Shown here: positions 1-64,000 of the stretch, piece by piece
How positions within the stretch are numbered: the first letter of the stretch is position 1
Layout of the letters: each line of letters opens with the position of its first letter
Assembly (NCBI RefSeq): GCF_002007645.1
Contig: NZ_CP019791.1
Location: 4,022,593-4,086,592 of the forward strand
Direction: 5' to 3'
DNA: 64,000 bases
DNA from: Anaerohalosphaera lusitana
GTDB taxonomy: Bacteria > Planctomycetota > Phycisphaerae > Sedimentisphaerales > Anaerohalosphaeraceae
Notes under the pieces: model-generated
What the model was told of the DNA's origin: nothing
The model's database searches: none
Seen by the model: the letters and a program-made list of their open reading frames with translations, nothing else
Program-made: the position numbers and the translations under genes

Positions 1-45
1 GGCAAACGCAAAAAACGCGTCCTCGTCAAGATGATCGGCGAATAA
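1..45 (+). CDS. 3' end of an unidentified gene
   Basis: The window opens inside a reading frame that ends at TAA (43-45). The visible tail reads GKRKKRVLVKMIGE, a basic C-terminus. Too little is present to name a product. It runs in the same direction as the LysE-type gene 64 bases downstream. Confidence 0.45.
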   Translation, partial: GKRKKRVLVKMIGE

Positions 46-109
46 AACCGACTCAAGTTTTGACGTGTAATTTCAGGACAATGGTGCATTAGTTTCAATC
101 GGAGCCGAC

Positions 110-727
110 TTGGCAGAATTCTTATTCAGTACGGTGATAATATCCCTCTCAGGCGTGATGGCCCCCGGCGCAATGACCGCCGCCACCCTCGCCCACGGCA
201 CCAGGCACCGTCACGCCGGAGCCCTGATCACCGCAGGCCATGCCGTCGTCGAACTGCCCCTGATCGCCTTCCTGCTGATCGGCCTGGCCACTTTCCTGCA
301 GAACCCGGCCGTAAAAATCGCCGTCGGCATCGCAGGAGGCGGATTCCTTTGCTATATGGGATACGGCATGCTCAAGGACATGCGCAACGCAGAATTCAAG
401 GCCGGCAGCATGGGCTCGCAAAAACCCTTGACCGCAGGCATAATCCTCTCCGCAACGAATCCCTATTTCCTCATCTGGTGGGCGACCATCGGCGTAAAAC
501 TCGCCCTCGAAGCAAAAGAATTCAGCATGCTCGCCCTCGTCCTCTTCGCAACTCTGCACCTGACCTGCGACCTCATCTGGCTCGAGTTCCTCAGCCACGC
601 ATCATACCAGGGCAGCAAAATAATGGGCGACAAACTCCAGAAATGGGTACTCGGAATTTGCGGCACCGCCCTGCTCTTCTTCGGCATAAAATTCCTATAC
701 GACGCCGCCACTGACCTCATCGGCTGA
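110..727 (+). CDS. LysE/RhtB-family amino-acid exporter
   Basis: A 205-residue, very hydrophobic protein with the layout of LysE-type translocators: an N-terminal helix containing GVMAPGAMT, a charged cytoplasmic stretch (HGTRHRHAG), then further membrane segments ending in LLFFGIKFLYDA. Family members export amino acids or related small metabolites across the inner membrane; the substrate cannot be read from sequence. The start is a TTG at 110 preceded by GGAG at 101-104. The length fits the family (about 200-210). It is the only complete plus-strand gene in the first 15 kb. Confidence 0.85.
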   Translation: MAEFLFSTVIISLSGVMAPGAMTAATLAHGTRHRHAGALITAGHAVVELPLIAFLLIGLATFLQNPAVKIAVGIAGGGFLCYMGYGMLKDMRNAEFKAGSMGSQKPLTAGIILSATNPYFLIWWATIGVKLALEAKEFSMLALVLFATLHLTCDLIWLEFLSHASYQGSKIMGDKLQKWVLGICGTALLFFGIKFLYDAATDLIG

Positions 728-749
728 ACTGAAAATCTCTACAGAGCTA

Positions 750-2444
750 TCACAGCCGCCTGAATTCGTTGCCCCCCGGCTCATCCTCTTCCCCATCGGC
801 ACTATCTTCACCCCCAGTCCTTTCAGCATCCCCGGCACTCCCCTCATCCCCAGCATCATCCTCACTATCGTCCCCCTCGCCTTCCTCTAAATCCCTGGAT
901 TCTTCCCCCCGCTCAAGCCTCTCATCCTCAACGTCCTCACCCGGCTCCACGCCCTGCTCGTCCACACCCATCTCATCCGAACGGCCACGCTTCATCTCAT
1001 CGATGTCCAGCGTCTCAACAGCCTCAACATCCGCACCTTCAACATCACCCTCATCGCCCGCCCCAGAATCTGCATCCTCAACCCCAGCAGCACTCGCACA
1101 AAGATCCCCGCCCATAACCTCCTTCAGCGTAAGATTCCGATACGTATCCCGGCACCTCTCAACGACACCGTCAATATTCGTCGGCAGCTCACCCGTCTCC
1201 ACCTTGAAAGTAGCCTTCTCCGTCGACTCGATGATCTCATCCACACTGATATTCTCAGCATCCGTCGCCAGCACATAACCCTCGACCGGCTCACTCGTCT
1301 GGAACAGCAGCCCCCGGGCGGTCAGATGCTTGAGTATCTTACTCACAAAAGCCGCAGGTAGCCGCAGACTCTCACAAACATCCTCAGAACTCACCGGTGA
1401 ACGGTTACAGAAATACGACCGGTAAATAAACCCCATTATCTTCACGACCGCAAAATCGCTCGCAATGAAATACCCCTCCCGCCGCTGCATCTTCGTGATC
1501 TCACTATCGCTCAGGCTCTTCAGATTCTGCGTCGTATACGTCACCTGCAGCCCAAACAGCACGATCAGCCACGTCACATATATCCACAGCACAGTCAGCG
1601 GGATCAGCCCCAGCATCCCGTAAACCGCATTGTACGGCACAAGCTCCGTCACATACATTCCAAACGCCCACTTAGCCGCACCCCAGATCAGCGCCGCCAC
1701 CGCCGCACCCCAAAGCGCGGGCCCAGCCTTGACCTTCGTATTCGGCAGAACGAAATACAAAAAGAAAAATGCGATCGTGCTGATAGCGTACGTAACCAGC
1801 GGGCGAATGAATTCCAGAAACCCCTCCGTCTGCCAGTTCTCGAGAACGAGATACCTCGTACTCACATAAAAACCCACACCAAGCAGCAGCGGCGTCAAAG
1901 TCAGCAGCGCCCAGTAGTTCACCAGCCTCCGCAGAAAATCCCTCCCCCGCTCCGCGTTCCATATACGATTAAACGCCTTCTCGATCGTAGTCAGCAAACC
2001 TATCGCCGCCCATATCACGATCAACGCACTAACCAGCGTGATCGCCCCCGCATTGAGCTCCGATATAAAACCCTGCGTCATCTCATCTATCTTCTGAGTC
2101 AGCGCTATCGGCTCCCCGTCTTCGACCTGCGTAGGATACTGTATGCCGCTCAGGTTCACCTGCTCATAAAAGAAGCTCTTCACCCGCGTACCAACGTGTC
2201 GGTATGCCGGAAACATCTGAAAAACCATCAACATTACGATCGCCAGCGGAACAATACCGAACAGGGTATGATATGAAAGCGCAGCCGCCTGCTGCCCGGA
2301 CCGATTCTGCTTGAGCAGCCGCACACACCTCGGCCACAGCCTTGCCTGGAAAACCACAAACTTCCCCAGCTTGCCAAGCTCCTCCGAGGGCCTGTTGAGC
2401 AGTTGCCTTATCTGTCGAATCGGTTTTTTAAGTTTATCAACCAT
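750..2444 (-). CDS. YihY/BrkB-family inner-membrane protein with acidic tail
   Basis: A 564-residue protein. Residues about 35-310 carry the YihY/virulence-factor-BrkB pattern: the AALSYHTLFGIVPLAIV segment, several hydrophobic helices, and the NAVYGMLGLIPLTVLWIYVTWLIVLFG block. Residues about 325-400 look like a winged-helix-type soluble domain. Residues about 451-564 are low complexity and very rich in Asp, Glu and Gly, which is not typical of the family. YihY proteins were once called RNase BN, a name now abandoned; the molecular role is unknown. It lies 41 bases after the AsmA-like gene on the same strand and is probably cotranscribed with it. Confidence 0.85.
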   Translation of the reverse strand: MVDKLKKPIRQIRQLLNRPSEELGKLGKFVVFQARLWPRCVRLLKQNRSGQQAAALSYHTLFGIVPLAIVMLMVFQMFPAYRHVGTRVKSFFYEQVNLSGIQYPTQVEDGEPIALTQKIDEMTQGFISELNAGAITLVSALIVIWAAIGLLTTIEKAFNRIWNAERGRDFLRRLVNYWALLTLTPLLLGVGFYVSTRYLVLENWQTEGFLEFIRPLVTYAISTIAFFFLYFVLPNTKVKAGPALWGAAVAALIWGAAKWAFGMYVTELVPYNAVYGMLGLIPLTVLWIYVTWLIVLFGLQVTYTTQNLKSLSDSEITKMQRREGYFIASDFAVVKIMGFIYRSYFCNRSPVSSEDVCESLRLPAAFVSKILKHLTARGLLFQTSEPVEGYVLATDAENISVDEIIESTEKATFKVETGELPTNIDGVVERCRDTYRNLTLKEVMGGDLCASAAGVEDADSGAGDEGDVEGADVEAVETLDIDEMKRGRSDEMGVDEQGVEPGEDVEDERLERGEESRDLEEGEGDDSEDDAGDEGSAGDAERTGGEDSADGEEDEPGGNEFRRL

Positions 2445-2485
2445 AGCACGAGCATCCTTACTCTTATATCGGCGACACTGATCCT

Positions 2486-5344
2486 CTACTTGAACAGGTC
2501 CTCGAGGATGCGCCGTCCCTCTTCCTTGAGTATATCCTCCGCATCCTTTTCTTCCTCCTCACCATCCTCGCCTTCTTCTGCTTCCTTCTTATCCCCTCCA
2601 AGTGCCTTTCGCAATTCAGCCTTCGCCTTTTCGCTCGCGATTATTCCCAACGCCTTGTCGACATTGAGCTGCGGACTGTCTATCGTCCCGCTAAGCGGCA
2701 AAGGAATACGGATATCCGGTTCCTCTCCCACCTTAACTGTCTCAAAATCAGCCGTATAAGGCAAAACTATCGTCATATCCAGCGTCTTGTCCAGCCCGAT
2801 CTTGCCCCCGAAGTTAAGAGGATTGTCCCCAAGATTCACCTGCATATTATCATAAGCCAGCACGCCGTTTTGCAGCGTAAAATCCGTCGGCATCACCTCG
2901 ATCTTGCCGTTGACACCCTTCGCCAGCCGACTTATCTGACCAAGCAATCCCGTCGCCCGCATATCAACTTCGCTCATTGCGACCGTACCGGCAATATTGA
3001 TATCATTCTCCCTGCCCCCGCCCAACGGCAGAACTATCTGCTCAGCCTTGAAGTCCGCAATACCGGAAATATTCGCCTGATTCGCGAACAAAGGATTCAC
3101 GAACTTCAGCATCTCCGCACTCATCTCATCATTGATGTTGACCTTATCAACGATCTGTATCGGTTCCGGCGTCCGCAGTTCCTTATCTTTCTTCGTCAGA
3201 TCGATCACACCGGCAAACCTCAACATTCCGTCATTGACTGGTGTTTCGAAAGGCTCGATATTCATTATCCCGTTTTGAATGTCGAGATTTACGTCCGTCT
3301 TACCGAAATTCATCCCCATCATCGACGCATTATCAAAACCGAAATTCGCCTTACCCGTCAGATTTTCGAATATGTTCGACTCCTCAGACTCATCCATCGC
3401 ATACCTGGTCGAGAAATTGATATTGCTCTGACGTTTCCCGGACATTTTCATCGGCACGGGCAGAAAAGGCTGGATCAAAGGCGTTATCTGCTCAAGATCG
3501 TACGCCGCAACAAATTCACCCTCAAGCTGCTTTTGGCCGTTCTTGACGGACTGACTGACCCTGCCCTTGTCGATGTCGATATATCTGCTCTCGACGTCAA
3601 CCTCGAGCTCATTGACCGTCTTCTGCTCCGGCTCGAGAACAGCCTTGAAAGTCACGTTCACCGAAGGATCCTCGAACTTCTCCTCCTGACCCTCCTTCTG
3701 AACGAACAGATCGGCAACAGTCGTCTTACTGCTCGAAACCGTCACCAGTTTTTCCGTACCAGTCATCTTGATCTCACTGTCAGCATTGCCCCGCAGGATC
3801 ATATCGGCCGGGATCATATCGAACGCCTTCGCAAAAACCGCAAGCTCAGCCAGATTCGCCTTTGCATTGACCGACGCATCCAGACCCTCATAACCCTCGC
3901 CCACCGGCAAAGTCGAATCCCGCATAGTAACAACAGCTATCTGAGGGTCGGTCTCGAGCTGCATCGATTTTACCGTCAGCTTCTGCGCTTCGGCATCCTT
4001 GACGATATCGTAAGCAATTTTCAAGTTGGTAGGTTCCGTCCGCAACGGCCCCTGCTGCTCAGCTTGTTCGGCCCCTTGCTCCGACTCCCCCTGATCGTCC
4101 TTCGCCGCCGCGGTCTTGGTAAGAACAAGACCCTCCACTGTCGTATTACCCTTCGTGCTGAATATCTTTTCGCCCATCTGAGCGTTTCCGCTGGCCTGCA
4201 GCTTACCCGAAAACTCATACGGACCGGGCTCCATAAACTGCGTCGCAAAATCCTGCGTCGCAGCCAGATCCGCGTTAGCCGTGTAATCTATAGACTCCGC
4301 CGTCCCGGTAAGCTTTGCCTGCGCAAAACTTGACTGCAGATCGAAACTGTTGATTATAACCTTGTCTTCGCTCGTAGAAACATCCGCCTTCAGCGTCACC
4401 GGCTCAGCAAGCTCGGTCTTTTTACCCTGAACGACCTGACTGAAATTGGCCAAACGAGCGTCCGCAAGCAGTTGTGAGATCTGTCCGTCGGCGATCTGCG
4501 TTTTCAGCTCGGCATTGAGCTCTCCATCAGCCTGCATATCCTTGCCCGCAAGCGCAAACAGCGGACGAAGCGAGGAAAGATCGAGATCCTTGACATTGAC
4601 GTTGAACGTCCCCTCGGTCCCCTCCTTGAACCGCCACCCCTGTTTATCAGGCGTCACGCTCCCGTCCGCACTCACCTGCCCCGAATCGTTACCATTGTCC
4701 GCAACAGCCAGCGACAACGAAAAAGTTGACTTACGACCGGGCTTGTTCAGGTCGACCTTCGAAGCGATGTTCTTGAACAGAAGAGTGGACATCTGCCCGT
4801 CTTCCTCCTGCAGATTGATCTTCACCAGACCTTCCCGCATATCCAGCTTGAACTTCTCCAGCTCCATCACATCCCCGCCGGGCCCCGCCGACTCTTCATC
4901 CTCTTCTTCGGTCCCGGCCTGAAATATCTCATCCGCCTGCTTCCGTGACACGGTCATCTCGACTTCAGGCCTATCTATCACGGTATCATCGACCGCGATC
5001 CTTCCTGACATCAGTGCCATCAACTTAGGTTTCGCCGAAACGCGCGCAACGCGTACGGAGGTCCGCTCCTCGGGATTGTCAAACGTCAGGTCGGTCGCCT
5101 CCACCCCCTTCCACCATCCGAATGAAAGATCGCCTATGCTCACCTCACCATCGATGCTGTTGTTAACCTTTCCGACTATCATCGAGGTCCCCCCCTCTGA
5201 TGACACATATGACGGCACAGCGAAAACGACCAGAAGCACCAGCAGCAGCAAAACTACCGCTATCGAAGTGATCCAGACTGTCTTCTTCCTGCTCTTACCC
5301 TTTTTCTTCGGCTGATTTTCTTTCGTCTTAGCTTCTTTAGTCAT
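2486..5344 (-). CDS. AsmA-like envelope protein
   Basis: A 952-residue protein with a Lys-rich cytoplasmic N-terminus, one membrane helix (about residues 22-46, KTVWITSIAVVLLLL) and a long periplasmic region of repeated beta-rich segments. The C-terminal half (ASMMGMNFGKTDVNLDIQNG, ANISGIADFKAEQIVLP) is typical of AsmA/TamB-like proteins thought to act in outer-membrane assembly or phospholipid transport between membranes. The start at 5344 is chosen because AGGGGAGG lies seven bases upstream; the frame is open 33 codons further but without a comparable ribosome site. The C-terminus (about the last 45 residues) is highly acidic. The exact role is not known. Confidence 0.8.
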   Translation of the reverse strand: MTKEAKTKENQPKKKGKSRKKTVWITSIAVVLLLLVLLVVFAVPSYVSSEGGTSMIVGKVNNSIDGEVSIGDLSFGWWKGVEATDLTFDNPEERTSVRVARVSAKPKLMALMSGRIAVDDTVIDRPEVEMTVSRKQADEIFQAGTEEEDEESAGPGGDVMELEKFKLDMREGLVKINLQEEDGQMSTLLFKNIASKVDLNKPGRKSTFSLSLAVADNGNDSGQVSADGSVTPDKQGWRFKEGTEGTFNVNVKDLDLSSLRPLFALAGKDMQADGELNAELKTQIADGQISQLLADARLANFSQVVQGKKTELAEPVTLKADVSTSEDKVIINSFDLQSSFAQAKLTGTAESIDYTANADLAATQDFATQFMEPGPYEFSGKLQASGNAQMGEKIFSTKGNTTVEGLVLTKTAAAKDDQGESEQGAEQAEQQGPLRTEPTNLKIAYDIVKDAEAQKLTVKSMQLETDPQIAVVTMRDSTLPVGEGYEGLDASVNAKANLAELAVFAKAFDMIPADMILRGNADSEIKMTGTEKLVTVSSSKTTVADLFVQKEGQEEKFEDPSVNVTFKAVLEPEQKTVNELEVDVESRYIDIDKGRVSQSVKNGQKQLEGEFVAAYDLEQITPLIQPFLPVPMKMSGKRQSNINFSTRYAMDESEESNIFENLTGKANFGFDNASMMGMNFGKTDVNLDIQNGIMNIEPFETPVNDGMLRFAGVIDLTKKDKELRTPEPIQIVDKVNINDEMSAEMLKFVNPLFANQANISGIADFKAEQIVLPLGGGRENDINIAGTVAMSEVDMRATGLLGQISRLAKGVNGKIEVMPTDFTLQNGVLAYDNMQVNLGDNPLNFGGKIGLDKTLDMTIVLPYTADFETVKVGEEPDIRIPLPLSGTIDSPQLNVDKALGIIASEKAKAELRKALGGDKKEAEEGEDGEEEEKDAEDILKEEGRRILEDLFK

Positions 5345-5479
5345 GGTTGAGCCTCCCCTAAAAAATAAACGAGCCCACGGATACTGTTCTTCACACATCA
5401 ATTCATACGCAGAACAATGTGCTTGCAGTATCGGCAGGCTCATTTTAACTTGGCAAAAAGCTGTGTTTTGTTACCGCTT

Positions 5480-6040
5480 CTATTGTTCCATAATTTCTTC
5501 TGACTTGGCCTTAACTACGCTGTCGACCTCCTCAGTGTATTTTTTAGTAATTTCATCAACCTCTTTTTTGCCCCTGTCACGATCATCTTCTGTAATATCC
5601 TTGCTCTTCTCTTCGTCATCGAGCTGCTTGTTGGCATCCCGGCGGATATTTCGAATACTGATCTTTGTCTGCTCGCCCATCTGTTTTACCTGCTGGACAA
5701 GCTGCTCGCGCCTCTCTCCGCTCAGCGGAGGAATGCTCAGCCTCACAACCTTGCCGTCCGCGATCGGCGGCAAACCGAGATCGCTGACCTTGATCGCTTT
5801 TTCTATATCCTTCAGGCTGCCCGGATCGAAGGGCTTGATGACGATTGAGGTCGCATCCGGCGTAGAAATGGTCGCAAGCTGATTCAGAGGTGTCGGGCTG
5901 CCGTAGTAGTCCACTCGCACATGTTCGACCAGGCCGGTCGAGGCCCTGCCCGTCCTGACACCCTTTAGCTCAGTATGCAGGAAATCGATACTTTTCTTCA
6001 TGCTGTCTTCATGTTCGGCAAGAATATTCTGTACTGGCAT
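5480..6040 (-). CDS. frr: ribosome recycling factor
   Basis: A 186-residue protein, the usual length for RRF. It has the classic features: LAEHEDSMKKSIDFL at the N-terminus, GVRTGRASTGLVEHVRVDYYGSPTPLNQLA, the IVIKPFDP strand and IRNIRRDANKQL. RRF works with EF-G to split post-termination ribosomes. It is the last member of the rpsB-tsf-pyrH-frr cluster, a gene order conserved in many bacteria, and lies 117 bases after pyrH. Confidence 0.98.
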   Translation of the reverse strand: MPVQNILAEHEDSMKKSIDFLHTELKGVRTGRASTGLVEHVRVDYYGSPTPLNQLATISTPDATSIVIKPFDPGSLKDIEKAIKVSDLGLPPIADGKVVRLSIPPLSGERREQLVQQVKQMGEQTKISIRNIRRDANKQLDDEEKSKDITEDDRDRGKKEVDEITKKYTEEVDSVVKAKSEEIMEQ

Positions 6041-6157
6041 TCGTTATATCTCCGAAATATAGTAGCATTTTTTTACAAGCTGTTTCAAAACTGCTTATAG
6101 CAACAGGTAATTTTCAGCAGTTGCAATACTACAAAATTAACTAATTTGGACCGTCTG

Positions 6158-6874
6158 TCAACCCATAACCGTACCGATTCTTTCTCCCTTGAGCACCTTG
6201 GTGATGTTTCCTTCCTGGAATATGTTTAGAACCACAACCGGAATATTGTTGTCCCTGCACAGACTCACCGCCGACGGATCCATGACCTTGAGCCCCTTCT
6301 GGAGCACCTCAGTATAGCTTACTTCTTCCAAAAGCTTGGCATCCGGGTTCTTCATCGGATCGTCAGTATACACACCGTCAACCTTGGTCGCCTTGATAAG
6401 CAGATCAGCCTGCAGCTCCGCCGCCCGCAGCGCCGCACACGTATCGGTCGAGAAGAACGGATTACCCGTCCCGCCGGCCAGTATCACAACTCTGCCCTCT
6501 TCAAAATGCTTCAGACAGCGCCTGCGAATGAAAGGCTCGCATATTGCCGACACCTCGATCGCGCTGAGTACCCGCGTAGGCTGACCGATCGATTCCAGCG
6601 TCTCCTGCAACGCCGCAGCATTCATCACCGTTGCCAGCATACCCATATAATCAGCCGTATGCCGCGGAATATGGCTCTTTTCCGAAAAAGCTTCACCCCG
6701 AAGGAAGTTGCCTCCACCCACTACTACCGCGATCTCCACTCCCAGCTTTGAAAGTGCAGCAATCCTCGCAGCGATGCGTTCAACATATTCACCGTTGATA
6801 CCAAACTCGCCGGGCTTGCAGAAGGTCTCACCGGAGAGTTTGAGCAGCAGTCTTTTGTACTTGATCTCTGACAT
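6158..6874 (-). CDS. pyrH: UMP kinase
   Basis: A 238-residue amino-acid-kinase-fold protein. It starts YKRLLLKLSGE and carries VVVGGGNFLRG, HTADYMGMLATVMNA and TKVDGVYTDDP, all diagnostic for bacterial UMP kinase, which converts UMP to UDP. The start at 6874 (MSEIKYKRLLLK) matches the family's usual N-terminus; the frame extends 13 codons upstream but that extension looks non-native. It is separated from tsf by a strong terminator hairpin, so it probably has its own promoter or depends on read-through. Confidence 0.97.
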   Translation of the reverse strand: MSEIKYKRLLLKLSGETFCKPGEFGINGEYVERIAARIAALSKLGVEIAVVVGGGNFLRGEAFSEKSHIPRHTADYMGMLATVMNAAALQETLESIGQPTRVLSAIEVSAICEPFIRRRCLKHFEEGRVVILAGGTGNPFFSTDTCAALRAAELQADLLIKATKVDGVYTDDPMKNPDAKLLEEVSYTEVLQKGLKVMDPSAVSLCRDNNIPVVVLNIFQEGNITKVLKGERIGTVMG

Positions 6875-6957
6875 ACCTATGACCTGAAATTCTGTACAAG
6901 CTGACCTGATCATGAAAAGATTCTGGCCGCGTCAGCTATATCGGCCGAAAAATGCAC

Positions 6958-6994
6958 AAAAAAAGGGCATCGGAAACTTTCGCAACCGATGCCC
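6958..6994 (-). terminator. rho-independent terminator after tsf
   Basis: A perfect 9-bp stem, GGGCATCGG (6965-6973) with CCGATGCCC (6986-6994), is followed on the minus strand by seven T residues (6964-6958). It lies 12 bases past the tsf stop and before pyrH, so it should end most rpsB-tsf transcripts. Confidence 0.9.
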
Positions 6995-7006
6995 GTAAAG
7001 GCCTGT

Positions 7007-7867
7007 TTAGCCGATTTCAAATCGGATAAAGCGGGTTATTTTAGCCTCACCGCCTGCGGCTTTTGCCGCCTCGCTGACAGCCTCGGAAACAGTCTTGCTG
7101 TCGTCCTTAACGAAAGGCTGGTCCACAAGGCAGTTCTCCTTGAAGAACTTGTTCATCTTGCCGTCGACGATCTTGTCGATGATGTTGGCTGGCTTGTTCT
7201 GTACTTCCTCAGCCGCTGCTGCTCTCTCGCGTTCGATGGTCTCTGCATCTATGGAATCGCGGTCAACCGCTACAGGATTGATAGCTGAAACGTGCATCGC
7301 AGCGTCGCGTGCAACATCTTCAACAGCCTTGGCGGTCTCGTCATTGCTTGTCTCGACAACGACCATAGCACCGATCTTGTTGTTGAAGTGCGTATACGTG
7401 CCGATAGTGCCCGGCTTTTCGAGGCTGATGCGGATAAAATCAACAACTTCCGTCTTTTCACCCGTCTTGCTCACGCATTCCGTGATCAGCTCAGAGAACT
7501 TCTTGCCGTCAACTTCACTCTCGACGATGGTCTCTGCGCCTTCAACGCCGTCTACAGTAAGAAGAACGCTGCTCATCTTTTCAGCGAGACTCTTGAAATC
7601 TTCGCTCTTTGCAACGAAGTCGGTCTCACAGCAAAGCGTACCCATAGCAACCGTCTTGCCGTCATCGCTTGCCTGAGTCAGAACGATACCTTCAGAGGTT
7701 TCGCGTCCTGCTCTTTTGGCCATAGTCTTAAGACCCTTCTTGCGAAGCTCTTCCAGCGCCTTATCCAGGTCGCCGTCAGCCTCTTTCAGGGCCTTCTTAC
7801 AGTCCATCATGCCTTGTCCGCTCATTTTGCGGAGTTTCATTACTTGAGAAGCGGATATTTCTGCCAT
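7007..7867 (-). CDS. tsf: translation elongation factor Ts
   Basis: A 286-residue protein with the EF-Ts signature: the UBA-like N-terminus (VMKLRKMSGQGMMDCKKALKEADGDLDKALEELRKKGL) and the first-core motif EGIVLTQASDDGKTVAMGTLCCETDFVAKSEDF. EF-Ts exchanges the nucleotide on EF-Tu. The length is near the usual 280-300. It follows rpsB by 71 bases and is followed by a terminator. Confidence 0.97.
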   Translation of the reverse strand: MAEISASQVMKLRKMSGQGMMDCKKALKEADGDLDKALEELRKKGLKTMAKRAGRETSEGIVLTQASDDGKTVAMGTLCCETDFVAKSEDFKSLAEKMSSVLLTVDGVEGAETIVESEVDGKKFSELITECVSKTGEKTEVVDFIRISLEKPGTIGTYTHFNNKIGAMVVVETSNDETAKAVEDVARDAAMHVSAINPVAVDRDSIDAETIERERAAAAEEVQNKPANIIDKIVDGKMNKFFKENCLVDQPFVKDDSKTVSEAVSEAAKAAGGEAKITRFIRFEIG

Positions 7868-7938
7868 TGGTCAGACTCCCGTTTATCTTTTGTTCATGTT
7901 ATCTAAATTGTCACCTGATGCTGCCGGTCGATCCCGGC

Positions 7939-8892
7939 TTAGCCTTCCTGCTTTTCCTCAGCACCCTTTTCTTCTTCCTTAGGGGCTTCCTCGGTCTTTG
8001 CAGGTTCCTGCGCCTCTGCAGGCTCTACAGCCGGTGCGGGCTTTGCTTCTGGGGCTTCCGCGGGCTGCTCTGCTGGCTTTTCTGCAGGCTTAGCTGCCGG
8101 TTCCGCTGTCGCGGTCCCTGCCTCTGCAGGCTGTTCCTGCTCAGCAGTCGCGCTCGCCAGAGCACGCCTCTTGGACTTACCGCGAGCTTCGTCGGTATCC
8201 TTGGGCTTGACAACGGTCTTGCCGAGCTTGACAGCCTCACCCAGTTCACGGATCAGTATTTCGATAGCCTTGATCGAGTCGTCGTTCGCAGGAATCGCAA
8301 CATCTACAGCATCAGGGTCCGAATCCGTATCGATAATACCGATCGTCGCGATACCGAGCTTTTCAGCTTCGCGAAGTGCCAGATGCTCTTTCTTGGCATC
8401 TACAACGACCATCGCGCCTGGCATGCGGTTCATTTCGCGAACGCCGCCCAGGTTCGTGCGGATCTTGCGAAGTTCACGCTTCAGGCGTGATGCCTGCTTT
8501 TTACTCTCAGAAGCGATCTCGCCGGTCTTTTCAAGAGTTTCGAGCTCATCGAGCCTTTTGAGCCTGGAACGGATGGTCTTGAAGTTGGTCAGCATACCGC
8601 CGAGCCAGCGTTCATCGACATAGTGCATGCCGCAATCTTCAGCGACTTCCGCGACGATCTGCTTGGCCTGACGCTTGGTGCCTACGAATACGACGTCCTT
8701 GCCTGAAGACACAACATCCACCAGCAGTCTTTTACCGAGGATAAGGCCTTTGAGGGTTTCTTTGACGTCGATGATATGGATCTTGCTCCGCTTGCCGTAA
8801 ATGAAAGGTTTCATTTTCGGGTTCCAGCGGCTTACGCCATGTCCGAAGTGTACGCCCGCACTTATAAGGTCGCGAGCCAGTTCTTTATTCAC
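7939..8892 (-). CDS. rpsB: 30S ribosomal protein S2 with Ala/Pro/Glu-rich tail
   Basis: Residues 1 to about 240 are ribosomal protein S2: LISAGVHFGHGVSRWNPKMKPFIYGKRSKIHIID, RWLGGMLTNFKTI, DTDSDPDAVDVAIPANDDS. A further ~65 residues form an Ala/Pro/Glu/Lys-rich tail (many AEKPAEQPAEAPEAKPAP-type units), a pattern known from other S2 proteins with low-complexity extensions. The start is placed at the GTG at 8892, eight bases after GGAGG; an earlier TTG at 8907 would overlap that ribosome site. It heads the rpsB-tsf cluster. Confidence 0.96.
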   Translation of the reverse strand: MNKELARDLISAGVHFGHGVSRWNPKMKPFIYGKRSKIHIIDVKETLKGLILGKRLLVDVVSSGKDVVFVGTKRQAKQIVAEVAEDCGMHYVDERWLGGMLTNFKTIRSRLKRLDELETLEKTGEIASESKKQASRLKRELRKIRTNLGGVREMNRMPGAMVVVDAKKEHLALREAEKLGIATIGIIDTDSDPDAVDVAIPANDDSIKAIEILIRELGEAVKLGKTVVKPKDTDEARGKSKRRALASATAEQEQPAEAGTATAEPAAKPAEKPAEQPAEAPEAKPAPAVEPAEAQEPAKTEEAPKEEEKGAEEKQEG

Positions 8893-8962
8893 AGAACTTA
8901 CCTCCAATTGTTAGAAAAAGTAACATTTTTTCGTCGGCCCGCCACTCGGCAGGCACACTCTT

Positions 8963-9052
8963 TCCGTCTATCCGGACGGATAATCGAGGTAGGATACTGT
9001 AAGGAACCGCAAAGTGTCAAGGGTAATTAGGCGAAATATCGGCTTATTTCGC
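8963..9052 (-). promoter_or_regulatory. rpsB leader region with two hairpins
   Basis: The 207 bases between the anti-sigma-like gene and rpsB hold two short hairpins: TCCGTC (8963-8968) with GACGGA (8975-8980), and GCGAAAT (9031-9037) with ATTTCGC (9046-9052). The second has no T-run on the minus strand, so it is not a convincing terminator. The rpsB promoter should lie here. A ribosomal-protein leader is possible, but no known S2 leader consensus was recognised. Confidence 0.3.
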
Positions 9053-9099
9053 GGTTTATTGGGTGTTCAAAACTAAGCAAAACTGAACAAAAGTGGGTA

Positions 9100-9723
9100 C
9101 TAACGCGTCGAAGTTGGGTCAAAAGTGGAACTTTTTATGACCTCTGCTGCGGTGCTGAACGGGTTGGGCTCGCCTCCCTGCCATTCACTACCCAGCCGCT
9201 CCAGTTCCGGCAATGCCTCTTGGGCCCCCATATCGGACAGCAATTTCGCCGCCGCGATCTTGTCGCCGAAGCTGCCGTTTTGCAGAATTTCAACCAGACC
9301 ATCTATATCTTTTGACTGCAGCATTTCCTCCAGCCGACCGTTTTCCGAATCAACCGAATCTTCATAACCCACTTCTGTTTCCGCCTCCTTCAATCTGGCC
9401 GAAGGCATAAAGTCATACTTGAGGGATACCCCGCCGGCCGAATCGAGACTCGGTGCAGGCTCGGTATCCCAAACGAACCGCGTCGCGAGCTGGTGACCTA
9501 TCAGCAGAGCAAGCACACACGCCGCCAGACCTGCGGTTGCGGGGCTCAAAATAGCCCTTTTCGCCCTTTTGTGAAACCGCTCCCTGGGTCGCAGACGTAT
9601 GGCCGCGGGCTCGAACCGCTCCAGCATTTCGCTGCGCAGGGCCTCTTTGTGCTTCGCCCGGCCGGACGGCTCATCGCTTATCTTATCGAACAGCTCATTC
9701 AATTGTGATTCGCGGTCGTTCAT
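9100..9723 (-). CDS. membrane anti-sigma-like protein paired with ECF sigma
   Basis: A 207-residue protein with a cytoplasmic N-terminus of about 60 charged residues, one membrane helix (about 61-80) and an extracytoplasmic C-terminus. Residues about 130-200 read like a HEAT-type helical repeat (DGLVEILQNGSFGDKIAAAKLLSDMG...PNPFSTAAE). The start lies four bases after the stop of the ECF sigma gene, the usual layout for sigma/anti-sigma pairs. The C-terminal block aligns closely with residues about 138-195 of the large protein at 10559-14080, so the two are paralogues. No zinc anti-sigma (HxxxCxxC) motif is present. The anti-sigma role is inferred from position and topology. Confidence 0.65.
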   Translation of the reverse strand: MNDRESQLNELFDKISDEPSGRAKHKEALRSEMLERFEPAAIRLRPRERFHKRAKRAILSPATAGLAACVLALLIGHQLATRFVWDTEPAPSLDSAGGVSLKYDFMPSARLKEAETEVGYEDSVDSENGRLEEMLQSKDIDGLVEILQNGSFGDKIAAAKLLSDMGAQEALPELERLGSEWQGGEPNPFSTAAEVIKSSTFDPTSTR

Positions 9724-9727
9724 ACTC

Positions 9728-10321
9728 TCATTTTTGTTCCATTTGTGATTCCAGCTTCTTCTGCAGCTTTTTCAGGCTGCGATGCAGGGTCACCCGCACC
9801 GTCGACGCCCGGACGCCGACTATCTCGGCGATCTCGTCGAATGACATTTTCTCGAAAAATCTCAGCATTATTATGGATTGCTGCCTTGTTTTCAGCGATT
9901 TCAGCGCCTTTTGCACCTGCCGCCATTGCGGATAGGTGCTGTCTTCGCTGAGCTGTTCATCGTCTGCGTTTTCCGCCAGCAGCCGCAGGTGCCGATTGCG
10001 TCTGGCGGTCTTGCGGTAGTACGAATTGACCTCGTTTACCGCGATCGTGTATATCCACTTGCGAAAATCGGTCTCTCCATCGCCCTGAAAATGCTTTATC
10101 GACTTCGCGACCGAAACCCAGACAGCCGAGCAGATATCCTCCGCAACAGTCCTTGAACCGACCCGGTAGACGCAAAAGCGGAAAATCCGGTCGTAATAGC
10201 GGTCGTAAAGATGCGCGAGCGCGGACGGCTCGCGACAGGCAAGCTGAACGCACGCGTTCATGTCACTGCCGGTCATCTCACGAGTCAGCTTTATATCTGC
10301 GTTGGAAAGCATCTGCAGCAA
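9728..10321 (-). CDS. ECF RNA polymerase sigma factor
   Basis: A 197-residue sigma-70-family protein. Region 2 is visible as LYDRYYDRIFRFCVYRVGSRTVAEDICSAVWVSVAKSI...FRKWIYTIAVNEVNSYYRK, and region 4 as LKTRQQSIIMLRFFEKMSFDEIAEIVGVRASTVRVTLHRSLKKLQ. It should direct RNA polymerase to a small regulon in response to a signal passed by the downstream anti-sigma-like protein. It is about 40% identical by eye to the second sigma at 14077-14640. Confidence 0.93.
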   Translation of the reverse strand: MLQMLSNADIKLTREMTGSDMNACVQLACREPSALAHLYDRYYDRIFRFCVYRVGSRTVAEDICSAVWVSVAKSIKHFQGDGETDFRKWIYTIAVNEVNSYYRKTARRNRHLRLLAENADDEQLSEDSTYPQWRQVQKALKSLKTRQQSIIMLRFFEKMSFDEIAEIVGVRASTVRVTLHRSLKKLQKKLESQMEQK

Positions 10322-10474
10322 TCATCCTCTAATCGGTTCACCATCCGCAAACAACAATGCGCAAGCCGGGCATTTGTTACGAAAAATTTTCATAAAAAAC
10401 TCCGCACCGCCAAAGACCGCCCAAAAGTGCATAAAGCGTCCTGTGAGCACATTTTCTGTCTAGGGCCCGTAAAA

Positions 10475-10522
10475 CAAAAAAATCCACCGCCAGGCCATTA
10501 AAAAAACCGCCCAGCGATGGAT
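10475..10522 (-). terminator. rho-independent terminator after the large fusion gene
   Basis: On the minus strand ATCCATCGC (from 10522 down to 10514) pairs with GCGGTGGAT (10490-10482), one T-G wobble in nine pairs, followed by seven T residues. It lies about 40 bases beyond the stop of the gene ending at 10559. Confidence 0.8.
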
Positions 10523-10558
10523 CCATTATATCATGCAACAGCACCCAGCAAAAGAAAA

Positions 10559-13500
10559 TCAATAAATATCCGCAGTCTCCAAATACCCCGCAATCTCGCC
10601 AGGCTGAACATCTACCGCAACAATCCGCCCATCCGGCCCGATGATTACTGTGTACGGCAGACCACTGCTGTCATAATCGAATGCGATTTTGGAACGATTA
10701 TTCGGCGTCCTGCCATAAATACCTGGAAGGGTGCAGTCCTTTATCATTTTTTCTCGCATGTACTGCCAGGGAACAAGCTCCGCCGCGACATTGATAATCT
10801 GAACATCATTACGAGCACTAATTCCCTCGAGAGCGGGCTTAAGGGTAGCCATTTTTTCCGGCTGATCAATGTTCAAGTAGGGATTCGTGAATGTAAGAAC
10901 CACATGCTTACCATAGTAGTCACTTGATCTGATCAAACCGGACTTTTTCAGGGCAGGGACTTCAAAATATGGAGCCTTCTGTCCGGGTTCAAGCGGCGCC
11001 GGACGGCAGTGCAGGGTTCCAATGTCAATGGGGGTGTCTAGCTCTTCTATTGATTCGTATTCCGGCACTTCGATGATGGCGGAAGCTTTCATGAATTCGT
11101 TGCCGTAGTCCGGAACGTACCTGTCAAAAGTACTATCTGCCCAAGGTTCTGCAGAAAATGTCAAGCGATAACGGCCGGGCAAAAAGTTTGGCTGCTGAAA
11201 TATTCCATCTTCGTTCAGCTTTATGACTGAATAGTTTCTATCAAAAGCGTAATGCCGCTCAATTCTGGTACGCCACTCTTTTCCTTCTTGCGAACTAATG
11301 AAACTACCGAACCATTTCATAGTATCAAGAAAACTCATTGATTCGACGCCTGTCGGCACAGGGATTTCATCTGATGGAATTGCATCTGCGGTAAAGACCT
11401 GCTCTATGTTCAGACTACCTCTACCAGTTTCGTAACCAAAGGGATCGCCATTTACATCCAGTACCTGGCCTTTAATCGTAAAGCCAGTTCCGCCGAGAAC
11501 AACCTCATGCGTTTTGCCCGCTTCAACATCGACTTCAACTCTAGGCTCAACCAGTATACGCGCTTTACCCGCAAAAAGACCATCAAATTCAAACTGCCCA
11601 TCCTCATCAGTTGTTGCAGAATACCGCAAGTTAAGAAAATCCTCCCTGGGAACAATACTGTATGGATAATCCACCCCAATGTTTTTCTTAGCTGCTGGCT
11701 TTGCCCCCTCATAGTAAGAGCCTCTAATCCTTGCATACGGTCTTAGCGTAATAATGTCACCATGCCCGCCATTTGGCAGTTCCCTAGAATGCAGGTGCGC
11801 ATAACCGGAGTCGTGAACTATTACGATTTCATAGTCGCCTTCTACAGGATCAAAGTGAAACTGTCCGTCACTGTCAGTGACTATATTTGGATGATATCTC
11901 AAGCGACTCTCATTAAACTCATTATTTATCATGTAAAGAGCTGACTGGAGCAGGATGGCTCGGACCCCTGCCACTGGTTCACCATCCATATTTAGCACCT
12001 GACAATCAATCCCGGAATCCGCTACCATTTCAAATACAAGTTCAACGTCCTGTTCACCGAGGGTGACTTCTCTCGAGGTCAACGGCTTGCAACCTTCAGC
12101 TAGTACCGTAATTTTGAAGCTTTCGCCTTCGGTGAATTTTGTTTCGAAACAGCCATCGGATGATCGCACATCTTCCGAACTGTGAATCGAATGGCCTTGA
12201 TGTCTGCGAATAGAAAAATTCCTAATCGGTTGCCCGGTCTGCCAGTTCACCACTTTGCCGTGGACTCTTATTTGTGGGTGAATGACAAACTCGTACCCAT
12301 TTTCAGAAGGTGTAATGCCTTCTATCTCCCGCTTCAAATAACCATCAGCTTCTACTATGAGTTCTATCTGATCCGGAGGTGCATCTTTCCACGCGAACCT
12401 GCCAGTGGCATCTGTCTTGGTTTTCCAGTCCAGGCTTTGCAGGTCATGATACCATTCATTTCGCCATTTACCCGCACTTACCTTTGCTTCCGAGATGGGA
12501 TTGCCATCCGGGTCTACAACTCGGCCGTGAATAGTATTGCCCGGCTTCAGAACAAACTTTACTTCGGCATTGGGCTTTTTAAAACTAACTTTTTTAAGGT
12601 CAGGTGCATAACCGTCCGCTGAAACTGTCACAAATTGCATTCGCTCCGACTTACGAATTTCTATGTCATCAAATTTGAATCGGCCACTTTGATCCGTATA
12701 CATTCGATGCTTACGGTCTCTGTTAAAATAATAGGCACCTAATTGAACTCGTGCATTCGGAATTGGACTGCCGTTTTCATTTACTACAAGACCGCTTAGA
12801 GTATATTTGTCCTCCAAATCCATTTTGTATTCTCGGTTACGCAGCGCTGCAAAATCCTGGGCAACGGTAGTACCTCGCTCAGAAGTCTGATAGTTGGAAT
12901 GCTTCAATGTAAACTCGATCAATTGCAGCTCAGCCGGTACACCGCTAAATTCCCATTTTCCATTGCTGTTAGATTTAACCTCTTCGTATACATCGATTTC
13001 GGGACTGTCTAAATGTTCCTCATGATTGATTTCAACTGTAACGTGTACATTGGCAATCGGCTCATCTCTTTCATTTAGAATTATCCCGCCTATAGTGCTA
13101 GCCGGTTCCATTTCGTACACGACCTCTAATGGTTCGACGCCAGGTGAGTTTTCTTCAGTCAAACAGAACAGCATTCGCACAAAGCCATTTTTACGCGCCC
13201 AGACCTTTAGAACCTCATCTTCATCTCGCTTCCAGCGAAGGTCACATCGGCCGTCCGAATTCGTCCAGGCGGCTGACCCAGAAGCTTCGACCCAGACAGT
13301 AGCCTTTTCCAGAGGCAGGCCGGTTTGTTTTTCTGTTACGAGGACTCGGACGAGGCGGCCTTTTTGGGGGTTGGTGATTTTGTTTTCGGTCGCGTCCTTA
13401 TTACTCTCTGATTTGGCGGTGGTTGTATCATCTCTAGCTGATTTGTTGACGGTCTCATCTGACAGGCTGTTGGGCTGGGGTTCTGGTTGCTTTTTTTGCA

Positions 13501-14080
13501 GTTTTTCTGCTGCTGCTGCGAAGGGGTTTGGGCTGTCGCCGGTGTAGTTTTGGGCGGCTTTTTGCAGGGGTTTTATTGCTTTGTCGCTGCCGAGGTCTGC
13601 GAGGTAGGCGGCGGAGGCGGTTTTTGCGTCTTCGCTGCCGGTTTCTAGTAGGTCGATCAGGCCATCGACGTCGTGGTTGGCGTAGAATCGGGCTGCGAGT
13701 TCGAGCTGGTCCTCGCCAGCGTCGGGCTGGTCTTTTGCTGCGATGTCTTTTTCCGGCGTATCTTCGGGCCGGGCCCCGGCGGCGTCGGTGGTGCGGGTCG
13801 GCGGGTCGGTTGCGATGTTCTGACGATCCGCGGTTTCGTTGTTTGCAAGCAGGTTTACGGCGGTGAGTACGGCTGCTATGAAGATAGCGGCGGCTGCGTA
13901 TTTTGTGATCGGGCTTGTCATTATCTGCCTCCAGACCTTACGAAAACCTCTCGGGGCGGGCGCGGAGGCGAACTCGGCGAGCATCCGGCTGCGAAGCTCG
14001 GAGCTGAACGCCTGGCGCGGCTGATCGTCGAGTTCGAGCCGGGCTATGCGATCTTCAAATTTTCGCTCGGGCGTCTTCAT
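10559..14080 (-). CDS. anti-sigma-like/CarboxypepD-regulatory repeats/thioredoxin-like fusion
   Basis: A 1173-residue protein. Residues 1-57 are charged, 58-79 form a membrane helix, and about 120-195 resemble the HEAT-like part of the 207-residue anti-sigma-like protein at 9100-9723. After a polar linker come about eight carboxypeptidase-regulatory-like (beta-sandwich) repeats, for example LSGLVVNENGSPIPNARV, IHGRVVDPDGNPISEAKV and IKGQVLDVNGDPFGYETG. The last ~150 residues (APLEPGQKAPYFEVPAL...GLPYTVIIGPDGRIVAV) have the TlpA/AhpC thioredoxin-like pattern, but at the active-site position the sequence is TFTNPYLNIDQ, with no cysteines, so redox chemistry is unlikely. The gene overlaps the upstream ECF sigma by four bases. 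A role as a surface-sensing anti-sigma protein is inferred. Confidence 0.75.
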   Translation of the reverse strand: MKTPERKFEDRIARLELDDQPRQAFSSELRSRMLAEFASAPAPRGFRKVWRQIMTSPITKYAAAAIFIAAVLTAVNLLANNETADRQNIATDPPTRTTDAAGARPEDTPEKDIAAKDQPDAGEDQLELAARFYANHDVDGLIDLLETGSEDAKTASAAYLADLGSDKAIKPLQKAAQNYTGDSPNPFAAAAEKLQKKQPEPQPNSLSDETVNKSARDDTTTAKSESNKDATENKITNPQKGRLVRVLVTEKQTGLPLEKATVWVEASGSAAWTNSDGRCDLRWKRDEDEVLKVWARKNGFVRMLFCLTEENSPGVEPLEVVYEMEPASTIGGIILNERDEPIANVHVTVEINHEEHLDSPEIDVYEEVKSNSNGKWEFSGVPAELQLIEFTLKHSNYQTSERGTTVAQDFAALRNREYKMDLEDKYTLSGLVVNENGSPIPNARVQLGAYYFNRDRKHRMYTDQSGRFKFDDIEIRKSERMQFVTVSADGYAPDLKKVSFKKPNAEVKFVLKPGNTIHGRVVDPDGNPISEAKVSAGKWRNEWYHDLQSLDWKTKTDATGRFAWKDAPPDQIELIVEADGYLKREIEGITPSENGYEFVIHPQIRVHGKVVNWQTGQPIRNFSIRRHQGHSIHSSEDVRSSDGCFETKFTEGESFKITVLAEGCKPLTSREVTLGEQDVELVFEMVADSGIDCQVLNMDGEPVAGVRAILLQSALYMINNEFNESRLRYHPNIVTDSDGQFHFDPVEGDYEIVIVHDSGYAHLHSRELPNGGHGDIITLRPYARIRGSYYEGAKPAAKKNIGVDYPYSIVPREDFLNLRYSATTDEDGQFEFDGLFAGKARILVEPRVEVDVEAGKTHEVVLGGTGFTIKGQVLDVNGDPFGYETGRGSLNIEQVFTADAIPSDEIPVPTGVESMSFLDTMKWFGSFISSQEGKEWRTRIERHYAFDRNYSVIKLNEDGIFQQPNFLPGRYRLTFSAEPWADSTFDRYVPDYGNEFMKASAIIEVPEYESIEELDTPIDIGTLHCRPAPLEPGQKAPYFEVPALKKSGLIRSSDYYGKHVVLTFTNPYLNIDQPEKMATLKPALEGISARNDVQIINVAAELVPWQYMREKMIKDCTLPGIYGRTPNNRSKIAFDYDSSGLPYTVIIGPDGRIVAVDVQPGEIAGYLETADIY

Positions 14081-14640
14081 CGATCTTCCCCGTAGTGGTT
14101 TTCGAGTATTCGGTTGAGTTTTTTCAGACTTCGGTGCAGCATCACGCGTACGGTTGCTGTCCGTTTGCCCACGATGGCGGCGATCTCTTCGAAGGACATA
14201 TCCTCAAAGAACCGCAGCGTGACAATGGTCTGGCAGATAGGCTTTAGTTGACATATGGCTGAGTGAACGGCTGAAAAGTCCTGCTCAACGGCTGGTTCGT
14301 CGGCTGTGTCCGGTGCTGTCTGGGCGACGATCTTCAGTCGCCGTTTTGAACTGTTTTTCTTTCTAAAATACGTATTGACCTGGTTGATGGCGATGGCGTA
14401 GAGCCAGCGGCGGAACTCGGTTTCGGTGGTGCCATCGAAGGTGCGTATCTGTCGGGCGACCGCGAGCCAGGCCGTGGAAGCGATGTCCTCGGCGGCGGTT
14501 CGGCAGTTGACCCGGTGCATGCAGAACCGGTAGATCGGACGATGATAGCGGTCGTACAGCCGCCCAAGCGCCGGCGCATCCGTGCGGGCCTGCTGTACTA
14601 CGCTGTCAAAATCGTGTTCGATTTTCGTCTCTGTCTGCAT
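14077..14640 (-). CDS. ECF RNA polymerase sigma factor (second cassette)
   Basis: A 187-residue ECF sigma with region 2 (LYDRYHRPIYRFCMHRVNCRTAAEDIASTAWLAVARQIRTF...RRWLYAIAINQVNTYFRKK) and region 4 (QTIVTLRFFEDMSFEEIAAIVGKRTATVRVMLHRSLKKLNRIL). Its stop overlaps the start of the large fusion gene by four bases, which suggests coupled translation. It is a paralogue of the sigma at 9728-10321. Confidence 0.93.
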   Translation of the reverse strand: MQTETKIEHDFDSVVQQARTDAPALGRLYDRYHRPIYRFCMHRVNCRTAAEDIASTAWLAVARQIRTFDGTTETEFRRWLYAIAINQVNTYFRKKNSSKRRLKIVAQTAPDTADEPAVEQDFSAVHSAICQLKPICQTIVTLRFFEDMSFEEIAAIVGKRTATVRVMLHRSLKKLNRILENHYGEDR

Positions 14641-14746
14641 GCGGTTTTCGATTTTCAGTGCTTCGTTCTAAGCCATTGCATCAACCATTGTCGGTATACA
14701 GATCGCGATGGAGGGCAAAACGTTACAAATTATGCCGGAAAATCAT

Positions 14747-14781
14747 AAAAAAATCGAGCCCGTACTATGACGGAGCTCGAT
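14747..14781 (-). terminator. rho-independent terminator after mscS
   Basis: On the minus strand ATCGAGCTCCGT (14781 downward) pairs with ACGGGCTCGAT (ending 14753) around a short loop with one unpaired base, followed by seven T residues. It lies just past the MscS stop at 14819. Confidence 0.8.
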
Positions 14782-14818
14782 TTTGGACTCGGCAACTGAT
14801 TTAACTTTACATTTTCGC

Positions 14819-15736
14819 TCAGTCGCTGGCGTTTTCTTTTGTCTTTTGGAGCACTTGGAGGTCGAAGGGTTTTGTGGCTTCGCCGGCGTAGAGTGAGACG
14901 TGGGGGAACGGGATCTCGATGTCTTTTTCGTCGAATGCGAGCTTGATGCGGCGGTTGAATTCCCGGCCGGTCTTCCACTGCAGGATGGGCTTGGTCTTTA
15001 TGCGGCCCTTGATCATGACGGCACTGTCGCCGAAGCTGTCGACGCCGAAAATTTCCTCTTCACCGATCATTGCGGGGCCGAATTCGGGGTCCTCACGCAT
15101 TTCGGCGCAGACCTGCTTGATGACCTCGGTGACGCGGTCGGTGTTTTCCTTATATGCGACGCCGATGTTGAAGACGTGGGCGGACCATTCGTTTGTCATG
15201 TTGGCGAGGGTGTTTATGGTGCCGTTGGGGAATACGTGCACAACGCCCGAGAGGTCGCGGAGGACGGTGGTGCGGAAGTTGATCTGTTCGACCAGGCCGC
15301 CGGTGCCGTTGATAATTGCGACGTCGCCGACGCGGATCTGGTTTTCGAGGATGATGAAAAAGCCGCTGATGACGTCACGGACGAGGTTCTGTGCACCGAA
15401 ACCTACGGCCAGGCCCAGGATACCGGCACCGGCAAGGATGGGGCCTATCTCGACATTAAGTTCGCCGAGCACTATGACCAGGGCGACAACCCAGACGGCA
15501 ATATAGACGCCTCGCTTGATGAGCTTTATGAGCGTTCCGATGCGTTTGGCGGATTCGCTGGGCGGTTCGCCCTCTACCTCGTTTTTCTTGATCAGGCGAT
15601 TTTCGAGCCGATCGAGCAGCTTTGAGAATATCAGTTGAGCGATCAGGGCCAGTATAACCGTAACGAGAATTCCGCCTGCAGCTTCTAGAACTGCCTGGAG
15701 GTCGAATGCTTCTTTGATCTTTTCCCAAAATGCCAT
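14819..15736 (-). CDS. MscS-family mechanosensitive ion channel
   Basis: A 305-residue protein. Three N-terminal hydrophobic segments are followed by the MscS pore and beta domain: AGILGLAVGFGAQNLVRDVISGFFIILENQIRVGDVAIINGTGGLVEQINFRTTVLRDLSGVVHVFPNGTI. The C-terminal alpha-beta domain ends with EIPFPHVSLY, typical of the family. It should open under membrane tension to release solutes during osmotic downshock. The start has AAGGAG upstream. It is monocistronic, with its own terminator. Confidence 0.93.
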   Translation of the reverse strand: MAFWEKIKEAFDLQAVLEAAGGILVTVILALIAQLIFSKLLDRLENRLIKKNEVEGEPPSESAKRIGTLIKLIKRGVYIAVWVVALVIVLGELNVEIGPILAGAGILGLAVGFGAQNLVRDVISGFFIILENQIRVGDVAIINGTGGLVEQINFRTTVLRDLSGVVHVFPNGTINTLANMTNEWSAHVFNIGVAYKENTDRVTEVIKQVCAEMREDPEFGPAMIGEEEIFGVDSFGDSAVMIKGRIKTKPILQWKTGREFNRRIKLAFDEKDIEIPFPHVSLYAGEATKPFDLQVLQKTKENASD

Positions 15737-15967
15737 AGTTGTCTCCTTCGTAAAAACCGATGGTTAAATCAGCGATCCGCCCGTATTTTTCGGGCCCGAT
15801 TCTCCTATAATAACGCAAGGGTTTGCCGTTATTAAGGTTAATTTTTCGGCTTATAGACAAGATTTTTCGGTTTTTTGGCAGAAGAGGGGCATTTTGAGTG
15901 TTGAGGTTTGCAGAACTGTGGTAAAGGCTTATAATCTGCCGGCGAAAGTTTTTGACAGGGAAAGATC

Positions 15968-17125
15968 ATGAAAAAACGGATTTTTATCAGTGCATGCGAG
16001 CCGAGTGCGGAGCTGCACTGCGCGAATTTGATAGATACGGTTAACGCGAAGGTCGCTGCGAACGAGAACGCCTACGATCACGTCACGGAGATCGAGTGGG
16101 TCGGGCTGGGCGGTGAGAAGATGAGCAGCGCGGGCTGCGAGCTGATCGAGAACACGGTCAGCCGGGCCGCGATGATATACAACGTGTTCGGACAGATCGG
16201 GTGGTACTGGAAGCTGATCGGCCGGGTCAAGCGGTATTTCAAGGAGAACAAGGTCGACCTGTGCATCGTGTGCGATTCGCCCGCGTTCAATTTTCACATT
16301 GCGCGGGCGGCGAAGAAGGCAGGCACGAAGGTGATGTTCTATGTCGCGCCGCAGTTGTGGGCATGGGCGCCGTGGCGGATCGGCAAGCTGCGGAGGCTGT
16401 GCGATAAGCTGGCGTGCATACTGCCGTTCGAGAAGGACTGGTTCGCGGCGCGCGGCGTGGATGCGGAGTTCGTGGGCAACCCGCTGCTCGATGAGCTGGA
16501 TGGGAATATCCGCGAGGCGTACAAGAATTACTTCGACTATGAGCCGGGGACCGCGAATGTGGCGTTGCTGCCGGGGTCGCGGGATGCGGAGATCGAGACG
16601 CTTTGGCCGGCGATGCAGGACGTAGGGCTGATGCTGCGTGAGAAGTGGCCGGGCGTGCGGTTTACGACAGCGGCGGTGAGCGAGGAAAAGCTGGCGGCGC
16701 TCAAGGAGATGCAGTTCGAGGAATTCGAGTGCGAGTACGTGATCGACGATGTGCCGGGATTGGCGAGGCGGAGCGATATGGCGATGGTGGCGAGCGGGTC
16801 GGCTACGCTGCAGGTCGCGGCGGCGGGGTGTCCGATGGTGATCATGTATCAGTCGAACCCGTGGATGTGGCATTTGATCGGGCGGTGGCTGATACGTACG
16901 AGGCACCTGTCGCTGGTGAATATACTCGCCAAGCGCGAGGCCGCGCCGGAATACATGCCGTACTTTCGCGATATCGAGCCGATATACGAGCGGTGCGTGG
17001 GGCTGCTGTCGTCGAAGAGCCGGCTGAACCGCATGAGCTCGGACATGATCGGAATAGCAGAGCCGATGGCGAAAACACACACCGCCAGCAGGGTCGCTGA
17101 GCTGGCGATCGAGATGCTGCAGTAA
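15968..17125 (+). CDS. lpxB: lipid-A-disaccharide synthase
   Basis: A 385-residue protein matching LpxB: FISACEPSAELHCANLI (usually SAGEASGD), WVGLGGEKMSSAGCELI, DSPAFNFHIARAAKKAGTKVMFYVAPQLWAWAPWRIGKL, FEKDWFAARGVDAEFVGNPLLDEL, LLPGSRDAEIETLWPAM and the acceptor/donor-site ASGSATLQVAAAGCPMVIMYQSNPW. It joins UDP-2,3-diacylglucosamine and lipid X to make the lipid A disaccharide, so this organism probably makes an LPS-type outer membrane. AGGG at 15957-15960 precedes the ATG. It stands alone here, convergent with the Lnt-like gene 13 bases away. Confidence 0.93.
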   Translation: MKKRIFISACEPSAELHCANLIDTVNAKVAANENAYDHVTEIEWVGLGGEKMSSAGCELIENTVSRAAMIYNVFGQIGWYWKLIGRVKRYFKENKVDLCIVCDSPAFNFHIARAAKKAGTKVMFYVAPQLWAWAPWRIGKLRRLCDKLACILPFEKDWFAARGVDAEFVGNPLLDELDGNIREAYKNYFDYEPGTANVALLPGSRDAEIETLWPAMQDVGLMLREKWPGVRFTTAAVSEEKLAALKEMQFEEFECEYVIDDVPGLARRSDMAMVASGSATLQVAAAGCPMVIMYQSNPWMWHLIGRWLIRTRHLSLVNILAKREAAPEYMPYFRDIEPIYERCVGLLSSKSRLNRMSSDMIGIAEPMAKTHTASRVAELAIEMLQ

Positions 17126-17138
17126 GTTCAAGTCGGAT

Positions 17139-18632
17139 TTAATCGTTCTGTGTTAACAGGTGCCGCACGCTTGCGACGATCAGTAAAGCGGCAGAGAGCG
17201 CGACAAGCCATTCACCTGTTCGGCCGTAGAACGTTCCGCCGTTGTGTATGTCTACTGTTGCGACCACATGGCCGGGGCCTTGGTCGAAGTGATCCATGCG
17301 GGCGAGCATGTCTCCATCGCTGTTGATGACCGCGCTTTCTCCGTTGGCTGCGCCGCGTACTACTGCGTAGCCGCCCTCGACGGCTCGGGCGATGCTGCTT
17401 TGCATGTGGGGCTTTTTGACGCTCTGCCAGTCGGCTGTGGGCAGGACCACGACGCCGACGCCTTGGCGGGCGTAGAAGCGGGTGAGGTCGGTAAAGTTGT
17501 CGTCCTGGCAGATCATGCCGCCGACCTTCACTCCGTCAATCTCGATGATCTGCAGATCGCCGGTGCCGGGGATGCCTGGCTCGAAGGGTGTCTGGTAGGT
17601 CTTGACATATTCGCAGAGGACCTCGCCGGCCGGGTCGATGAACATGAAGCGGTTGCTGTCGATGCCGGTGTCGTAGTAGCCGACGGCCAGGTAGACGTCG
17701 TTGCTGCGGGCAACCTCGGCGAAACGGGCGAGCCATTCAGCGCGGGTATTCTTGTAGATGTAGAATCCCATCTCGCCGGAGACGACCAGGCGGGCGCCCT
17801 GCTGGGCGGCTAAGCGTACGCCTGCTGCGTAGATATTTTTGAACGCTTCTTCGGTCTGACAGCCCTGCTCGGCGGCGCTGTCGTTGACCGTCCAGCCGAC
17901 CGCGCCGATCGTGAACTGATCGACTGGCGGGCGGGTGAGAATAGCTAGGTCGGCAGCGGCGATTACAAGAATGGTCGCTGCAGCGGTCATGGCAAATCGA
18001 CGTTTGTTCGGTTCGGCGATCATCTTGACGGCCAGACCCGCGAGCAGGCCTTCGATGAACATGATGCCGTGGATGCCCGTCACAGATGTGAACGCGATGA
18101 ACTCATTGTATAAGGACCAGGGTCGTGCGAAGGACTGTGCCGCACCCCAGATCGGCAGTGCGTGGACAGCGACCCAGTCGAACAGGGCGAACCAGGCAGC
18201 GAGCAGGAAGGCAGCGCGTATGCCCTTCTGCCGGAGGGCGAAACCTGAGCCGATGCATAGAACGATCATGAGTATGACCATGTAGGCGAGCAGGATCAGG
18301 CTTGTGATGACGTGCATGCGAAGCGCGACGAGCTGCGGGATCGTATACGCCAGACCCGCGTAAAGACCTGCGACGGCGAGCTGTTTTGAGCGGGCCTTTT
18401 CAGTTGTCGCCAGGTAGAGCACCGGGAGCATGCCGACCGGGCCGCACCACGCAAAGACGGGCAACACACCCGCGACCCAGAAACCAAGGCCGACAGCCAG
18501 ACCTGCTAGCCTTAAGGTAAGCTCGGATTTGGGGTCGGGCCTGGAAGTCGGCTGCTGCGTGGATCGAGCGGACTTGACGGCTTTGCTGCCTTGAGCATCT
18601 CTTTCGATTGGAGCAGGATTTTCGCTGAGCAT
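17139..18632 (-). CDS. apolipoprotein N-acyltransferase-like nitrilase
   Basis: A 497-residue protein with a hydrophobic N-terminal half of about six to seven membrane segments and a C-terminal nitrilase domain. The nitrilase triad is visible: Glu in VVSGEMGFYI, Lys in CEYVKTYQTPFEPG and Cys in GGMICQDDNF. This is the architecture of Lnt, which adds the third acyl chain to lipoproteins at the inner membrane. It is divergent enough that another amidase or acyltransferase role is possible. The start at 18632 follows GGAGG by eight bases. A perfect 16-bp palindrome lies about 50 bases upstream, suggesting control by the neighbouring MarR regulator. Confidence 0.72.
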   Translation of the reverse strand: MLSENPAPIERDAQGSKAVKSARSTQQPTSRPDPKSELTLRLAGLAVGLGFWVAGVLPVFAWCGPVGMLPVLYLATTEKARSKQLAVAGLYAGLAYTIPQLVALRMHVITSLILLAYMVILMIVLCIGSGFALRQKGIRAAFLLAAWFALFDWVAVHALPIWGAAQSFARPWSLYNEFIAFTSVTGIHGIMFIEGLLAGLAVKMIAEPNKRRFAMTAAATILVIAAADLAILTRPPVDQFTIGAVGWTVNDSAAEQGCQTEEAFKNIYAAGVRLAAQQGARLVVSGEMGFYIYKNTRAEWLARFAEVARSNDVYLAVGYYDTGIDSNRFMFIDPAGEVLCEYVKTYQTPFEPGIPGTGDLQIIEIDGVKVGGMICQDDNFTDLTRFYARQGVGVVVLPTADWQSVKKPHMQSSIARAVEGGYAVVRGAANGESAVINSDGDMLARMDHFDQGPGHVVATVDIHNGGTFYGRTGEWLVALSAALLIVASVRHLLTQND

Positions 18633-18683
18633 TGTACTGTCCTCCAAAAAAACGGCGATCAAATTTTAGGTTCGCTGGTATAT

Positions 18684-18699
18684 AGTTAATATATTAACT
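18684..18699. promoter_or_regulatory. palindromic operator upstream of Lnt-like gene
   Basis: AGTTAATATATTAACT is a perfect 16-bp palindrome lying between marR and the Lnt-like gene, about 52 bases upstream of the latter's start. A nearly identical copy (one mismatch) lies just upstream of marR at 19204-19219. This is the expected form and position of a MarR-family binding site. Confidence 0.7.
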
Positions 18700-18718
18700 G
18701 ATTGCTCAAAAAATTTTT

Positions 18719-19183
18719 CTATATGTTCGCCCGCATCTTTTCGAGCATACGCATCAGGTCCTTCTGCTCTGATTTTTTGAGAGTGCCCATGATCCGCTGG
18801 ACCTCTTTGCCGTACCGGGGTTCGACCTTGTTGAGCAGCTTTCGGCCCAGGCTGGTCAGCTTGACGATATTGAACCGGCGGTCACCCTGCTGAGCGGTAC
18901 GCTTGACCAGGCCGGCCTTTTCCATTCGGTCGACGAGTGTGGTAACATTCGCGCGGTTGACCAGCATCATTTCGCTCAGACGTGCCTGGCTGAGCCCCTC
19001 ACCGCCGCCCTGGTTGGCGAGCAGGAGCATGACGTTGAGCTGGACATCGGTTAGGCCGAAGGGTTTGAGAAATTCGGTGGCACGTTTTTTCATCAGCGCA
19101 GCAGTGAAGTAAACGTTCAGCAGCACCTCGTGACAGCCGAGCCGAAAATCCTTGTCTAGATTGAGTTCCTGCTTGAGTGTCAT
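18719..19183 (-). CDS. MarR-family transcriptional regulator
   Basis: A 154-residue winged-helix protein. The core reads FLKPFGLTDVQLNVMLLLANQGGGEGLSQARLSEMMLVNRANVTTLVDRMEKAGLVKRTAQQGDRRFNIVKLTSLGRKLL, typical of MarR including the DR wing motif. MarR proteins are dimers that repress nearby genes until a small ligand or oxidation releases them. Matching palindromes flank the gene, one 20 bases upstream of its start and one ahead of the Lnt-like gene, so autoregulation and control of that gene are likely. The ligand is unknown. Confidence 0.92.
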   Translation of the reverse strand: MTLKQELNLDKDFRLGCHEVLLNVYFTAALMKKRATEFLKPFGLTDVQLNVMLLLANQGGGEGLSQARLSEMMLVNRANVTTLVDRMEKAGLVKRTAQQGDRRFNIVKLTSLGRKLLNKVEPRYGKEVQRIMGTLKKSEQKDLMRMLEKMRANI

Positions 19184-19203
19184 ATTTTTGTCCGTAGCTT
19201 AAC

Positions 19204-19219
19204 AGTTCATATATTAACT
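19204..19219. promoter_or_regulatory. palindromic operator upstream of marR
   Basis: AGTTCATATATTAACT, a 16-bp palindrome with one mismatch, lies 20 bases before the marR start. It differs by one base from the perfect copy at 18684-18699. The position fits autorepression by MarR. Confidence 0.65.
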
Positions 19220-19267
19220 ATAGCACAGATTCAGCATGCGTCAAGAGGAAAAATGACGGCAGACTAA

Positions 19268-20131
19268 CTAAATCGCCAGGAATGAATCTTCCGGGGCCTG
19301 CGAGTCGTTCGCTTTGTCGCGGGCGGTTGGGTTCTGGCCTTGCTGTTTGTCGGCGGGGGTTGGATTATCGGGGTTGGTCCAGTAGGTGTAGATGTTGTCC
19401 TGGTCGACGCCGACGGTGGGAGTTTTCTCGAATGAAACGTGCATGTCATTGAAGAGGACATTCTGCCCTTTGCCGTTGTGGTTGCGGGAATTGCCGAGTT
19501 GCCATGTGTCCAGGTCTGACGGATCGATCAATTGGGGCGAGTCTGTGCCGGTGGCGGGCGGGAGTATGTCGCCGTTGGCATCGAACCAGGGGGACATGTC
19601 CGCAGCGATGGCGTTGTCGGCCGGTGAAGTTTTATGTGCCGGATATTTGCCGTACTGGTTCTGGATAGAATAGCTGACGTGCTCGTAAGGCGTGTCGCCG
19701 AAATCCCACATATCGATAAGCTCTGTCGAGCTACCATCGCCATTGAAACGGGTAGCACCAATAACAGCAGGGCAAACTAATGCGGACGGATCCAGATCCA
19801 TCTCGCGAGTCAGAATGTACCAGCTCGCGGTGAGAGTTCTCGGTGCATGTTCATATTTGTCACCTGGATCGAAAGATGCTTTTGGATCGTCGTAGTCCCA
19901 CCCCAGCTTCTGTGACCATGGACCATCCCCACCAGCTACAGGGAATTCGTCATTGTTATAGTAAGCATAAGCGGCAAGAGCAGTGCCAACACCTTTAAGA
20001 TTGTTATAGCACTTAAGCTTGGGTGAATAAACCACAACACACCCAAGGAAGGAAGTCATCATAAAAGAAATTATGATCAATGTTATAACTGTAACAAAAA
20101 CATCAATTCTTGACAGTTTTGATTGTCCCAT
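19268..20131 (-). CDS. degenerate pseudopilin / H-X9-DG-type protein
   Basis: A 287-residue protein with an N-terminal hydrophobic helix (IDVFVTVITLIIISFMMTSFLGCVVVY) followed by CYNNLKGVGTALAAYAYYNNDEFPV, the layout of the prepilin-like proteins abundant in Planctomycetota. Near the C-terminus NHNGKGQNVLFNDMHVSFE resembles the H-X9-DG motif, but with one extra spacer residue and Met in place of Gly. The classic GFTLIE cleavage motif is not present. The ATG at 20131 has AAAGGG upstream and is preferred to a TTG 18 bases earlier. It follows the glycosyltransferase by 22 bases. The function is unknown. Confidence 0.65.
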   Translation of the reverse strand: MGQSKLSRIDVFVTVITLIIISFMMTSFLGCVVVYSPKLKCYNNLKGVGTALAAYAYYNNDEFPVAGGDGPWSQKLGWDYDDPKASFDPGDKYEHAPRTLTASWYILTREMDLDPSALVCPAVIGATRFNGDGSSTELIDMWDFGDTPYEHVSYSIQNQYGKYPAHKTSPADNAIAADMSPWFDANGDILPPATGTDSPQLIDPSDLDTWQLGNSRNHNGKGQNVLFNDMHVSFEKTPTVGVDQDNIYTYWTNPDNPTPADKQQGQNPTARDKANDSQAPEDSFLAI

Positions 20132-20153
20132 GGTCAGCCCTTTCGGCAAACAG

Positions 20154-21332
20154 CTACACCAATTTGCGGTAGAGAGACTCTATTGTATCGACCATTGTTT
20201 CGGGTGCAAATTGTTTTGTTACTTTTTTGCGGGCGTTTTGGCCGAGCTGCCGGCGGAGGTTCGGGTCGGCGATCAGTTCCGCGCAGGCTTCGGTGAGTGC
20301 GGGCACGTCTTCGGGGGGGATGAGTCGGCCGGTCTCAGGGGTGACGACCTCTTTTGCGCCGTCGATGTCGAACGAGACGACGGGTTTGCCCGCTAGCATC
20401 GCCTGGGGCAGTGCGCGTGCGAGTCCCTCGCGGAGCGAGCAGTGCACGAGAATGTCGGATGCGTGCATGACCATGGGGATGTCGGAGGGGTCGACCATGC
20501 CGGCGAATTTGAAACGGTATGAGAGGTTGGCAAGCTGTATCTGCTGCTGGAGGTCGGAGCGGAGGTGGCCGTCGCCGACGAACAGCCAGGTGCAGTCAGG
20601 GAAGCGGGAGGCGAGTTTTTTCGCGGATTCGATGATGTATTCGTGGCCCTTGAGCTCTGCAAGGCGGGCGACGGTCGCGAGGACGACGGACTCACTGCTC
20701 AGGCCGTACTTGCGGCGGAAATCGGCGATCCGCTGCTGGCCGGGATGTGCGAGATATGCGTCTTCTTCGATGGCGGAATAGGCGGTGGTGTACATATCCG
20801 GCGTGCCGAGTTTCGCGGCCAGCGCCTTTTCGCTCATCGTGTCAGCCACGGTGAGCATCGCGTCGGTGCGTTTGGCGGCGGCACGTTCGATGGCGATGTA
20901 GAGTGCGTTTAGATGGCCCGCCTGGTAATCGTGGAACGCCAGGCCGTGGATCGTGTGGACGACCTTGGGGAAGCCGGGTTTGCCGAACTTGCCCTTGAGC
21001 CTGTGGGCGGCGAAACGTCCGAGGATACCCGCCTTTGCGCTGTGTGTGTGCACGATATCGGGCTTTAGCTCGGTCAGCAGCCGTTTGATCTTCTTATATG
21101 CACGGCGGTCCAGCCGGGGTGCGATCTCGCGGCGCATTTCGTCGACGACGATCGTCTCGAAGCCGCTGTTGCGCGTCCAGTCGTAGAGGTGACCCTCGGG
21201 GCCGAGTGCGGGCCCGGTGATCAGCGTGACGTCATGGCCGTGCTCGGCAAGAAGCCTGCAGGTGATGAGTGTGTTTTCCTGTGCGCCGCCGAGTATGAGC
21301 CTGGTAATTATATGAACGATCTTCATTTGCAT
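20154..21332 (-). CDS. GT4-family glycosyltransferase
   Basis: A 392-residue GT-B protein. The N-terminal half has IITRLILGGAQENTLITCRLLAEHGHDVTLITG and DIVHTHSAKAGILGRFAA. The C-terminal half has VVLATVARLAELKGHEYIIESAKKL, WLFVGDGHLRSDL and the nucleotide-sugar-binding segment HCSLREGLARALPQAMLAGKPVVSFDIDGAKEVV. Family 4 enzymes move a sugar from an activated donor with retention; the acceptor cannot be read. It is downstream of truA by 71 bases on the same strand. Confidence 0.9.
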   Translation of the reverse strand: MQMKIVHIITRLILGGAQENTLITCRLLAEHGHDVTLITGPALGPEGHLYDWTRNSGFETIVVDEMRREIAPRLDRRAYKKIKRLLTELKPDIVHTHSAKAGILGRFAAHRLKGKFGKPGFPKVVHTIHGLAFHDYQAGHLNALYIAIERAAAKRTDAMLTVADTMSEKALAAKLGTPDMYTTAYSAIEEDAYLAHPGQQRIADFRRKYGLSSESVVLATVARLAELKGHEYIIESAKKLASRFPDCTWLFVGDGHLRSDLQQQIQLANLSYRFKFAGMVDPSDIPMVMHASDILVHCSLREGLARALPQAMLAGKPVVSFDIDGAKEVVTPETGRLIPPEDVPALTEACAELIADPNLRRQLGQNARKKVTKQFAPETMVDTIESLYRKLV

Positions 21333-21403
21333 TCCGGTAAAGTATCAGTGTGGTTCAGGGTTAATATCGGCAGGTCGGGCGGCGGAAGTACACAAGTTCG
21401 CAC

Positions 21404-22156
21404 CTACATATCAAAATCTATTCGCATCAGGCACAGACCCGAGCCGGGAGCGAGCGGGCCGGCCTTGGTGCGGTCGCAGGCGGCGACGATGTCCTTCACG
21501 CGGTCGGCCTGCCAGCGTCCCCTGCCGACCTCCACAAGCGTGCCGGCGATGATGCGTACCATATTATAGACGAATCCGTCGCCTTCGACGTCGATGTAGA
21601 CCCAGTCGCCGTCTTCGGTCACTTCGCAGCGGAAAACCGTGCGCACGTGGTTTTTACGGTGGTCGCCGGATGACGAGAACGACTTGAAATCATTCTTGCC
21701 GACGATGTGTTCCGCGGCAGCGTTCATCGCATCGATGTCCAGGTCCGCATGGTAGTGCCAGCAGTGCTTGATGTGCAGCACCGGACGGACGGAGCCTGTA
21801 TAGATAGTGTATCGGTAATGCTTGCGGACGGCGTTTGTGATGGCTGAGAACTTATCCGGCGCGTCGACCGCTTCGAGGATCGCGATGTCATCGGGCAGGA
21901 TATTGTTCAGCGCCCGGCGGAAATTGGCGGTCGGCACGACGGTGTCGATCTTCATGTTGGCGACCTGGCCCAGCGCGGATACGCCCGCGTCGGTGCGGGA
22001 TGCCCCCACCAGGTGTACGCGGACATCCTCGCCGACAAGCTTTTTGATGGCCCGCTGGCAGGTATCCTGTACGGTGGCGGCGCCCGGCTGTTTCGCCCAG
22101 CCGTGATAGGCGCTGCCGTCGTACTGGATCACTAATTTGACATTCCGCTTGGCCAT
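21404..22156 (-). CDS. truA: tRNA pseudouridine synthase A
   Basis: A 250-residue protein with the TruA signature VIQYDGSAYHGWAKQPG, the catalytic Asp in GASRTDAGVSALGQVA, FKSFSSSGDHRKNHVRTV and GDGFVYNMVRIIAGTLVEVGRG. It makes pseudouridine at positions 38-40 of the tRNA anticodon arm. The length is normal. The gene starts 18 bases after asd, so the two are probably cotranscribed. Confidence 0.96.
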   Translation of the reverse strand: MAKRNVKLVIQYDGSAYHGWAKQPGAATVQDTCQRAIKKLVGEDVRVHLVGASRTDAGVSALGQVANMKIDTVVPTANFRRALNNILPDDIAILEAVDAPDKFSAITNAVRKHYRYTIYTGSVRPVLHIKHCWHYHADLDIDAMNAAAEHIVGKNDFKSFSSSGDHRKNHVRTVFRCEVTEDGDWVYIDVEGDGFVYNMVRIIAGTLVEVGRGRWQADRVKDIVAACDRTKAGPLAPGSGLCLMRIDFDM

Positions 22157-22174
22157 GGCTGCATCTGGAGGGGT

Positions 22175-23176
22175 TTAGAGCAGTTTTTCCGCGATCTGGA
22201 CGGCGTTGAGGGCTGCGCCCTTGCGGATCTGATCGCCCGCGACCCAGATATTGATGCCGCAATTGTCCGGCACCGACTCGTCCTGGCGGATGCGTCCGAC
22301 GAATACGTCGTCCTTGCCGCTGGCGTCGGTGGGCATGGGATGGCGGTTGTTTTCGGGATCGTCCATAACCGTAACGCCCGGTGCGGTCGAGAGCAGTTCG
22401 CGAACCTCGTCGGGGGTGATGGGACTCTCGAATTCGAGGTTGATGCTTTCGCAGTGTGCACGCAGGGTCGGGATACGCACGCAGGTGGCGCTGATGCCGA
22501 TGTCCGGGCAGTCGAAGATCTTGCGTGTTTCGTTGACCATCTTCATTTCCTCAGCGTTATAGCCGTTGGGCGCGGTCTGCGAATCGTGGTTGTAGCAGTT
22601 GAACGCGAGCTGATACTTGAGAGCGTCGCAGGTGACTTCTTCGCCGTTGAGGACCTGGCGGGCCTGCTGTTCGAGCTCACGCATCGCTGCCATACCCGCA
22701 CCGCTCGCTGCCTGGTAAGTGCTTACGACCATGCGTTTTACGGGGTTGGCCTTGTGCAGGGGCCAGACCGGCACGATAGCGATGATGGTCGAGCAGTTCG
22801 GGTTCGCTATGATGCCCTTGTGCTGTTTCATCGCTTCTGCGTTGATCTCGGGCACCACCAGCGGCACTTCCGGATCCATACGGTATGCCGAGGAATTGTC
22901 GACAACGACAGCGCCTGCCTTTACCGCTGCCGGGCCGAATTCCTTCGTCCGCGAGCCGCCGCACGAGAACAGCGCGATGTCAACGTCGCCGAAACTGTCC
23001 TCGGTGAGCTCTTCAATCGTATATTCTTTGCCCTTAAACGTGACCTTTTTGCCCGCTGAGCGTTTGCTCGCCAGCATCTTGATCGAATCGAAGGCGAAAT
23101 CGCGTTGGTCGAGTATCTGCAGGAATTCCTGACCGACAGCGCCGGTGACACCTGCTATAGCTAATCTTTTACCCAT
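22175..23176 (-). CDS. asd: aspartate-semialdehyde dehydrogenase
   Basis: A 333-residue protein with the NADP-binding N-terminus LAIAGVTGAVGQEFLQIL, VDNSSAYRMDPEVPLVVPEIN, the catalytic Cys in IIANPNCSTIIAIVP and the substrate segment VRIPTLRAHCESINLEFE. It reduces aspartyl phosphate to aspartate semialdehyde on the route to lysine/diaminopimelate, threonine and methionine. Length and motifs are normal. AAGGAG lies 11 bases upstream of the start. Confidence 0.96.
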   Translation of the reverse strand: MGKRLAIAGVTGAVGQEFLQILDQRDFAFDSIKMLASKRSAGKKVTFKGKEYTIEELTEDSFGDVDIALFSCGGSRTKEFGPAAVKAGAVVVDNSSAYRMDPEVPLVVPEINAEAMKQHKGIIANPNCSTIIAIVPVWPLHKANPVKRMVVSTYQAASGAGMAAMRELEQQARQVLNGEEVTCDALKYQLAFNCYNHDSQTAPNGYNAEEMKMVNETRKIFDCPDIGISATCVRIPTLRAHCESINLEFESPITPDEVRELLSTAPGVTVMDDPENNRHPMPTDASGKDDVFVGRIRQDESVPDNCGINIWVAGDQIRKGAALNAVQIAEKLL

Positions 23177-23437
23177 TTTTGTACTTTCTCCTTAGTTGTT
23201 GCCAGATATTTTAGCGCAATTCAACCGTTTGGAAGATTACGCGAATAATAAGGGGTCCCTAAAGCCTTGAAACGGCTTCAAGTCATGCAGTATAGTCGTA
23301 TATCGTATTTATTGCAAGATGTTCGGCGATTTTTGCCCGTTTTGCCGGCTCAGAACAGCTCAGCGACCGAAGATCGAGGGCACGGCAGCAAGGCATGCCG
23401 CAGCAAGTAAGTGCTTGTCTTAAAACGACTTAGGTCA

Positions 23438-24046
23438 TTACGGATTCTCGCGTATCGGTGCCATCCGCCAGGCCTTGCTGTTCGGGTCGGTCAATGGCGG
23501 GTGCAGGGTCCAGGATACGACGCGGTTCATGTTGAACAGTACACCTCCGCCGCCGGGACCTGTGGCATGGAAGCCGGTGATGTCACGCAGGGTTTTCGGG
23601 ATCTGCATGCGTTCTGCGGGCATCAGTGTTTCGGATTCGGCCCGGAGGAACCAGTGCCTGCCGCCTTCGATGACAAGTTCGAGAAACAGCGGGATCGGCT
23701 TGCCTGCCTGGTTGGAATCGAGTATCTGCCGTACACGGGGAAGCTCATCGGTGGCGGCCTTGATGAACAGATTGCGGTTGAGTATCTTTGCACTGGAGAA
23801 GTGGATCGGGTAAGGCCAGTCCAGCTTTATCGGCGTCTCAAAAACCATAAAAGCGACCGCATCGAGCAGTATACTGCTCTGCGAAGCGTTGCCGAACAGG
23901 CTGACTTCCTTGCGTTCCGAGAAGAATTTCTGCGGATTTATGGACTGGATAACGTTTCGGGCGTCCTCTTCGGAATGTGCCCGGAAACGCAACTGTCGGC
24001 CGTTGACCATGTTGAAAACGACTTCCAGAGCTGACTGCTTACTCAT
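23438..24046 (-). CDS. uncharacterised protein, 202 residues
   Basis: No family was recognised. The protein is soluble, without signal peptide or membrane helix, and reads as mixed alpha/beta. The first part (VVFNMVNGRQLRFRAHSEEDARNVIQSINPQKFF) could be a small beta-alpha unit. A glycine-rich stretch (ATGPGGGGVLFNMNRVVSW) lies near the C-terminus. The ATG at 24046 has AAGGAG six bases upstream. The gene stands alone, with about 260 bases on the asd side and 200 on the other. Confidence 0.7.
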   Translation of the reverse strand: MSKQSALEVVFNMVNGRQLRFRAHSEEDARNVIQSINPQKFFSERKEVSLFGNASQSSILLDAVAFMVFETPIKLDWPYPIHFSSAKILNRNLFIKAATDELPRVRQILDSNQAGKPIPLFLELVIEGGRHWFLRAESETLMPAERMQIPKTLRDITGFHATGPGGGGVLFNMNRVVSWTLHPPLTDPNSKAWRMAPIRENP

Positions 24047-24249
24047 CACAAACTCCTTTTACATAACTATTCCTTATCTGCATTCTACCCGGCAACGCGG
24101 TATTTGGCAATTAAATTAAGACGATGTTAATCTTAGCGGGCGAATATAGCAGGACTTTTAGCCTTTTTGCAGGTGTATTGTTTCGTATAAGCATTTGCGG
24201 GTTATAATTGGGTAAGGTTAAATTGAGAACTGTAATGATGGAGGCACAA

Positions 24250-24831
24250 ATGGCATTCACACTTGAACTGGGATCGAAGGCACCTGATTTTTCGCTTTGC
24301 GCTACCGACGGAAACTCGTATTCGCTGAACGACTTCGCGGATGCAAAAGTTCTGGTGATCTTCTTCACCTGCAATCACTGCCCGTATGTGATCGGCTCGG
24401 ATGAGGTTACCAGGCAGACCGCTGAGAAGTATATGCCCGAGGGCGTGAAATTCGTCGCGATCAATTCCAACAGCCCGAATACGTATGAAGAGGATTCGTA
24501 CGAGCACATGGTCGAGCGGATGCAGGAAAAGAAATTTCCGTGGACGTATCTGCACGACCGCACGCAGGAGGTCGCGAAGACCTACGGAGCCCTTCGCACG
24601 CCGCACTTTTTCGTGTTCGACCAGGAGCGCAAGCTGGTCTATTGCGGCAGAGGTGTGGACAATCCGAAGGACACGGACAAGATGACGGATAACGATCTGG
24701 ACAACGCTCTGGCGGATGTGACCGCAGGTCGGGATGTGCGCAAGCCGCTGACGAATCCCATCGGGTGTAATGTCAAGTGGGAAGGCAAGGACGCGCACTG
24801 GATGCCCGCCGACGCGTGTGATCTGATATAG
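24250..24831 (+). CDS. thioredoxin-fold peroxiredoxin-like protein
   Basis: A 193-residue protein beginning [48 protein letters not shown]. The CNHC pair sits at the thioredoxin active-site position, and [22 protein letters not shown] is the usual cis-proline and strand segment. This redoxin subgroup (AhpC/TSA-like with CxxCPY) is common but its substrate is not established. The ATG at 24250 is chosen because GGAGG (24240-24244) lies five bases before it. It heads a four-gene co-directional run with spacings of 27, 18 and 2 bases. Confidence 0.85.
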
Positions 24832-24858
24832 GCCCGACAAACCGCGAAGGAGAACACA

Positions 24859-26319
24859 ATGGCCGCTGCGATAGTACTGCCGAATCAGCTTTTTGAGGAT
24901 ACTGAAGCGATCGAAAAGGCTGAGAAGGTGTATTTGCTGGAAGAGGAACGGTACTTTCGCGATTTTGCCTTTCATAAGAAAAAACTGCTGCTGCATCGGG
25001 CTAGCATGAAGGCGTATGAGGCCTTTCTGCGGGGTAAGGGGTTTGCGGTTGAATATCGTGACATCGGCAAGGGCGCGAATGTGGAGGATGTGCTGCGGTC
25101 GGCAGGCGAGGACGAGTTTTTCACGTATGACCCGGTCGATCAACAGCTTCGTGGGAGCATGGAAAAGACCGCTGGAAAAGCGGGGGTCAAGCTGCACTTC
25201 GCTCGGTCGCTGCTGTTTATCAACGGCACGGACGAACTGCGGGACTTCTTTGGCGATTCTCGTGACCACTATTCGATGGCCGGCTTCTACTCACACCAGC
25301 GGAAGAAAATGGGCGTGCTGGTGAAAGACGGCAAGCCGGTAGGCGGCAAGTGGAGCTTTGATCCGGAAAACCGCGAGAAGCTGCCTGCGAATATCGAACT
25401 GCCGAACGTGCGAAAGGCGAAAGCGAATGACTACGTCAAAGAAGCCGCTGATTATGTGAACAAGCGATTTGGCGGCAACCCGGGTGAGACGGACGGCTTT
25501 GTTTTTCCTGTCACGCATCGGGCGGCCGGGACATGGCTGAAACATTTCCTCGAGGATCGGCTGGCGGACTTCGGCAGATACGAGGACAGCATCGCGCGGG
25601 ATGAGGTGTTCATCTTTCACTCCGCCCTGTCGCCCATGATCAATGCCGGGCTGATCACGCCGGGTGAAGTGGTCGGGGCAACGCTGAATCATGCTGATGA
25701 TCACAAGATCCCGCTCAACAGCCTGGAGGGTTTTATCAGGCAGATAATCGGTTGGCGGGAGTTCATGCGGGCGGTCTACGAACTCGAACCCGAGAGAGAG
25801 CGGGACAACTTCTTCGACTTCTCCAACGCCCTGCCCGACAAGCTATACAACGGCAGGACGGGCGTAGATCCGGTAGATACTGTGATCGCACGGGTTTTCG
25901 AAAACGCCTACTGCCATCACATCGAAAGGCTCATGGTGATCGACAATTTCATGCTGCTGTGCGAGATTCGTCCGGATGAAGTGTATCGCTGGTTCATGGA
26001 GATGTTCATCGACGCTTATGACTGGGTGATGGTGCCGAACGTCTTTGGCATGAGCCAGTACGCCGACGGTGGGCTGATCACGACCAAGCCCTACATAAGC
26101 TCATCGAACTATATCCGTAAAATGAGCGATTTTGACAAGGGCTCCTGGTGCGATATCTGGGACGGGCTGTACTGGCGATTCATCAACAGACACCGCAAGG
26201 TCTTCGCGAACAACCCGCGTATGAAGGTAATGACGAAACAGTTGGACCGCATGGGCAAAGACAAGCTCAAAAAACGAATCGAACCCGCTGAAGAGTTTCT
26301 TAAAGAACTTTTCGCCTAG
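24859..26319 (+). CDS. deoxyribodipyrimidine photolyase-related protein
   Basis: A 486-residue cryptochrome/photolyase-family protein of the DPRP type. It begins VLPNQLFED instead of the classical photolyase N-terminus and has YDPVDQQLR, FYSHQRKKMGVLV, GWREFMRAVYE, HHIERLMVIDNFMLL, EVYRWFMEMFIDAYDWVMVPNVFGMSQYADGG and SNYIRKMSD...CDIWDGLYWRFI. Relatives bind FAD and repair (6-4) photoproducts, and many carry a 4Fe-4S cluster held by four cysteines. Here the C-terminal ligand region is shortened to MSDFDKGSWCDIWDGLYW with a single Cys, so the cluster is probably absent. AAGGAG precedes the start. Confidence 0.88.
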   Translation: MAAAIVLPNQLFEDTEAIEKAEKVYLLEEERYFRDFAFHKKKLLLHRASMKAYEAFLRGKGFAVEYRDIGKGANVEDVLRSAGEDEFFTYDPVDQQLRGSMEKTAGKAGVKLHFARSLLFINGTDELRDFFGDSRDHYSMAGFYSHQRKKMGVLVKDGKPVGGKWSFDPENREKLPANIELPNVRKAKANDYVKEAADYVNKRFGGNPGETDGFVFPVTHRAAGTWLKHFLEDRLADFGRYEDSIARDEVFIFHSALSPMINAGLITPGEVVGATLNHADDHKIPLNSLEGFIRQIIGWREFMRAVYELEPERERDNFFDFSNALPDKLYNGRTGVDPVDTVIARVFENAYCHHIERLMVIDNFMLLCEIRPDEVYRWFMEMFIDAYDWVMVPNVFGMSQYADGGLITTKPYISSSNYIRKMSDFDKGSWCDIWDGLYWRFINRHRKVFANNPRMKVMTKQLDRMGKDKLKKRIEPAEEFLKELFA

Positions 26320-26337
26320 AATTGAGAGGAAAATAAA

Positions 26338-26715
26338 ATGAAATTCACAGGTCACGAAATAGAACTGGCCCGGCAGATCAAAGAGGCCGGGATCGAATGG
26401 ACGCCCGAGGTGGGACAGTACGTGTTCGACACACACGGCATCATCGACAAGCCGTCGCCCTTCCAGGACCACGTCTACTTCATACTGAGCATGTCGCAGT
26501 TCGTACGGATATTCGGTTCGGCCGAAGAGATCGCGGCCAACTGCGTCTGGCTGCCCACGTGGGAGCAGTGCAGGCAGATCCTCGAAAGGCGGGGCGTGAC
26601 CAACGAGCAGCTCATGGAAAATCTACGGCGGTCCCAGGCGATCGAAAAGGGAAACGAACGCACAGTTCTCTACGAACTGATACTGCAGAGCTGTCGCGCA
26701 AAGGTCGGAGGCTGA
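26338..26715 (+). CDS. uncharacterised protein, 125 residues
   Basis: A small soluble protein that I cannot assign to a family. It reads KFTGHEIELARQIKEAGIEWTPEVGQYVFDTHGI...LPTWEQCRQILERRGVTNEQLMENL, mostly helical with conserved-looking Trp, His and aromatic residues. It sits 18 bases after the photolyase-related gene and ends two bases before the fatty-acid hydroxylase start, so it is almost certainly cotranscribed with both. Confidence 0.75.
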   Translation: MKFTGHEIELARQIKEAGIEWTPEVGQYVFDTHGIIDKPSPFQDHVYFILSMSQFVRIFGSAEEIAANCVWLPTWEQCRQILERRGVTNEQLMENLRRSQAIEKGNERTVLYELILQSCRAKVGG

Positions 26716-26717
26716 GC

Positions 26718-27587
26718 TTGTCCACCTACGGCCAGATAGCATTGCCGTTAAGCCTTTTGGGCGTGTTCGTGATCCTGCTGACGGCGGAATGGAAGTTTCC
26801 GCTGCGCAAGCGAAAAGATGCCTTCAAAAGCAGGTTCCTCGTAAATGTGCTGATATCCGTACTGGCGCTGTTGACGGGCGCATTGCTCGTAAGGACCACA
26901 GCCTTCAACCTCACCGGTTGGGTCGAGGGGAAAAGATACGGACTGATCGGTCTGCTCGGACTCGGGCCGGCGGCAAGTTTTGCGGTCGGCTTTCTGCTGA
27001 TGGACCTGACGTTTTACTACTGGCACCGTGCGACGCATAAGTTCGCATTTCTCTGGCGGTTTCATCAGGTGCATCACATCGACCTGGACATGGACGTGAC
27101 CACCTCGTTCAGGTTCCACCCGGGCGAAGTCGCCTTGAGCGTGCCGTTCCGATGCGCACAAGCGGTCCTGCTGGGTGTAGGACCGGCGACATGGGTGATT
27201 TACGTAGGATGCTTCCAGGCCGCGACGATGTTCCACCACAGCAATCTCCGCCTGCCGATACGTCTGGAACGGATCGTGAACAAGGTCATCGTAACGCCCC
27301 GTATGCACGGCATCCACCACTCAACGCGGCGCAAAGAGGTCAACAGCAACTACTCCACGATCTTCCGCTGGTGGGATCAACTGAACCGCTCACTGCTGCT
27401 GAACGTCCCGCAGAACAGCATCAACATCGGCGTAGTGGGCTACCTGGACCGGACCAGCAACCGCAGCAGCAGGCTCTTAACAATGCCCTTTCAAAAAACA
27501 CCGCTGCCAAAGAAAACAAAAAAAACTGATCAGAACAAAACCCAACCTGAGCAGACGCCTAAGTATCGAAACATCCTGATGCAATGA
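26718..27587 (+). CDS. sterol desaturase / fatty-acid hydroxylase family protein
   Basis: A 289-residue membrane protein. After two or three hydrophobic helices it shows the three histidine boxes of the di-iron hydroxylase family: HRATH, HQVHH and HGIHH, plus the extra RFHPGE and FHHSN segments. Such enzymes use O2 to hydroxylate or desaturate lipids in the membrane. The start is a TTG at 26718 with GGAGG six bases upstream; a much longer frame begins at 26397 but overlaps the preceding gene fully and is not believable. The C-terminal 30 residues are Lys/Thr/Gln-rich. The lipid substrate is unknown. Confidence 0.87.
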   Translation: MSTYGQIALPLSLLGVFVILLTAEWKFPLRKRKDAFKSRFLVNVLISVLALLTGALLVRTTAFNLTGWVEGKRYGLIGLLGLGPAASFAVGFLLMDLTFYYWHRATHKFAFLWRFHQVHHIDLDMDVTTSFRFHPGEVALSVPFRCAQAVLLGVGPATWVIYVGCFQAATMFHHSNLRLPIRLERIVNKVIVTPRMHGIHHSTRRKEVNSNYSTIFRWWDQLNRSLLLNVPQNSINIGVVGYLDRTSNRSSRLLTMPFQKTPLPKKTKKTDQNKTQPEQTPKYRNILMQ

Positions 27588-27687
27588 GCAACACGCCGTC
27601 ATGCGAAATAATTCTTTGTCTTTAGAGCGCCGAGCTATTATATTCAGACGTTTTGAGCACTGAATTTCGAACGGTTTTCTGACTATA

Positions 27688-28812
27688 ATGAGAATACTTG
27701 CACTGGAAAGTTATTACGGCGGCAGCCACAAGGCGTTCCTCGACGGCTGGATCAGCAGAAGCAGGCACGACTGGACGCTGCTTACTCTGCCGCCCAGCAA
27801 ATGGAAATGGCGTATGCGCCACAGCGCGATCACATTCGCCGAAAGAGTGAACGCCCTGGCTGAGTCGGGCGGCGGGTGGGATGCGATATTCTGCTCGGAC
27901 ATGCTGAACCTGGCGGAATTTGTCGGCCTGCTGCGGCCCGAGCTCCAGCGACTGCCGCGAATCGCATACTTCCACGAAAACCAGCTCACATACCCCGTGC
28001 GTTTCGAATCGGAACGGGACTACAATTACGTAATGACGAACGCGACGACCGCACTGTGCGCCGACGCGGTCTGGTTCAACACGCACTTCCACCGCGACGA
28101 ATTCATCGACGAAATGCGAAAATTCATGAAACGCATGCCGGATGAAAAACCCATTAAGCCGTTGGACGCGATACCGCCGAAATCGCAGGTGAAGACGCCC
28201 GGCATAGGCGTGCCGTCACCGGTAAAAAACGAACGCAAACCCGGACCCCTGCGTATCCTCTGGGCGGCAAGGTGGGAGCACGACAAGAACCCCGAGGACT
28301 TCTTCGCGGCCATGACGAAACTGAAAAAACGCGGCACGGACTTCCGCCTCTCCGTCATAGGCGAGCAGTTCCGCGACATGCCGGAAGTTTTCGAACACGC
28401 CAAAACCGAATTCGCCGACCGCATCGACCGCTGGGGCTACCAGCCCAGCAGAGGCGAATACATCGAAGCGCTGCACGAAGCCGACGTCGTAGTCTCGACC
28501 GCGGATCACGAATTCTTCGGCATCAGCATGGTCGAGGCGATCGCATGCGGAGCGTATCCGGTCCTGCCCGATCGCCTGGCGTATCCGGAAGTCGTCAGCA
28601 CGATCGAGACCTTCGGGCAGGACGACTTTCTCTACGACGGCAAGGTCGCCAGCCTTGTCGCGGCACTTGACAGACTCGCCTGGCGTATCAAAGAAGACAA
28701 CCTGTGGCTCGGCAACCCCCACCGCGGCATAACAGCCATGCAGCGGTTCGCATGGGACAAACGCGCAACAGCGATGGACGACGCGGTCGACGAAATGATC
28801 AGCAAGAACTGA
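27688..28812 (+). CDS. tRNA-queuosine alpha-mannosyltransferase-like glycosyltransferase
   Basis: A 374-residue protein with the DUF3524 N-terminus of the QTMAN/GTDC1 family: ILALESYYGGSHKAFLDGW, WTLLTLPPSKWKWRMRHSAI, then FCSDMLNLAEFVGLLRP, YFHENQLTYPV and FNTHFHRDEFI. The C-terminal GT-B half has ILWAARWEHDKNPEDFF and the donor-site DHEFFGISMVEAIACGAYPVLPDRLAYPE. In animals this family mannosylates queuosine in tRNA-Asp; bacterial members are much less studied. No clear Shine-Dalgarno lies before the ATG. It is followed 12 bases later by a U32-family gene that may also modify RNA. Confidence 0.82.
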   Translation: MRILALESYYGGSHKAFLDGWISRSRHDWTLLTLPPSKWKWRMRHSAITFAERVNALAESGGGWDAIFCSDMLNLAEFVGLLRPELQRLPRIAYFHENQLTYPVRFESERDYNYVMTNATTALCADAVWFNTHFHRDEFIDEMRKFMKRMPDEKPIKPLDAIPPKSQVKTPGIGVPSPVKNERKPGPLRILWAARWEHDKNPEDFFAAMTKLKKRGTDFRLSVIGEQFRDMPEVFEHAKTEFADRIDRWGYQPSRGEYIEALHEADVVVSTADHEFFGISMVEAIACGAYPVLPDRLAYPEVVSTIETFGQDDFLYDGKVASLVAALDRLAWRIKEDNLWLGNPHRGITAMQRFAWDKRATAMDDAVDEMISKN

Positions 28813-28824
28813 GGTTTATAAAAC

Positions 28825-30048
28825 ATGACAACCAACAGCAAAAACAAAGCCGAGCTGCTCGCACCGGCAGGCAATCTCGAAAAGCTCAAGTGGGCGTGCG
28901 AGTACGGCGCGGACGCGGTATACTTCGGCACCGAGTTCGGATCGCTGCGGAGTTTCGCGGGCAATTTTTCGTTCGAAGACGCCAACTCCGGCCTGCAGTA
29001 TCTGCACGACCGCGGCAAGCGGGGATACATAACGCTCAACATCTATCCGTTCTCGGACGAGTACGAACGCATCATCGACACCGCCCGCAAGCTCGACGAA
29101 ATGAACGCGGACGCGCTGATCGTAGCGGACCTGGGCGTCTTCGCGGAACTGCGAAAGCTCGGCCTCAACGCCGACCTGCACATCAGCACCCAGGCGAACA
29201 CGGTCAGCGCCCAGACCGCACTAGCATACGCCGAGCTCGGAGCAAAACGCGTCAACCTCGCCCGCGAACTGTCATGCGAACAGATCATCGACCTCAACGA
29301 TCGGACCGCCGGCAAGATCGAGACCGAAGTCTTCATCCACGGCTCGGTGTGCTTTTCATACTCCGGCAGATGCGCGATCAGCGACTACCTCACCGGCTTC
29401 GCGGCCAATCGCGGCGAGTGCAAGCATCCGTGCCGCTGGCAGTACGCCCTGGTCGAAGAGAAACGCCCCGGCGAGTACATGCCCGTCTACGAAGACGAAC
29501 GCGGCCTGTACTTCTTCAACAGCAAGGAGCTGGCGTTGTTCGAATACGTCCACCAGCTCGCCGACGCAGGCGTAGCGTCGTTCAAGATCGAAGGCCGAAT
29601 GAAGGCCATACATTACATCGCAACCGTCGTATCGTTCTATCGCCAGGTACTCGACGGCCGAACATTCACGTGGCAAGAGGGCATGGAGCTGCTCGGCCGA
29701 GTGCCGAATCGCGGTTACAGCCGGGGCTTTATGAAAGGCGGGATCACGCCCGACGATTACTCCGTCGGTCAGAGCCTCTCGCAGGCGAATTCGCGTTTTG
29801 TAGCGAACGCGCTGCACGAAAAGAAGGACGGCAAAACGGTTCTGGAAGTCCGCAACAAGGTCCATGCGGGCGATGAACTGGAAGTGCTGCGACCGGACGG
29901 AACGCTGTCAAAACTAAAGCTGCCCGCCCCCCTGCTGACGAGCCGAGGCGAGAAGGTCGAATTCGCCAACAACAGCCAGTTCGTACTTATCGACGCTGAG
30001 CTGCCGGCCTATTCGATACTCCGCCGGATCGAGAACTGTCGGGCCTAG
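28825..30048 (+). CDS. peptidase U32 family protein (RlhA/TrhP-like)
   Basis: A 407-residue U32-family protein: ELLAPAGNLEKLKWACEYGADAVYFGTEFGSLR at the N-terminus, the family signature EVFIHGSVCFSYSGRCAISDYLTGFAANRGECKHPCRWQY with four cysteines, and FKIEGRMKAIHYIATVV. Though called collagenase-like peptidases, several U32 proteins (TrhP/YegQ, RlhA) are needed for RNA hydroxylation, and the cysteines may hold a metal or Fe-S centre. The length fits the short TrhP-like subgroup. It follows the queuosine mannosyltransferase-like gene by 12 bases, so a link to tRNA wobble modification is plausible but inferred. Confidence 0.85.
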   Translation: MTTNSKNKAELLAPAGNLEKLKWACEYGADAVYFGTEFGSLRSFAGNFSFEDANSGLQYLHDRGKRGYITLNIYPFSDEYERIIDTARKLDEMNADALIVADLGVFAELRKLGLNADLHISTQANTVSAQTALAYAELGAKRVNLARELSCEQIIDLNDRTAGKIETEVFIHGSVCFSYSGRCAISDYLTGFAANRGECKHPCRWQYALVEEKRPGEYMPVYEDERGLYFFNSKELALFEYVHQLADAGVASFKIEGRMKAIHYIATVVSFYRQVLDGRTFTWQEGMELLGRVPNRGYSRGFMKGGITPDDYSVGQSLSQANSRFVANALHEKKDGKTVLEVRNKVHAGDELEVLRPDGTLSKLKLPAPLLTSRGEKVEFANNSQFVLIDAELPAYSILRRIENCRA

Positions 30049-30593
30049 GATTTGTAAGTATTGAAGCTGCGCATCTCGTCGAGCGATTTGCGTTTCTTGG
30101 GTCTGACCTCCTCCTTTGCCGGATAGCCGACAGTGATGATCAGTTCGACCGTGCGATCCTTCGGCACGTTCAGCAGCTCCTTGACGGGCTTTTCGGCGAA
30201 CCAGCCCAGCATACACGTCCCGAGCCCCTGCTCAGCCGCCGCCAAACAGAAATGCTCGGCCGCGATCGCTACGTCCATCAGCTCGAATCGCTTCTTCTTG
30301 ACCACGCTGCCTATCTTCGAAGTCAGGTTCGGCTTTTCCGCGACGAGCACAACCATCGCGGGTGCCTTAAGCGAAAAATGATTGAACGAAATAACCTTGC
30401 CGAAACACGCCTTCGCGACCTTCTCCTTTAGCTCGGGCTCGTCCACAACGACAAATTGCCAGGGCTGAGAATTGCACGCGGACGGAGCAAGACGAGCCGC
30501 TTCCAGGCAGTACTCCAGTTTCTCACGTTCGACAGGGTCGGTCTTGTAGGAGCGTACGCTCTGCCTTGTTTTGGCCAGTTCGAGAAATGCCAT
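30045..30593 (-). CDS. nitroreductase family protein
   Basis: A 182-residue FMN-dependent nitroreductase-fold protein: LELAKTRQSVRSYKTDPVEREKLEYCLEAARLAPSACNSQPWQFVVVDEPEL, then AAEHFCLAAAEQGLGTCMLGWF and VELIITVGYPAKEEVRPKKRKSLDEM. Enzymes of this family reduce nitro compounds, quinones or flavins with NAD(P)H; the natural substrate is unknown. The 3' end overlaps the convergent U32 gene by four bases. AAGGAG precedes the start. Confidence 0.92.
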   Translation of the reverse strand: MAFLELAKTRQSVRSYKTDPVEREKLEYCLEAARLAPSACNSQPWQFVVVDEPELKEKVAKACFGKVISFNHFSLKAPAMVVLVAEKPNLTSKIGSVVKKKRFELMDVAIAAEHFCLAAAEQGLGTCMLGWFAEKPVKELLNVPKDRTVELIITVGYPAKEEVRPKKRKSLDEMRSFNTYKS

Positions 30594-30623
30594 GCTGCTC
30601 CTTCCGTTTGGAATTCGCGGGAT

Positions 30624-31580
30624 CTATTCGTAACGCAGATCAATAAACTTGTTGCCTTCCAGCGTCATCTGCCGCAGTTGGTAAACTTCGTACAGCGCGG
30701 TGAGCTTCTTGACATAGCCGGGCTCAAAATTGCTCTCCCCCTCGCCGACCGGGGCTCCCCAGTTGACCGCGATGCCGTCCTCAGAATACAGCACGATCCG
30801 CGGAGCATCACGGTGTCCCGCATAGTTCGAAACGTCGATACTGACGATCTCGTGCAGCAGAGGATTCTGCGGGCATATCTTTTTGTCCATTATACGCAGA
30901 AGCTCGATTATCCGCACCGCAGCCCCAACCTGTCTGCTCTGCAGGACCTCTCCGGCTTTCGGCCTGCCGACCGCGTCAAATCCGGTAATGTTGACGGAAT
31001 GAATGCTGTCTATGGACACGTAAGGCAGAAGATAAAGCTTCCGCTGCTCCTTGGGAACCGTTTCATCCTGCCATGCGAGGTGAAACTGCTTGCCGCGAAT
31101 TTCGACTATTGCCAACGGCTTGCGGTAATCCGCCGTAACCTGAACGGACTCGTTCGTCATCACGGCCTTTACGTTATACAGCCACGGCAGGTCCTCCAGA
31201 GCAAGACCGATCGCTTCTGCGGTGTTTGCGTTTAGCTTGAAGTTGCGTCCGCCGAGTTTATCGGTGACCGCCGTTTTGATCGCGGGAGTTGTCGCGAACC
31301 AGTCGGGCGAATCCAGCTTGATCGGTCCCGCTTTTTCCGCTACCGGCGAGACTTGCTTGACATAACGCTCCAGAACGACAAAGCCCACTGCTATACCCGC
31401 AAACAGCGCCAGGCCGAACAGCATCGCAAAACCCATCTTCAGCCTGTAGACGGTGCGTTCCCGCGATTCCTTTTTCTCGGCCTTGGTCTTGCGTTTCTTA
31501 CGCTTTTTCTGCGAACCAACACCGATAAACCCAAACAGGCCGCCGCTTTTATTCTGTTTTTTCTTTTTTCTCTTCGCCAC
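30624..31580 (-). CDS. FtsQ-like division protein at the end of the mur cluster
   Basis: A 318-residue single-span protein: a Lys/Arg-rich cytoplasmic tail of about 45 residues, a membrane helix (MGFAMLFGLALFAGIAVGFVVL) and a periplasmic domain. Primary similarity to FtsQ is weak. The assignment rests on topology, size and position: it starts five bases after ddl in the order murC-murB-ddl, exactly where ftsQ lies in division and cell-wall clusters. The segment ALEDLPWLYNVKAVMTNESVQVTADYRKPLAIVE resembles the POTRA-then-beta region (WV..A.V.R..P..L.V.V.E..P.A). The start appears to be GTG. Confidence 0.65.
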   Translation of the reverse strand: MAKRKKKKQNKSGGLFGFIGVGSQKKRKKRKTKAEKKESRERTVYRLKMGFAMLFGLALFAGIAVGFVVLERYVKQVSPVAEKAGPIKLDSPDWFATTPAIKTAVTDKLGGRNFKLNANTAEAIGLALEDLPWLYNVKAVMTNESVQVTADYRKPLAIVEIRGKQFHLAWQDETVPKEQRKLYLLPYVSIDSIHSVNITGFDAVGRPKAGEVLQSRQVGAAVRIIELLRIMDKKICPQNPLLHEIVSIDVSNYAGHRDAPRIVLYSEDGIAVNWGAPVGEGESNFEPGYVKKLTALYEVYQLRQMTLEGNKFIDLRYE

Positions 31581-31585
31581 TTACA

Positions 31586-32530
31586 TCAACTCTCTCGATG
31601 ATCACGTATTGCCGCTTCAACGATCCTCGTGCACAGCTCGGGAGCGGATATGCCCGCCTTGCGTGCCGCCATCGGCACGAGCGAATGACTGGTAAAGCCC
31701 GGCAGCGTATTTATCTCCAGAAAGTACGGAGTGCCGTCCTCGCTGAGGATAAAATCGATCCGCCCCCAGTGCCGACAGCCTACCGCATCGAAGCACTGCA
31801 GAGCCATATCGCTTATCCGCGACACGAGGGCCTGATCTGCGATCGTATCGAACAGGTACTCAGTCGCATTATCGACATATTTCGCGTTGAAGTCATAAAA
31901 ACCGGTCTTGCTTCTTATCTCGATTATCGGCAGGGCCTGCCCGTCAAGCACAGCGACCGTCAGTTCCCGGCCCGAAATAAACTTCTCGACCATGCAGTTA
32001 CCGTACTCCGCCAGCGTTTTCAGTGCACACCTGCACGCACTGTCAAGCCCCTGCACCACAGTTACACCCACGCTGCTGCCCTGCAGCGGCGGTTTGACGA
32101 CGAATTTATCGCCCATCGAAGCGAGCATGTTTCGGACATCGTCTTCACCAGTGTCAGACGTCAGTTCGACATGCCCAGCCAGCGGCACATCCGTCTTCGA
32201 CTCGACAGCCTTCTTGCACGCCACCTTGTCCATCGCGATCCTGCTTGCGTCCGGACCCGAACCTGTAAAGCACAAACCGCGGTCGGTAAGTATCTGCTGC
32301 AACTGGCCGTCCTCGCCCCACTCGCCGTGCAGTATCGGAAAGAAAACGTCGACGGACTCATCGTCCAGAATGGAAAGCCGGTCCGGCGCGACGTCGAATT
32401 CCACCACGTCCAAACCTGCTTCAGCGAGTGATCCGGCGACCGTCGAACCGCTTTCGAGGCTTATCTCCCGCTCGCTGCTTATCCCGCCCATCAGCACCGC
32501 GACTTTGAGATTTTCCAAACTTGGCGACAA
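31586..32530 (-). CDS. ddl: D-alanine--D-alanine ligase
   Basis: A 314-residue ATP-grasp enzyme: VAVLMGGISSEREISLESGSTVAGSL, FFPILHGEWGEDGQLQ, DKVACKKAVES, VVKPPLQGSSVGVTVV, RELTVAVLDGQALPIIEI and FILSEDGTPYFLEINTLPGFTSHSL. It makes the D-Ala-D-Ala dipeptide for peptidoglycan. The start is a TTG at 32530, with GGGAGG five bases upstream. It lies 28 bases after murB. Confidence 0.96.
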   Translation of the reverse strand: MSPSLENLKVAVLMGGISSEREISLESGSTVAGSLAEAGLDVVEFDVAPDRLSILDDESVDVFFPILHGEWGEDGQLQQILTDRGLCFTGSGPDASRIAMDKVACKKAVESKTDVPLAGHVELTSDTGEDDVRNMLASMGDKFVVKPPLQGSSVGVTVVQGLDSACRCALKTLAEYGNCMVEKFISGRELTVAVLDGQALPIIEIRSKTGFYDFNAKYVDNATEYLFDTIADQALVSRISDMALQCFDAVGCRHWGRIDFILSEDGTPYFLEINTLPGFTSHSLVPMAARKAGISAPELCTRIVEAAIRDHRES

Positions 32531-32557
32531 ATCAACCTCCCTGTGATCGGTTATCGG

Positions 32558-33436
32558 TCACCATATCTCGAGCTCGAGTTCGAGCTGAACGTCGAATTCT
32601 TCCTGCACCTTGTTTCGCACGATGTCGATCAGCTTCTTGACGTCCGCGCTTTTACAGCCCTTTTCCGTCACGAGGAAATTCGCGTGCTGCTCGCTGACCT
32701 GTGCTCCGCCGATCTTCAGACCCTTCAGACCCGCACGATCGATCAATGCACCGGCCGAGAGCCCGCGCGGATTCTTAAAGACGCAACCCGCGTTCTTAGT
32801 ATTCAACGGCTGGGAATTCTTCTTGTATATCCAGATCTCCTTGACGGTACGCAAAAGCTGATCGGAATCGCTCTCGACGAGCTTCATCTTCGCGTTCAGG
32901 ATCAGCGGTGCGGTTATGTTCACCGAACGATAATCAAAGATCAGCTCGGGTTTGGCCTTTTCGAATATCTCGCCCTCACGGCTCATAAGCGTTACGCTGT
33001 CCACGCAAGCCCCGATATCGCCCCAGTTACCCCCGGCGTTCATTCGTACCGCTCCGCCTATAGAGCCTGGGATGCCGGTAAGCGATTCCAGTCCGCCCAG
33101 ACCTTTGCGTACGCACTCCAGGACAAGTTTGCTCAGGTTGACGCCCGCCCATGCGGTAAGCTGCTCGCCTTCGTACTCAGTTTTGGTGAATTCGTCGCTT
33201 TCGAGCTTGATAACGGCACCGCGTACACCCTCGTCACTGACGAGCAGATTGGAGCCGAACCCGAGTACGTGAACCGGCAGCGAATTCTCCCGGCAGCGCA
33301 CCATGACCGTCTGTAGCTCTTCGACGCTGCGCGGAGTCACGAAGTATTCCGCCCTGCCGCCAAGCCCCAGCCAGGTGTAATTGCTAAGATCACTGTCAGT
33401 TTTGACTATTTCCTGCAAGCCACTGAATATATTCAT
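32558..33436 (-). CDS. murB: UDP-N-acetylenolpyruvoylglucosamine reductase
   Basis: A 292-residue flavoprotein: NYTWLGLGGRAEYFVTPRSVEEL, VHVLGFGSNLLVSDEGVRGAVIKL, GIPGSIGGAVRMNAGGNWGDIG, CVFKNPRGLSAGALIDRAGLKGLKIGGAQVSEQHANFLV. It reduces enolpyruvyl-UDP-GlcNAc to UDP-MurNAc with NADPH. The first 41 bases lie inside the 3' end of murC, an unusually long overlap that suggests coupled translation. Confidence 0.96.
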   Translation of the reverse strand: MNIFSGLQEIVKTDSDLSNYTWLGLGGRAEYFVTPRSVEELQTVMVRCRENSLPVHVLGFGSNLLVSDEGVRGAVIKLESDEFTKTEYEGEQLTAWAGVNLSKLVLECVRKGLGGLESLTGIPGSIGGAVRMNAGGNWGDIGACVDSVTLMSREGEIFEKAKPELIFDYRSVNITAPLILNAKMKLVESDSDQLLRTVKEIWIYKKNSQPLNTKNAGCVFKNPRGLSAGALIDRAGLKGLKIGGAQVSEQHANFLVTEKGCKSADVKKLIDIVRNKVQEEFDVQLELELEIW

Positions 33437-34799
33437 CTGCTACCTTCCATATGTCGCCGGCACCCATGGTGACGATCAGGTCGCCGTCCCGGGCCGTAGA
33501 TTTGAGGTAATCGACTATCTCGTCGAAAGTTTCTATGAAATACGCATCGCAGCCGCTGGACCGGATCCTGTCGACCAGGACCTGGGCATTGACCAGACGG
33601 CGGGACTCTTCCGTGTCGCGCACAAAATAGATATCGGGCACGACTGTTATATCGGCAAGCTTAAAGCTTTCGGCAAAATCATCAAGTAAAAATCTCGTTC
33701 GGCTGTACTGATGAGGCTGAAAAATGCATATTACCCGCCCAGGCTCATAACCCTGCTTCATCGCCTGCAGACTCGCCCGGATCTCGGTCGGATGGTGAGC
33801 GTAATCATCCATCACCGTCACGCCGTTACCTCCATATTTAACCATCAGCCTGCGGTCCATGCCCTGGAAATCACCCAGATGCTCGAGAACTTCGCCCGGC
33901 TGCATGCCCGCATTGACCGCGATCGCATACACCGCCAGGGCATTCATCACGTTGTGCCTTCCCGGCATCGCAAGGCTCACCTGGCCTACATTTTCACAAC
34001 TTTGGACTATTTCGAACGAATACCTGCCGTTTTCAAGCTGAATGTTCTCCGCACGGACATCACAGGCTTCGCTGAGCCCGAACTTGACGACTCCGACGGC
34101 CGGATCCAGTTTGCCGAGCATTTTGAGCGTATTTTCATCGTCGCCGTTGGCTATCACCAGCCCGCCAGCCTTGACCCCGCCGCAGAAATCACTGAACGCA
34201 TCTATAATATCATCCACATCGCTGTAATAGTCCAGATGATCCTGCTCGATATTGAGCACGACACCGATCTGCGGGTGCAGATTCAGAAAACTGCGGTCGT
34301 ATTCACAAGCCTCCGCAATAAAAACGCCGTTTTCGACATCGCCGACCCCGCTTGATGTACCAAGTTGCGGTATATCCGCACCCACGATGTAATTCGGCGA
34401 AAAACCGCCCTTTTGCATGACCCAGGTCAGCCAGCCGCTGGTTGTGCTCTTGCCGTGGGTACCCGCGATCGCGACTCCCCGCATCTGATCCATCAGCTCG
34501 CCAAGCATCTGCGCGTATTTATAGACCTTGCAGCCGTTGCTCCGCGCGACCTGAAGCTCTGGATTGCCTGGACCTATCGCAGCGGATATAACCACGTCGC
34601 ATGGGAGTTGAATGTTTTCGCAGGCATGCCCGCCGTGAATTTTCGCCCCCGCTTCACGCAGACTTTGCGTAACAGGGGTATCTTCCTGGTCGGATCCGGT
34701 AACCGCTGCCCCCTGTTTGAGCAAAACCTTTGCCAGCCCGCTCATGCCGATACCGCCGGCCCCTATAAAATGGTAGTTCCTGCCGCTTGTATGCGTCAT
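33396..34799 (-). CDS. murC: UDP-N-acetylmuramate--L-alanine ligase
   Basis: A 467-residue Mur ligase. The N-terminus YHFIGAGGIGMSGLAKVLLKQGAAVTGSD is typical; the ATP-binding loop is GTHGKSTTSGW, followed by EACEYDRSFLNLHPQIGVVLNIEQDHLDYY and the C-terminal VMDDYAHHPTEIRASLQAMKQ and FQPHQYSRTRFLLDDFA. It adds the first L-alanine to UDP-MurNAc in the cytoplasm. It is the first gene of the murC-murB-ddl-ftsQ-like run. Confidence 0.97.
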   Translation of the reverse strand: MTHTSGRNYHFIGAGGIGMSGLAKVLLKQGAAVTGSDQEDTPVTQSLREAGAKIHGGHACENIQLPCDVVISAAIGPGNPELQVARSNGCKVYKYAQMLGELMDQMRGVAIAGTHGKSTTSGWLTWVMQKGGFSPNYIVGADIPQLGTSSGVGDVENGVFIAEACEYDRSFLNLHPQIGVVLNIEQDHLDYYSDVDDIIDAFSDFCGGVKAGGLVIANGDDENTLKMLGKLDPAVGVVKFGLSEACDVRAENIQLENGRYSFEIVQSCENVGQVSLAMPGRHNVMNALAVYAIAVNAGMQPGEVLEHLGDFQGMDRRLMVKYGGNGVTVMDDYAHHPTEIRASLQAMKQGYEPGRVICIFQPHQYSRTRFLLDDFAESFKLADITVVPDIYFVRDTEESRRLVNAQVLVDRIRSSGCDAYFIETFDEIVDYLKSTARDGDLIVTMGAGDIWKVADEYIQWLAGNSQN

Positions 34800-34995
34800 T
34801 TATTCAATATTTCGGTAATTCTAATTCCTTTTAAGGCCCCCGAAAGGCCACGCCGGAGATTATATTGCAATCCGCGATCTGCTTCAAGCTGAATAACGTT
34901 TTTATCGTCCTGTCATCCACATATGCATGACTTTTAGGGGAACTCTAATGATTGCTTTTGAGCGGCAAGTAGAAGATTTTGCGTTCCGACAAGAA

Positions 34996-35036
34996 AGACA
35001 GATCAGCTTTAGTTGCAGCTAAAGCGGTTTTTGTCT
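34996..35036 (+). other. hairpin in the murC-rsmG intergenic region
   Basis: The ~400 bases between murC and rsmG are more A/T-rich than their neighbours. They hold a perfect 7-bp stem, GCTTTAG (35006-35012) with CTAAAGC (35019-35025), followed by GGTTTTTG, nested inside a second arm AGACA (34996-35000) with TGTCT (35032-35036). It could be a terminator or a structured leader of rsmG. A weak 64-codon frame (35013-35207) covers the same stretch and is not convincing. Confidence 0.35.
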
Positions 35037-35203
35037 GACGCCGTTCGGAATCAAAAAGATTCGCTTGTCCGCCAAAATGAATTGTTAGAGGTGCCCTTTA
35101 TTATCTTGCTTGACGGGAATGCTCGGCATAACTATCCTGAATGCTTTAATGGCAAGGCTTCTAAATATTTTCAGCTTATACATTTACAACTGATGGAGCA
35201 GAT

Positions 35204-35917
35204 TTGACGACACACAAATTCCAATATACAGGCCTCAACGAGGACCAGCTCACCAAATTCAACCAACTCGCCGACCTGCTGGTGGATCAGAACCGAGTCC
35301 ACAACCTCACGACCATCACAGCAGCAGAAGACATATACGCTCGGCATTTTGTGGACTCACTCGCGGCCCTGGAACTGCTCGACGAGCTCAAACCCGAACA
35401 ATCCGAACCGCCCCGCCTGCTCGATATCGGCTCGGGCGCGGGCTTTCCCGCCCTGCCCCTGGCGATCGCCCTGCCGGACTGGGACATTACCAGCCTCGAA
35501 GCGACCGGCAAAAAGGTGCGATTCCAGGAACATGCCCGAAATTCACTAAATCTGACCAATTTCACCGCCCGACAGGGCCGAGCCGAGATCCTCGCTCGCG
35601 AAGACACCTACCGCGAAAATTTCGACGTCGTAACCGCACGCGCACTCGCGGAACTGCGGGTACTGGCGGAACTGACGATCCCGTTTGTCCGGGTAGGCGG
35701 CCATTTCCTCGCATGGAAAGGCCCTGACCCGGCCGAAGAAGTCGATTCCGCACGCCAGGCCATCCAACTGCTAGGCGGCAGGGTCAGAAAATTTTACGAT
35801 TACCAGCTAGCCCAAAACCGCAAATTCACCATCGTCGTCATCAAAAAAGTCACCATGACGCCCGCAGAATACCCCCGCGAATTCAAAAACATCAAGAAAA
35901 GCCCGCTGGGAGAATAA
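35204..35917 (+). CDS. rsmG: 16S rRNA m7G527 methyltransferase
   Basis: A 237-residue SAM-dependent methyltransferase with the RsmG core: NRVHNLTTITAAEDIYARHFVDSLAAL, LLDIGSGAGFPALPLAIALPDWDITSLEATGKKVRF, VVTARALAELRVLAELTIPFVRVGGHFLAWKGP. It methylates G527 in the 530 loop of 16S rRNA. The start is TTG at 35204 with GGAG (35195-35198) five bases upstream. Confidence 0.94.
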   Translation: MTTHKFQYTGLNEDQLTKFNQLADLLVDQNRVHNLTTITAAEDIYARHFVDSLAALELLDELKPEQSEPPRLLDIGSGAGFPALPLAIALPDWDITSLEATGKKVRFQEHARNSLNLTNFTARQGRAEILAREDTYRENFDVVTARALAELRVLAELTIPFVRVGGHFLAWKGPDPAEEVDSARQAIQLLGGRVRKFYDYQLAQNRKFTIVVIKKVTMTPAEYPREFKNIKKSPLGE

Positions 35918-35976
35918 AAACTGCACCAGCTAACACGCCTGAGCCCCCAAAAACGCTGATTTTTGCTGATTTTCCC

Positions 35977-36004
35977 TTGCCGTGCCTGAAAAGTTCGCTA
36001 TAAT
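35977..36004 (+). promoter_or_regulatory. sigma-70-type promoter for tRNA-Thr
   Basis: TTGCCG (35977-35982) and TATAAT (35999-36004) are separated by 16 bases, about 67 bases upstream of the tRNA. The -10 box is a perfect consensus. Confidence 0.55.
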
Positions 36005-36071
36005 GCCCGATTCTGCAACGGCTCGATTCGGCCGTCGTGTAAAAATTCAGTCAGGCAAAAACCTGTTTCAC

Positions 36072-36143
36072 GCCAGCGTAGCTCAACGGTAGAGCACCGG
36101 TTTTGTAAACCGGCGGTTAAGAGTTCGATTCTCTTCGCTGGCT
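36072..36143 (+). tRNA. tRNA-Thr (anticodon TGT)
   Basis: A complete cloverleaf: acceptor arms GCCAGCG (36072-36078) and CGCTGGC (36136-36142), D-arm AGCTC...GAGC, anticodon stem CCGGT/ACCGG with loop TTTGTAA giving anticodon TGT (reads ACA), and T-arm AGAGTTCGATTCTCT. The CCA end is not encoded. A run of five T follows directly and may help termination. argB starts 37 bases downstream. Confidence 0.97.
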
Positions 36144-36180
36144 TTTTCCATTTCAGGCTGCCGAGCACAGGTCATTGACG

Positions 36181-37056
36181 ATGAAAGAAGCCATCAAAAA
36201 AGCTAAAGCCCTCATCGAAGCCATGGAATACATTCAGGAATTCCGCGGCAAGATAGTCGTCATCAAGCTCGGCGGCAGCATACTCGACGACCTCGAACTC
36301 CAGAAAAAGCTCCTCAAAGACGTCGTTTTCATGGCCACAGTCGGCATGCACCCGGTCCTGGTCCACGGCGGGGGCAAGGCCATCACGCGAGCAATGCAGG
36401 AAGCGGGCCTGGCACCAACATGGGTACACGGCCGACGCTACACCGACGAACGCACCCTCGCGATCGCCGAACACACCCTCGTCCACAAAGTCAACGCGGG
36501 CATCGCTCAGACTTTACGCGAAATCGGCGCCGACGCAATGGGCCTGCACTCGCTCAGCAGTTGCGTACTCTTCGCCAAGCCGCTCAAGCTCACAGGCGAC
36601 AACGGCCGCAAACTCGACGTCGGCATGGTAGGCACCATCGAAGACGTCAACGCCGATCTGCTCAAAACGCTCTGCGAGTCCGGCACGATCCCCGTGATCG
36701 CCCCGGTCGCAATGAACCGCATGGGCACAAAGCTCAACGTAAACGCCGACAGCGCTGCAGGCGAAGTCGCAGCCGCTCTAAAGGCCGAGAAACTGGTCGT
36801 ACTCAGCGACACGCACGGCATATTCAAGGACATCGACGACCCGTCCAGCCAGATATCCAGCGCCACCGAACAGGAGGTCGAGGCGATGGTCGAAGACGGC
36901 ATAATTTCCGCAGGGATGCTTCCCAAGGTCGAAAGCTGCTTTACTGCACTTAAAGGAGGCGCCGGCAAGGCACACATCATCGACGGCAGAATCGAACACT
37001 CTCTGCTGCTCGAGATCTACACCGAAAAAGGCATCGGCACCCAGATCACCAGATAG
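36181..37056 (+). CDS. argB: acetylglutamate kinase
   Basis: A 291-residue amino-acid-kinase-fold protein: KIVVIKLGGSILDD, HPVLVHGGGKAITRAMQEAGL, VHGRRYTDERTLAIAEHTLVHKVN, VIAPVAMNRMGTKLNVNADSAAGEVAAALKAEKLVVLSDTHGIF and ISAGMLPKVESCFTALKGGAGKAHIIDGRIEHSLLLEIYTEKGIGTQI. It phosphorylates N-acetylglutamate, the second step of arginine synthesis. ATG at 36181 is preferred over a TTG six bases earlier because AGG lies at a better distance. It heads the argB-argD-argF run. Confidence 0.96.
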   Translation: MKEAIKKAKALIEAMEYIQEFRGKIVVIKLGGSILDDLELQKKLLKDVVFMATVGMHPVLVHGGGKAITRAMQEAGLAPTWVHGRRYTDERTLAIAEHTLVHKVNAGIAQTLREIGADAMGLHSLSSCVLFAKPLKLTGDNGRKLDVGMVGTIEDVNADLLKTLCESGTIPVIAPVAMNRMGTKLNVNADSAAGEVAAALKAEKLVVLSDTHGIFKDIDDPSSQISSATEQEVEAMVEDGIISAGMLPKVESCFTALKGGAGKAHIIDGRIEHSLLLEIYTEKGIGTQITR

Positions 37057-37127
37057 CAGCATCCATCTTCCGCCGGGCCGGTACTGTTCCTTTCGCAGTT
37101 TTTCCATTACATAAGTGAGAGAATCAA

Positions 37128-38315
37128 ATGACAACACAAGAAACAATTCAACTGTTCGATAAGTACGTTATCGCCAACTACGGCCGACTCCCGCGAGTCA
37201 TCGTAAAGGGCGAGGGCAACTACCTCTTCGACGCCGACGGCAACAAGATCCTCGACATGTTCCCAGGCTGGGCGGTCAGCGGCATAGGCCACTGCCATCC
37301 CCGCGTCGTCGAGGCGATCCGGAAACAGGCCGGCGAGCTGCTGCACATCGACAACACGTTCTACAACGAAAAACAGGGCATCCTCGCGAGCATGCTCAGC
37401 GAACGCGGTTTCGGCGGTAAGTGCTTCTTCTGCAACAGCGGAGCCGAGGCAAACGAAGCAGCCATGAAGCTGGCACGCAAATACACAGCCGAGGGCAAAT
37501 ACAAGTTCATCACCACCGAAGGCAGCTTCCACGGCCGAACATACGCCACCGTCACCGCAACTGCCCAGCCCAAATACCACGAAGGCTTCCTGCCCATGCT
37601 CCCCGGCTTCGAATACGTCCCGTTCAACGACGTCGAAGCCCTGCAGCGTGCGTTCTCGGACGAGGTCGCAGCCGTAATGGTCGAACCGATCCAGGGCGAA
37701 GGCGGCATAAACGTCGCGACCCCCGAATTCATGCACACCATCCGCGAGCTTTGTGACGCTCACGGCGCAGCGATGATCCTCGACGAAGTACAGACGGGAA
37801 TGGGACGCACCGGCAAATGGTTCGGCTACCAGCATTTCGACGTTGAGCCGGACATCATATCCATGGCCAAGGCACTCGGCGGCGGCATGGCGATCGGCGG
37901 CATCATGGCAAAACCCGAAGTCGCAAAGGCACTCGTGCCCGGCACGCACGCAAGCACGTTCGGCGGAAACCCGATCGCCTGTGCAGCGGGCATCGCCGTG
38001 ATCGAGGCTATCGAGCAGGACAACCTGCTGCAAAACGCCGTACAGATGGGCGAATATGCAATCGAGAAGATCGAAGCACTCAAACAGAAGCACGAGATCA
38101 TCGACCATGTACGAAGCAAGGGACTCATGATAGGCATCCAGCTTACCGGCCCCGGCGCCGCGATAGTGGACAAGTGCCTTGAAAAGGGCCTGCGGATCAA
38201 CTGCACCCAGCAGACGGTCCTGCGATTCATGCCCAGCATGACAGTGACCCGCGATCAGCTCGACACCGCCCTCGAAATCCTCGATACGGTTCTAACCGAA
38301 GGGAGCGAAGAATAA
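37128..38315 (+). CDS. argD: acetylornithine aminotransferase
   Basis: A 395-residue class-III PLP aminotransferase: GEGNYLFDADGNKILDMFPGWAVSGIGHCHPRVVEAI, FFCNSGAEANEAAMKLARK, GSFHGRTYATVTATAQ, VMVEPIQGEGGINVA, ILDEVQTGMGRTGKWFGYQHFDVEPDIISMAKALGGGMAIGG (PLP Lys in AKALGGG). It converts N-acetylglutamate semialdehyde to N-acetylornithine. The stop codon shares one base with the argF start. Confidence 0.95.
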   Translation: MTTQETIQLFDKYVIANYGRLPRVIVKGEGNYLFDADGNKILDMFPGWAVSGIGHCHPRVVEAIRKQAGELLHIDNTFYNEKQGILASMLSERGFGGKCFFCNSGAEANEAAMKLARKYTAEGKYKFITTEGSFHGRTYATVTATAQPKYHEGFLPMLPGFEYVPFNDVEALQRAFSDEVAAVMVEPIQGEGGINVATPEFMHTIRELCDAHGAAMILDEVQTGMGRTGKWFGYQHFDVEPDIISMAKALGGGMAIGGIMAKPEVAKALVPGTHASTFGGNPIACAAGIAVIEAIEQDNLLQNAVQMGEYAIEKIEALKQKHEIIDHVRSKGLMIGIQLTGPGAAIVDKCLEKGLRINCTQQTVLRFMPSMTVTRDQLDTALEILDTVLTEGSEE

Positions 38316-39256
38316 TGAAAGATTTTATTGCAATTGGCGACTGTACCGCAGACGAGCTGCGTGAACTGCTCCATCTCAGCGTACAGGGCAAGCAGATAGA
38401 CAAACTGGGCGGCCGGGACAAGAGCCTGCCCGGAAAAACTCTGGCGATGATCTTCGAAAAAGCCTCGCTGCGTACCCGGATGAGCTTCCAGATCGCGATG
38501 ACCGATCTGGGCGGCCATGCGGTATACCTAAAGCCCGAGGACGTGGGCATAATCGGCGACCGCGAACCGGCCAAGGACATGGCACGCGTACTTGCACGAT
38601 ACGTCCACGGCATCATGGCGCGGACCTACAAACACGAAACGCTGATCGAGCTCGCAAAATACGCCGACGTGCCCGTGATCAACGCACTGAGCGACTGGTC
38701 GCACCCCTGCCAGGCGATGGCGGACATCCTGACCATGTACGAGCACTGCGGGGACCTCGAAGGCCGAAAGATCGCATACATCGGCGACGGCAACAACGTC
38801 GCGCGTTCACTCGCCTTCGCATGTGCGAAATTCAAGATCAAGATCGCGATCGCCTCGCCTCGCGGTTACGAGCTGGACCAGAGGTCCCTCGACATGTGCA
38901 ACGACCTGATGCCCGAAACCGCCGTACAGCTCAATGACGGATTCGAAGCGGCAAAGGACGCAGACATCATATACACCGACACCTGGGTCAGCATGGGCCA
39001 GGAAAACGAAAAGGCAGAACGGGTGGACGATTTCAAAAAGGGCAATTTCCAGGTCAATTCCGAACTGCTAAGCTACGCCCCGCCGCGTGCGAAGGTGATG
39101 CACTGTCTGCCCGCTTACCGCGGCATGGAAATAACCGACGAAGTTGCGGAATCGGACCGCTCGGTCATTTTCGACCAGGCCGAAAACAGGCTCCACTTCC
39201 AAAGGGCTTTACTGAAAAAACTCCTGTTCCAGAATCCTAAGGCAAAGCGAAGATAA
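38315..39256 (+). CDS. argF: ornithine carbamoyltransferase
   Basis: A 313-residue transcarbamoylase: the carbamoyl-phosphate motif appears as EKASLRTRMSFQIA (commonly STRTR), followed by YVHGIMARTYKHETLIELAKYADVPVINALSDWSHPCQAMADILTMYEH, IAYIGDGNNVARSL and the ornithine-side MHCLPAYRGMEITDEV. The second half of the carbamoyl-phosphate loop is Ser-Leu-Arg-Thr-Arg, a variant seen in some homologues. It makes citrulline from ornithine. It starts on the last base of the argD stop (TAATG), indicating translational coupling. An acetylornithine carbamoyltransferase is possible but less likely. Confidence 0.92.
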   Translation: MKDFIAIGDCTADELRELLHLSVQGKQIDKLGGRDKSLPGKTLAMIFEKASLRTRMSFQIAMTDLGGHAVYLKPEDVGIIGDREPAKDMARVLARYVHGIMARTYKHETLIELAKYADVPVINALSDWSHPCQAMADILTMYEHCGDLEGRKIAYIGDGNNVARSLAFACAKFKIKIAIASPRGYELDQRSLDMCNDLMPETAVQLNDGFEAAKDADIIYTDTWVSMGQENEKAERVDDFKKGNFQVNSELLSYAPPRAKVMHCLPAYRGMEITDEVAESDRSVIFDQAENRLHFQRALLKKLLFQNPKAKRR

Positions 39257-39258
39257 CG

Positions 39259-39885
39259 ATGAGCAGAAGGATCCTAGTTGCAAGCACTAACCCGGGCAAA
39301 ATGCGCGAGCTGTCCGCCCTGCTGGACCTCGACATCGAGTGGCTGACGCTCAAAGATTTCCCGGACGTACCGGAGGTCGTAGAGGACGGCAAGACGTTCG
39401 AAGAGAACTCACGCAAAAAGGCCCTGGGATATGCAAACGCAACCGGCGAGTGGACAATTGCGGACGACTCGGGCCTTGCCGTCGATGCTCTGGACGGTGC
39501 GCCCGGCATACACTCCGCCAGGTTCTCGGGCCCGAAGGACCCTGCCGAACAGCGGTCACTGATCGACCACCGCAATATCGCCAAGGTCCTCGAGCTGATG
39601 AAAGATGTGCCCGAATCCGAACGAACCGCAAGATTCGTCTGCTGCATCTGTCTTGCCGCACCGGGCAGGGTGCTTGTCGAGACACGCGGCACAATGGAAG
39701 GTATCATTACAAAAAAAGAGATCGGAACCGGTGGTTTCGGCTACGATCCCATTATGTTCATCCCCGAAAAGAATAAAACCGCTGCCGAACTAAGCGCAGA
39801 CGAGAAGAACGAGTTATCCCATCGCGGCGAAGCGATCAAAAAGCTCAAGCCCTCACTTCAGGACATTCTCCGCACCAATGCCTAA
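39259..39885 (+). CDS. rdgB: XTP/dITP diphosphatase (RdgB/HAM1 family)
   Basis: A 208-residue protein with ILVASTNPGKMRELSALL, VEDGKTFEENSRKKALGYANATGEWTIADDSGLAVDALDGAPGIHSARFSG and GTGGFGYDPIMFIPEKNKTAAELSADEKNELSHRGEAIKKL. It hydrolyses non-canonical purine triphosphates and so keeps ITP and XTP out of nucleic acids. It begins two bases after argF and ends three bases from a convergent gene. Confidence 0.95.
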   Translation: MSRRILVASTNPGKMRELSALLDLDIEWLTLKDFPDVPEVVEDGKTFEENSRKKALGYANATGEWTIADDSGLAVDALDGAPGIHSARFSGPKDPAEQRSLIDHRNIAKVLELMKDVPESERTARFVCCICLAAPGRVLVETRGTMEGIITKKEIGTGGFGYDPIMFIPEKNKTAAELSADEKNELSHRGEAIKKLKPSLQDILRTNA

Positions 39886-39888
39886 CCA

Positions 39889-40347
39889 TCAGACATGATA
39901 GCTGAAAGCGAATATCCGCGGTGTCTCGATCCGCAGATAATCCTTCATGTTCATCCTTACCGCCCGCTCATGGGTCCCTGCCTGGAAGACGATGTACTCA
40001 CATTTTTCAAGCCTGTCATCCATGATCGTAGGAACGCCGTAAAAACTCCCAAAAGGCGGCTCAGCTCCTATCTGACAGTCCGGGAAGATGTCGGCCAGCT
40101 CAGCCTCGCTGGCGAGAGTTACTTCGTTCTCACCCAGCATACTCTTCAGCACGTTCCAGTCGATCTTGTAACATGCAGGAAGAACACACAAATAATGCCT
40201 GCCGTCGGCCCTCACGATCACCGACTTGGCAACATTGTCGCCGTGAACATGCTCTTCCTGAGCAACCTGCTGAGCGGTATAAGCCGTCCGATGCTCCTTG
40301 ATCTCGTAATTAGTGGCCTGCTCGTCTAAATAGTCTATTACCTTCAT
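39889..40347 (-). CDS. YbaK/ProX-type aminoacyl-tRNA deacylase
   Basis: A 152-residue single-domain protein: YEIKEHRTAYTAQQVAQEEHVHGDNVAKSVIVRADGRHYLCVLPACYKIDW and AELADIFPDCQIGAEPPFGSFYGVPTIMDD. The Lys after VA and the GxEPPFG loop are family hallmarks. Relatives remove wrongly attached amino acids from tRNA in trans; the tRNA specificity cannot be read from this sequence. Confidence 0.87.
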   Translation of the reverse strand: MKVIDYLDEQATNYEIKEHRTAYTAQQVAQEEHVHGDNVAKSVIVRADGRHYLCVLPACYKIDWNVLKSMLGENEVTLASEAELADIFPDCQIGAEPPFGSFYGVPTIMDDRLEKCEYIVFQAGTHERAVRMNMKDYLRIETPRIFAFSYHV

Positions 40348-40406
40348 GGTACACCTCGCGAGTTAATTAGTACCAGTTATAATTTTCGTTCGTTAAACCA
40401 CTTCTA

Positions 40407-40616
40407 CTACCAGTAAGGGAAATACTCAAACCTCGGTTCAACTGATTCCGGCGAGGTCCCTTCCGACCATGCGGCATACAATATGATCAGAGCAGCCGCC
40501 AGGATCAAAGCAAGTATCGCCCATACTCGCGGATCATGAAGCATCACATTCAATTTATGAGCTGCATGCTCCATATAGTAGTGATGATCAACATGTTTTT
40601 CTATTCCTCTAGCCAT
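40407..40616 (-). CDS. small single-span membrane protein
   Basis: A 69-residue protein: a His-rich cytoplasmic start (MARGIEKHVDHHYYMEHAAHKL), one membrane helix (VWAILALILAAALIILYAAW) and a short acidic, aromatic tail ending FEYFPYW. GGAGG lies nine bases upstream of the ATG at 40616. No family was recognised. It is 59 bases downstream-facing from the YbaK-like gene on the same strand and is probably transcribed separately. Confidence 0.55.
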   Translation of the reverse strand: MARGIEKHVDHHYYMEHAAHKLNVMLHDPRVWAILALILAAALIILYAAWSEGTSPESVEPRFEYFPYW

Positions 40617-41349
40617 AATTCCATACCTCCCACACAATCTGTATTTATATACGATCATGATGGCCGTAAGCGCGGAGCTATAGATGAATTTTGGCCTAAA
40701 TGCCTGCACTGTGAATGAATATGCCCGCAAATCGGGCTCAAGGTGTGTAAAGCTTTCAAAAAACAAATGCTACCGAGGTCCGGTTTCCCCCTTTTCTCCT
40801 TCTCCGGTGCGTGTTCAAGACACGCGGTTCTCCTGGCCATCAAAACCTTCGGCAGCCCGCACTCCTAAAGAGATGCTGATCCTCACATTTTCCCTCGCCT
40901 TTGGTTTGGCATCCGAAAATACCGGACCTCGAAGCAGCATTTGTCAGTTAGGGGTCGCTTAATTTGCCCCTGATACATAAATAATGATACAGCATCACAG
41001 ATTTAAATAAAATCAGGGCCATCCCTGAAAAAGCCATAGGGCCTTATCACTATGGGCACCATCTAAACACATTGGGAGGGCACAAATCACATACCGAATG
41101 GTGACAGCAGAACAATTATCACAGCTTGCCGTAAAACTGCGTACTTGTGTTTTTACTTGACATAACTAATAGTGATTTGTTATGAGTCTTTACTATTTGC
41201 TGGTCGAATAGACGTCTGTTTGATTCAAAAAGCCTGCAAAACAGCTTTGAAACGGCTTGCAGGTCTGAATTTTCTGCTCTTTTCGCAACCGGCATTTTAA
41301 TTCTCTCCAAGATGGGAATCTAACTTTGGGATAATTTTTTGGTGTTTTT
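40617..41349 (+). other. long intergenic region with probable topA promoter
   Basis: About 730 bases with no convincing gene. The base composition is more A/T-rich than its surroundings. A promoter-like pair TTGACA (41157-41162) and TATGAG (41181-41186), 18 bases apart, lies about 165 bases before topA, and CATAAC (41161-41166) can pair with GTTATG (41179-41184), placing an inverted repeat across the promoter. Frames on both strands (for example 40684-40962) are short and lack ribosome sites. Confidence 0.4.
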
Positions 41350-43815
41350 ATGGCAAAATCCGGCAGTTCTAAGTCACTGGTGATCGTTGAGTCACCGGCA
41401 AAAGCTAAAACAATAAACAAATATCTCGGACCCGAATATGAGGTCCAGGCATCGATGGGCCATGTGCGGGATCTTCCTTCGTCAGGTCTCAACATCGACA
41501 TCGAGCATGACTTTGAGCCCACATATGAGATAAGCCGCGGCAAAAAGAAGGTCATCAACTCTCTAAAGTCGGCCGCTAAAAAGTGCGACAGGCTCTACCT
41601 GGCGACTGACCTTGACCGTGAGGGAGAGGCGATTGCATGGCATCTGGCACAGTTGCTGAACATGCCCGATGAGAATACCTATCGGGTTGTGTTCAACTCC
41701 ATAACCAAGGATGCAATAAAACAGGCGTTCAGCGATCCCGGCAAACTCAACATGGACCGTGTACTCGCTCAGCAGGCCAGACGCGTACTCGACCGTATAG
41801 TAGGATACGAGATCAGTCCGCTGCTGTGGAAAAAGGTCGCTCGCGGCCTCAGTGCCGGACGGGTTCAGTCCGTCGCGGTCAAGATGATCGTCGAAAAGGA
41901 ACGCGAGATCAGGGCCTTCGATCCGGATGAATACTGGCTCATACCGGCCGTTTTCACCACGGAAACGGACAAGGACTATTCCGCCGACTGGAAAGCGTTT
42001 CTCGAATCGGCCGAGGACGAAAAGAAGGGCCGAACCCTCGCCGAGCAGTACGAGTGGCTCAGGGAAAGAAACGCCTTCAAGGCTGAACTGACCAGGGTAA
42101 ACGGCGACAAGTTCCACGCGGACAACGAAGAAGACGCCCATAAGATATTCAACGCCATTCGCAACGGATCGTATTCGGTCGCTGACAAGAAGGTCAAGCG
42201 GGTATCTTCAAGACCTTCCCCGCCGTTCATAACATCAACTCTGCAGCAGGCGGCGGCAAACAGGCTAGGCTTCACCGCCAAGCGCACCATGTCCGTGGCC
42301 CAGCAGCTTTACGAAGGTGTGGAGCTAGGCTCGATGGGAGCGATCGGCCTGATAACCTACATGCGTACCGACAGCACGCATATCTCGGGCGAGGCCATCA
42401 GCGCTGTAAGGCGTCATATCGGCAGCGATATCGGCCCTAACTACGTGCCGGAAAAACCCAATTTCTTCACATCGAAAAAGGGCGCTCAGGAGGCTCACGA
42501 AGCCATCCGCCCGACGGACCCGAGCATCAAACCCGGCGACGCAAAGCCGTATCTGAACGACCAGCAGTTCAAGCTTTATGATCTGATCTGGCGCCGCTTT
42601 GTCGCGTGCCAGATGGAAAAGGCCCAGTGGGACACGACCACAATCGAGATCGAAGCCAAAACCGAGATCGGCCCGTGCACCTATCGCACGAACGGCCGGG
42701 TGCAGGTATTCGACGGCTTCACACGGGTCTGGCGCAACACTTCAAACGATCAGGACCTGCCCAGCATGGAGGTCAGCGATCCGCTGGCGGCAGTCGATGT
42801 CAATGCGGAACAGCACTTCACCAAGCCCCCCGCCCGCTACACAGAGGCATCGCTGGTCAAGGCGCTGGAACGCGAAGGCATCGGCCGGCCAAGTACATAC
42901 GCAAGCATCATCAGCACGATCCAGGACCGCAAGTATGTCGAAAAACTCAAGAACAAGTTTTATGCTACTGACCTGGGCGAGGTTGTGACGGATAAGCTGG
43001 CTGAGTTTTTCCCGAAGATCATGGACATCGCGTTCACGCGGCACATGGAGGGTCAGCTTGACGAGATCGAGGAGCATCACCTCGACTGGGTGAACGTGCT
43101 CAACGAATTCTACGGGCCTTTCAAGGAAAACCTCGAGACCGCCAAAGAAGAGATGAAGCACGCCAAGGCCGAGACCACGCCCAGCGAGTATACCTGCCCA
43201 GAATGCGAAGCTCCAATGGTATACCGCTTCGGCAAGAACGGCCGGTTCTTAAGCTGTTCGAAGTATCCGGACTGCAAATTCGCTTGCCCCTGCGACCGCG
43301 AAGGCAAGATGGTCAAGGAAGAAGTTACGGAACACAAGTGCCCCAATTGCGAAAAACCCATGGTGGTCAAGAGCGGGCGTTTCGGCAAGTTCCTCGGATG
43401 CTCGGACTATCCGCAGTGCAAGACGATCATGAACATTGACAAGGAAGGCAACGTGCAGCCGCCCAAGGCTCCGCCCGAGCCGACAGGCATCAAATGCTAC
43501 AAATGCAAAAAAGGCGAACTGGTCATAAGACAGTCCAAGCGCGGGCCGTTCCTGGGCTGCAACAAGTTCCCCAGGTGCCGGACGATCGTTAGCATGAAAC
43601 AGCTCGACAACCTGAAAAAGCTCCAGGAAGAGGGCAAATGGCCGCCCGAGACATGGGAAGAAGCGGACGAGATGCTGGGCCGTAAAAAGTCAGCGAAAAA
43701 GAAATCAAAGAAGAAAAAGGCCAAAAAGAAGACAGCGAAGAAAAAGACAGCTAAAAAGAAAACCGCTAAGAAGAAGACGAAAAAGAAAACCAGCCCTAAG
43801 ACTGAATCTGAATAG
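41350..43815 (+). CDS. topA: DNA topoisomerase I
   Basis: An 821-residue type IA topoisomerase. Toprim domain: LVIVESPAKAKTINKYLG and LATDLDREGEAIAWHL. Active-site Tyr: GAIGLITYMRTDSTHIS. Other core motifs: RRVLDRIVGYEISPLLWKKVARGLSAGRVQSVAV and TEASLVKALEREGIGRPSTYASIISTI. Three C-terminal Cys4 zinc ribbons follow (CPEC...CSKYPDC, CPNC...CSDYPQC, CYKC...CNKFPRC), then a tail of about 50 residues built of KKKTAKKKT-type repeats, likely DNA-binding. It relaxes negative supercoils. The length is usual. Confidence 0.97.
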   Translation: MAKSGSSKSLVIVESPAKAKTINKYLGPEYEVQASMGHVRDLPSSGLNIDIEHDFEPTYEISRGKKKVINSLKSAAKKCDRLYLATDLDREGEAIAWHLAQLLNMPDENTYRVVFNSITKDAIKQAFSDPGKLNMDRVLAQQARRVLDRIVGYEISPLLWKKVARGLSAGRVQSVAVKMIVEKEREIRAFDPDEYWLIPAVFTTETDKDYSADWKAFLESAEDEKKGRTLAEQYEWLRERNAFKAELTRVNGDKFHADNEEDAHKIFNAIRNGSYSVADKKVKRVSSRPSPPFITSTLQQAAANRLGFTAKRTMSVAQQLYEGVELGSMGAIGLITYMRTDSTHISGEAISAVRRHIGSDIGPNYVPEKPNFFTSKKGAQEAHEAIRPTDPSIKPGDAKPYLNDQQFKLYDLIWRRFVACQMEKAQWDTTTIEIEAKTEIGPCTYRTNGRVQVFDGFTRVWRNTSNDQDLPSMEVSDPLAAVDVNAEQHFTKPPARYTEASLVKALEREGIGRPSTYASIISTIQDRKYVEKLKNKFYATDLGEVVTDKLAEFFPKIMDIAFTRHMEGQLDEIEEHHLDWVNVLNEFYGPFKENLETAKEEMKHAKAETTPSEYTCPECEAPMVYRFGKNGRFLSCSKYPDCKFACPCDREGKMVKEEVTEHKCPNCEKPMVVKSGRFGKFLGCSDYPQCKTIMNIDKEGNVQPPKAPPEPTGIKCYKCKKGELVIRQSKRGPFLGCNKFPRCRTIVSMKQLDNLKKLQEEGKWPPETWEEADEMLGRKKSAKKKSKKKKAKKKTAKKKTAKKKTAKKKTKKKTSPKTESE

Positions 43816-43859
43816 CAGCGTCACAAAAAACGCTGCCGGCCTTGCAAGGAGTTTGACTA

Positions 43860-44195
43860 ATGGCAGAATTTGATGATCTGAACAATATGGATGACGCTTC
43901 CGACAGCTTTGAGACCGTCGAGCCGATCGGCATGCGGGTGGTTATCCGCAAAGACGAGGACAAAAAGGAAACCAAGGGCGGCATTCAACTGCCGGACAAC
44001 ATCGAGATACCAACGATAACGGGCAGGATAGTGTCGGTTTCCGCGGAAGTGGAGATCACAGCAGAACTGCCGTTGAAGCAGTATGACAAGGTGCTTTTCA
44101 ATCCAAAAGGCGCGATCCCGGTAGATTTCGAAGGCGACAACCGCCTGTTCGTAGTAGACGTGGAAAACGTAGTAGCAGTCTTCCGCAAGACCTGA
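43860..44195 (+). CDS. GroES-like co-chaperonin, no GroEL neighbour
   Basis: A 111-residue protein. After an acidic 20-residue extension (AEFDDLNNMDDASDSFETV) it follows the Cpn10 pattern: PIGMRVVIRKDEDKKETKGGIQLPDN, with the mobile-loop GGIQLP, then TGRIVSVSAEVE...YDKVLFNPKGAIPVDFEGDNRLFVVDVENVVAVF. A typical GroES has about 95 residues and is encoded with groEL; here it follows topA by 44 bases and a terminator follows. It could serve a distant GroEL or have another role. AAGGAG is nine bases upstream. Confidence 0.78.
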   Translation: MAEFDDLNNMDDASDSFETVEPIGMRVVIRKDEDKKETKGGIQLPDNIEIPTITGRIVSVSAEVEITAELPLKQYDKVLFNPKGAIPVDFEGDNRLFVVDVENVVAVFRKT

Positions 44196-44240
44196 TCAAG
44201 ATCACGGTAAAACCCTGCTGCAAAAACACTTACACCCACA

Positions 44241-44272
44241 AAGCTGTCGCTTCAGTATGCGGCAGCTTTTTT
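44241..44272 (+). terminator. rho-independent terminator after the GroES-like gene
   Basis: AAGCTGTCGC (44241-44250) pairs with GCGGCAGCTT (44259-44268), one wobble in ten pairs, followed by TTTT to 44272. It ends the topA/GroES-like unit. Confidence 0.85.
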
Positions 44273-44365
44273 CATTGTCCACAACCAATGCAGTCTGTGC
44301 AAAACCAAAACACACTCTTTCGCAGACGCAAAAATTCTTTTGCAAATGCCTAATACGCATTGTGA

Positions 44366-44938
44366 TTAATTCTCATGCTTAATCCATTCAGTATTGCATA
44401 TTGAGCAGAACATTTCTGAGGTTATATTGTTCCATGCAACTGTTCCTGCGTTGAATATTTCCTCATAATTTTTGTAAATGCGGTTGCTCAAGTAGTGACT
44501 CTTCATATAGGCCCAAAGACGTTCTATCGGATTCAATTCCGGACTGTATGCAGGCAGGTGAAGCAGGCTGATATTCTTCGGCACAACCAACTGTTTAGCG
44601 ATATGCCAACCAGCCTGATCAAGAACCAGAACCACATGTACATCTTTGCCTGCCTCCTCGCTTATAAATCTCAGGTGGTGATTCATATAATCAGTGTTAA
44701 CAGTCGGAGTAATCACAGCCGACGATTTGCCATTGACAGGATTGACAGCTCCAAAAATATATACCCAATCATACTCGGTCTGCTTTACTGCTGTAGGCCT
44801 GGATCCTTTTGGAGCCCAAACATTGGTCAGTGTTCCTTGCTGGCCTATTCGCACTTCGTCCTGGAACCAGATCTCAATTTTCTTTTCGGGGTTTTCTGTT
44901 CGGACTTTTTGGACAAAAAGGGGGCTTGCTCCAACCAC
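44366..44938 (-). CDS. IS630 transposase, DDE domain (second frame)
   Basis: A 190-residue frame with the catalytic residues of the IS630 DDE domain: Asp in IWFQDEVRIGQQG, Asp in HVVLVLDQAGWH and Glu in YSPELNPIERLWAYMKSHYL. It overlaps the upstream HTH frame by 94 bases in the -1 frame. It is most likely made as a fusion by ribosomal frameshift at a slippery run (AAAAAG on the minus strand, 44910-44905). Its start codon lacks a clear ribosome site. Confidence 0.88.
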   Translation of the reverse strand: MVGASPLFVQKVRTENPEKKIEIWFQDEVRIGQQGTLTNVWAPKGSRPTAVKQTEYDWVYIFGAVNPVNGKSSAVITPTVNTDYMNHHLRFISEEAGKDVHVVLVLDQAGWHIAKQLVVPKNISLLHLPAYSPELNPIERLWAYMKSHYLSNRIYKNYEEIFNAGTVAWNNITSEMFCSICNTEWIKHEN

Positions 44939-45414
44939 TGCTGCATTTTTTCCGGATCGTTCTTTCGGTGCTTAGGCCTTGGTTTTAGACATGAAAGCCC
45001 CAATCTATGCATTAGATCATAGACGCCGAAGAGCGAATATTTTACGCCAAATTCTCTTTCAAGAATCCGTCTTATGTCTCTGCCGCGTAGCACACATACA
45101 CCACCGTCTGAATCGGTTGGTCCATCTTGAATTCGCTTGATCAACTCAGGCTCTTTTTTGCGTGGCAGTTTTGTAGGCCTGCCGCTTTGACGTTTTGGTG
45201 CGATAGCCTCAATGCCGCCATCACGGTAGAAATAACACCATCGCTGAACGAAGTTTTTGCTGCGATCAAGTTTTGTCATGATCGCTTTTGTTTGCCATCC
45301 CTCCAATGCCAGGGCTACCACCCGATATCGATCTCGCTGCTTTGCATTGGTTTCAATCCGAGCTTTTTCTTTTAACTTTTGCAGGTCACCGTACTTGATC
45401 TCACTGATGTGCAT
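44845..45414 (-). CDS. IS630 transposase, HTH domain (first frame)
   Basis: A 189-residue frame holding the helix-turn-helix N-terminal part of an IS630 transposase: RYRVVALALEGWQTKAIMTKLDRSKNFVQRWCYFYRDGGIEAIAPKRQSGRPTKL and DIRRILEREFGVKYSLFGVYDLMHRLGLSCLKPRPKH. The last 19 residues are out of the family's frame. AAAGGAAA precedes the ATG. A -1 shift at AAA-AAG (codons 169-170) joins it to the DDE frame with a natural-looking sequence (SKK then VRTENPEKKIEIWF). Confidence 0.88.
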   Translation of the reverse strand: MHISEIKYGDLQKLKEKARIETNAKQRDRYRVVALALEGWQTKAIMTKLDRSKNFVQRWCYFYRDGGIEAIAPKRQSGRPTKLPRKKEPELIKRIQDGPTDSDGGVCVLRGRDIRRILEREFGVKYSLFGVYDLMHRLGLSCLKPRPKHRKNDPEKMQQWLEQAPFLSKKSEQKTPKRKLRSGSRTKCE

Positions 45415-45586
45415 GCCATATTTCCTTTCATTTTTTAGGAATTATGACACATCATTAGCGATGGCGCAAGTCTAAAACCGTGGCGCGCGAAAAAATTTCA
45501 CAATGCGTATAACATCCCTTGCAAGCGTCTGATAGACAAGCACTTAGGTTGCACAATTGTCTTACCCAACCGCGGCCGGAGCTTTC

Positions 45587-46198
45587 TTATTTCTGCCGGG
45601 GTCTTCTTCGCAGGAGCAGCCCGCCTGCACCTAGCAGCAGAATTGTCGCAGGTTCGGGGATTTCAGGTGTCTCAGGCGGGTCGACAGGTATAATTTCCGG
45701 ATCATCATCACCGCTGGCGATAGGAAAACCGCCGCCTGCGGGACTTGCGCCGCCGCCGGCACCAACACCGCGGCTGTTACGATGCAGCGGGCCTGATGCC
45801 TGACTTTGGGGGGATTGTTCTTCAGTGAGGATTACTGTTTCTTCTTCGTCTTCGCGCTGGAAGACGGCGACAACCATTTTTGGTGAGTCAACGGTAATTG
45901 TGGTGCTGGCGCTGGAGTTGTTTCCTACGTCGCCGAGCCAGCCTGCAAATCTGTAACCCGGGCGTGGGCTTGCAGTTATGGTAGTTTTTTCGGCTTTATT
46001 GTAGCTGTGTACGCCTGCATCGGGGGTAACCGTGCCGCCGTCGACGGGGCTTCGCTGAACCATCAGCGAGTATTCGCCGGTCGCGGCCTGAACGGGGGAA
46101 ACGGTCGCCAGCAGTGCAAAAATGCACATCTGAAGGCCCATACCGACTAAAGCGACAGGGTATAGCCGCGACCTGGTCATATTTTTATTACTTTTCAT
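45587..46198 (-). CDS. PEP-CTERM protein with bacterial beta-repeat domain
   Basis: A 203-residue exported protein. Residues 1 to about 36 are a signal peptide (ALVGMGLQMCIFALLATVSPVQAATG). Residues about 40-110 match the InlB-like/Bacterial-repeat pattern (GGTVTPDAGVHSYNKAEKTTITASPRPGYRFAGWLGDV). A Gly/Pro-rich linker follows, then the C-terminal PEP-CTERM signal PEPATILLLGAGGLLLRRR, which targets proteins to exosortase. The ATG at 46198 has AGGGGAG eight bases upstream; an upstream extension of the frame lacks any such site. The role is probably cell-surface or matrix; no exosortase is in the window. Confidence 0.86.
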   Translation of the reverse strand: MKSNKNMTRSRLYPVALVGMGLQMCIFALLATVSPVQAATGEYSLMVQRSPVDGGTVTPDAGVHSYNKAEKTTITASPRPGYRFAGWLGDVGNNSSASTTITVDSPKMVVAVFQREDEEETVILTEEQSPQSQASGPLHRNSRGVGAGGGASPAGGGFPIASGDDDPEIIPVDPPETPEIPEPATILLLGAGGLLLRRRPRQK

Positions 46199-46498
46199 CA
46201 ATGTTTCTCCCCTGAGACGCTGGATGGGCCTAAAATCGTCCATATCAGCACTGAAAATCAACTTTTCATTCGAAAACCTCAGCAAACTTATACCCCATAC
46301 GGCTGAAAGTGTCAAGCTAATGTACGCTAAAATGACTATTTGAAAAGATGTGAAAAGTTGGGCAAAACTCATCGAAATGGGGTCAAAACTAAGAAGAAAG
46401 GGGTGAAAAACATGCAAAAGTTGTCACCGAAAACAGGGCCTAAAATGCCCAACATGAGCCCAGAGTCATTTTAATGAACTGGATATTTTTCAGTTACT

Positions 46499-47335
46499 TT
46501 AGAACCTGCGATGGAGTCCTATGCCCATGTATTCTTCTTTGCCGTCGACGCCTGAGAAGGGGATGACATCGAAGCCGCCGACCTGGGGGAGTTTGTCTTC
46601 GCCTGCGACGTGGTGGCCCACGATGTAGCCGAGGACCGCGCCGAAAACTACGTCACTTCCCCAGTGGTCACCGCTGTCCATCATGCGGAAACCGACGAAG
46701 CCGGCGCCGAGGTAGGCTGGGATGCCGACGTTGGGGCCGTAGAGTTCGTCGAGGACGGCAGCGACGGTGAAGGAGCTGGAAGTATGGCCGCTGGGCCAGG
46801 CGAGGTCCTTGCCGTTGGGTGTGTCGTTGTTTCTAATCACTTTGGCGGTGAGGGTCCAGAAGCCGGTCACCGATAGTGCCTTCATCATGGTCCAGGCGTT
46901 TTTCTTGTTTATCTCGTCCTGGTTTGCATGGCTGAAGAGGTACCAGAGGCCGGTTGCGGCGAAATGGAAGCCGGGGCCGCCGACAAGATATGTACCTTCG
47001 TCGGCCCAGTCGTCGCGGAGGGCCTGGTGGTCCTCGAAGTTGTCCGCGATATCGTCATCGGCGCCGCTTGCATGCATGGCGATGCTGGCACCGCCGGCCA
47101 TGAGCAGAGCGTTGACGTAGTCCGGGTTGTCGAGGATTTCCACTGTGTTCTCCTCGATAACGTCCGGCAGGGTCCATATATCGTCCCAGAGGGCATCGAG
47201 GGGTTTTACTTCGTCGAAGCTGGCCTGATAATCTTCATCGAGCAGACTGCCTGACTGGGTGTTTTCCTGTGTGCCAGCAAATACGGGTGTTGCGGTGACT
47301 AAGATTACTATCAGCAAAGCTATGCAATGTTTCAT
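46499..47335 (-). CDS. PAP2-family phosphatase, exported
   Basis: A 278-residue protein with a signal peptide (KHCIALLIVILVTATPVFA) and the PAP2 motifs: KVIRNNDTPNG (first motif, diverged), WPSGHTSSSF and RMMDSGDHWGSDVVFGAVLGYIVGHHV. PAP2 enzymes cleave phosphate from lipids such as undecaprenyl diphosphate or phosphatidic acid. Membrane helices are fewer than in classical PAP2 proteins, so this may be a periplasmic or outer-membrane form; the barrel-like end (GIGLHRRF) would allow the latter. It lies 24 bases after guaA on the same strand. Confidence 0.8.
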   Translation of the reverse strand: MKHCIALLIVILVTATPVFAGTQENTQSGSLLDEDYQASFDEVKPLDALWDDIWTLPDVIEENTVEILDNPDYVNALLMAGGASIAMHASGADDDIADNFEDHQALRDDWADEGTYLVGGPGFHFAATGLWYLFSHANQDEINKKNAWTMMKALSVTGFWTLTAKVIRNNDTPNGKDLAWPSGHTSSSFTVAAVLDELYGPNVGIPAYLGAGFVGFRMMDSGDHWGSDVVFGAVLGYIVGHHVAGEDKLPQVGGFDVIPFSGVDGKEEYMGIGLHRRF

Positions 47336-47359
47336 AATTGCTCCTCCGGTTGGAACAGG

Positions 47360-48901
47360 TTATTCCCATTCTATCGTTGCGGGCGGCTTGGACGATATGT
47401 CGTAGCAGACACGATTGACGCCGCGAACTTCGTTGATGATCCTGCTGGAAATGGTTCCCAGCACCTCGAAAGGTATGTGCGAGAAATCGGCGGTCATGAA
47501 GTCGGTCGTTTCGACGGCACGGATGGCGATGACGCTCTCGTAGCTGCGTTCGTCGCCCATGACGCCTACGGTACCGACGGGCAGAAGCACCGCGAGTGCC
47601 TGTGATATGCTTCTGTAGAGTCCTGCAGCCTTGATCTCTTCGATAGCTATTGCGTCGGCTTCGCGGAGGACAGCGAGTCTTTCGCGGGTTATTTCACCGA
47701 TGACGCGTACGGCAAGGCCCGGTCCGGGGAAAGGATGGCGCCAGACCATATCTTCGGGCAGGCCGAGGTATTCACCGACGAGCCTGACCTCGTCCTTGAA
47801 GAGGTCGCGAAGTGGTTCGACAAGCTTGAATCCGAGTTTTTCCGGCAGGCCGCCTACGTTATGGTGCAGCTTGATATTTGCTGCGAGGTTGCCGTCCTTG
47901 TTGCCGGACTCGATGACGTCGGGGTAGAGGGTGCCCTGGGCGAGGAACTCAGCGTTTTCGATCTTGTCAGCTTCGCTCTTGAAGGCGGCAATGAATTCTG
48001 CGCCGATTATTCTGCGTTTTTTCTGCGGGTCGGTAACGCCTGCGAGCTGGTCGAGGAACTGGTCGCTCCAGTCGACGACGTGCAGGTCCATGTGGAAGTG
48101 GCCGCTGAACATCTGGACGACGCCCTCACGCTCGTTCTTGCGGAGAAGGCCGTTGTCGACGAAGATACAAACAAGCTGATCGCCGATGGCTTTGTGCAGC
48201 AGTGCAGCGGTAACGGCGGAATCGACGCCGCCGCTGAGGCCGCAGATGACCTTTGAATCACCGACCTGGTTGCGGACCTTTTCGATGGTTTCTTCGACGA
48301 AGTCGCTCATCTGCCAGTTGCCTGCACAGCCGCAGATGTCGTAGATGAAATTCTGCAGTATGTCGTTGCCGCAGGGCGTGTGGGTGACCTCGGGGTGGAA
48401 CTGAACGCCGAAGAATTTGCCGTCCTTGTGTCTTACCGCGCCGTAGGGGCATGTTGGTGTTTCGGCGAGCGACTCGAAATCGTCATTGAGCTCGTTGACC
48501 TGGTCGCCGTGACTCATCCATACCGTGGTCGACTCGGGTACGCCCTTGAAGAGGTCCTGATCGTTGACGACTTTGAGTTTGGTGCGGCCGTACTCACGGC
48601 TCCTGGCGGGCTGGATGTCGCCGCCGAGTATCTTACAGCCTATCTGCATGCCGTAGCAGATGCCGAGGACGGGGACGCCGAGCTCGAATATTTTGGGATC
48701 GCAGGAGGGGGCGTTTTCCGCGTAGACGCTTTTTGGTCCGCCTGAGAGGATGACGCCTTTTACACCGAGCTGTGCAAGTTTGGCGGCGGGGACGTCGGGC
48801 TGGTAGATTACCGAATAAACTTTCTGTTCCCGTACTCTGCGGGCGATGAGCTGGCCGTACTGGCTGCCGAAATCGATTATGGCGATTGTCTCACGTGACA
48901 T
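47360..48901 (-). CDS. guaA: GMP synthase (glutamine-hydrolysing)
   Basis: A 513-residue two-domain enzyme. The N-terminal class-I amidotransferase has Cys in [19 protein letters not shown] and His-Glu in [14 protein letters not shown]. The ATP-pyrophosphatase domain has [16 protein letters not shown], and the dimerisation domain ends [16 protein letters not shown], the usual C-terminus. It converts XMP to GMP. It follows guaB by 47 bases. Confidence 0.98.
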
Positions 48902-48948
48902 TTTGTTCTCTTACAAGTTATGTTGCTAGTTTAACGTCGGGCGACAGA

Positions 48949-50496
<1,548 letters not shown>

Positions 50497-50589
50497 TCAG
50501 GAAACACAAATCAAGCACTATGACGAAATTGCTTGTCGTCTTAATCTATTAACACGTGCCGTATGTCCAAAACCGCGATATCAGTACTG

Positions 50590-51309
50590 TTATCGGCCCG
50601 CCGCGGCGATGGCGTCTTTGAGATCGAGTGTACCTTCGTAGAGGGCCCTGCCGACGATGGCCCCTTCGACCTGCAGCGGAGCGAGTTTTTTGATGTCTTC
50701 GAGGGTCGTGACTCCGCCGGAGGCGATTACGGGGACGCTGACGGCGGCGGCGAGCTCTCCTGTGCGTTCGAAATTGGGTCCGGCCATCATGCCGTCCTTG
50801 CTGATGTCGGTGTAGATGATGGCCGCGATGGGCATATGGGCGGCCTGCTTTGCGAATTCGAGCAAGGAGTGTGAGCCTTCCTGTGTCCAGCCCTCGATGG
50901 CGACCTTCGAGCCGCGTGCATCGAGACCGAGGACGAGCTTGTTGGGGTATTTTTCGACCATCTGGGTGAACCAGCCGAAATCGTTTACTGCTCGGGTGCC
51001 GATGATGACGCGGTCGACGCCTGCGTTGAGCATACGTTTGATGGAATCTTCGTCGCGGATGCCGCCGCCGACTTCGACCTTGAGGCCGAGATCGGCGTTG
51101 ACGATTGCGGCGATGGTGTCGGCGTTGACGGATTTGCCTATTTTCGCGCCGTCGAGGTCGACCACGTGGAGCCATTGGGCGCCGGCCTGCCTGAATTCGG
51201 CTGCCTGATCGACGGGGTTGTCCCTGTAGACCATCTGTTTGTGGTAGTCGCCCTGGATGAGCCGAACGCACTTGCCGTCCATTAAATCAATTGCAGGCAG
51301 AATATACAT
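50590..51309 (-). CDS. hisA: ProFAR isomerase (HisA)
   Basis: A 239-residue TIM barrel: LPAIDLMDGKCVRLIQGDY with the first catalytic Asp, VGGGIRDEDSIKRMLNAGVDRVIIGTRAV, LVLGLDARGSKVAIEGW with the second Asp, and VIASGGVTTLEDIKKL with VGRALYEGTLDL. It isomerises ProFAR to PRFAR in histidine synthesis. No other his gene is near. It lies 168 bases upstream of guaB. Confidence 0.96.
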   Translation of the reverse strand: MYILPAIDLMDGKCVRLIQGDYHKQMVYRDNPVDQAAEFRQAGAQWLHVVDLDGAKIGKSVNADTIAAIVNADLGLKVEVGGGIRDEDSIKRMLNAGVDRVIIGTRAVNDFGWFTQMVEKYPNKLVLGLDARGSKVAIEGWTQEGSHSLLEFAKQAAHMPIAAIIYTDISKDGMMAGPNFERTGELAAAVSVPVIASGGVTTLEDIKKLAPLQVEGAIVGRALYEGTLDLKDAIAAAGR

Positions 51310-51471
51310 AGCGGTAACCTTTTTGAAAACGTTCTCGACTGTTTATTGAGCCGGATTTTAGAAAGAAAGGCCGAGGTTTTCAAATGGTAAATGCGAATAT
51401 TTCTTATCTGAGGTGCAGTTAAGCATAAAAAATTATCAGGAAATATTTTGGAGCACCCAATTGCACCGCCA

Positions 51472-51545
51472 CAGAATTTAACAGCCGCGCCTCCGACGAA
51501 CTATTTGGAGGGTCCATTCTCGGCGGACTGTGAAATTATGCGGCT
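51472..51545 (+). repeat. intergenic repeat, copy A
   Basis: A ~74-bp unit, beginning CAGAATTTAACAGCCGCG and containing CTCCGACGAACT and TCCATTCTCGGC, that recurs at 56594 and 63538 in the same orientation. AGCCGC (51483-51488) pairs with GCGGCT (51540-51545) to close a stem. The similarity to copy B continues for another ~50 bases. It sits between hisA and the terminator of the porin gene. Confidence 0.85.
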
Positions 51546-51602
51546 CGAGAGTACGGTTAATGGTTGGTGATGTGCTGGGGTGTTGGTTTCGTTGGCTGGA
51601 AT

Positions 51603-51636
51603 CAAAAAAAAGGACCTGGAAACGAATCCAGGTCCT
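51603..51636 (-). terminator. rho-independent terminator after the porin gene
   Basis: A perfect 9-bp stem, AGGACCTGG (51611-51619) with CCAGGTCCT (51628-51636), followed on the minus strand by eight T residues (51610-51603). It ends the symporter-porin unit. Confidence 0.95.
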
Positions 51637-51661
51637 CTACAGATAAACCAAGTGCTCTGTT

Positions 51662-53149
51662 TTAGAAGGTGTACTGAACGTTGAATCTTGCGAACAGGCC
51701 GTGGTCACGGCTGTTGTCTGCGTAGAAGTCGCCCGGTACGAAGTAGTCAACCAGGAAGTGAGCGTTGAGCTGGGCACAGCAGCGATACTTGAGGTAAGCG
51801 GTGAACATCTGGCCGCGGAACCTGCCGCTGCCGTATGTCGGGAAACCGCCGCCACCGGTTGCACCTGCTGCCAAGGTGTTGTCGTCGGCCCAGTAGAGGT
51901 TGTAGAGAGTTTCGAGTGACCATTTCTCGTGGGGCTTGAAGTAGTGGCCGAAGCCGAGGCGGTGGAAATTGGTCATCTGGCCGAGGTTTCCGCTTTCGCC
52001 TACCCAGACGTAGATTGGGAGGTCGCCGCCGCGCTGTGCCTGCGGGTAGTCACCCCAGAGTGTGTCGAAGGCCTCATCGTTGCCGGTACCGGGACGGTCG
52101 CCGGAGAGATATTCATAATCCATGAAGACGGCGCTTTGACATTCGTTGTTGAAGCTGTACTTGAGGCGGCCGTTGAATGCCATGGCGTTGAGGTCGGTCT
52201 GACCCTTCTGGCCGAACTGCTTTGCGAGTTCAGCACGGTATGACCAGTTCTGGTCGATCGCGTCCTGGAGGGCACCGCCGAATGTGTGGATCTCGGCGTT
52301 GGGGACAGTTGCTGCTGCTCGGGGAGACCTACGGTCCTCTTTGTAGATGTAGTATGCTTCGGTCTGGGCCTTGGGGCCGAGTTTGTTGGTCCAGTAGACG
52401 ATCGCGCCGCGTTCATCCTGACCCTGGGTGAAGTGGCGTGCATCGTTGTAGCTGAATGGTTTGAGCCATTTATTTTCTTTGTCGTAGTTCTGAACGTAGA
52501 TCAGGTCGAGCTTGTCGCCCTCGTCCTGCAGGTCGTAGGTTGCGCGAACTGCGTCGAAGTGGATCGTTCTGGAACCGTCGGCGGGTGTGCCTTCGAGTAC
52601 GAGCCAGCCGTTGCCGAGAATGATGTCCTGGCGACCGACGACGATGGTCAGGGGCATATCGAAGGCGTTTCTGAACGTGAAGTTCAGGCGGTCAAACAGG
52701 ACCTCGTCAAATTCGGTTGACTGGGGCCTGGTGCTTGGTTTTTCCCAGGTGAAGAATTCCCAGACCAGACGGGTGTTGAGGTCAACATCCGGCGAAAGGT
52801 TGAACTTGCCGGACATGCGGGTACGATATCGCTGGTAATGTGCGTAGTTGTCAGCGGCGGGAAAATCTTTATCGAGTGTTGTGTAATTTTCAGCGTAAAC
52901 CTCACGGAAGCGGAAATCGAGGCCAAGCTCTACGCCTTCGGTTGGGTTATGGAACTTGTCGAGCCAGTCAGCATCGTAGAACATGTGGGTATGGGGTGCG
53001 GGGATGTCCTCGCCGGTATACTGGGTTACCTGCTCGGAGGCTTGCTGGCCTGTCTTGACGGCTTCTTGTTTTTCGTCGGCGGCAAATGCAGGGACAGTGA
53101 GCATTGCCGCGACAACGACTAGACACAGAATTTTCAAGGCAAACTTCAT
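51662..53149 (-). CDS. alginate-export-like outer-membrane beta-barrel porin
   Basis: A 495-residue protein with a signal peptide (LKILCLVVVAAMLTVPAFA) and a body of alternating amphipathic strands ending in a C-terminal Phe (RFNVQYTF), as outer-membrane barrels do. The pattern FRFREVYAENYTT...HYQRYRTRMSGKFNLSPDVDLNTRLVWEF and VVGRQDIILGNGWLVLEGTPADGSRTIHFDAVRATY matches the alginate-export (AlgE-like) family. It should pass a substrate through the outer membrane. It is 94 bases downstream of the sodium symporter, so the pair may form one uptake route; the substrate is unknown. Confidence 0.82.
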   Translation of the reverse strand: MKFALKILCLVVVAAMLTVPAFAADEKQEAVKTGQQASEQVTQYTGEDIPAPHTHMFYDADWLDKFHNPTEGVELGLDFRFREVYAENYTTLDKDFPAADNYAHYQRYRTRMSGKFNLSPDVDLNTRLVWEFFTWEKPSTRPQSTEFDEVLFDRLNFTFRNAFDMPLTIVVGRQDIILGNGWLVLEGTPADGSRTIHFDAVRATYDLQDEGDKLDLIYVQNYDKENKWLKPFSYNDARHFTQGQDERGAIVYWTNKLGPKAQTEAYYIYKEDRRSPRAAATVPNAEIHTFGGALQDAIDQNWSYRAELAKQFGQKGQTDLNAMAFNGRLKYSFNNECQSAVFMDYEYLSGDRPGTGNDEAFDTLWGDYPQAQRGGDLPIYVWVGESGNLGQMTNFHRLGFGHYFKPHEKWSLETLYNLYWADDNTLAAGATGGGGFPTYGSGRFRGQMFTAYLKYRCCAQLNAHFLVDYFVPGDFYADNSRDHGLFARFNVQYTF

Positions 53150-53243
53150 TTTTTTACTCCTTCACAAAGTTCAAAGCACCGGCCGTGCAGTCCGTTTAAC
53201 GGCCTTTTACAAAGTATCGGTTACGTTTTTGAATTACTTTAGT

Positions 53244-55142
53244 TTAACTGCTTGCGCCAAAACACTTATCCAGATGTTCTTCTTTAGGGGGTGCGGTGAA
53301 TATAGACACTGCGATAGCGACTATGATGGCGATGGGCAAGGCGACGACAACGGGGTCGACGACTGACCAGTTAGGTTTGTCGAGCAGCAGGGAATGCTTT
53401 TCGAAGAGTGCATGGCAGACGCCGAGTGCGCGGGCTTCCTTGTCTTTTATGAACATCAGCCAGAACATGGTGATGAGGAAACCGGTGAGCATGGAGGCGA
53501 TGGCGCCGGCTCGGGTAATCTTCTTGAAGAACAGGCCGCCGACGAATGCAGGGAGGAATGCGCTTGCGCAGAGGCCGAAGAATATGGCGGTTGCACGGGC
53601 GATGAAATAGCCGCCGCGGAGGTAATTGCTTATGATGACGGCGTAGACGATGCCGATGACGATGCCGATGCGGGTAATGTTCATGCTGGATTTTTTGCTG
53701 TGGCTGACCTGCTCGTAAACGTCCCTGCCAATACTGGTACCGACGGCGTGGAACTGGCTGGAGAGTGTGCTCATGGCTGCTGAGAGGAGTGTGAGGAGAA
53801 AGATGAGGCCGAACCAGCCGGGCATTGCGCGGGTGACGTAGATGGGTATGATGCTGCCGGAGTTGAACATCCAGTCGCCGCCTGCGCCTTTGACTACGGA
53901 GCGGAGGAATGAGGTTGCGCGGGGGTGGATGATGGCTGTGCCGTCGGGCTGCTGGTCGATTTTTGCGTTGGGCATTAGCTTGGAGAACGGGATGGTCTTG
54001 CCGTTGTCGAGAGTGACGTCGTAGCCCTTGCCGATGAGGTTTATGTCGGCGATCTCGTCGCCGTCGGTGTCGACGTGGAGGAGTTGACATGGGATCTGTT
54101 TGAGGATGCCGCGTTCTTTTTTGGCGGTGACGCCGGTTCGTTCGGTGACGGAGACGATGGTGCCTTCAACTTTTTCGTATTTGTGGAAGTAGAGGTTGCT
54201 GAGTGAACCGACGACGAATGCGACGCCGGTCATGATGAGGATGAAGATGCCGCCGACGAGGACCGCCCTGTTGAGTTCTTTGGTGCTTTTTACGGTCATG
54301 AAGCGAACGGCGAGCTGGGGCTGGGCGAGTACGCCGATGCCTACGCCGAGGGTGATGGTGGAGATGATGATCCACCAGAGGTCATATTGGGGTTCGCCCC
54401 AGCCGGGGCCCTTGGGCATTGACATCCAGCCCTGGAAGCCGATCGCGCCGAAGAGCGAGGGCATTTCGTTCATTTCGGTGAGGTCGGCGTGTGCCTGACC
54501 GACGCCGCCGAGCATTGCGTAGGTGGCGATCAGCAGTGCGATCATACCGATGAACATGAGTGAGCCCTGGAGGGCGTCGCTGTACATGACGCCTTTGAGG
54601 CCGCCGACGATGACGTAACCGGCGATAATGACACTGAAAACGAGGAGTGCGACCTGATAATCCACGCCGAACTTAGCGGAGATGAACTCACAGCCGCCGA
54701 TGAGTACGGCAGCGGCGTACAGGGGTATGAACAGGAATATTACGACGCCGGCGAATATCTGTAGGAACTTGCTTTGGTACCTTTTGCCGAGCAGTTCGGG
54801 GAAGGTATGGGCCTTTAGCCTGTGGCCCATGCGGCGGGTTGGGCCCCCGAGGAAGACGAAGGCCAGGAAAATGCCGACGAAAATGTTTAGGAACGTGAGC
54901 CAGAGAAGGCTCATGCCGAACATGCCGGCGACGCCGCCGAAACCGACGATGGCACTGGTGGAGATGAAGGTTGCACCGTAGCTGAGGGCCATGACGAAGG
55001 GGTGTACGTCGCGGCCGGCGATGAGGTAATCGGCAGCGTTTTTAGTGCGTTTGAAGCCCAGCCAGCCCAGGTAGAAAGTCACCATGAGATAGGCCAGGAC
55101 GACGAGTATTTCCGTTATACCAACTGCTTGTGCTAGTAGCAT
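53244..55142 (-). CDS. sodium:solute symporter with soluble insert
   Basis: A 632-residue member of the SSS family with about 13 membrane segments. It shows LAYLMVTFYLGWLGFKRTKNAADYLIAGRDVHPFVMALSYGATFISTSAIVGFGG and LLSAAMSTLSSQFHAVGTSIGRDVY, both characteristic. Residues about 320-415 are a hydrophilic insert between two membrane segments, with a DTDGDEIAD motif like a calcium-binding loop. The ATG at 55142 has GGAGG five bases upstream. A 56-codon accessory gene precedes it and the porin gene follows. The substrate is unknown; carboxylates, amino acids or sugars are all possible. Confidence 0.93.
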   Translation of the reverse strand: MLLAQAVGITEILVVLAYLMVTFYLGWLGFKRTKNAADYLIAGRDVHPFVMALSYGATFISTSAIVGFGGVAGMFGMSLLWLTFLNIFVGIFLAFVFLGGPTRRMGHRLKAHTFPELLGKRYQSKFLQIFAGVVIFLFIPLYAAAVLIGGCEFISAKFGVDYQVALLVFSVIIAGYVIVGGLKGVMYSDALQGSLMFIGMIALLIATYAMLGGVGQAHADLTEMNEMPSLFGAIGFQGWMSMPKGPGWGEPQYDLWWIIISTITLGVGIGVLAQPQLAVRFMTVKSTKELNRAVLVGGIFILIMTGVAFVVGSLSNLYFHKYEKVEGTIVSVTERTGVTAKKERGILKQIPCQLLHVDTDGDEIADINLIGKGYDVTLDNGKTIPFSKLMPNAKIDQQPDGTAIIHPRATSFLRSVVKGAGGDWMFNSGSIIPIYVTRAMPGWFGLIFLLTLLSAAMSTLSSQFHAVGTSIGRDVYEQVSHSKKSSMNITRIGIVIGIVYAVIISNYLRGGYFIARATAIFFGLCASAFLPAFVGGLFFKKITRAGAIASMLTGFLITMFWLMFIKDKEARALGVCHALFEKHSLLLDKPNWSVVDPVVVALPIAIIVAIAVSIFTAPPKEEHLDKCFGASS

Positions 55143-55188
55143 GTATTCCTCCAAGTTTTAAAGGATCAAGCGTTTCCCGCTGCCCCGA

Positions 55189-55359
55189 TTAGAATTCTTC
55201 CTCGATACTGGCCTCTTCCTGAGCCCACTGTACATCGTCGGGCTCGACCTCTTCGTCGCCGCGATTCCAGGTGATGAGGCCGTAAACTACGCATATGAGT
55301 GTACTTACGATGCATAAAAGGTATGCCAGTAAAACGCCTTTACTCTCGATCCCAAACAT
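55189..55359 (-). CDS. symporter small accessory protein
   Basis: A 56-residue protein: MFGIESKGVLLAYLLCIVST followed by the rest of one membrane helix (LICVVYGLITW), then NRGDEEVEPDDVQWAQEEASIEEEF, an acidic cytoplasmic tail. AGGAG lies six bases before the ATG. It ends 46 bases upstream of the SSS symporter. Very small single-span proteins of this form precede sodium:solute symporters in Planctomycetota and other groups and are thought to be accessory subunits. It is too short for routine gene-size cut-offs. Confidence 0.83.
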   Translation of the reverse strand: MFGIESKGVLLAYLLCIVSTLICVVYGLITWNRGDEEVEPDDVQWAQEEASIEEEF

Positions 55360-55547
55360 GGCTCACTCCTATTTTGACCACTTGATGCGTCCGCAGACAG
55401 TGCGGAAGCATATTTAGTATATGGTATTGCAACTTCATCGGCGGTTAGGATGGAATCATTGCAGTTTTTTGTATTAAAACTCTGCGTTGTCCGCATATTT
55501 AGCGAGCAGTATACGCATTAACACGGACGCAGGCGGAGATTGAAATG

Positions 55548-56348
55548 TCAGATGTCCAGCAAACGGAGGGCGTTTTGGGATAAGATCAGGTCCAGGTCCG
55601 CCTGGGGGAGGTTTGTGTCACGCAACAGTTTTAGCTCCTGCGACTGGTCGTTCCAGGGGCTGTCGGTGCCGAAGAGGACCTTTTGGGGGCCGTGTCTGCG
55701 GATCAGGTCGGCTGTTTTTTGTACGCCGAGTGACCGGAAGGTGAAAGAGATATCCATATATATGTTGCGGCCGAGGATGAGCTGCTCTACTTCGTCCCAT
55801 GCGTCCCAGCCACCCATGTGGGCGGCGACGAGCTTGAGATCGGGCCAGTTTTGGGCCAGGTCGCGGATCTTTGCGGGGTCCACCCTTCTTTCACGGGGAA
55901 ATGCGATGTCGTAGCCGCAGTGCAAAAGCAGGACGAGTTGGGAAGTGCAGATATTGTCGTAGATTTCACGCATGCGGGGGTCGTTTGCGTAGAAGTTCTG
56001 GTAGAAGGGATGGAGCTTGACGCCGTGGAAGCCTTCGCGGGCGATCTGCTGGATCTTTTGGGGTTTGTCGTCATCTTTCGGATGCAGGGAAGGGAAAGGG
56101 AGGATCCTGTCGGAACGTATGGAGTCGCACCAAGTTAGGACGCCTTCGAACTGGCCGGGGCGGGTTGCTATGGTGCAGATGAAGCTTTTTTCGATGCCTG
56201 CGGCGTCCATTGAGCGTAAGAGGTCGGCGACCGTGCCGTCAAGGTATGCTTCTACGCCTGTTGCGCCGCTCTGCAGGTTGGCCATGGCCCTTTCGGCTAC
56301 CGCGTCGGGGAATGCGTGTGTGTGGAAATCTATTATACGTGAAGGCAC
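55548..56348 (-). CDS. TIM-barrel amidohydrolase
   Basis: A 266-residue metal-dependent hydrolase of the amidohydrolase-2 type: RIIDFHTHAFPDAVAERAM with the HxH metal ligands, GVKLHPFYQNFYANDP, VLLLHCGYD, LKLVAAHMGGWDAWDEVEQLI and KVLFGTDSPW with the catalytic Asp. These enzymes include decarboxylases and lactone or imino hydrolases; the substrate is open. The start is GTG at 56348, with AGAGG ten bases upstream. No operon partner is evident. Confidence 0.88.
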   Translation of the reverse strand: MPSRIIDFHTHAFPDAVAERAMANLQSGATGVEAYLDGTVADLLRSMDAAGIEKSFICTIATRPGQFEGVLTWCDSIRSDRILPFPSLHPKDDDKPQKIQQIAREGFHGVKLHPFYQNFYANDPRMREIYDNICTSQLVLLLHCGYDIAFPRERRVDPAKIRDLAQNWPDLKLVAAHMGGWDAWDEVEQLILGRNIYMDISFTFRSLGVQKTADLIRRHGPQKVLFGTDSPWNDQSQELKLLRDTNLPQADLDLILSQNALRLLDI

Positions 56349-56593
56349 TGTCGGTAAACCTCTTTTTTAATGCTGATGAATTCAGGTTTGGTATGTATGA
56401 CTATGGAAGCGATTTTGAAGGTGGTTGTCCAGTAAAAACCGGAAGTCGTTTGAAAACGCTTGATGTTAGGTGCCGTGGAGGAATGGAAAATCAGTATGCA
56501 TATTGGGCCGGGCAGAATCGAGGAACTGTTTCAAAACTCGGATTTGTCTTTCGGGGGTCCTTTTTCCGTTCGACTTCGGTGGTCGGGCCGCCG

Positions 56594-56674
56594 CAGAATT
56601 TAACAGCCGCGCCTCCGACGAACTTTCCGTTGGGTCCATTCTCGGCGAACTTTTTTTGTTAATATTATGCGGCT
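56594..56674 (+). repeat. intergenic repeat, copy B
   Basis: The second copy of the unit seen at 51472. The first 31 bases are identical in all three copies. AGCCGC (56605-56610) and GCGGCT (56669-56674) keep the stem. It lies in a 594-base gap between the amidohydrolase and the RAYT gene; the flanks are G/T-rich and hold no other gene. Confidence 0.85.
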
Positions 56675-56852
56675 GGTGGGTGCGGGAAATGGTCGGGGTG
56701 CTGGGACGTTGATTTGGTTGGCTGATGTTTTGTGATGATCTTTCGTTTGGGCTTGACAGTTTGGGGGGTGGGGGTGGATTTCAACCAAGGGGCTGCTGAC
56801 GTTGCACCAGTTGTGCAGCTTAGATGTAAGTGTTTACTAGTAAGGCACTTAT

Positions 56853-56948
56853 ATGCAAATTAACGGTGTCTGACCCTTTTTAATTTATCCGACGACGTTG
56901 CCTGCGGTGTCGATCATGCAAATTAAAAGTGTCTGACCCTTTTTAGTT
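56853..56948 (+). repeat. RAYT-associated direct repeats with RHS scar
   Basis: Two ~33-bp direct repeats (56853-56885 and 56916-56948, about 30 of 33 bases equal) contain GTGTCTGACCCTTTTTA, a motif also found on the other side of the RAYT gene. Between them lie 27 bases (56890-56916) identical to 58068-58094 inside the RHS gene. Confidence 0.8.
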
Positions 56949-57614
56949 AGGGGTTGTTTTGCGGGGGCGGCCTCTGGGGCGGAGGGAGGATTCGAGGGAG
57001 AGGGCTTTTGCTGTTTGGTGGGTCCAGTCGGAGTCGCCGAAGGGTCGGCCGCGCTGGATGCAGGTTTTGATTTCGTCTTCGGGCAGGTCCGCAGCGCCGT
57101 CGACGAGCTTTGTCCATCTGCGGGGAAGGGGCATCGGGCCATCGCTTAGTTCCAGGGGTGAGTCTTTGCCGAGGCGGTTGGCGAGTGAGCTCCAGAGGTA
57201 GTCGGCGCTACGTTTGACGAGTTTTGCGCGGAGCGGGTTGCTTTCGACGTAACGCATGAGGGTGAGGTAGTAGGTGTCGTCCTGGACGGGGAAGCTTTTG
57301 TAGCGGCCCTGGTAGAGGTGGCCGATGCCGACTGTGCGGTGGGCGGCATGCCAGCGGTGAGAGTGTGTGCCGGTGAGCCATTTCATGAAGGCGGAGAGGT
57401 CGCCGTCGGCGCGCGGCCAGAGGACGAGGTGCCAGTGGTTGGACATGATGCAGTAGCCGCAGATTCGCATGTCGAAGCGTTCGGCGGCTTCGGCGAGGAT
57501 CTGCTCGAAAGCGCGGAAGTCGTCGTCCTTTTTGAATATACGCAGGCGGCCGTTGGCGCGGTTGAGCACGTGGTAGACGATGTTTCCTTTTGCGATGCGT
57601 TTTTGTCTTGGCAT
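56943..57614 (-). CDS. REP-associated tyrosine transposase (RAYT)
   Basis: A 223-residue Y1-type nuclease: IAKGNIVYHVLNRANGRLRIFKKDDDFRAFEQIL, the metal-binding HWH at residues 60-62 in YCIMSNHWHLVLWP, GHLYQGRYKSFPVQDDTYYLTLMRYVESNPLRAKLV with the catalytic Tyr, and a basic C-terminus. RAYTs are domesticated IS200-like transposases linked to REP repeats. It is flanked by direct repeats on both sides and placed at the 3' end of a damaged RHS gene. Confidence 0.93.
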   Translation of the reverse strand: MPRQKRIAKGNIVYHVLNRANGRLRIFKKDDDFRAFEQILAEAAERFDMRICGYCIMSNHWHLVLWPRADGDLSAFMKWLTGTHSHRWHAAHRTVGIGHLYQGRYKSFPVQDDTYYLTLMRYVESNPLRAKLVKRSADYLWSSLANRLGKDSPLELSDGPMPLPRRWTKLVDGAADLPEDEIKTCIQRGRPFGDSDWTHQTAKALSLESSLRPRGRPRKTTPN

Positions 57615-57654
57615 AATGAGCGATTATAGGGGCAAAAGCAGAGTTGTCAAGCAG

Positions 57655-57699
57655 AAAAAGTGTCTGACCCCTTTAATTCACCTGACCCCTTTAATTCAC
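57655..57699 (+). repeat. RAYT-associated tandem repeat, right side
   Basis: CTGACCCCTTTAATTCAC occurs twice in tandem (57664-57681 and 57682-57699), preceded by AAAAAGTGT. The core matches the left-side repeats in the same orientation. The second copy supplies the stop codon of the RHS frame. Confidence 0.85.
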
Positions 57700-58662
57700 C
57701 CCGATCTGCCACTGTTTGCAACAAATAAACTTGCGAATTAAACCATCGGGATCTGTACTTGTGATTGGGCTAGCACTGGTATAATTATATAAATTCATAC
57801 CATCAGAATACTGTCGGGTAGCTGCTAGCGGACTATTCTTGTTGGCATCTGGCACGATCCCCAGCGGGTCCTTTTGCAGGAAACGGCCGGTTTGGGGGTC
57901 GTAGTATCGGTGGCGGGAATATTGTAATTTCAAAGAGCCGCCGTCTAGTATATCCAGGCGTCGGCCTGTGTACAAGTACGGATTTTCCTTTTGCGGTTTT
58001 TGCCAGCTCTGCGTGTAGTCGGCGTTGTAGACGGTTGCTTTGCCGTATGCGTTGTATTCATAGCGTTCGACGACGTTGCCTGCGGTGTCGATCAGGGCGG
58101 CGGTGCTGTAGAGGTGATCGTGGGCGTAGTAGAGGTCCGTGGCGGTGTCGCTGGTCATGAGAGGCTCGTCGATGTAGTTGCCATACACCGGGAAGTCATT
58201 TTGAAACTCATTTTGCTTTGCGGCGGCCCTTTTTCCGTCTGGCTGCGTTGTGCAAAATCGCCCATAGTTACGGCTATTGCCAATTTTGCACGCCTTGCCA
58301 GCCGAAAAAATCTCAGGCCGCAAATTCAAAAGCAGTTTCAGAAATGCCTTCCTGTACCGCTTGAAGTTGTCGCTGCCGTCGTATTCGGCCAGCACCTGCC
58401 AGTTGTCGTTGTAGTAGTAGATGCGTGTGTTCGCGGTCGTTTTGTGGTCGACCTTGCGGATACGCTGGCCGAGCGCGTCATAATCGAAGCTGGCCACGAG
58501 CGAACCGGAGGCATCCTTGATCTGGCTGATGCGGTTTTCGTAGTCGTAGGTGTACTGATAGCCGTTCTGGTCGGTGGTGGTGTTGCCCGCGTCGTCATAG
58601 GTGCAGATGACGTCATAGCCGGTGGTGGCGGAGTCGTAGCGGTTGGTGAGTTTGGGCTGGTG
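57691..58662 (-). pseudogene. 5'-truncated RHS-repeat protein gene with in-frame insertion
   Basis: The frame encodes YD-repeat sequence (CTYDDAGNTTTDQNGYQYTYDYENRISQI, FDYDALGQRIRKVDH, GNYIDEPLMTS, YAHDHLYSTAALIDTAGNVVERYEYNAYG) and the RHS core (LDGGSLKLQYSRHRYYDPQTGRFLQKDPLG). It lacks the N-terminal delivery domains: an in-frame stop lies at 58663-58665 with no upstream RHS sequence. The C-terminus stops 50 residues after the core, where a toxin domain would begin, within the RAYT repeat. Residues from 58353 to 58189 are a 55-codon insertion. It is probably a decayed polymorphic-toxin or wall-associated gene. Confidence 0.85.
58189..58353 (-). mobile_element. MITE-like inverted-repeat insertion inside the RHS gene
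   Basis: 165 bases break the RHS motif RY-VYGNYIDE. The outer arms (58191-58223 and 58318-58352) are imperfect inverted repeats of about 33 bases, starting GGAAG. The inner arms (58239-58258 and 58283-58302) are also inverted, and ATAG...CTAT forms the central loop, so the whole unit can fold as one long hairpin. ACCG flanks it on both sides. It codes for nothing and has an exact multiple of three bases. Confidence 0.8.
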
Positions 58663-58714
58663 TTATGGATTTTGTAAAGAGCTTGTCAGAAGCCATTTCA
58701 ATAGTCAGATTTAT

Positions 58715-60439
58715 CTAATTTTCTAAAATCTGGCCGTCTTCGATCAGACTTGGTCTCAGCTTTTCGTAAGGAACATCCTGAACGGCAATATTGTTGTCTG
58801 CCGCCAGTGCCGCGGCTTGGCCCGCACTTTGCCCCAGAATCATAAAAACCGGCTCCATGCGGATCGAACCGTATGCTACATGTGATGATGAAAGACAAAC
58901 CGGAACCAGCAGATTTTGGCATTCGTTTTTTTTCGGCACAATCGAGCGGTACGAAACCGGGTAGGGCGCGGGGCATGGCTTTCCGAAATTGCCATCATTA
59001 CGGACAGTTACTTTTCCATCTACTTCTACTACTGAACGTTGACAAAAATGAGAATCCATTGGATAAGACGCCAGACCGACTGAATCCTTAACCGTTCTCT
59101 TTGATTCACAGTTCGCCTGGGTCATCACATAATCGGAAACCATGCGACGGCCTTCCCGCACATAAAGCTGGTGAGGCCAGTAACCCGTTTCCACAAACTC
59201 ATCAGGATCGAGCCCGAATTGGTTAACCCTCTCCTGCAGCTTCTCCGGAACCTGCGGATCGTTCGCCAAAAAGTACATCAGTCCCTGCTGATACTCGACA
59301 TGGTCCTGGAAAATCTGCTCACGTAGTTCGTACAATTCGTGCATGGGCATCGGCAAACCCCGCCTTGGTGCAGGGAGTTCATCAAAAGAAAGGGGCTTGT
59401 AAGTGCCGTCCGGCCAGCGATAATTGCCCCCAATATAGTCTGAAGAAAAGCTCCCCGCGTTATTACTGTCTCCGTTCCTCATCTGAACAGGCCCGTCCGT
59501 CATCGGACGCCTAGTGTAATTCAGCGTCCACCGGATACCCGGATCAAGATTCAAAAATCGCCCAAGCAATGCATACCTGTGGGGATCATACCCCTTCGGC
59601 TTATAGAACGGAATCTTGCCGTCCTTATTCGTCAAATACATTCGAAAGTTGTAAGCCTGAACTTTCAAATCCCCATCACCCGGGGTCCCAGCGGGTTCAA
59701 GAGATATCTCAGGAAGCAGCCCTGATTTTGGAACATCCGGAACCACATAGGGGCTCAATTGTAACCCGCAAAACTCGTAAACATTTTGATATGAGACCTT
59801 CTGCCATTTTCCAGCAAGCGACTCACCGTAAGCCCCCGCGGGCTCTCGCCCGACATAATACGACACATTCGCCGCCGCGAACAGATCCCCCTCATATGTG
59901 GAATCGACAAACACTTCTGCCTTGACCGTCTCACCTGTTTCCATGACAATTGAAACCAACCGACCGTTTCTAAGTTCCGCGGATACAAGACACCTGCCGA
60001 GCAACACCTTTACACCCGCTTCGTCAAGCATCGTCCTGTACAAGGATTCGGCCCGCGAAGGACTGAAATCTTTGATTCTGCCGATGCGTTCATAAAACCG
60101 CCTTGCCAACCCGCCTATGGATTTATTATCGCCCACGTCCGTCGCGGTCAATCCCCCCGAGGTCATCCCACCTACATGCCGGTTAAACGAAAACAACACT
60201 ACCTTTTTACCACAATCAGCAGCCTGTATCGCCGCGGTAACGCCTGCGGTCGTCCCGCCGTAAACCGCCACATCACATTCGACCACCTTAGGCTCGCCGG
60301 GCTCAACCTGCTGATAATAAACCGGCCTGCCCATATTCGAACTCTGACCGGATGCGTTGATAGAAGAACTGCACCCAGAAAACAATAAAATCAGGACCGA
60401 AACCGCAAAGGCTGTAAAATACTTAGTAACCAGCTTCAT
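58715..60439 (-). CDS. FAD-dependent oxidoreductase lipoprotein
   Basis: A 574-residue protein with a lipoprotein signal (VLILLFSGCSSS, lipobox LFSGC) and the FAD_oxidored dinucleotide fold: CDVAVYGGTTAGVTAAIQAADCGKKVVLFSFNRHVGGMTSGGLTATDVG. The pattern GTTAG replaces the common GxGxxG. Later segments (VFVDSTYEGDLFAAANVSYYVGRE, GFPHQLYVREGRRMVSDYVM-like) fit the family. Members are frequent in glycan-use loci of Bacteroidota and Planctomycetota, but the substrate is unproven. The ATG at 60439 follows GGGAG. It is divergent from the Gfo/Idh/MocA fusion gene. Confidence 0.85.
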   Translation of the reverse strand: MKLVTKYFTAFAVSVLILLFSGCSSSINASGQSSNMGRPVYYQQVEPGEPKVVECDVAVYGGTTAGVTAAIQAADCGKKVVLFSFNRHVGGMTSGGLTATDVGDNKSIGGLARRFYERIGRIKDFSPSRAESLYRTMLDEAGVKVLLGRCLVSAELRNGRLVSIVMETGETVKAEVFVDSTYEGDLFAAANVSYYVGREPAGAYGESLAGKWQKVSYQNVYEFCGLQLSPYVVPDVPKSGLLPEISLEPAGTPGDGDLKVQAYNFRMYLTNKDGKIPFYKPKGYDPHRYALLGRFLNLDPGIRWTLNYTRRPMTDGPVQMRNGDSNNAGSFSSDYIGGNYRWPDGTYKPLSFDELPAPRRGLPMPMHELYELREQIFQDHVEYQQGLMYFLANDPQVPEKLQERVNQFGLDPDEFVETGYWPHQLYVREGRRMVSDYVMTQANCESKRTVKDSVGLASYPMDSHFCQRSVVEVDGKVTVRNDGNFGKPCPAPYPVSYRSIVPKKNECQNLLVPVCLSSSHVAYGSIRMEPVFMILGQSAGQAAALAADNNIAVQDVPYEKLRPSLIEDGQILEN

Positions 60440-60915
60440 TCGTAACTCCCATCTAAAAGTCATCTTCCCTTGAACCTAAAATGATCTGATATGGAAGACT
60501 ACCATACCCACCCATAAACATCAAGAAAGTCTCTGGCAGTGTAAGAAATGTTTCGCACATTTGATTTTTTGTCTTTCGTTGGTAATTGCTTATCTTCCTG
60601 ATGATCTTGCGTCCGCTTGCTTGAGCGAACAAAGGAAGGGTTCAGTCAGGCAAAAATCCAGCTCTGACGGGCTCCTCGCAGGAAAAACTTTACAAGACCG
60701 GCACACTTCAAAGCATTGCCGACCCTTTCCAGCGTTGATTGATGCACCTAGTTTTTAATGGGCTTGTAAGGTAATTCCCGGCGAAAATCGCTCATAGAGT
60801 GAAATAATACTGGAAGTTCTGTTTGGTTATTGTTTTAATGGGGAAAATAGATTGGGTAGGGTTGATCGGCAGCGATCGGCCATTAATGCGTAAAAACTAG
60901 ATTCGGAGGTTCTTC
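60440..60915. promoter_or_regulatory. divergent promoter region
   Basis: 476 bases separate the two divergent oxidoreductase genes and must hold both promoters. A direct repeat GATCGGC (60863-60869 and again from 60873, spaced by AGC) occurs about 50 bases before the plus-strand gene and could bind a regulator. No gene with a convincing ribosome site was found in the gap. Confidence 0.4.
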
Positions 60916-63408
60916 ATGTATCAGAGTGCAAAATCTCACCGTCAGGGTTCTTCACGTCGGGATTTTATCAAGAGCGTTCTTTATGCGTCGCCGCTGGTGA
61001 TGCTTGGTTCTGATTTCGTATTCGGCGAGAGGACCATTGAGCCGTTGTTCGAACCGAAGAAGATTCGGCCGGGCAAAAAGATCCGTGCGGCACAGGTTGG
61101 GGTGTTTCATCGGGGCGGTCAGGTTCTGGATTCGTTCAAAAGATACGGGCAGCAGGTAGAGTTCAAGGCATTTGCAGACGTTCTGTTTACCGATCCTGAT
61201 TCGAAGATGCGGGGCTTTGAGGGTGTGCCGTGCTATAGGGACTATCGCGAGATGATGGAAGAGATGCACGATGAGATCGACGCGGTAATCGTGTGTACGC
61301 CGGACCATTCGCATTTTCCGGCTGTGGCGCATGCGATGCTGCTGGGTAAGCACGTGTATGTTGAAAAGCCTTTGGCGCAGAACGCTTATGAGTGCCGGCT
61401 GCTGGAGAAGCTTGCGAAGTCAACAGGCGTTGTGACGCAGCTTGGTAACCAGGGGCATTCGGGTGCGGGGACGTTCCAGTTTGGTGACTGGGTCGATGCG
61501 GGGCTGATCAAGAACGTGAAGAAGATCGATGCGTGGATGGTGAAGAGCCGTCGCTGGCACGGGTGGACGATCACTGAATATCCGGATGTCGTTCCGCCGG
61601 TCGGTTATGACTGGGATCAGTGGCTGAGCAGGCGTCCGTTCAGGCCTCACAGTGAAAGGATGACGGGTGGAAACTGGCGATGCTGGTATGAGTTCGGCTG
61701 CGGGTGCATGGGTGACTGGGGTGCTCATATCCTCGATGCGATCCACAGGTATCTCAAGCTGGGTCAGCCTTATGAGGTTACTACGGAGACTTACGGTGAA
61801 AGCGATCTGTATTATCCGCAGGGTTCCGTGATCACGTTCAAGTTCAAGCAGCGCGAGGGTATGCCTCCGCTGGAGCTGAGATGGTTCGACGGGCAGGGGC
61901 ATTATCCGGACAAGATACCGGCAGGTTACAAGGATAAGATGGGCAATGTGGGTTCGCTGATATACAGTGAGGACTTTACGATCCGCGGGCACAGTCATGG
62001 TGCACGTTATGAGATCATCGACGAGGCGAAGGCTGAAGCTGTCAAGAAATCGGGCAAACAGCCGCCATTCAGGAAGAACCTGTCCAACCACTACAAGAAC
62101 TTTTTGAACGCATGTCAGGGTATCGAAGAGGCTAATTCGCGGTTTGAGGTTGGTGCTCCACTTTCCGAGATGCTGTGTCTGGGTTGTGTGGGTCAGAAGT
62201 ATCCGGGGACGCTCAAGTATGATGCGAAGACGATGACGATCACCAACAACGCAGAAGCGAACAAGATGCTTAGGGGTCCTGAGGTTCGCGATATCTGGGA
62301 TGCTTACGATAAGGGCAAGCCGGCCAAGTCGAAGAAGTCGCTTATCAAGCGGCCGGGGCAGGCGAAGTGGGAAGGCCTGGTCGATGACGGCATGAGCAAA
62401 TGGCAGAACCCGTATGAATGGGGTGAGTATGAGGTGGTTGACGGCGAGGTTCATCTGACTTCGGATAAGGGCAAGTGGTTCTTGCTGACGGATAAAGAAT
62501 ACGCCAACTTCGTCTTTGAGGCTGAGATCAAGATGCCGGTTAAGAAAGGCAACTCGGGATTTTTGTTCCGCTGTCAGAAGAAAAAGAACAAGGCGTGGGG
62601 CTATCAGGCAGAGGTTGATACGAGCGACCGCAAGTGGTCGGGCGGGCTTTATGACGAGGGCAGACGCCGATGGTTCGTTTCGCCCAATCGCGATCATGCA
62701 AGCGGGAAAGAGCAGCAGGAGTCTATTGCCGCATTCAGGAAGAGAGCGGGCGACTGCTTCAAGCAGGGGCAGTGGAACAAGTACCGCATCGAGTGCATGG
62801 GGCCGAACATCAAGATCTATGTGAATGATGTTCTGACGACCGATGTTCAGGATCAGTGGGATATTGCGGGTTATATAGGGCTTCAGCATCATGGCGAGAA
62901 GGGGCTTACGTATAAGTTCCGCAACGTTCGGATCAAGGACCTTGGTGCGGGCGGTGAGGTATATTATCCGCACCGCGAAGAGGCCGCACGCCGGGCCGCT
63001 GCTTCGGGAGCTGTTGAGAATACGCTGCCGGGCGATGTTTATGAGGCGGAGTCTGTGGTACTCGGCGGCGGGACCAAAGTTGCCGACAACCAGAAGGGTT
63101 ATCAGGGTAAAGGATTTGCCGACTTTGGCGGGGCCGGGTCTTTCGCGCATTTCGATAATGTTCTGGCGGATAAGACGGGCACTTTCAAGCTGACGTTCAG
63201 GTATGCTGCGAGTGATAACAACAGGGCGTGTAATCTTGTGGTCAACGGCAAGAAGGTCGGGGTTGTCAAGTTCCCGTCGACCAACGACTGGACGACCTGG
63301 AAGACGCTGGATGTTAATGCGAAGCTTGAGAAAGGCGGCAACTCGATCAAAGTTGTGGCTATCAAATCTGGTCCGAATCTGGACGCTATGGCAGTGAATA
63401 AGGCATAA
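60916..63408 (+). CDS. exported Gfo/Idh/MocA dehydrogenase-DUF1080-CBM fusion
   Basis: An 830-residue protein. A twin-arginine signal (SSRRDFIKSVLYASPLVML) is followed by a Gfo/Idh/MocA dehydrogenase: VGVFHRGGQVLDSFKRYG (nucleotide binding), VCTPDHSHFPAVAHAMLLGKHVYVEKPLAQN with the EKP motif at about 150, and a C-terminal domain through about 450. Residues about 480-690 are DUF1080, a 3-keto-glycoside hydrolase/LamG-like domain (EFEAEIKMPVKKGNSGFLFRCQ-like). Residues about 705-828 resemble a carbohydrate-binding module (YEAESVVLGGG...GFADFGGAGSFAHFDN). GGAGG precedes the ATG. A likely role is oxidation and cleavage of a glycan in the periplasm. Confidence 0.87.
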   Translation: MYQSAKSHRQGSSRRDFIKSVLYASPLVMLGSDFVFGERTIEPLFEPKKIRPGKKIRAAQVGVFHRGGQVLDSFKRYGQQVEFKAFADVLFTDPDSKMRGFEGVPCYRDYREMMEEMHDEIDAVIVCTPDHSHFPAVAHAMLLGKHVYVEKPLAQNAYECRLLEKLAKSTGVVTQLGNQGHSGAGTFQFGDWVDAGLIKNVKKIDAWMVKSRRWHGWTITEYPDVVPPVGYDWDQWLSRRPFRPHSERMTGGNWRCWYEFGCGCMGDWGAHILDAIHRYLKLGQPYEVTTETYGESDLYYPQGSVITFKFKQREGMPPLELRWFDGQGHYPDKIPAGYKDKMGNVGSLIYSEDFTIRGHSHGARYEIIDEAKAEAVKKSGKQPPFRKNLSNHYKNFLNACQGIEEANSRFEVGAPLSEMLCLGCVGQKYPGTLKYDAKTMTITNNAEANKMLRGPEVRDIWDAYDKGKPAKSKKSLIKRPGQAKWEGLVDDGMSKWQNPYEWGEYEVVDGEVHLTSDKGKWFLLTDKEYANFVFEAEIKMPVKKGNSGFLFRCQKKKNKAWGYQAEVDTSDRKWSGGLYDEGRRRWFVSPNRDHASGKEQQESIAAFRKRAGDCFKQGQWNKYRIECMGPNIKIYVNDVLTTDVQDQWDIAGYIGLQHHGEKGLTYKFRNVRIKDLGAGGEVYYPHREEAARRAAASGAVENTLPGDVYEAESVVLGGGTKVADNQKGYQGKGFADFGGAGSFAHFDNVLADKTGTFKLTFRYAASDNNRACNLVVNGKKVGVVKFPSTNDWTTWKTLDVNAKLEKGGNSIKVVAIKSGPNLDAMAVNKA

Positions 63409-63462
63409 TGCCGGGTTAGCTGGCTGCGGGCAACTGCGGTCAAACAATTAAGTCAGATCAAA

Positions 63463-63493
63463 AAGGTCACGGTGAAAGCTGTGGCCTTTTTTT
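63463..63493 (+). terminator. rho-independent terminator after the fusion gene
   Basis: AAGGTCAC (63463-63470) pairs with GTGGCCTT (63481-63488), one wobble, followed by a T-run to 63493. It ends the Gfo/Idh/MocA-DUF1080 transcript. Confidence 0.85.
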
Positions 63494-63537
63494 GGTTCAT
63501 CACGTAATAAGGGGGGGGGCATGCAGTTGGGCCGGGG

Positions 63538-63610
63538 CAGAATTTAACAGCCGCGCCTCCGACGAACTTTTGAGTGGTCCATTCTCGGCGAACTGTGAAA
63601 TCATGCTGCT
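63538..63610 (+). repeat. intergenic repeat, copy C
   Basis: The third copy of the unit at 51472 and 56594, in the same orientation. The closing stem is kept less well: AGCCGC (63549-63554) against GCTGCT (63605-63610), one mismatch. It follows a terminator and precedes the ldhA-like gene; the rest of the 400-base gap holds nothing else recognisable. Confidence 0.83.
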
Positions 63611-63810
63611 GAGGTTTCTGAATACTGTAAGACATGGTTGTAGCTGTGTTTTATTTCGGGCGATAAGCACCCTTGCAATTCTGCGATTATGGTTTAAGTT
63701 GGAATGGAGTCTTTTACCCATATGGGAGTTTATTGTCGCTATTTTGCGAACATAAAAGGGTAATTCGGACGTATGATTCGTAAGACGAACATCTTTGAAA
63801 GGAGCATATA

Positions 63811-64000
63811 ATGAAAGTTGCAGTATTCAGTACGAAGCCTTATGACCAGAGATATTTTAGCAATACCAATGATGGTTTTGGTCATGAGTTTACGTTTTTT
63901 GAAGAGAAGCTGGACATGAATACCGTTCGGCTCGCTAACGGGCACGGGGGTGTTTGTGTTTTTGTCAACGATGTGCTCGACCGGGATGTGCTGAAGCAGC
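63811..64000 (+). CDS. ldhA: D-lactate dehydrogenase-like 2-hydroxyacid dehydrogenase, 5' part
   Basis: The first 63 codons of a gene that runs off the window: VAVFSTKPYDQRYFSNTNDGFGHEFTFFEEKLDMNTVRLANGHGGVCVFVNDVLDRDVL. This follows the N-terminus of fermentative D-lactate dehydrogenase (LdhA): AVYSTKQYD..., FG.E..F...L...T...A.G...VC.FVND. The NAD-binding domain is outside the window, so another 2-hydroxyacid dehydrogenase is possible. AAAGGAG lies six bases upstream of the ATG. It would reduce pyruvate to D-lactate. Confidence 0.8.
   Translation, partial: MKVAVFSTKPYDQRYFSNTNDGFGHEFTFFEEKLDMNTVRLANGHGGVCVFVNDVLDRDVLKQ

Follow-up and report, generated by a model that had tools for sequence, protein, structure and literature searches.

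A giant single-pass membrane protein encoded beside an ECF sigma factor in Anaerohalosphaera lusitana as a probable anti-sigma-type regulator

Planctomycetes possess dozens of ECF sigma factors, and experimental data on their control are scarce. Membrane proteins with an anti-sigma domain on the inner side are amongst the closest described systems. In class I domains and in CnrY, the sigma factor is held through a dual interface, in which helix 1 contacts sigma4 and the last helix contacts sigma2 (PMC7406223). In ECF48/52/53 (SCO4117) and in IutY (ECF243), the sigma factor, the anti-sigma domain, a transmembrane (TM) helix and an extracellular part are fused in one chain, and IutY is freed by proteolysis (PMC8999054). 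For RsgI, the polysaccharide-sensing protein of Clostridium thermocellum, and for the lysozyme receptor RsiV, binding of an extracellular ligand by the outer domain is reported to trigger proteolysis (PMC12203970, PMC4183432).

The window analysed here is a stretch of 64,000 nucleotides from Anaerohalosphaera lusitana (contig NZ_CP019791.1), whose genome has 40 matches to sigma-70 region 2. The gene for one ECF sigma factor, sigma1 (sigma-70 regions 2 and 4; Pfam PF04542, E=1.7e-15, and PF08281, E=2.3e-13), is followed by that of a giant protein (Table 1), which the original prediction had described as a one-protein anti-sigma sensor with a four-base gene overlap, a cytoplasmic tail, one helix and an outside part made of a HEAT-like unit, about eight carboxypeptidase-regulatory-like repeats and a thioredoxin-like domain with its active-site cysteines replaced. 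The overlap and each of these parts were recovered. The 57 inner residues precede a single TM helix with a net charge of +5 just before it and -2 just after it, from which the protein is predicted to be N-inside in vivo, with an outside part of about 1,090 residues. The Pfam HEAT_2 match is weak (E=0.09), and a HEAT-unit profile from ten relatives matches the natural HEAT structure 6veh (E=3e-11) and alphaRep structures. The HEAT unit is common to sigma-linked receptors, being adjacent or fused to an ECF sigma factor in 22 of 27 places. The repeat array includes six significant Pfam stretches of CarboxypepD_reg, and visual inspection of residues 240 to 1000 gives about eight repeats.

Table 1. 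Features of the giant protein, its sigma factor and the neighbouring pair, in window coordinates
Feature	Position	Strand	Basis or remark
Giant protein of the one-pass anti-sigma type, 1,173 aa	10559..14080	(-)	ATG overlaps sigma1 gene by 4 bp
ECF sigma factor sigma1, 187 aa, regions 2 + 4	14077..14640	(-)	Pfam
Inner anti-sigma domain (ASD), residues 1-57, zinc-free, two predicted short helices	13910..14080	(-)	alignment A3
Single TM helix, residues 57-79	13844..13912	(-)	hydropathy
Juxtamembrane HEAT unit, residues 118-200	13481..13729	(-)	alignment A8; PDB profile matches
Carboxypeptidase-regulatory-like repeat array, residues 240-870	11471..13363	(-)	Pfam PF13620, E=1.6e-52
Final repeat, bearing a conserved helical insert (MSFLDTMKWFGSF...), residues 862-1020	11021..11497	(-)	alignment A1, class-wide survey
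TlpA/ResA-like thioredoxin fold, residues 1029-1171	10568..10996	(-)	PDB matches
TFTNPYLNIDQ, lost-CxxC site, residues 1063-1073	10862..10894	(-)	no cysteine in CxxC columns
Loop proline kept (GLPYTV)	10628-10663	(-)	alignment
Second ECF sigma factor, sigma2	9728..10321	(-)	Pfam; 49% identical to sigma1
Small paralogue, 207 aa, ASD-TM-HEAT only	9100..9723	(-)	no repeats, no thioredoxin
Candidate ECF promoter of sigma1, GTAAC-N15-GCGA	14703..14726	(-)	shared pattern
Candidate ECF promoter of sigma2, GTAAC-N13-GCGC	10359..10380	(-)	shared pattern

The inner domain follows the motif E..FE..I..L.LDD.P.......LR..ML.EF (alignment A3). It has no Hx3Cx2C motif and no Pfam or NCBIfam match, and a sequence comparison with the PDB returned no match, including to CnrY and RseA. 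The hallmarks of class I ASDs (a three-helix bundle with a fourth helix, zf-HC2) are absent from the giant protein. The family was searched with A3 (residues 1-80, TM included), and an ECF gene lies directly upstream, mostly with a 4-bp overlap, in 30/30 loci with the inner unit, a sample biased to good members because it was drawn from the best matches. The outer parts of these 30 ECF-linked proteins are entirely different from one another, and include LolA-like, HEAT only, FecR-like, and repeats plus thioredoxin.

Further, the sigma factor and the anti-sigma domain, which are encoded by separate genes in the window, share one polypeptide in several homologues. Two natural fusions (L049, identical to L159, and L050, identical to L160) have the sigma factor, the inner motif, a TM helix and repeats in one chain, and the closest homologue of the giant protein (L040; 42% identity over residues 237-1163) is also fused to an ECF sigma factor. 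The sigma factor of L040 is of another type than sigma1, and the outer part has therefore recombined between sigma factors. L049 comes from a Sedimentisphaerales MAG, and the named loci of the fusion family are all from Sedimentisphaerales or Phycisphaerae MAGs, a distribution that by itself would place the window in Phycisphaerae, most likely in Sedimentisphaerales. Three other fusions (L161-L163) lack both sigma region 4 and the first ASD helix but retain region 2 together with the second helix (PDAGHK..LRAKILSVF or similar). This co-loss fits the published dual interface and is suggestive only, because one deletion could remove both parts. An AlphaFold model of residues 1-245 of L159, from seven alignment rows (pLDDT 77, pTM 0.53), has confident sigma domains, ASD helices at 179-188 and 197-210 (the latter with a pLDDT of about 90) and a TM helix at 221-241. 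Foldseek matched this model only to sigma chains, the top ones taken from sigma/anti-sigma complexes, and the arrangement of the domains did not superpose.

Relatives with a recognisable zinc finger possess class I sequence features that the giant protein lacks. At L009, in the same genome, an ECF gene shares 4 bp with the gene of a 1,012-aa protein that has an Hx3Cx2C motif, a TM helix, a HEAT unit and repeats like those of the giant protein. Three other proteins (L044, L047 and L048) combine Pfam zf-HC2 or its motif with repeats and a cysteine-less tip, and in L044 the zf-HC2 finger occupies the ASD position with an outside as in the giant protein. The originally proposed one-protein anti-sigma sensor thus finds strong support in the gene linkage, the sigma fusions and the zinc-finger versions. 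On these comparisons the giant protein is well supported as an anti-sigma-type regulator, and residues 1-57 would be the part that holds the sigma factor.

Directly downstream of the giant gene is a second pair (9100-10321), sigma2 and a 207-aa paralogue, that the original prediction did not include. The pair is a minimal form of the giant protein's design, and offers a natural control for it. Candidate ECF promoters with a shared GTAAC pattern lie upstream of both sigma genes, and thus each sigma factor may transcribe its own operon and perhaps that of the other. The pattern GTAAC-N13-17-GCG occurs within 160 bp upstream of 8/30 ASD-linked sigma genes (vs 0.3 on average and at most 3 over 300 shuffles). 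Taken alone, the looser pattern is no more frequent in the window than expected by chance (4 matches vs 4.7), and it draws its weight only from its position and its recurrence upstream of relatives' sigma genes. A genome-wide scan for the strict full consensus found nothing, and accordingly no regulon is proposed.

Beyond the inner domain, the C-terminal part of the giant protein (alignment A1) is widespread in the class, with matches at E<=1e-8 in 359 of 397 genomes, many to the thioredoxin part only. The last repeat and its helical insert belong to this C-terminal module. Amongst the about sixty loci read in detail, full modules were found in four settings: adjacent to ECF genes, fused to ECF sigma factors, on BlaR1/M56 proteases and on secreted proteins. 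Amongst the M56-type modules, L042, L093, L098 and L122 have BlaI encoded just upstream, and L042 and L093 match M56 at E=1e-43 and E=1e-51. The repeat array is homologous amongst the sigma-adjacent, sigma-fused and M56 receptors. In these comparisons the outer module behaves as a portable ectodomain, and its use by two unrelated transmembrane switches is the strongest reason to regard it as sensory.

The tip of the giant protein has a weak AhpC-TSA match over residues 1032-1154 (Pfam, E=0.013). The giant protein alone matches 3fkf over residues 1030-1168 (E=1.8e-4), the family profile of the thioredoxin end matches ResA/TlpA (E=4e-22), and the end folded as a single sequence gave a pLDDT of 34. 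The CxxC active site is missing from the fold, the aligned site being the cysteine-free TFTNPYLNIDQ. All of the nearest homologues are sigma-linked and lack CxxC, and neither of the results named in the original prediction as refuting it was obtained. The proteins that have CxxC but no sigma gene beside them are remotely related (23% in the module), being M56/BlaR1 receptors or secreted proteins. In a first set, CxxC was present in 0/19 sigma-linked modules vs 17/27 others, and in an enlarged set in 1/26 vs 20/35 (Fisher p=8e-6, uncorrected for kinship). The rule that no sigma-linked thioredoxin has CxxC is broken by one sigma-fused protein with SCGPC (L211, 5784-7940), a TlpA domain without the repeats and the insert domain. 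In the tree, sigma-linked modules fall in several places, of which the window's clade is the largest, and the M56-linked modules are mixed for CxxC. The link between cysteine loss and ECF coupling is not phylogenetically significant, because only 2 independent pairs are supported, and the association with sigma linkage is accordingly suggestive. Some sigma-linked relatives do without the thioredoxin tip, having repeats only, a LolA-like part or HEAT only.

A proline loop near the C-terminal strands is kept in the window (LPYTV) and in L040 and L012 (LPASV and LPYEV), and therefore a binding groove may survive. A ligand-sensing role for the cysteine-less thioredoxin is plausible. The fuller proposal, that this fold serves as a sensory head on both ECF and BlaR1/M56-BlaI switches and that redox catalysis was lost upon ECF coupling, is a tentative one. 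There is a substantial possibility that the thioredoxin end is instead a residual structural cap, with sensing by the HEAT unit, the repeats or a loss of envelope integrity. Such a cap would be compatible with the giant protein being an anti-sigma factor. The existence of sigma-linked relatives without thioredoxin (L049, L050 and L051) and the bare ASD-TM-HEAT design of the small pair in the window are in keeping with a cap. Against it stand the retention of the insert and thioredoxin module throughout the class, in receptors of the sigma-adjacent, sigma-fused and M56 kinds, and the conserved loop proline in the window's clade (LPYTV/LPASV/LPYEV).

Overall, the sequence shows the domain layout, the linkage to ECF genes, the sigma fusions in nature, a candidate promoter common to both sigma genes and an outer module that is portable. 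The giant protein is most likely a switch made of one protein that passes a signal from outside the cell to gene expression inside. Specifically, it is interpreted, with a probability of roughly 0.78, as a regulator that crosses the membrane once and controls the ECF sigma factor whose gene lies just upstream, such that a signal from outside would free the sigma factor. The inner 57 residues, a zinc-free ASD, would hold sigma1 at the membrane, with the first helix directed to sigma region 4 and the second to region 2 by analogy with known anti-sigma factors. Outside, the HEAT unit and the repeat stalk would present the tip, composed of the insert domain and the cysteine-less thioredoxin fold. 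Binding of a ligand or partner at the tip, or envelope damage, would alter the giant protein or make it accessible to proteases; the event could lie at the tip, the stalk or the HEAT unit. Sigma1 would then be given up, probably by proteolysis in successive steps of the kind known for RseA, RsiV, RsgI and IutY (PMC4183432, PMC12203970, PMC8999054), and the freed sigma factor would transcribe its own operon and its targets. An RseP-type M50 protease is encoded in the genome, which lends weak support to proteolytic release because almost every bacterium has one; sensing of a ligand and release by regulated proteolysis are both presumed here. These bacteria are strictly fermentative sugar users (PMC11266412), and one possibility is that the sensed signal is a polysaccharide or an envelope component.

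Sequence cannot separate inhibition from co-activation, and the fused sigma factors would need their tail released or rearranged either way. Both points would suit a giant protein that acts as a positive co-regulator, with sigma1 inactive until a signal releases or reshapes the cytoplasmic tail in the manner of FecR-like proteins, as would an ASD-family relative (L151) that by eye has a FecR-like ectodomain. Such a role is made improbable by the Hx3Cx2C zinc fingers (Pfam zf-HC2) that substitute for the ASD in the same architecture (L044, L009), as class I anti-sigma domains of the inhibitory kind typically have such fingers. It is also unlikely that the giant protein has only a structural or adhesive role at the surface, with a gene that is co-transcribed with that of the sigma factor and may be under its control, and with a tail that is a membrane anchor only. 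Similar repeat proteins without a sigma link exist (including a secreted one of 1,539 aa in the same genome), and many relatives of the C-terminal module are secreted. The inner motif, however, is conserved and ECF-linked at 30/30 loci with unrelated ectodomains, occurs even on the 207-aa protein that has no surface array, forms one covalent chain with sigma factors in some relatives and gives way to zinc-finger anti-sigma domains in others with the same outside.

Read as an anti-sigma-type regulator, the giant protein belongs to a family that can be defined by a zinc-free ASD, a HEAT unit and exchangeable outer modules, and the natural fusions in this family should be useful for interface mapping. 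If the sensory role of the cysteine-less thioredoxin is correct, its use as a receptor tip in common with BlaR1-type receptors would represent a new use of the fold.

Compared with known systems, the giant protein shares with the class I proteins RseA, RskA and RsiW an adjoining ECF partner, a short inner domain, a single TM helix and an outer, presumably sensory part, and zinc-finger versions also occur in its own receptor family (L009, L044). The class I inner domain is a three-helix bundle with a fourth helix, whereas that of the giant protein has about 57 residues and two predicted helices, there is no detectable sequence match between them, and the outer part of the giant protein exceeds 1,000 residues. 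CnrY has a short two-helix inner domain without zinc and one TM helix, as is predicted for the giant protein, but its inner domain has no sequence match to that of the giant protein and it is not known to have a large outer array. The binding of sigma4 by helix 1 and of sigma2 by helix 2 in CnrY (PMC7406223) is the pattern implied by the co-loss in the truncated fusions. The one-chain plan of ECF48/52/53 and IutY is common to L040, L049 and L159, while the giant protein itself is unfused; actinobacterial ECF52 has a carbohydrate-binding domain, where the family described here has repeats and a cysteine-less thioredoxin. RsgI and RsiV are one-pass anti-sigma factors like the giant protein, and differ from it in inner domain, sigma partner and outer fold. 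BlaR1/MecR1-BlaI systems carry the same portable outer module in L042, L093, L098 and L122, with an M56 metalloprotease and a BlaI repressor in place of the anti-sigma domain and the sigma factor. The system is conserved and of the known membrane ECF anti-sigma type, and what is new is an inner domain that is short and free of zinc, a HEAT unit next to the membrane and a portable ectodomain tipped by a cysteine-less thioredoxin.

The zinc-free inner domain of the giant anti-sigma-type protein was found, as read by eye at L151 676-1740 and L135-L145 (loci carrying this domain), joined to FecR-like, LolA-like, and other outer domains; because it is borne by these different partners, it appears to serve generally as an anti-sigma unit across the Sedimentisphaerales. 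Immediately 3' of the giant is a tandem second pair (window 9100-10321, minus strand), an ECF sigma and a minimal 207-aa protein (inner domain, transmembrane segment, and HEAT unit), a possible cross-talk partner.

Loci with similar domains
Locus	Coordinates	Feature
L009	4963-8537	Own-genome paralogue: ECF sigma and 1,012-aa zinc-finger anti-sigma, 4-bp overlap
L010	5218-9837	Same genome; 1,539-aa protein with CarboxypepD_reg-like repeats
L161	1248-3350	Natural ECF fusion, sigma region 4 gone
L162	3674-5374	As L161
L163	2251-4065	As L161
L211	5784-7940	TlpA-type domain fused to sigma; CGPC retained, no repeats
L042	4327-9514	BlaI and BlaR1/M56 protein
L093		As L042
L098		As L042
L122		As L042

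The L009 anti-sigma possesses the HEAT unit and carboxypeptidase-like repeats and lacks the thioredoxin. The L010 protein has a signal-peptide-like N-terminus and no sigma neighbour was seen at its locus. Elsewhere in the window, a 207-aa redoxin-like protein with a CNHCP motif (24208-24831, plus strand) is possibly a redox-active thioredoxin-fold enzyme.

The L161-L163 fusions retain sigma region 2, are also missing the first anti-sigma helix, and may be sigma-derived proteins that have lost ordinary sigma-factor function; L211 is possibly a redox-active sigma fusion. The giant's type of ectodomain, a large repeat array with a thioredoxin, also occurs on four BlaR1/M56 membrane metalloprotease receptors encoded beside the BlaI repressor, with the CxxC kept in L042 and L122 and absent from L093 and L098.
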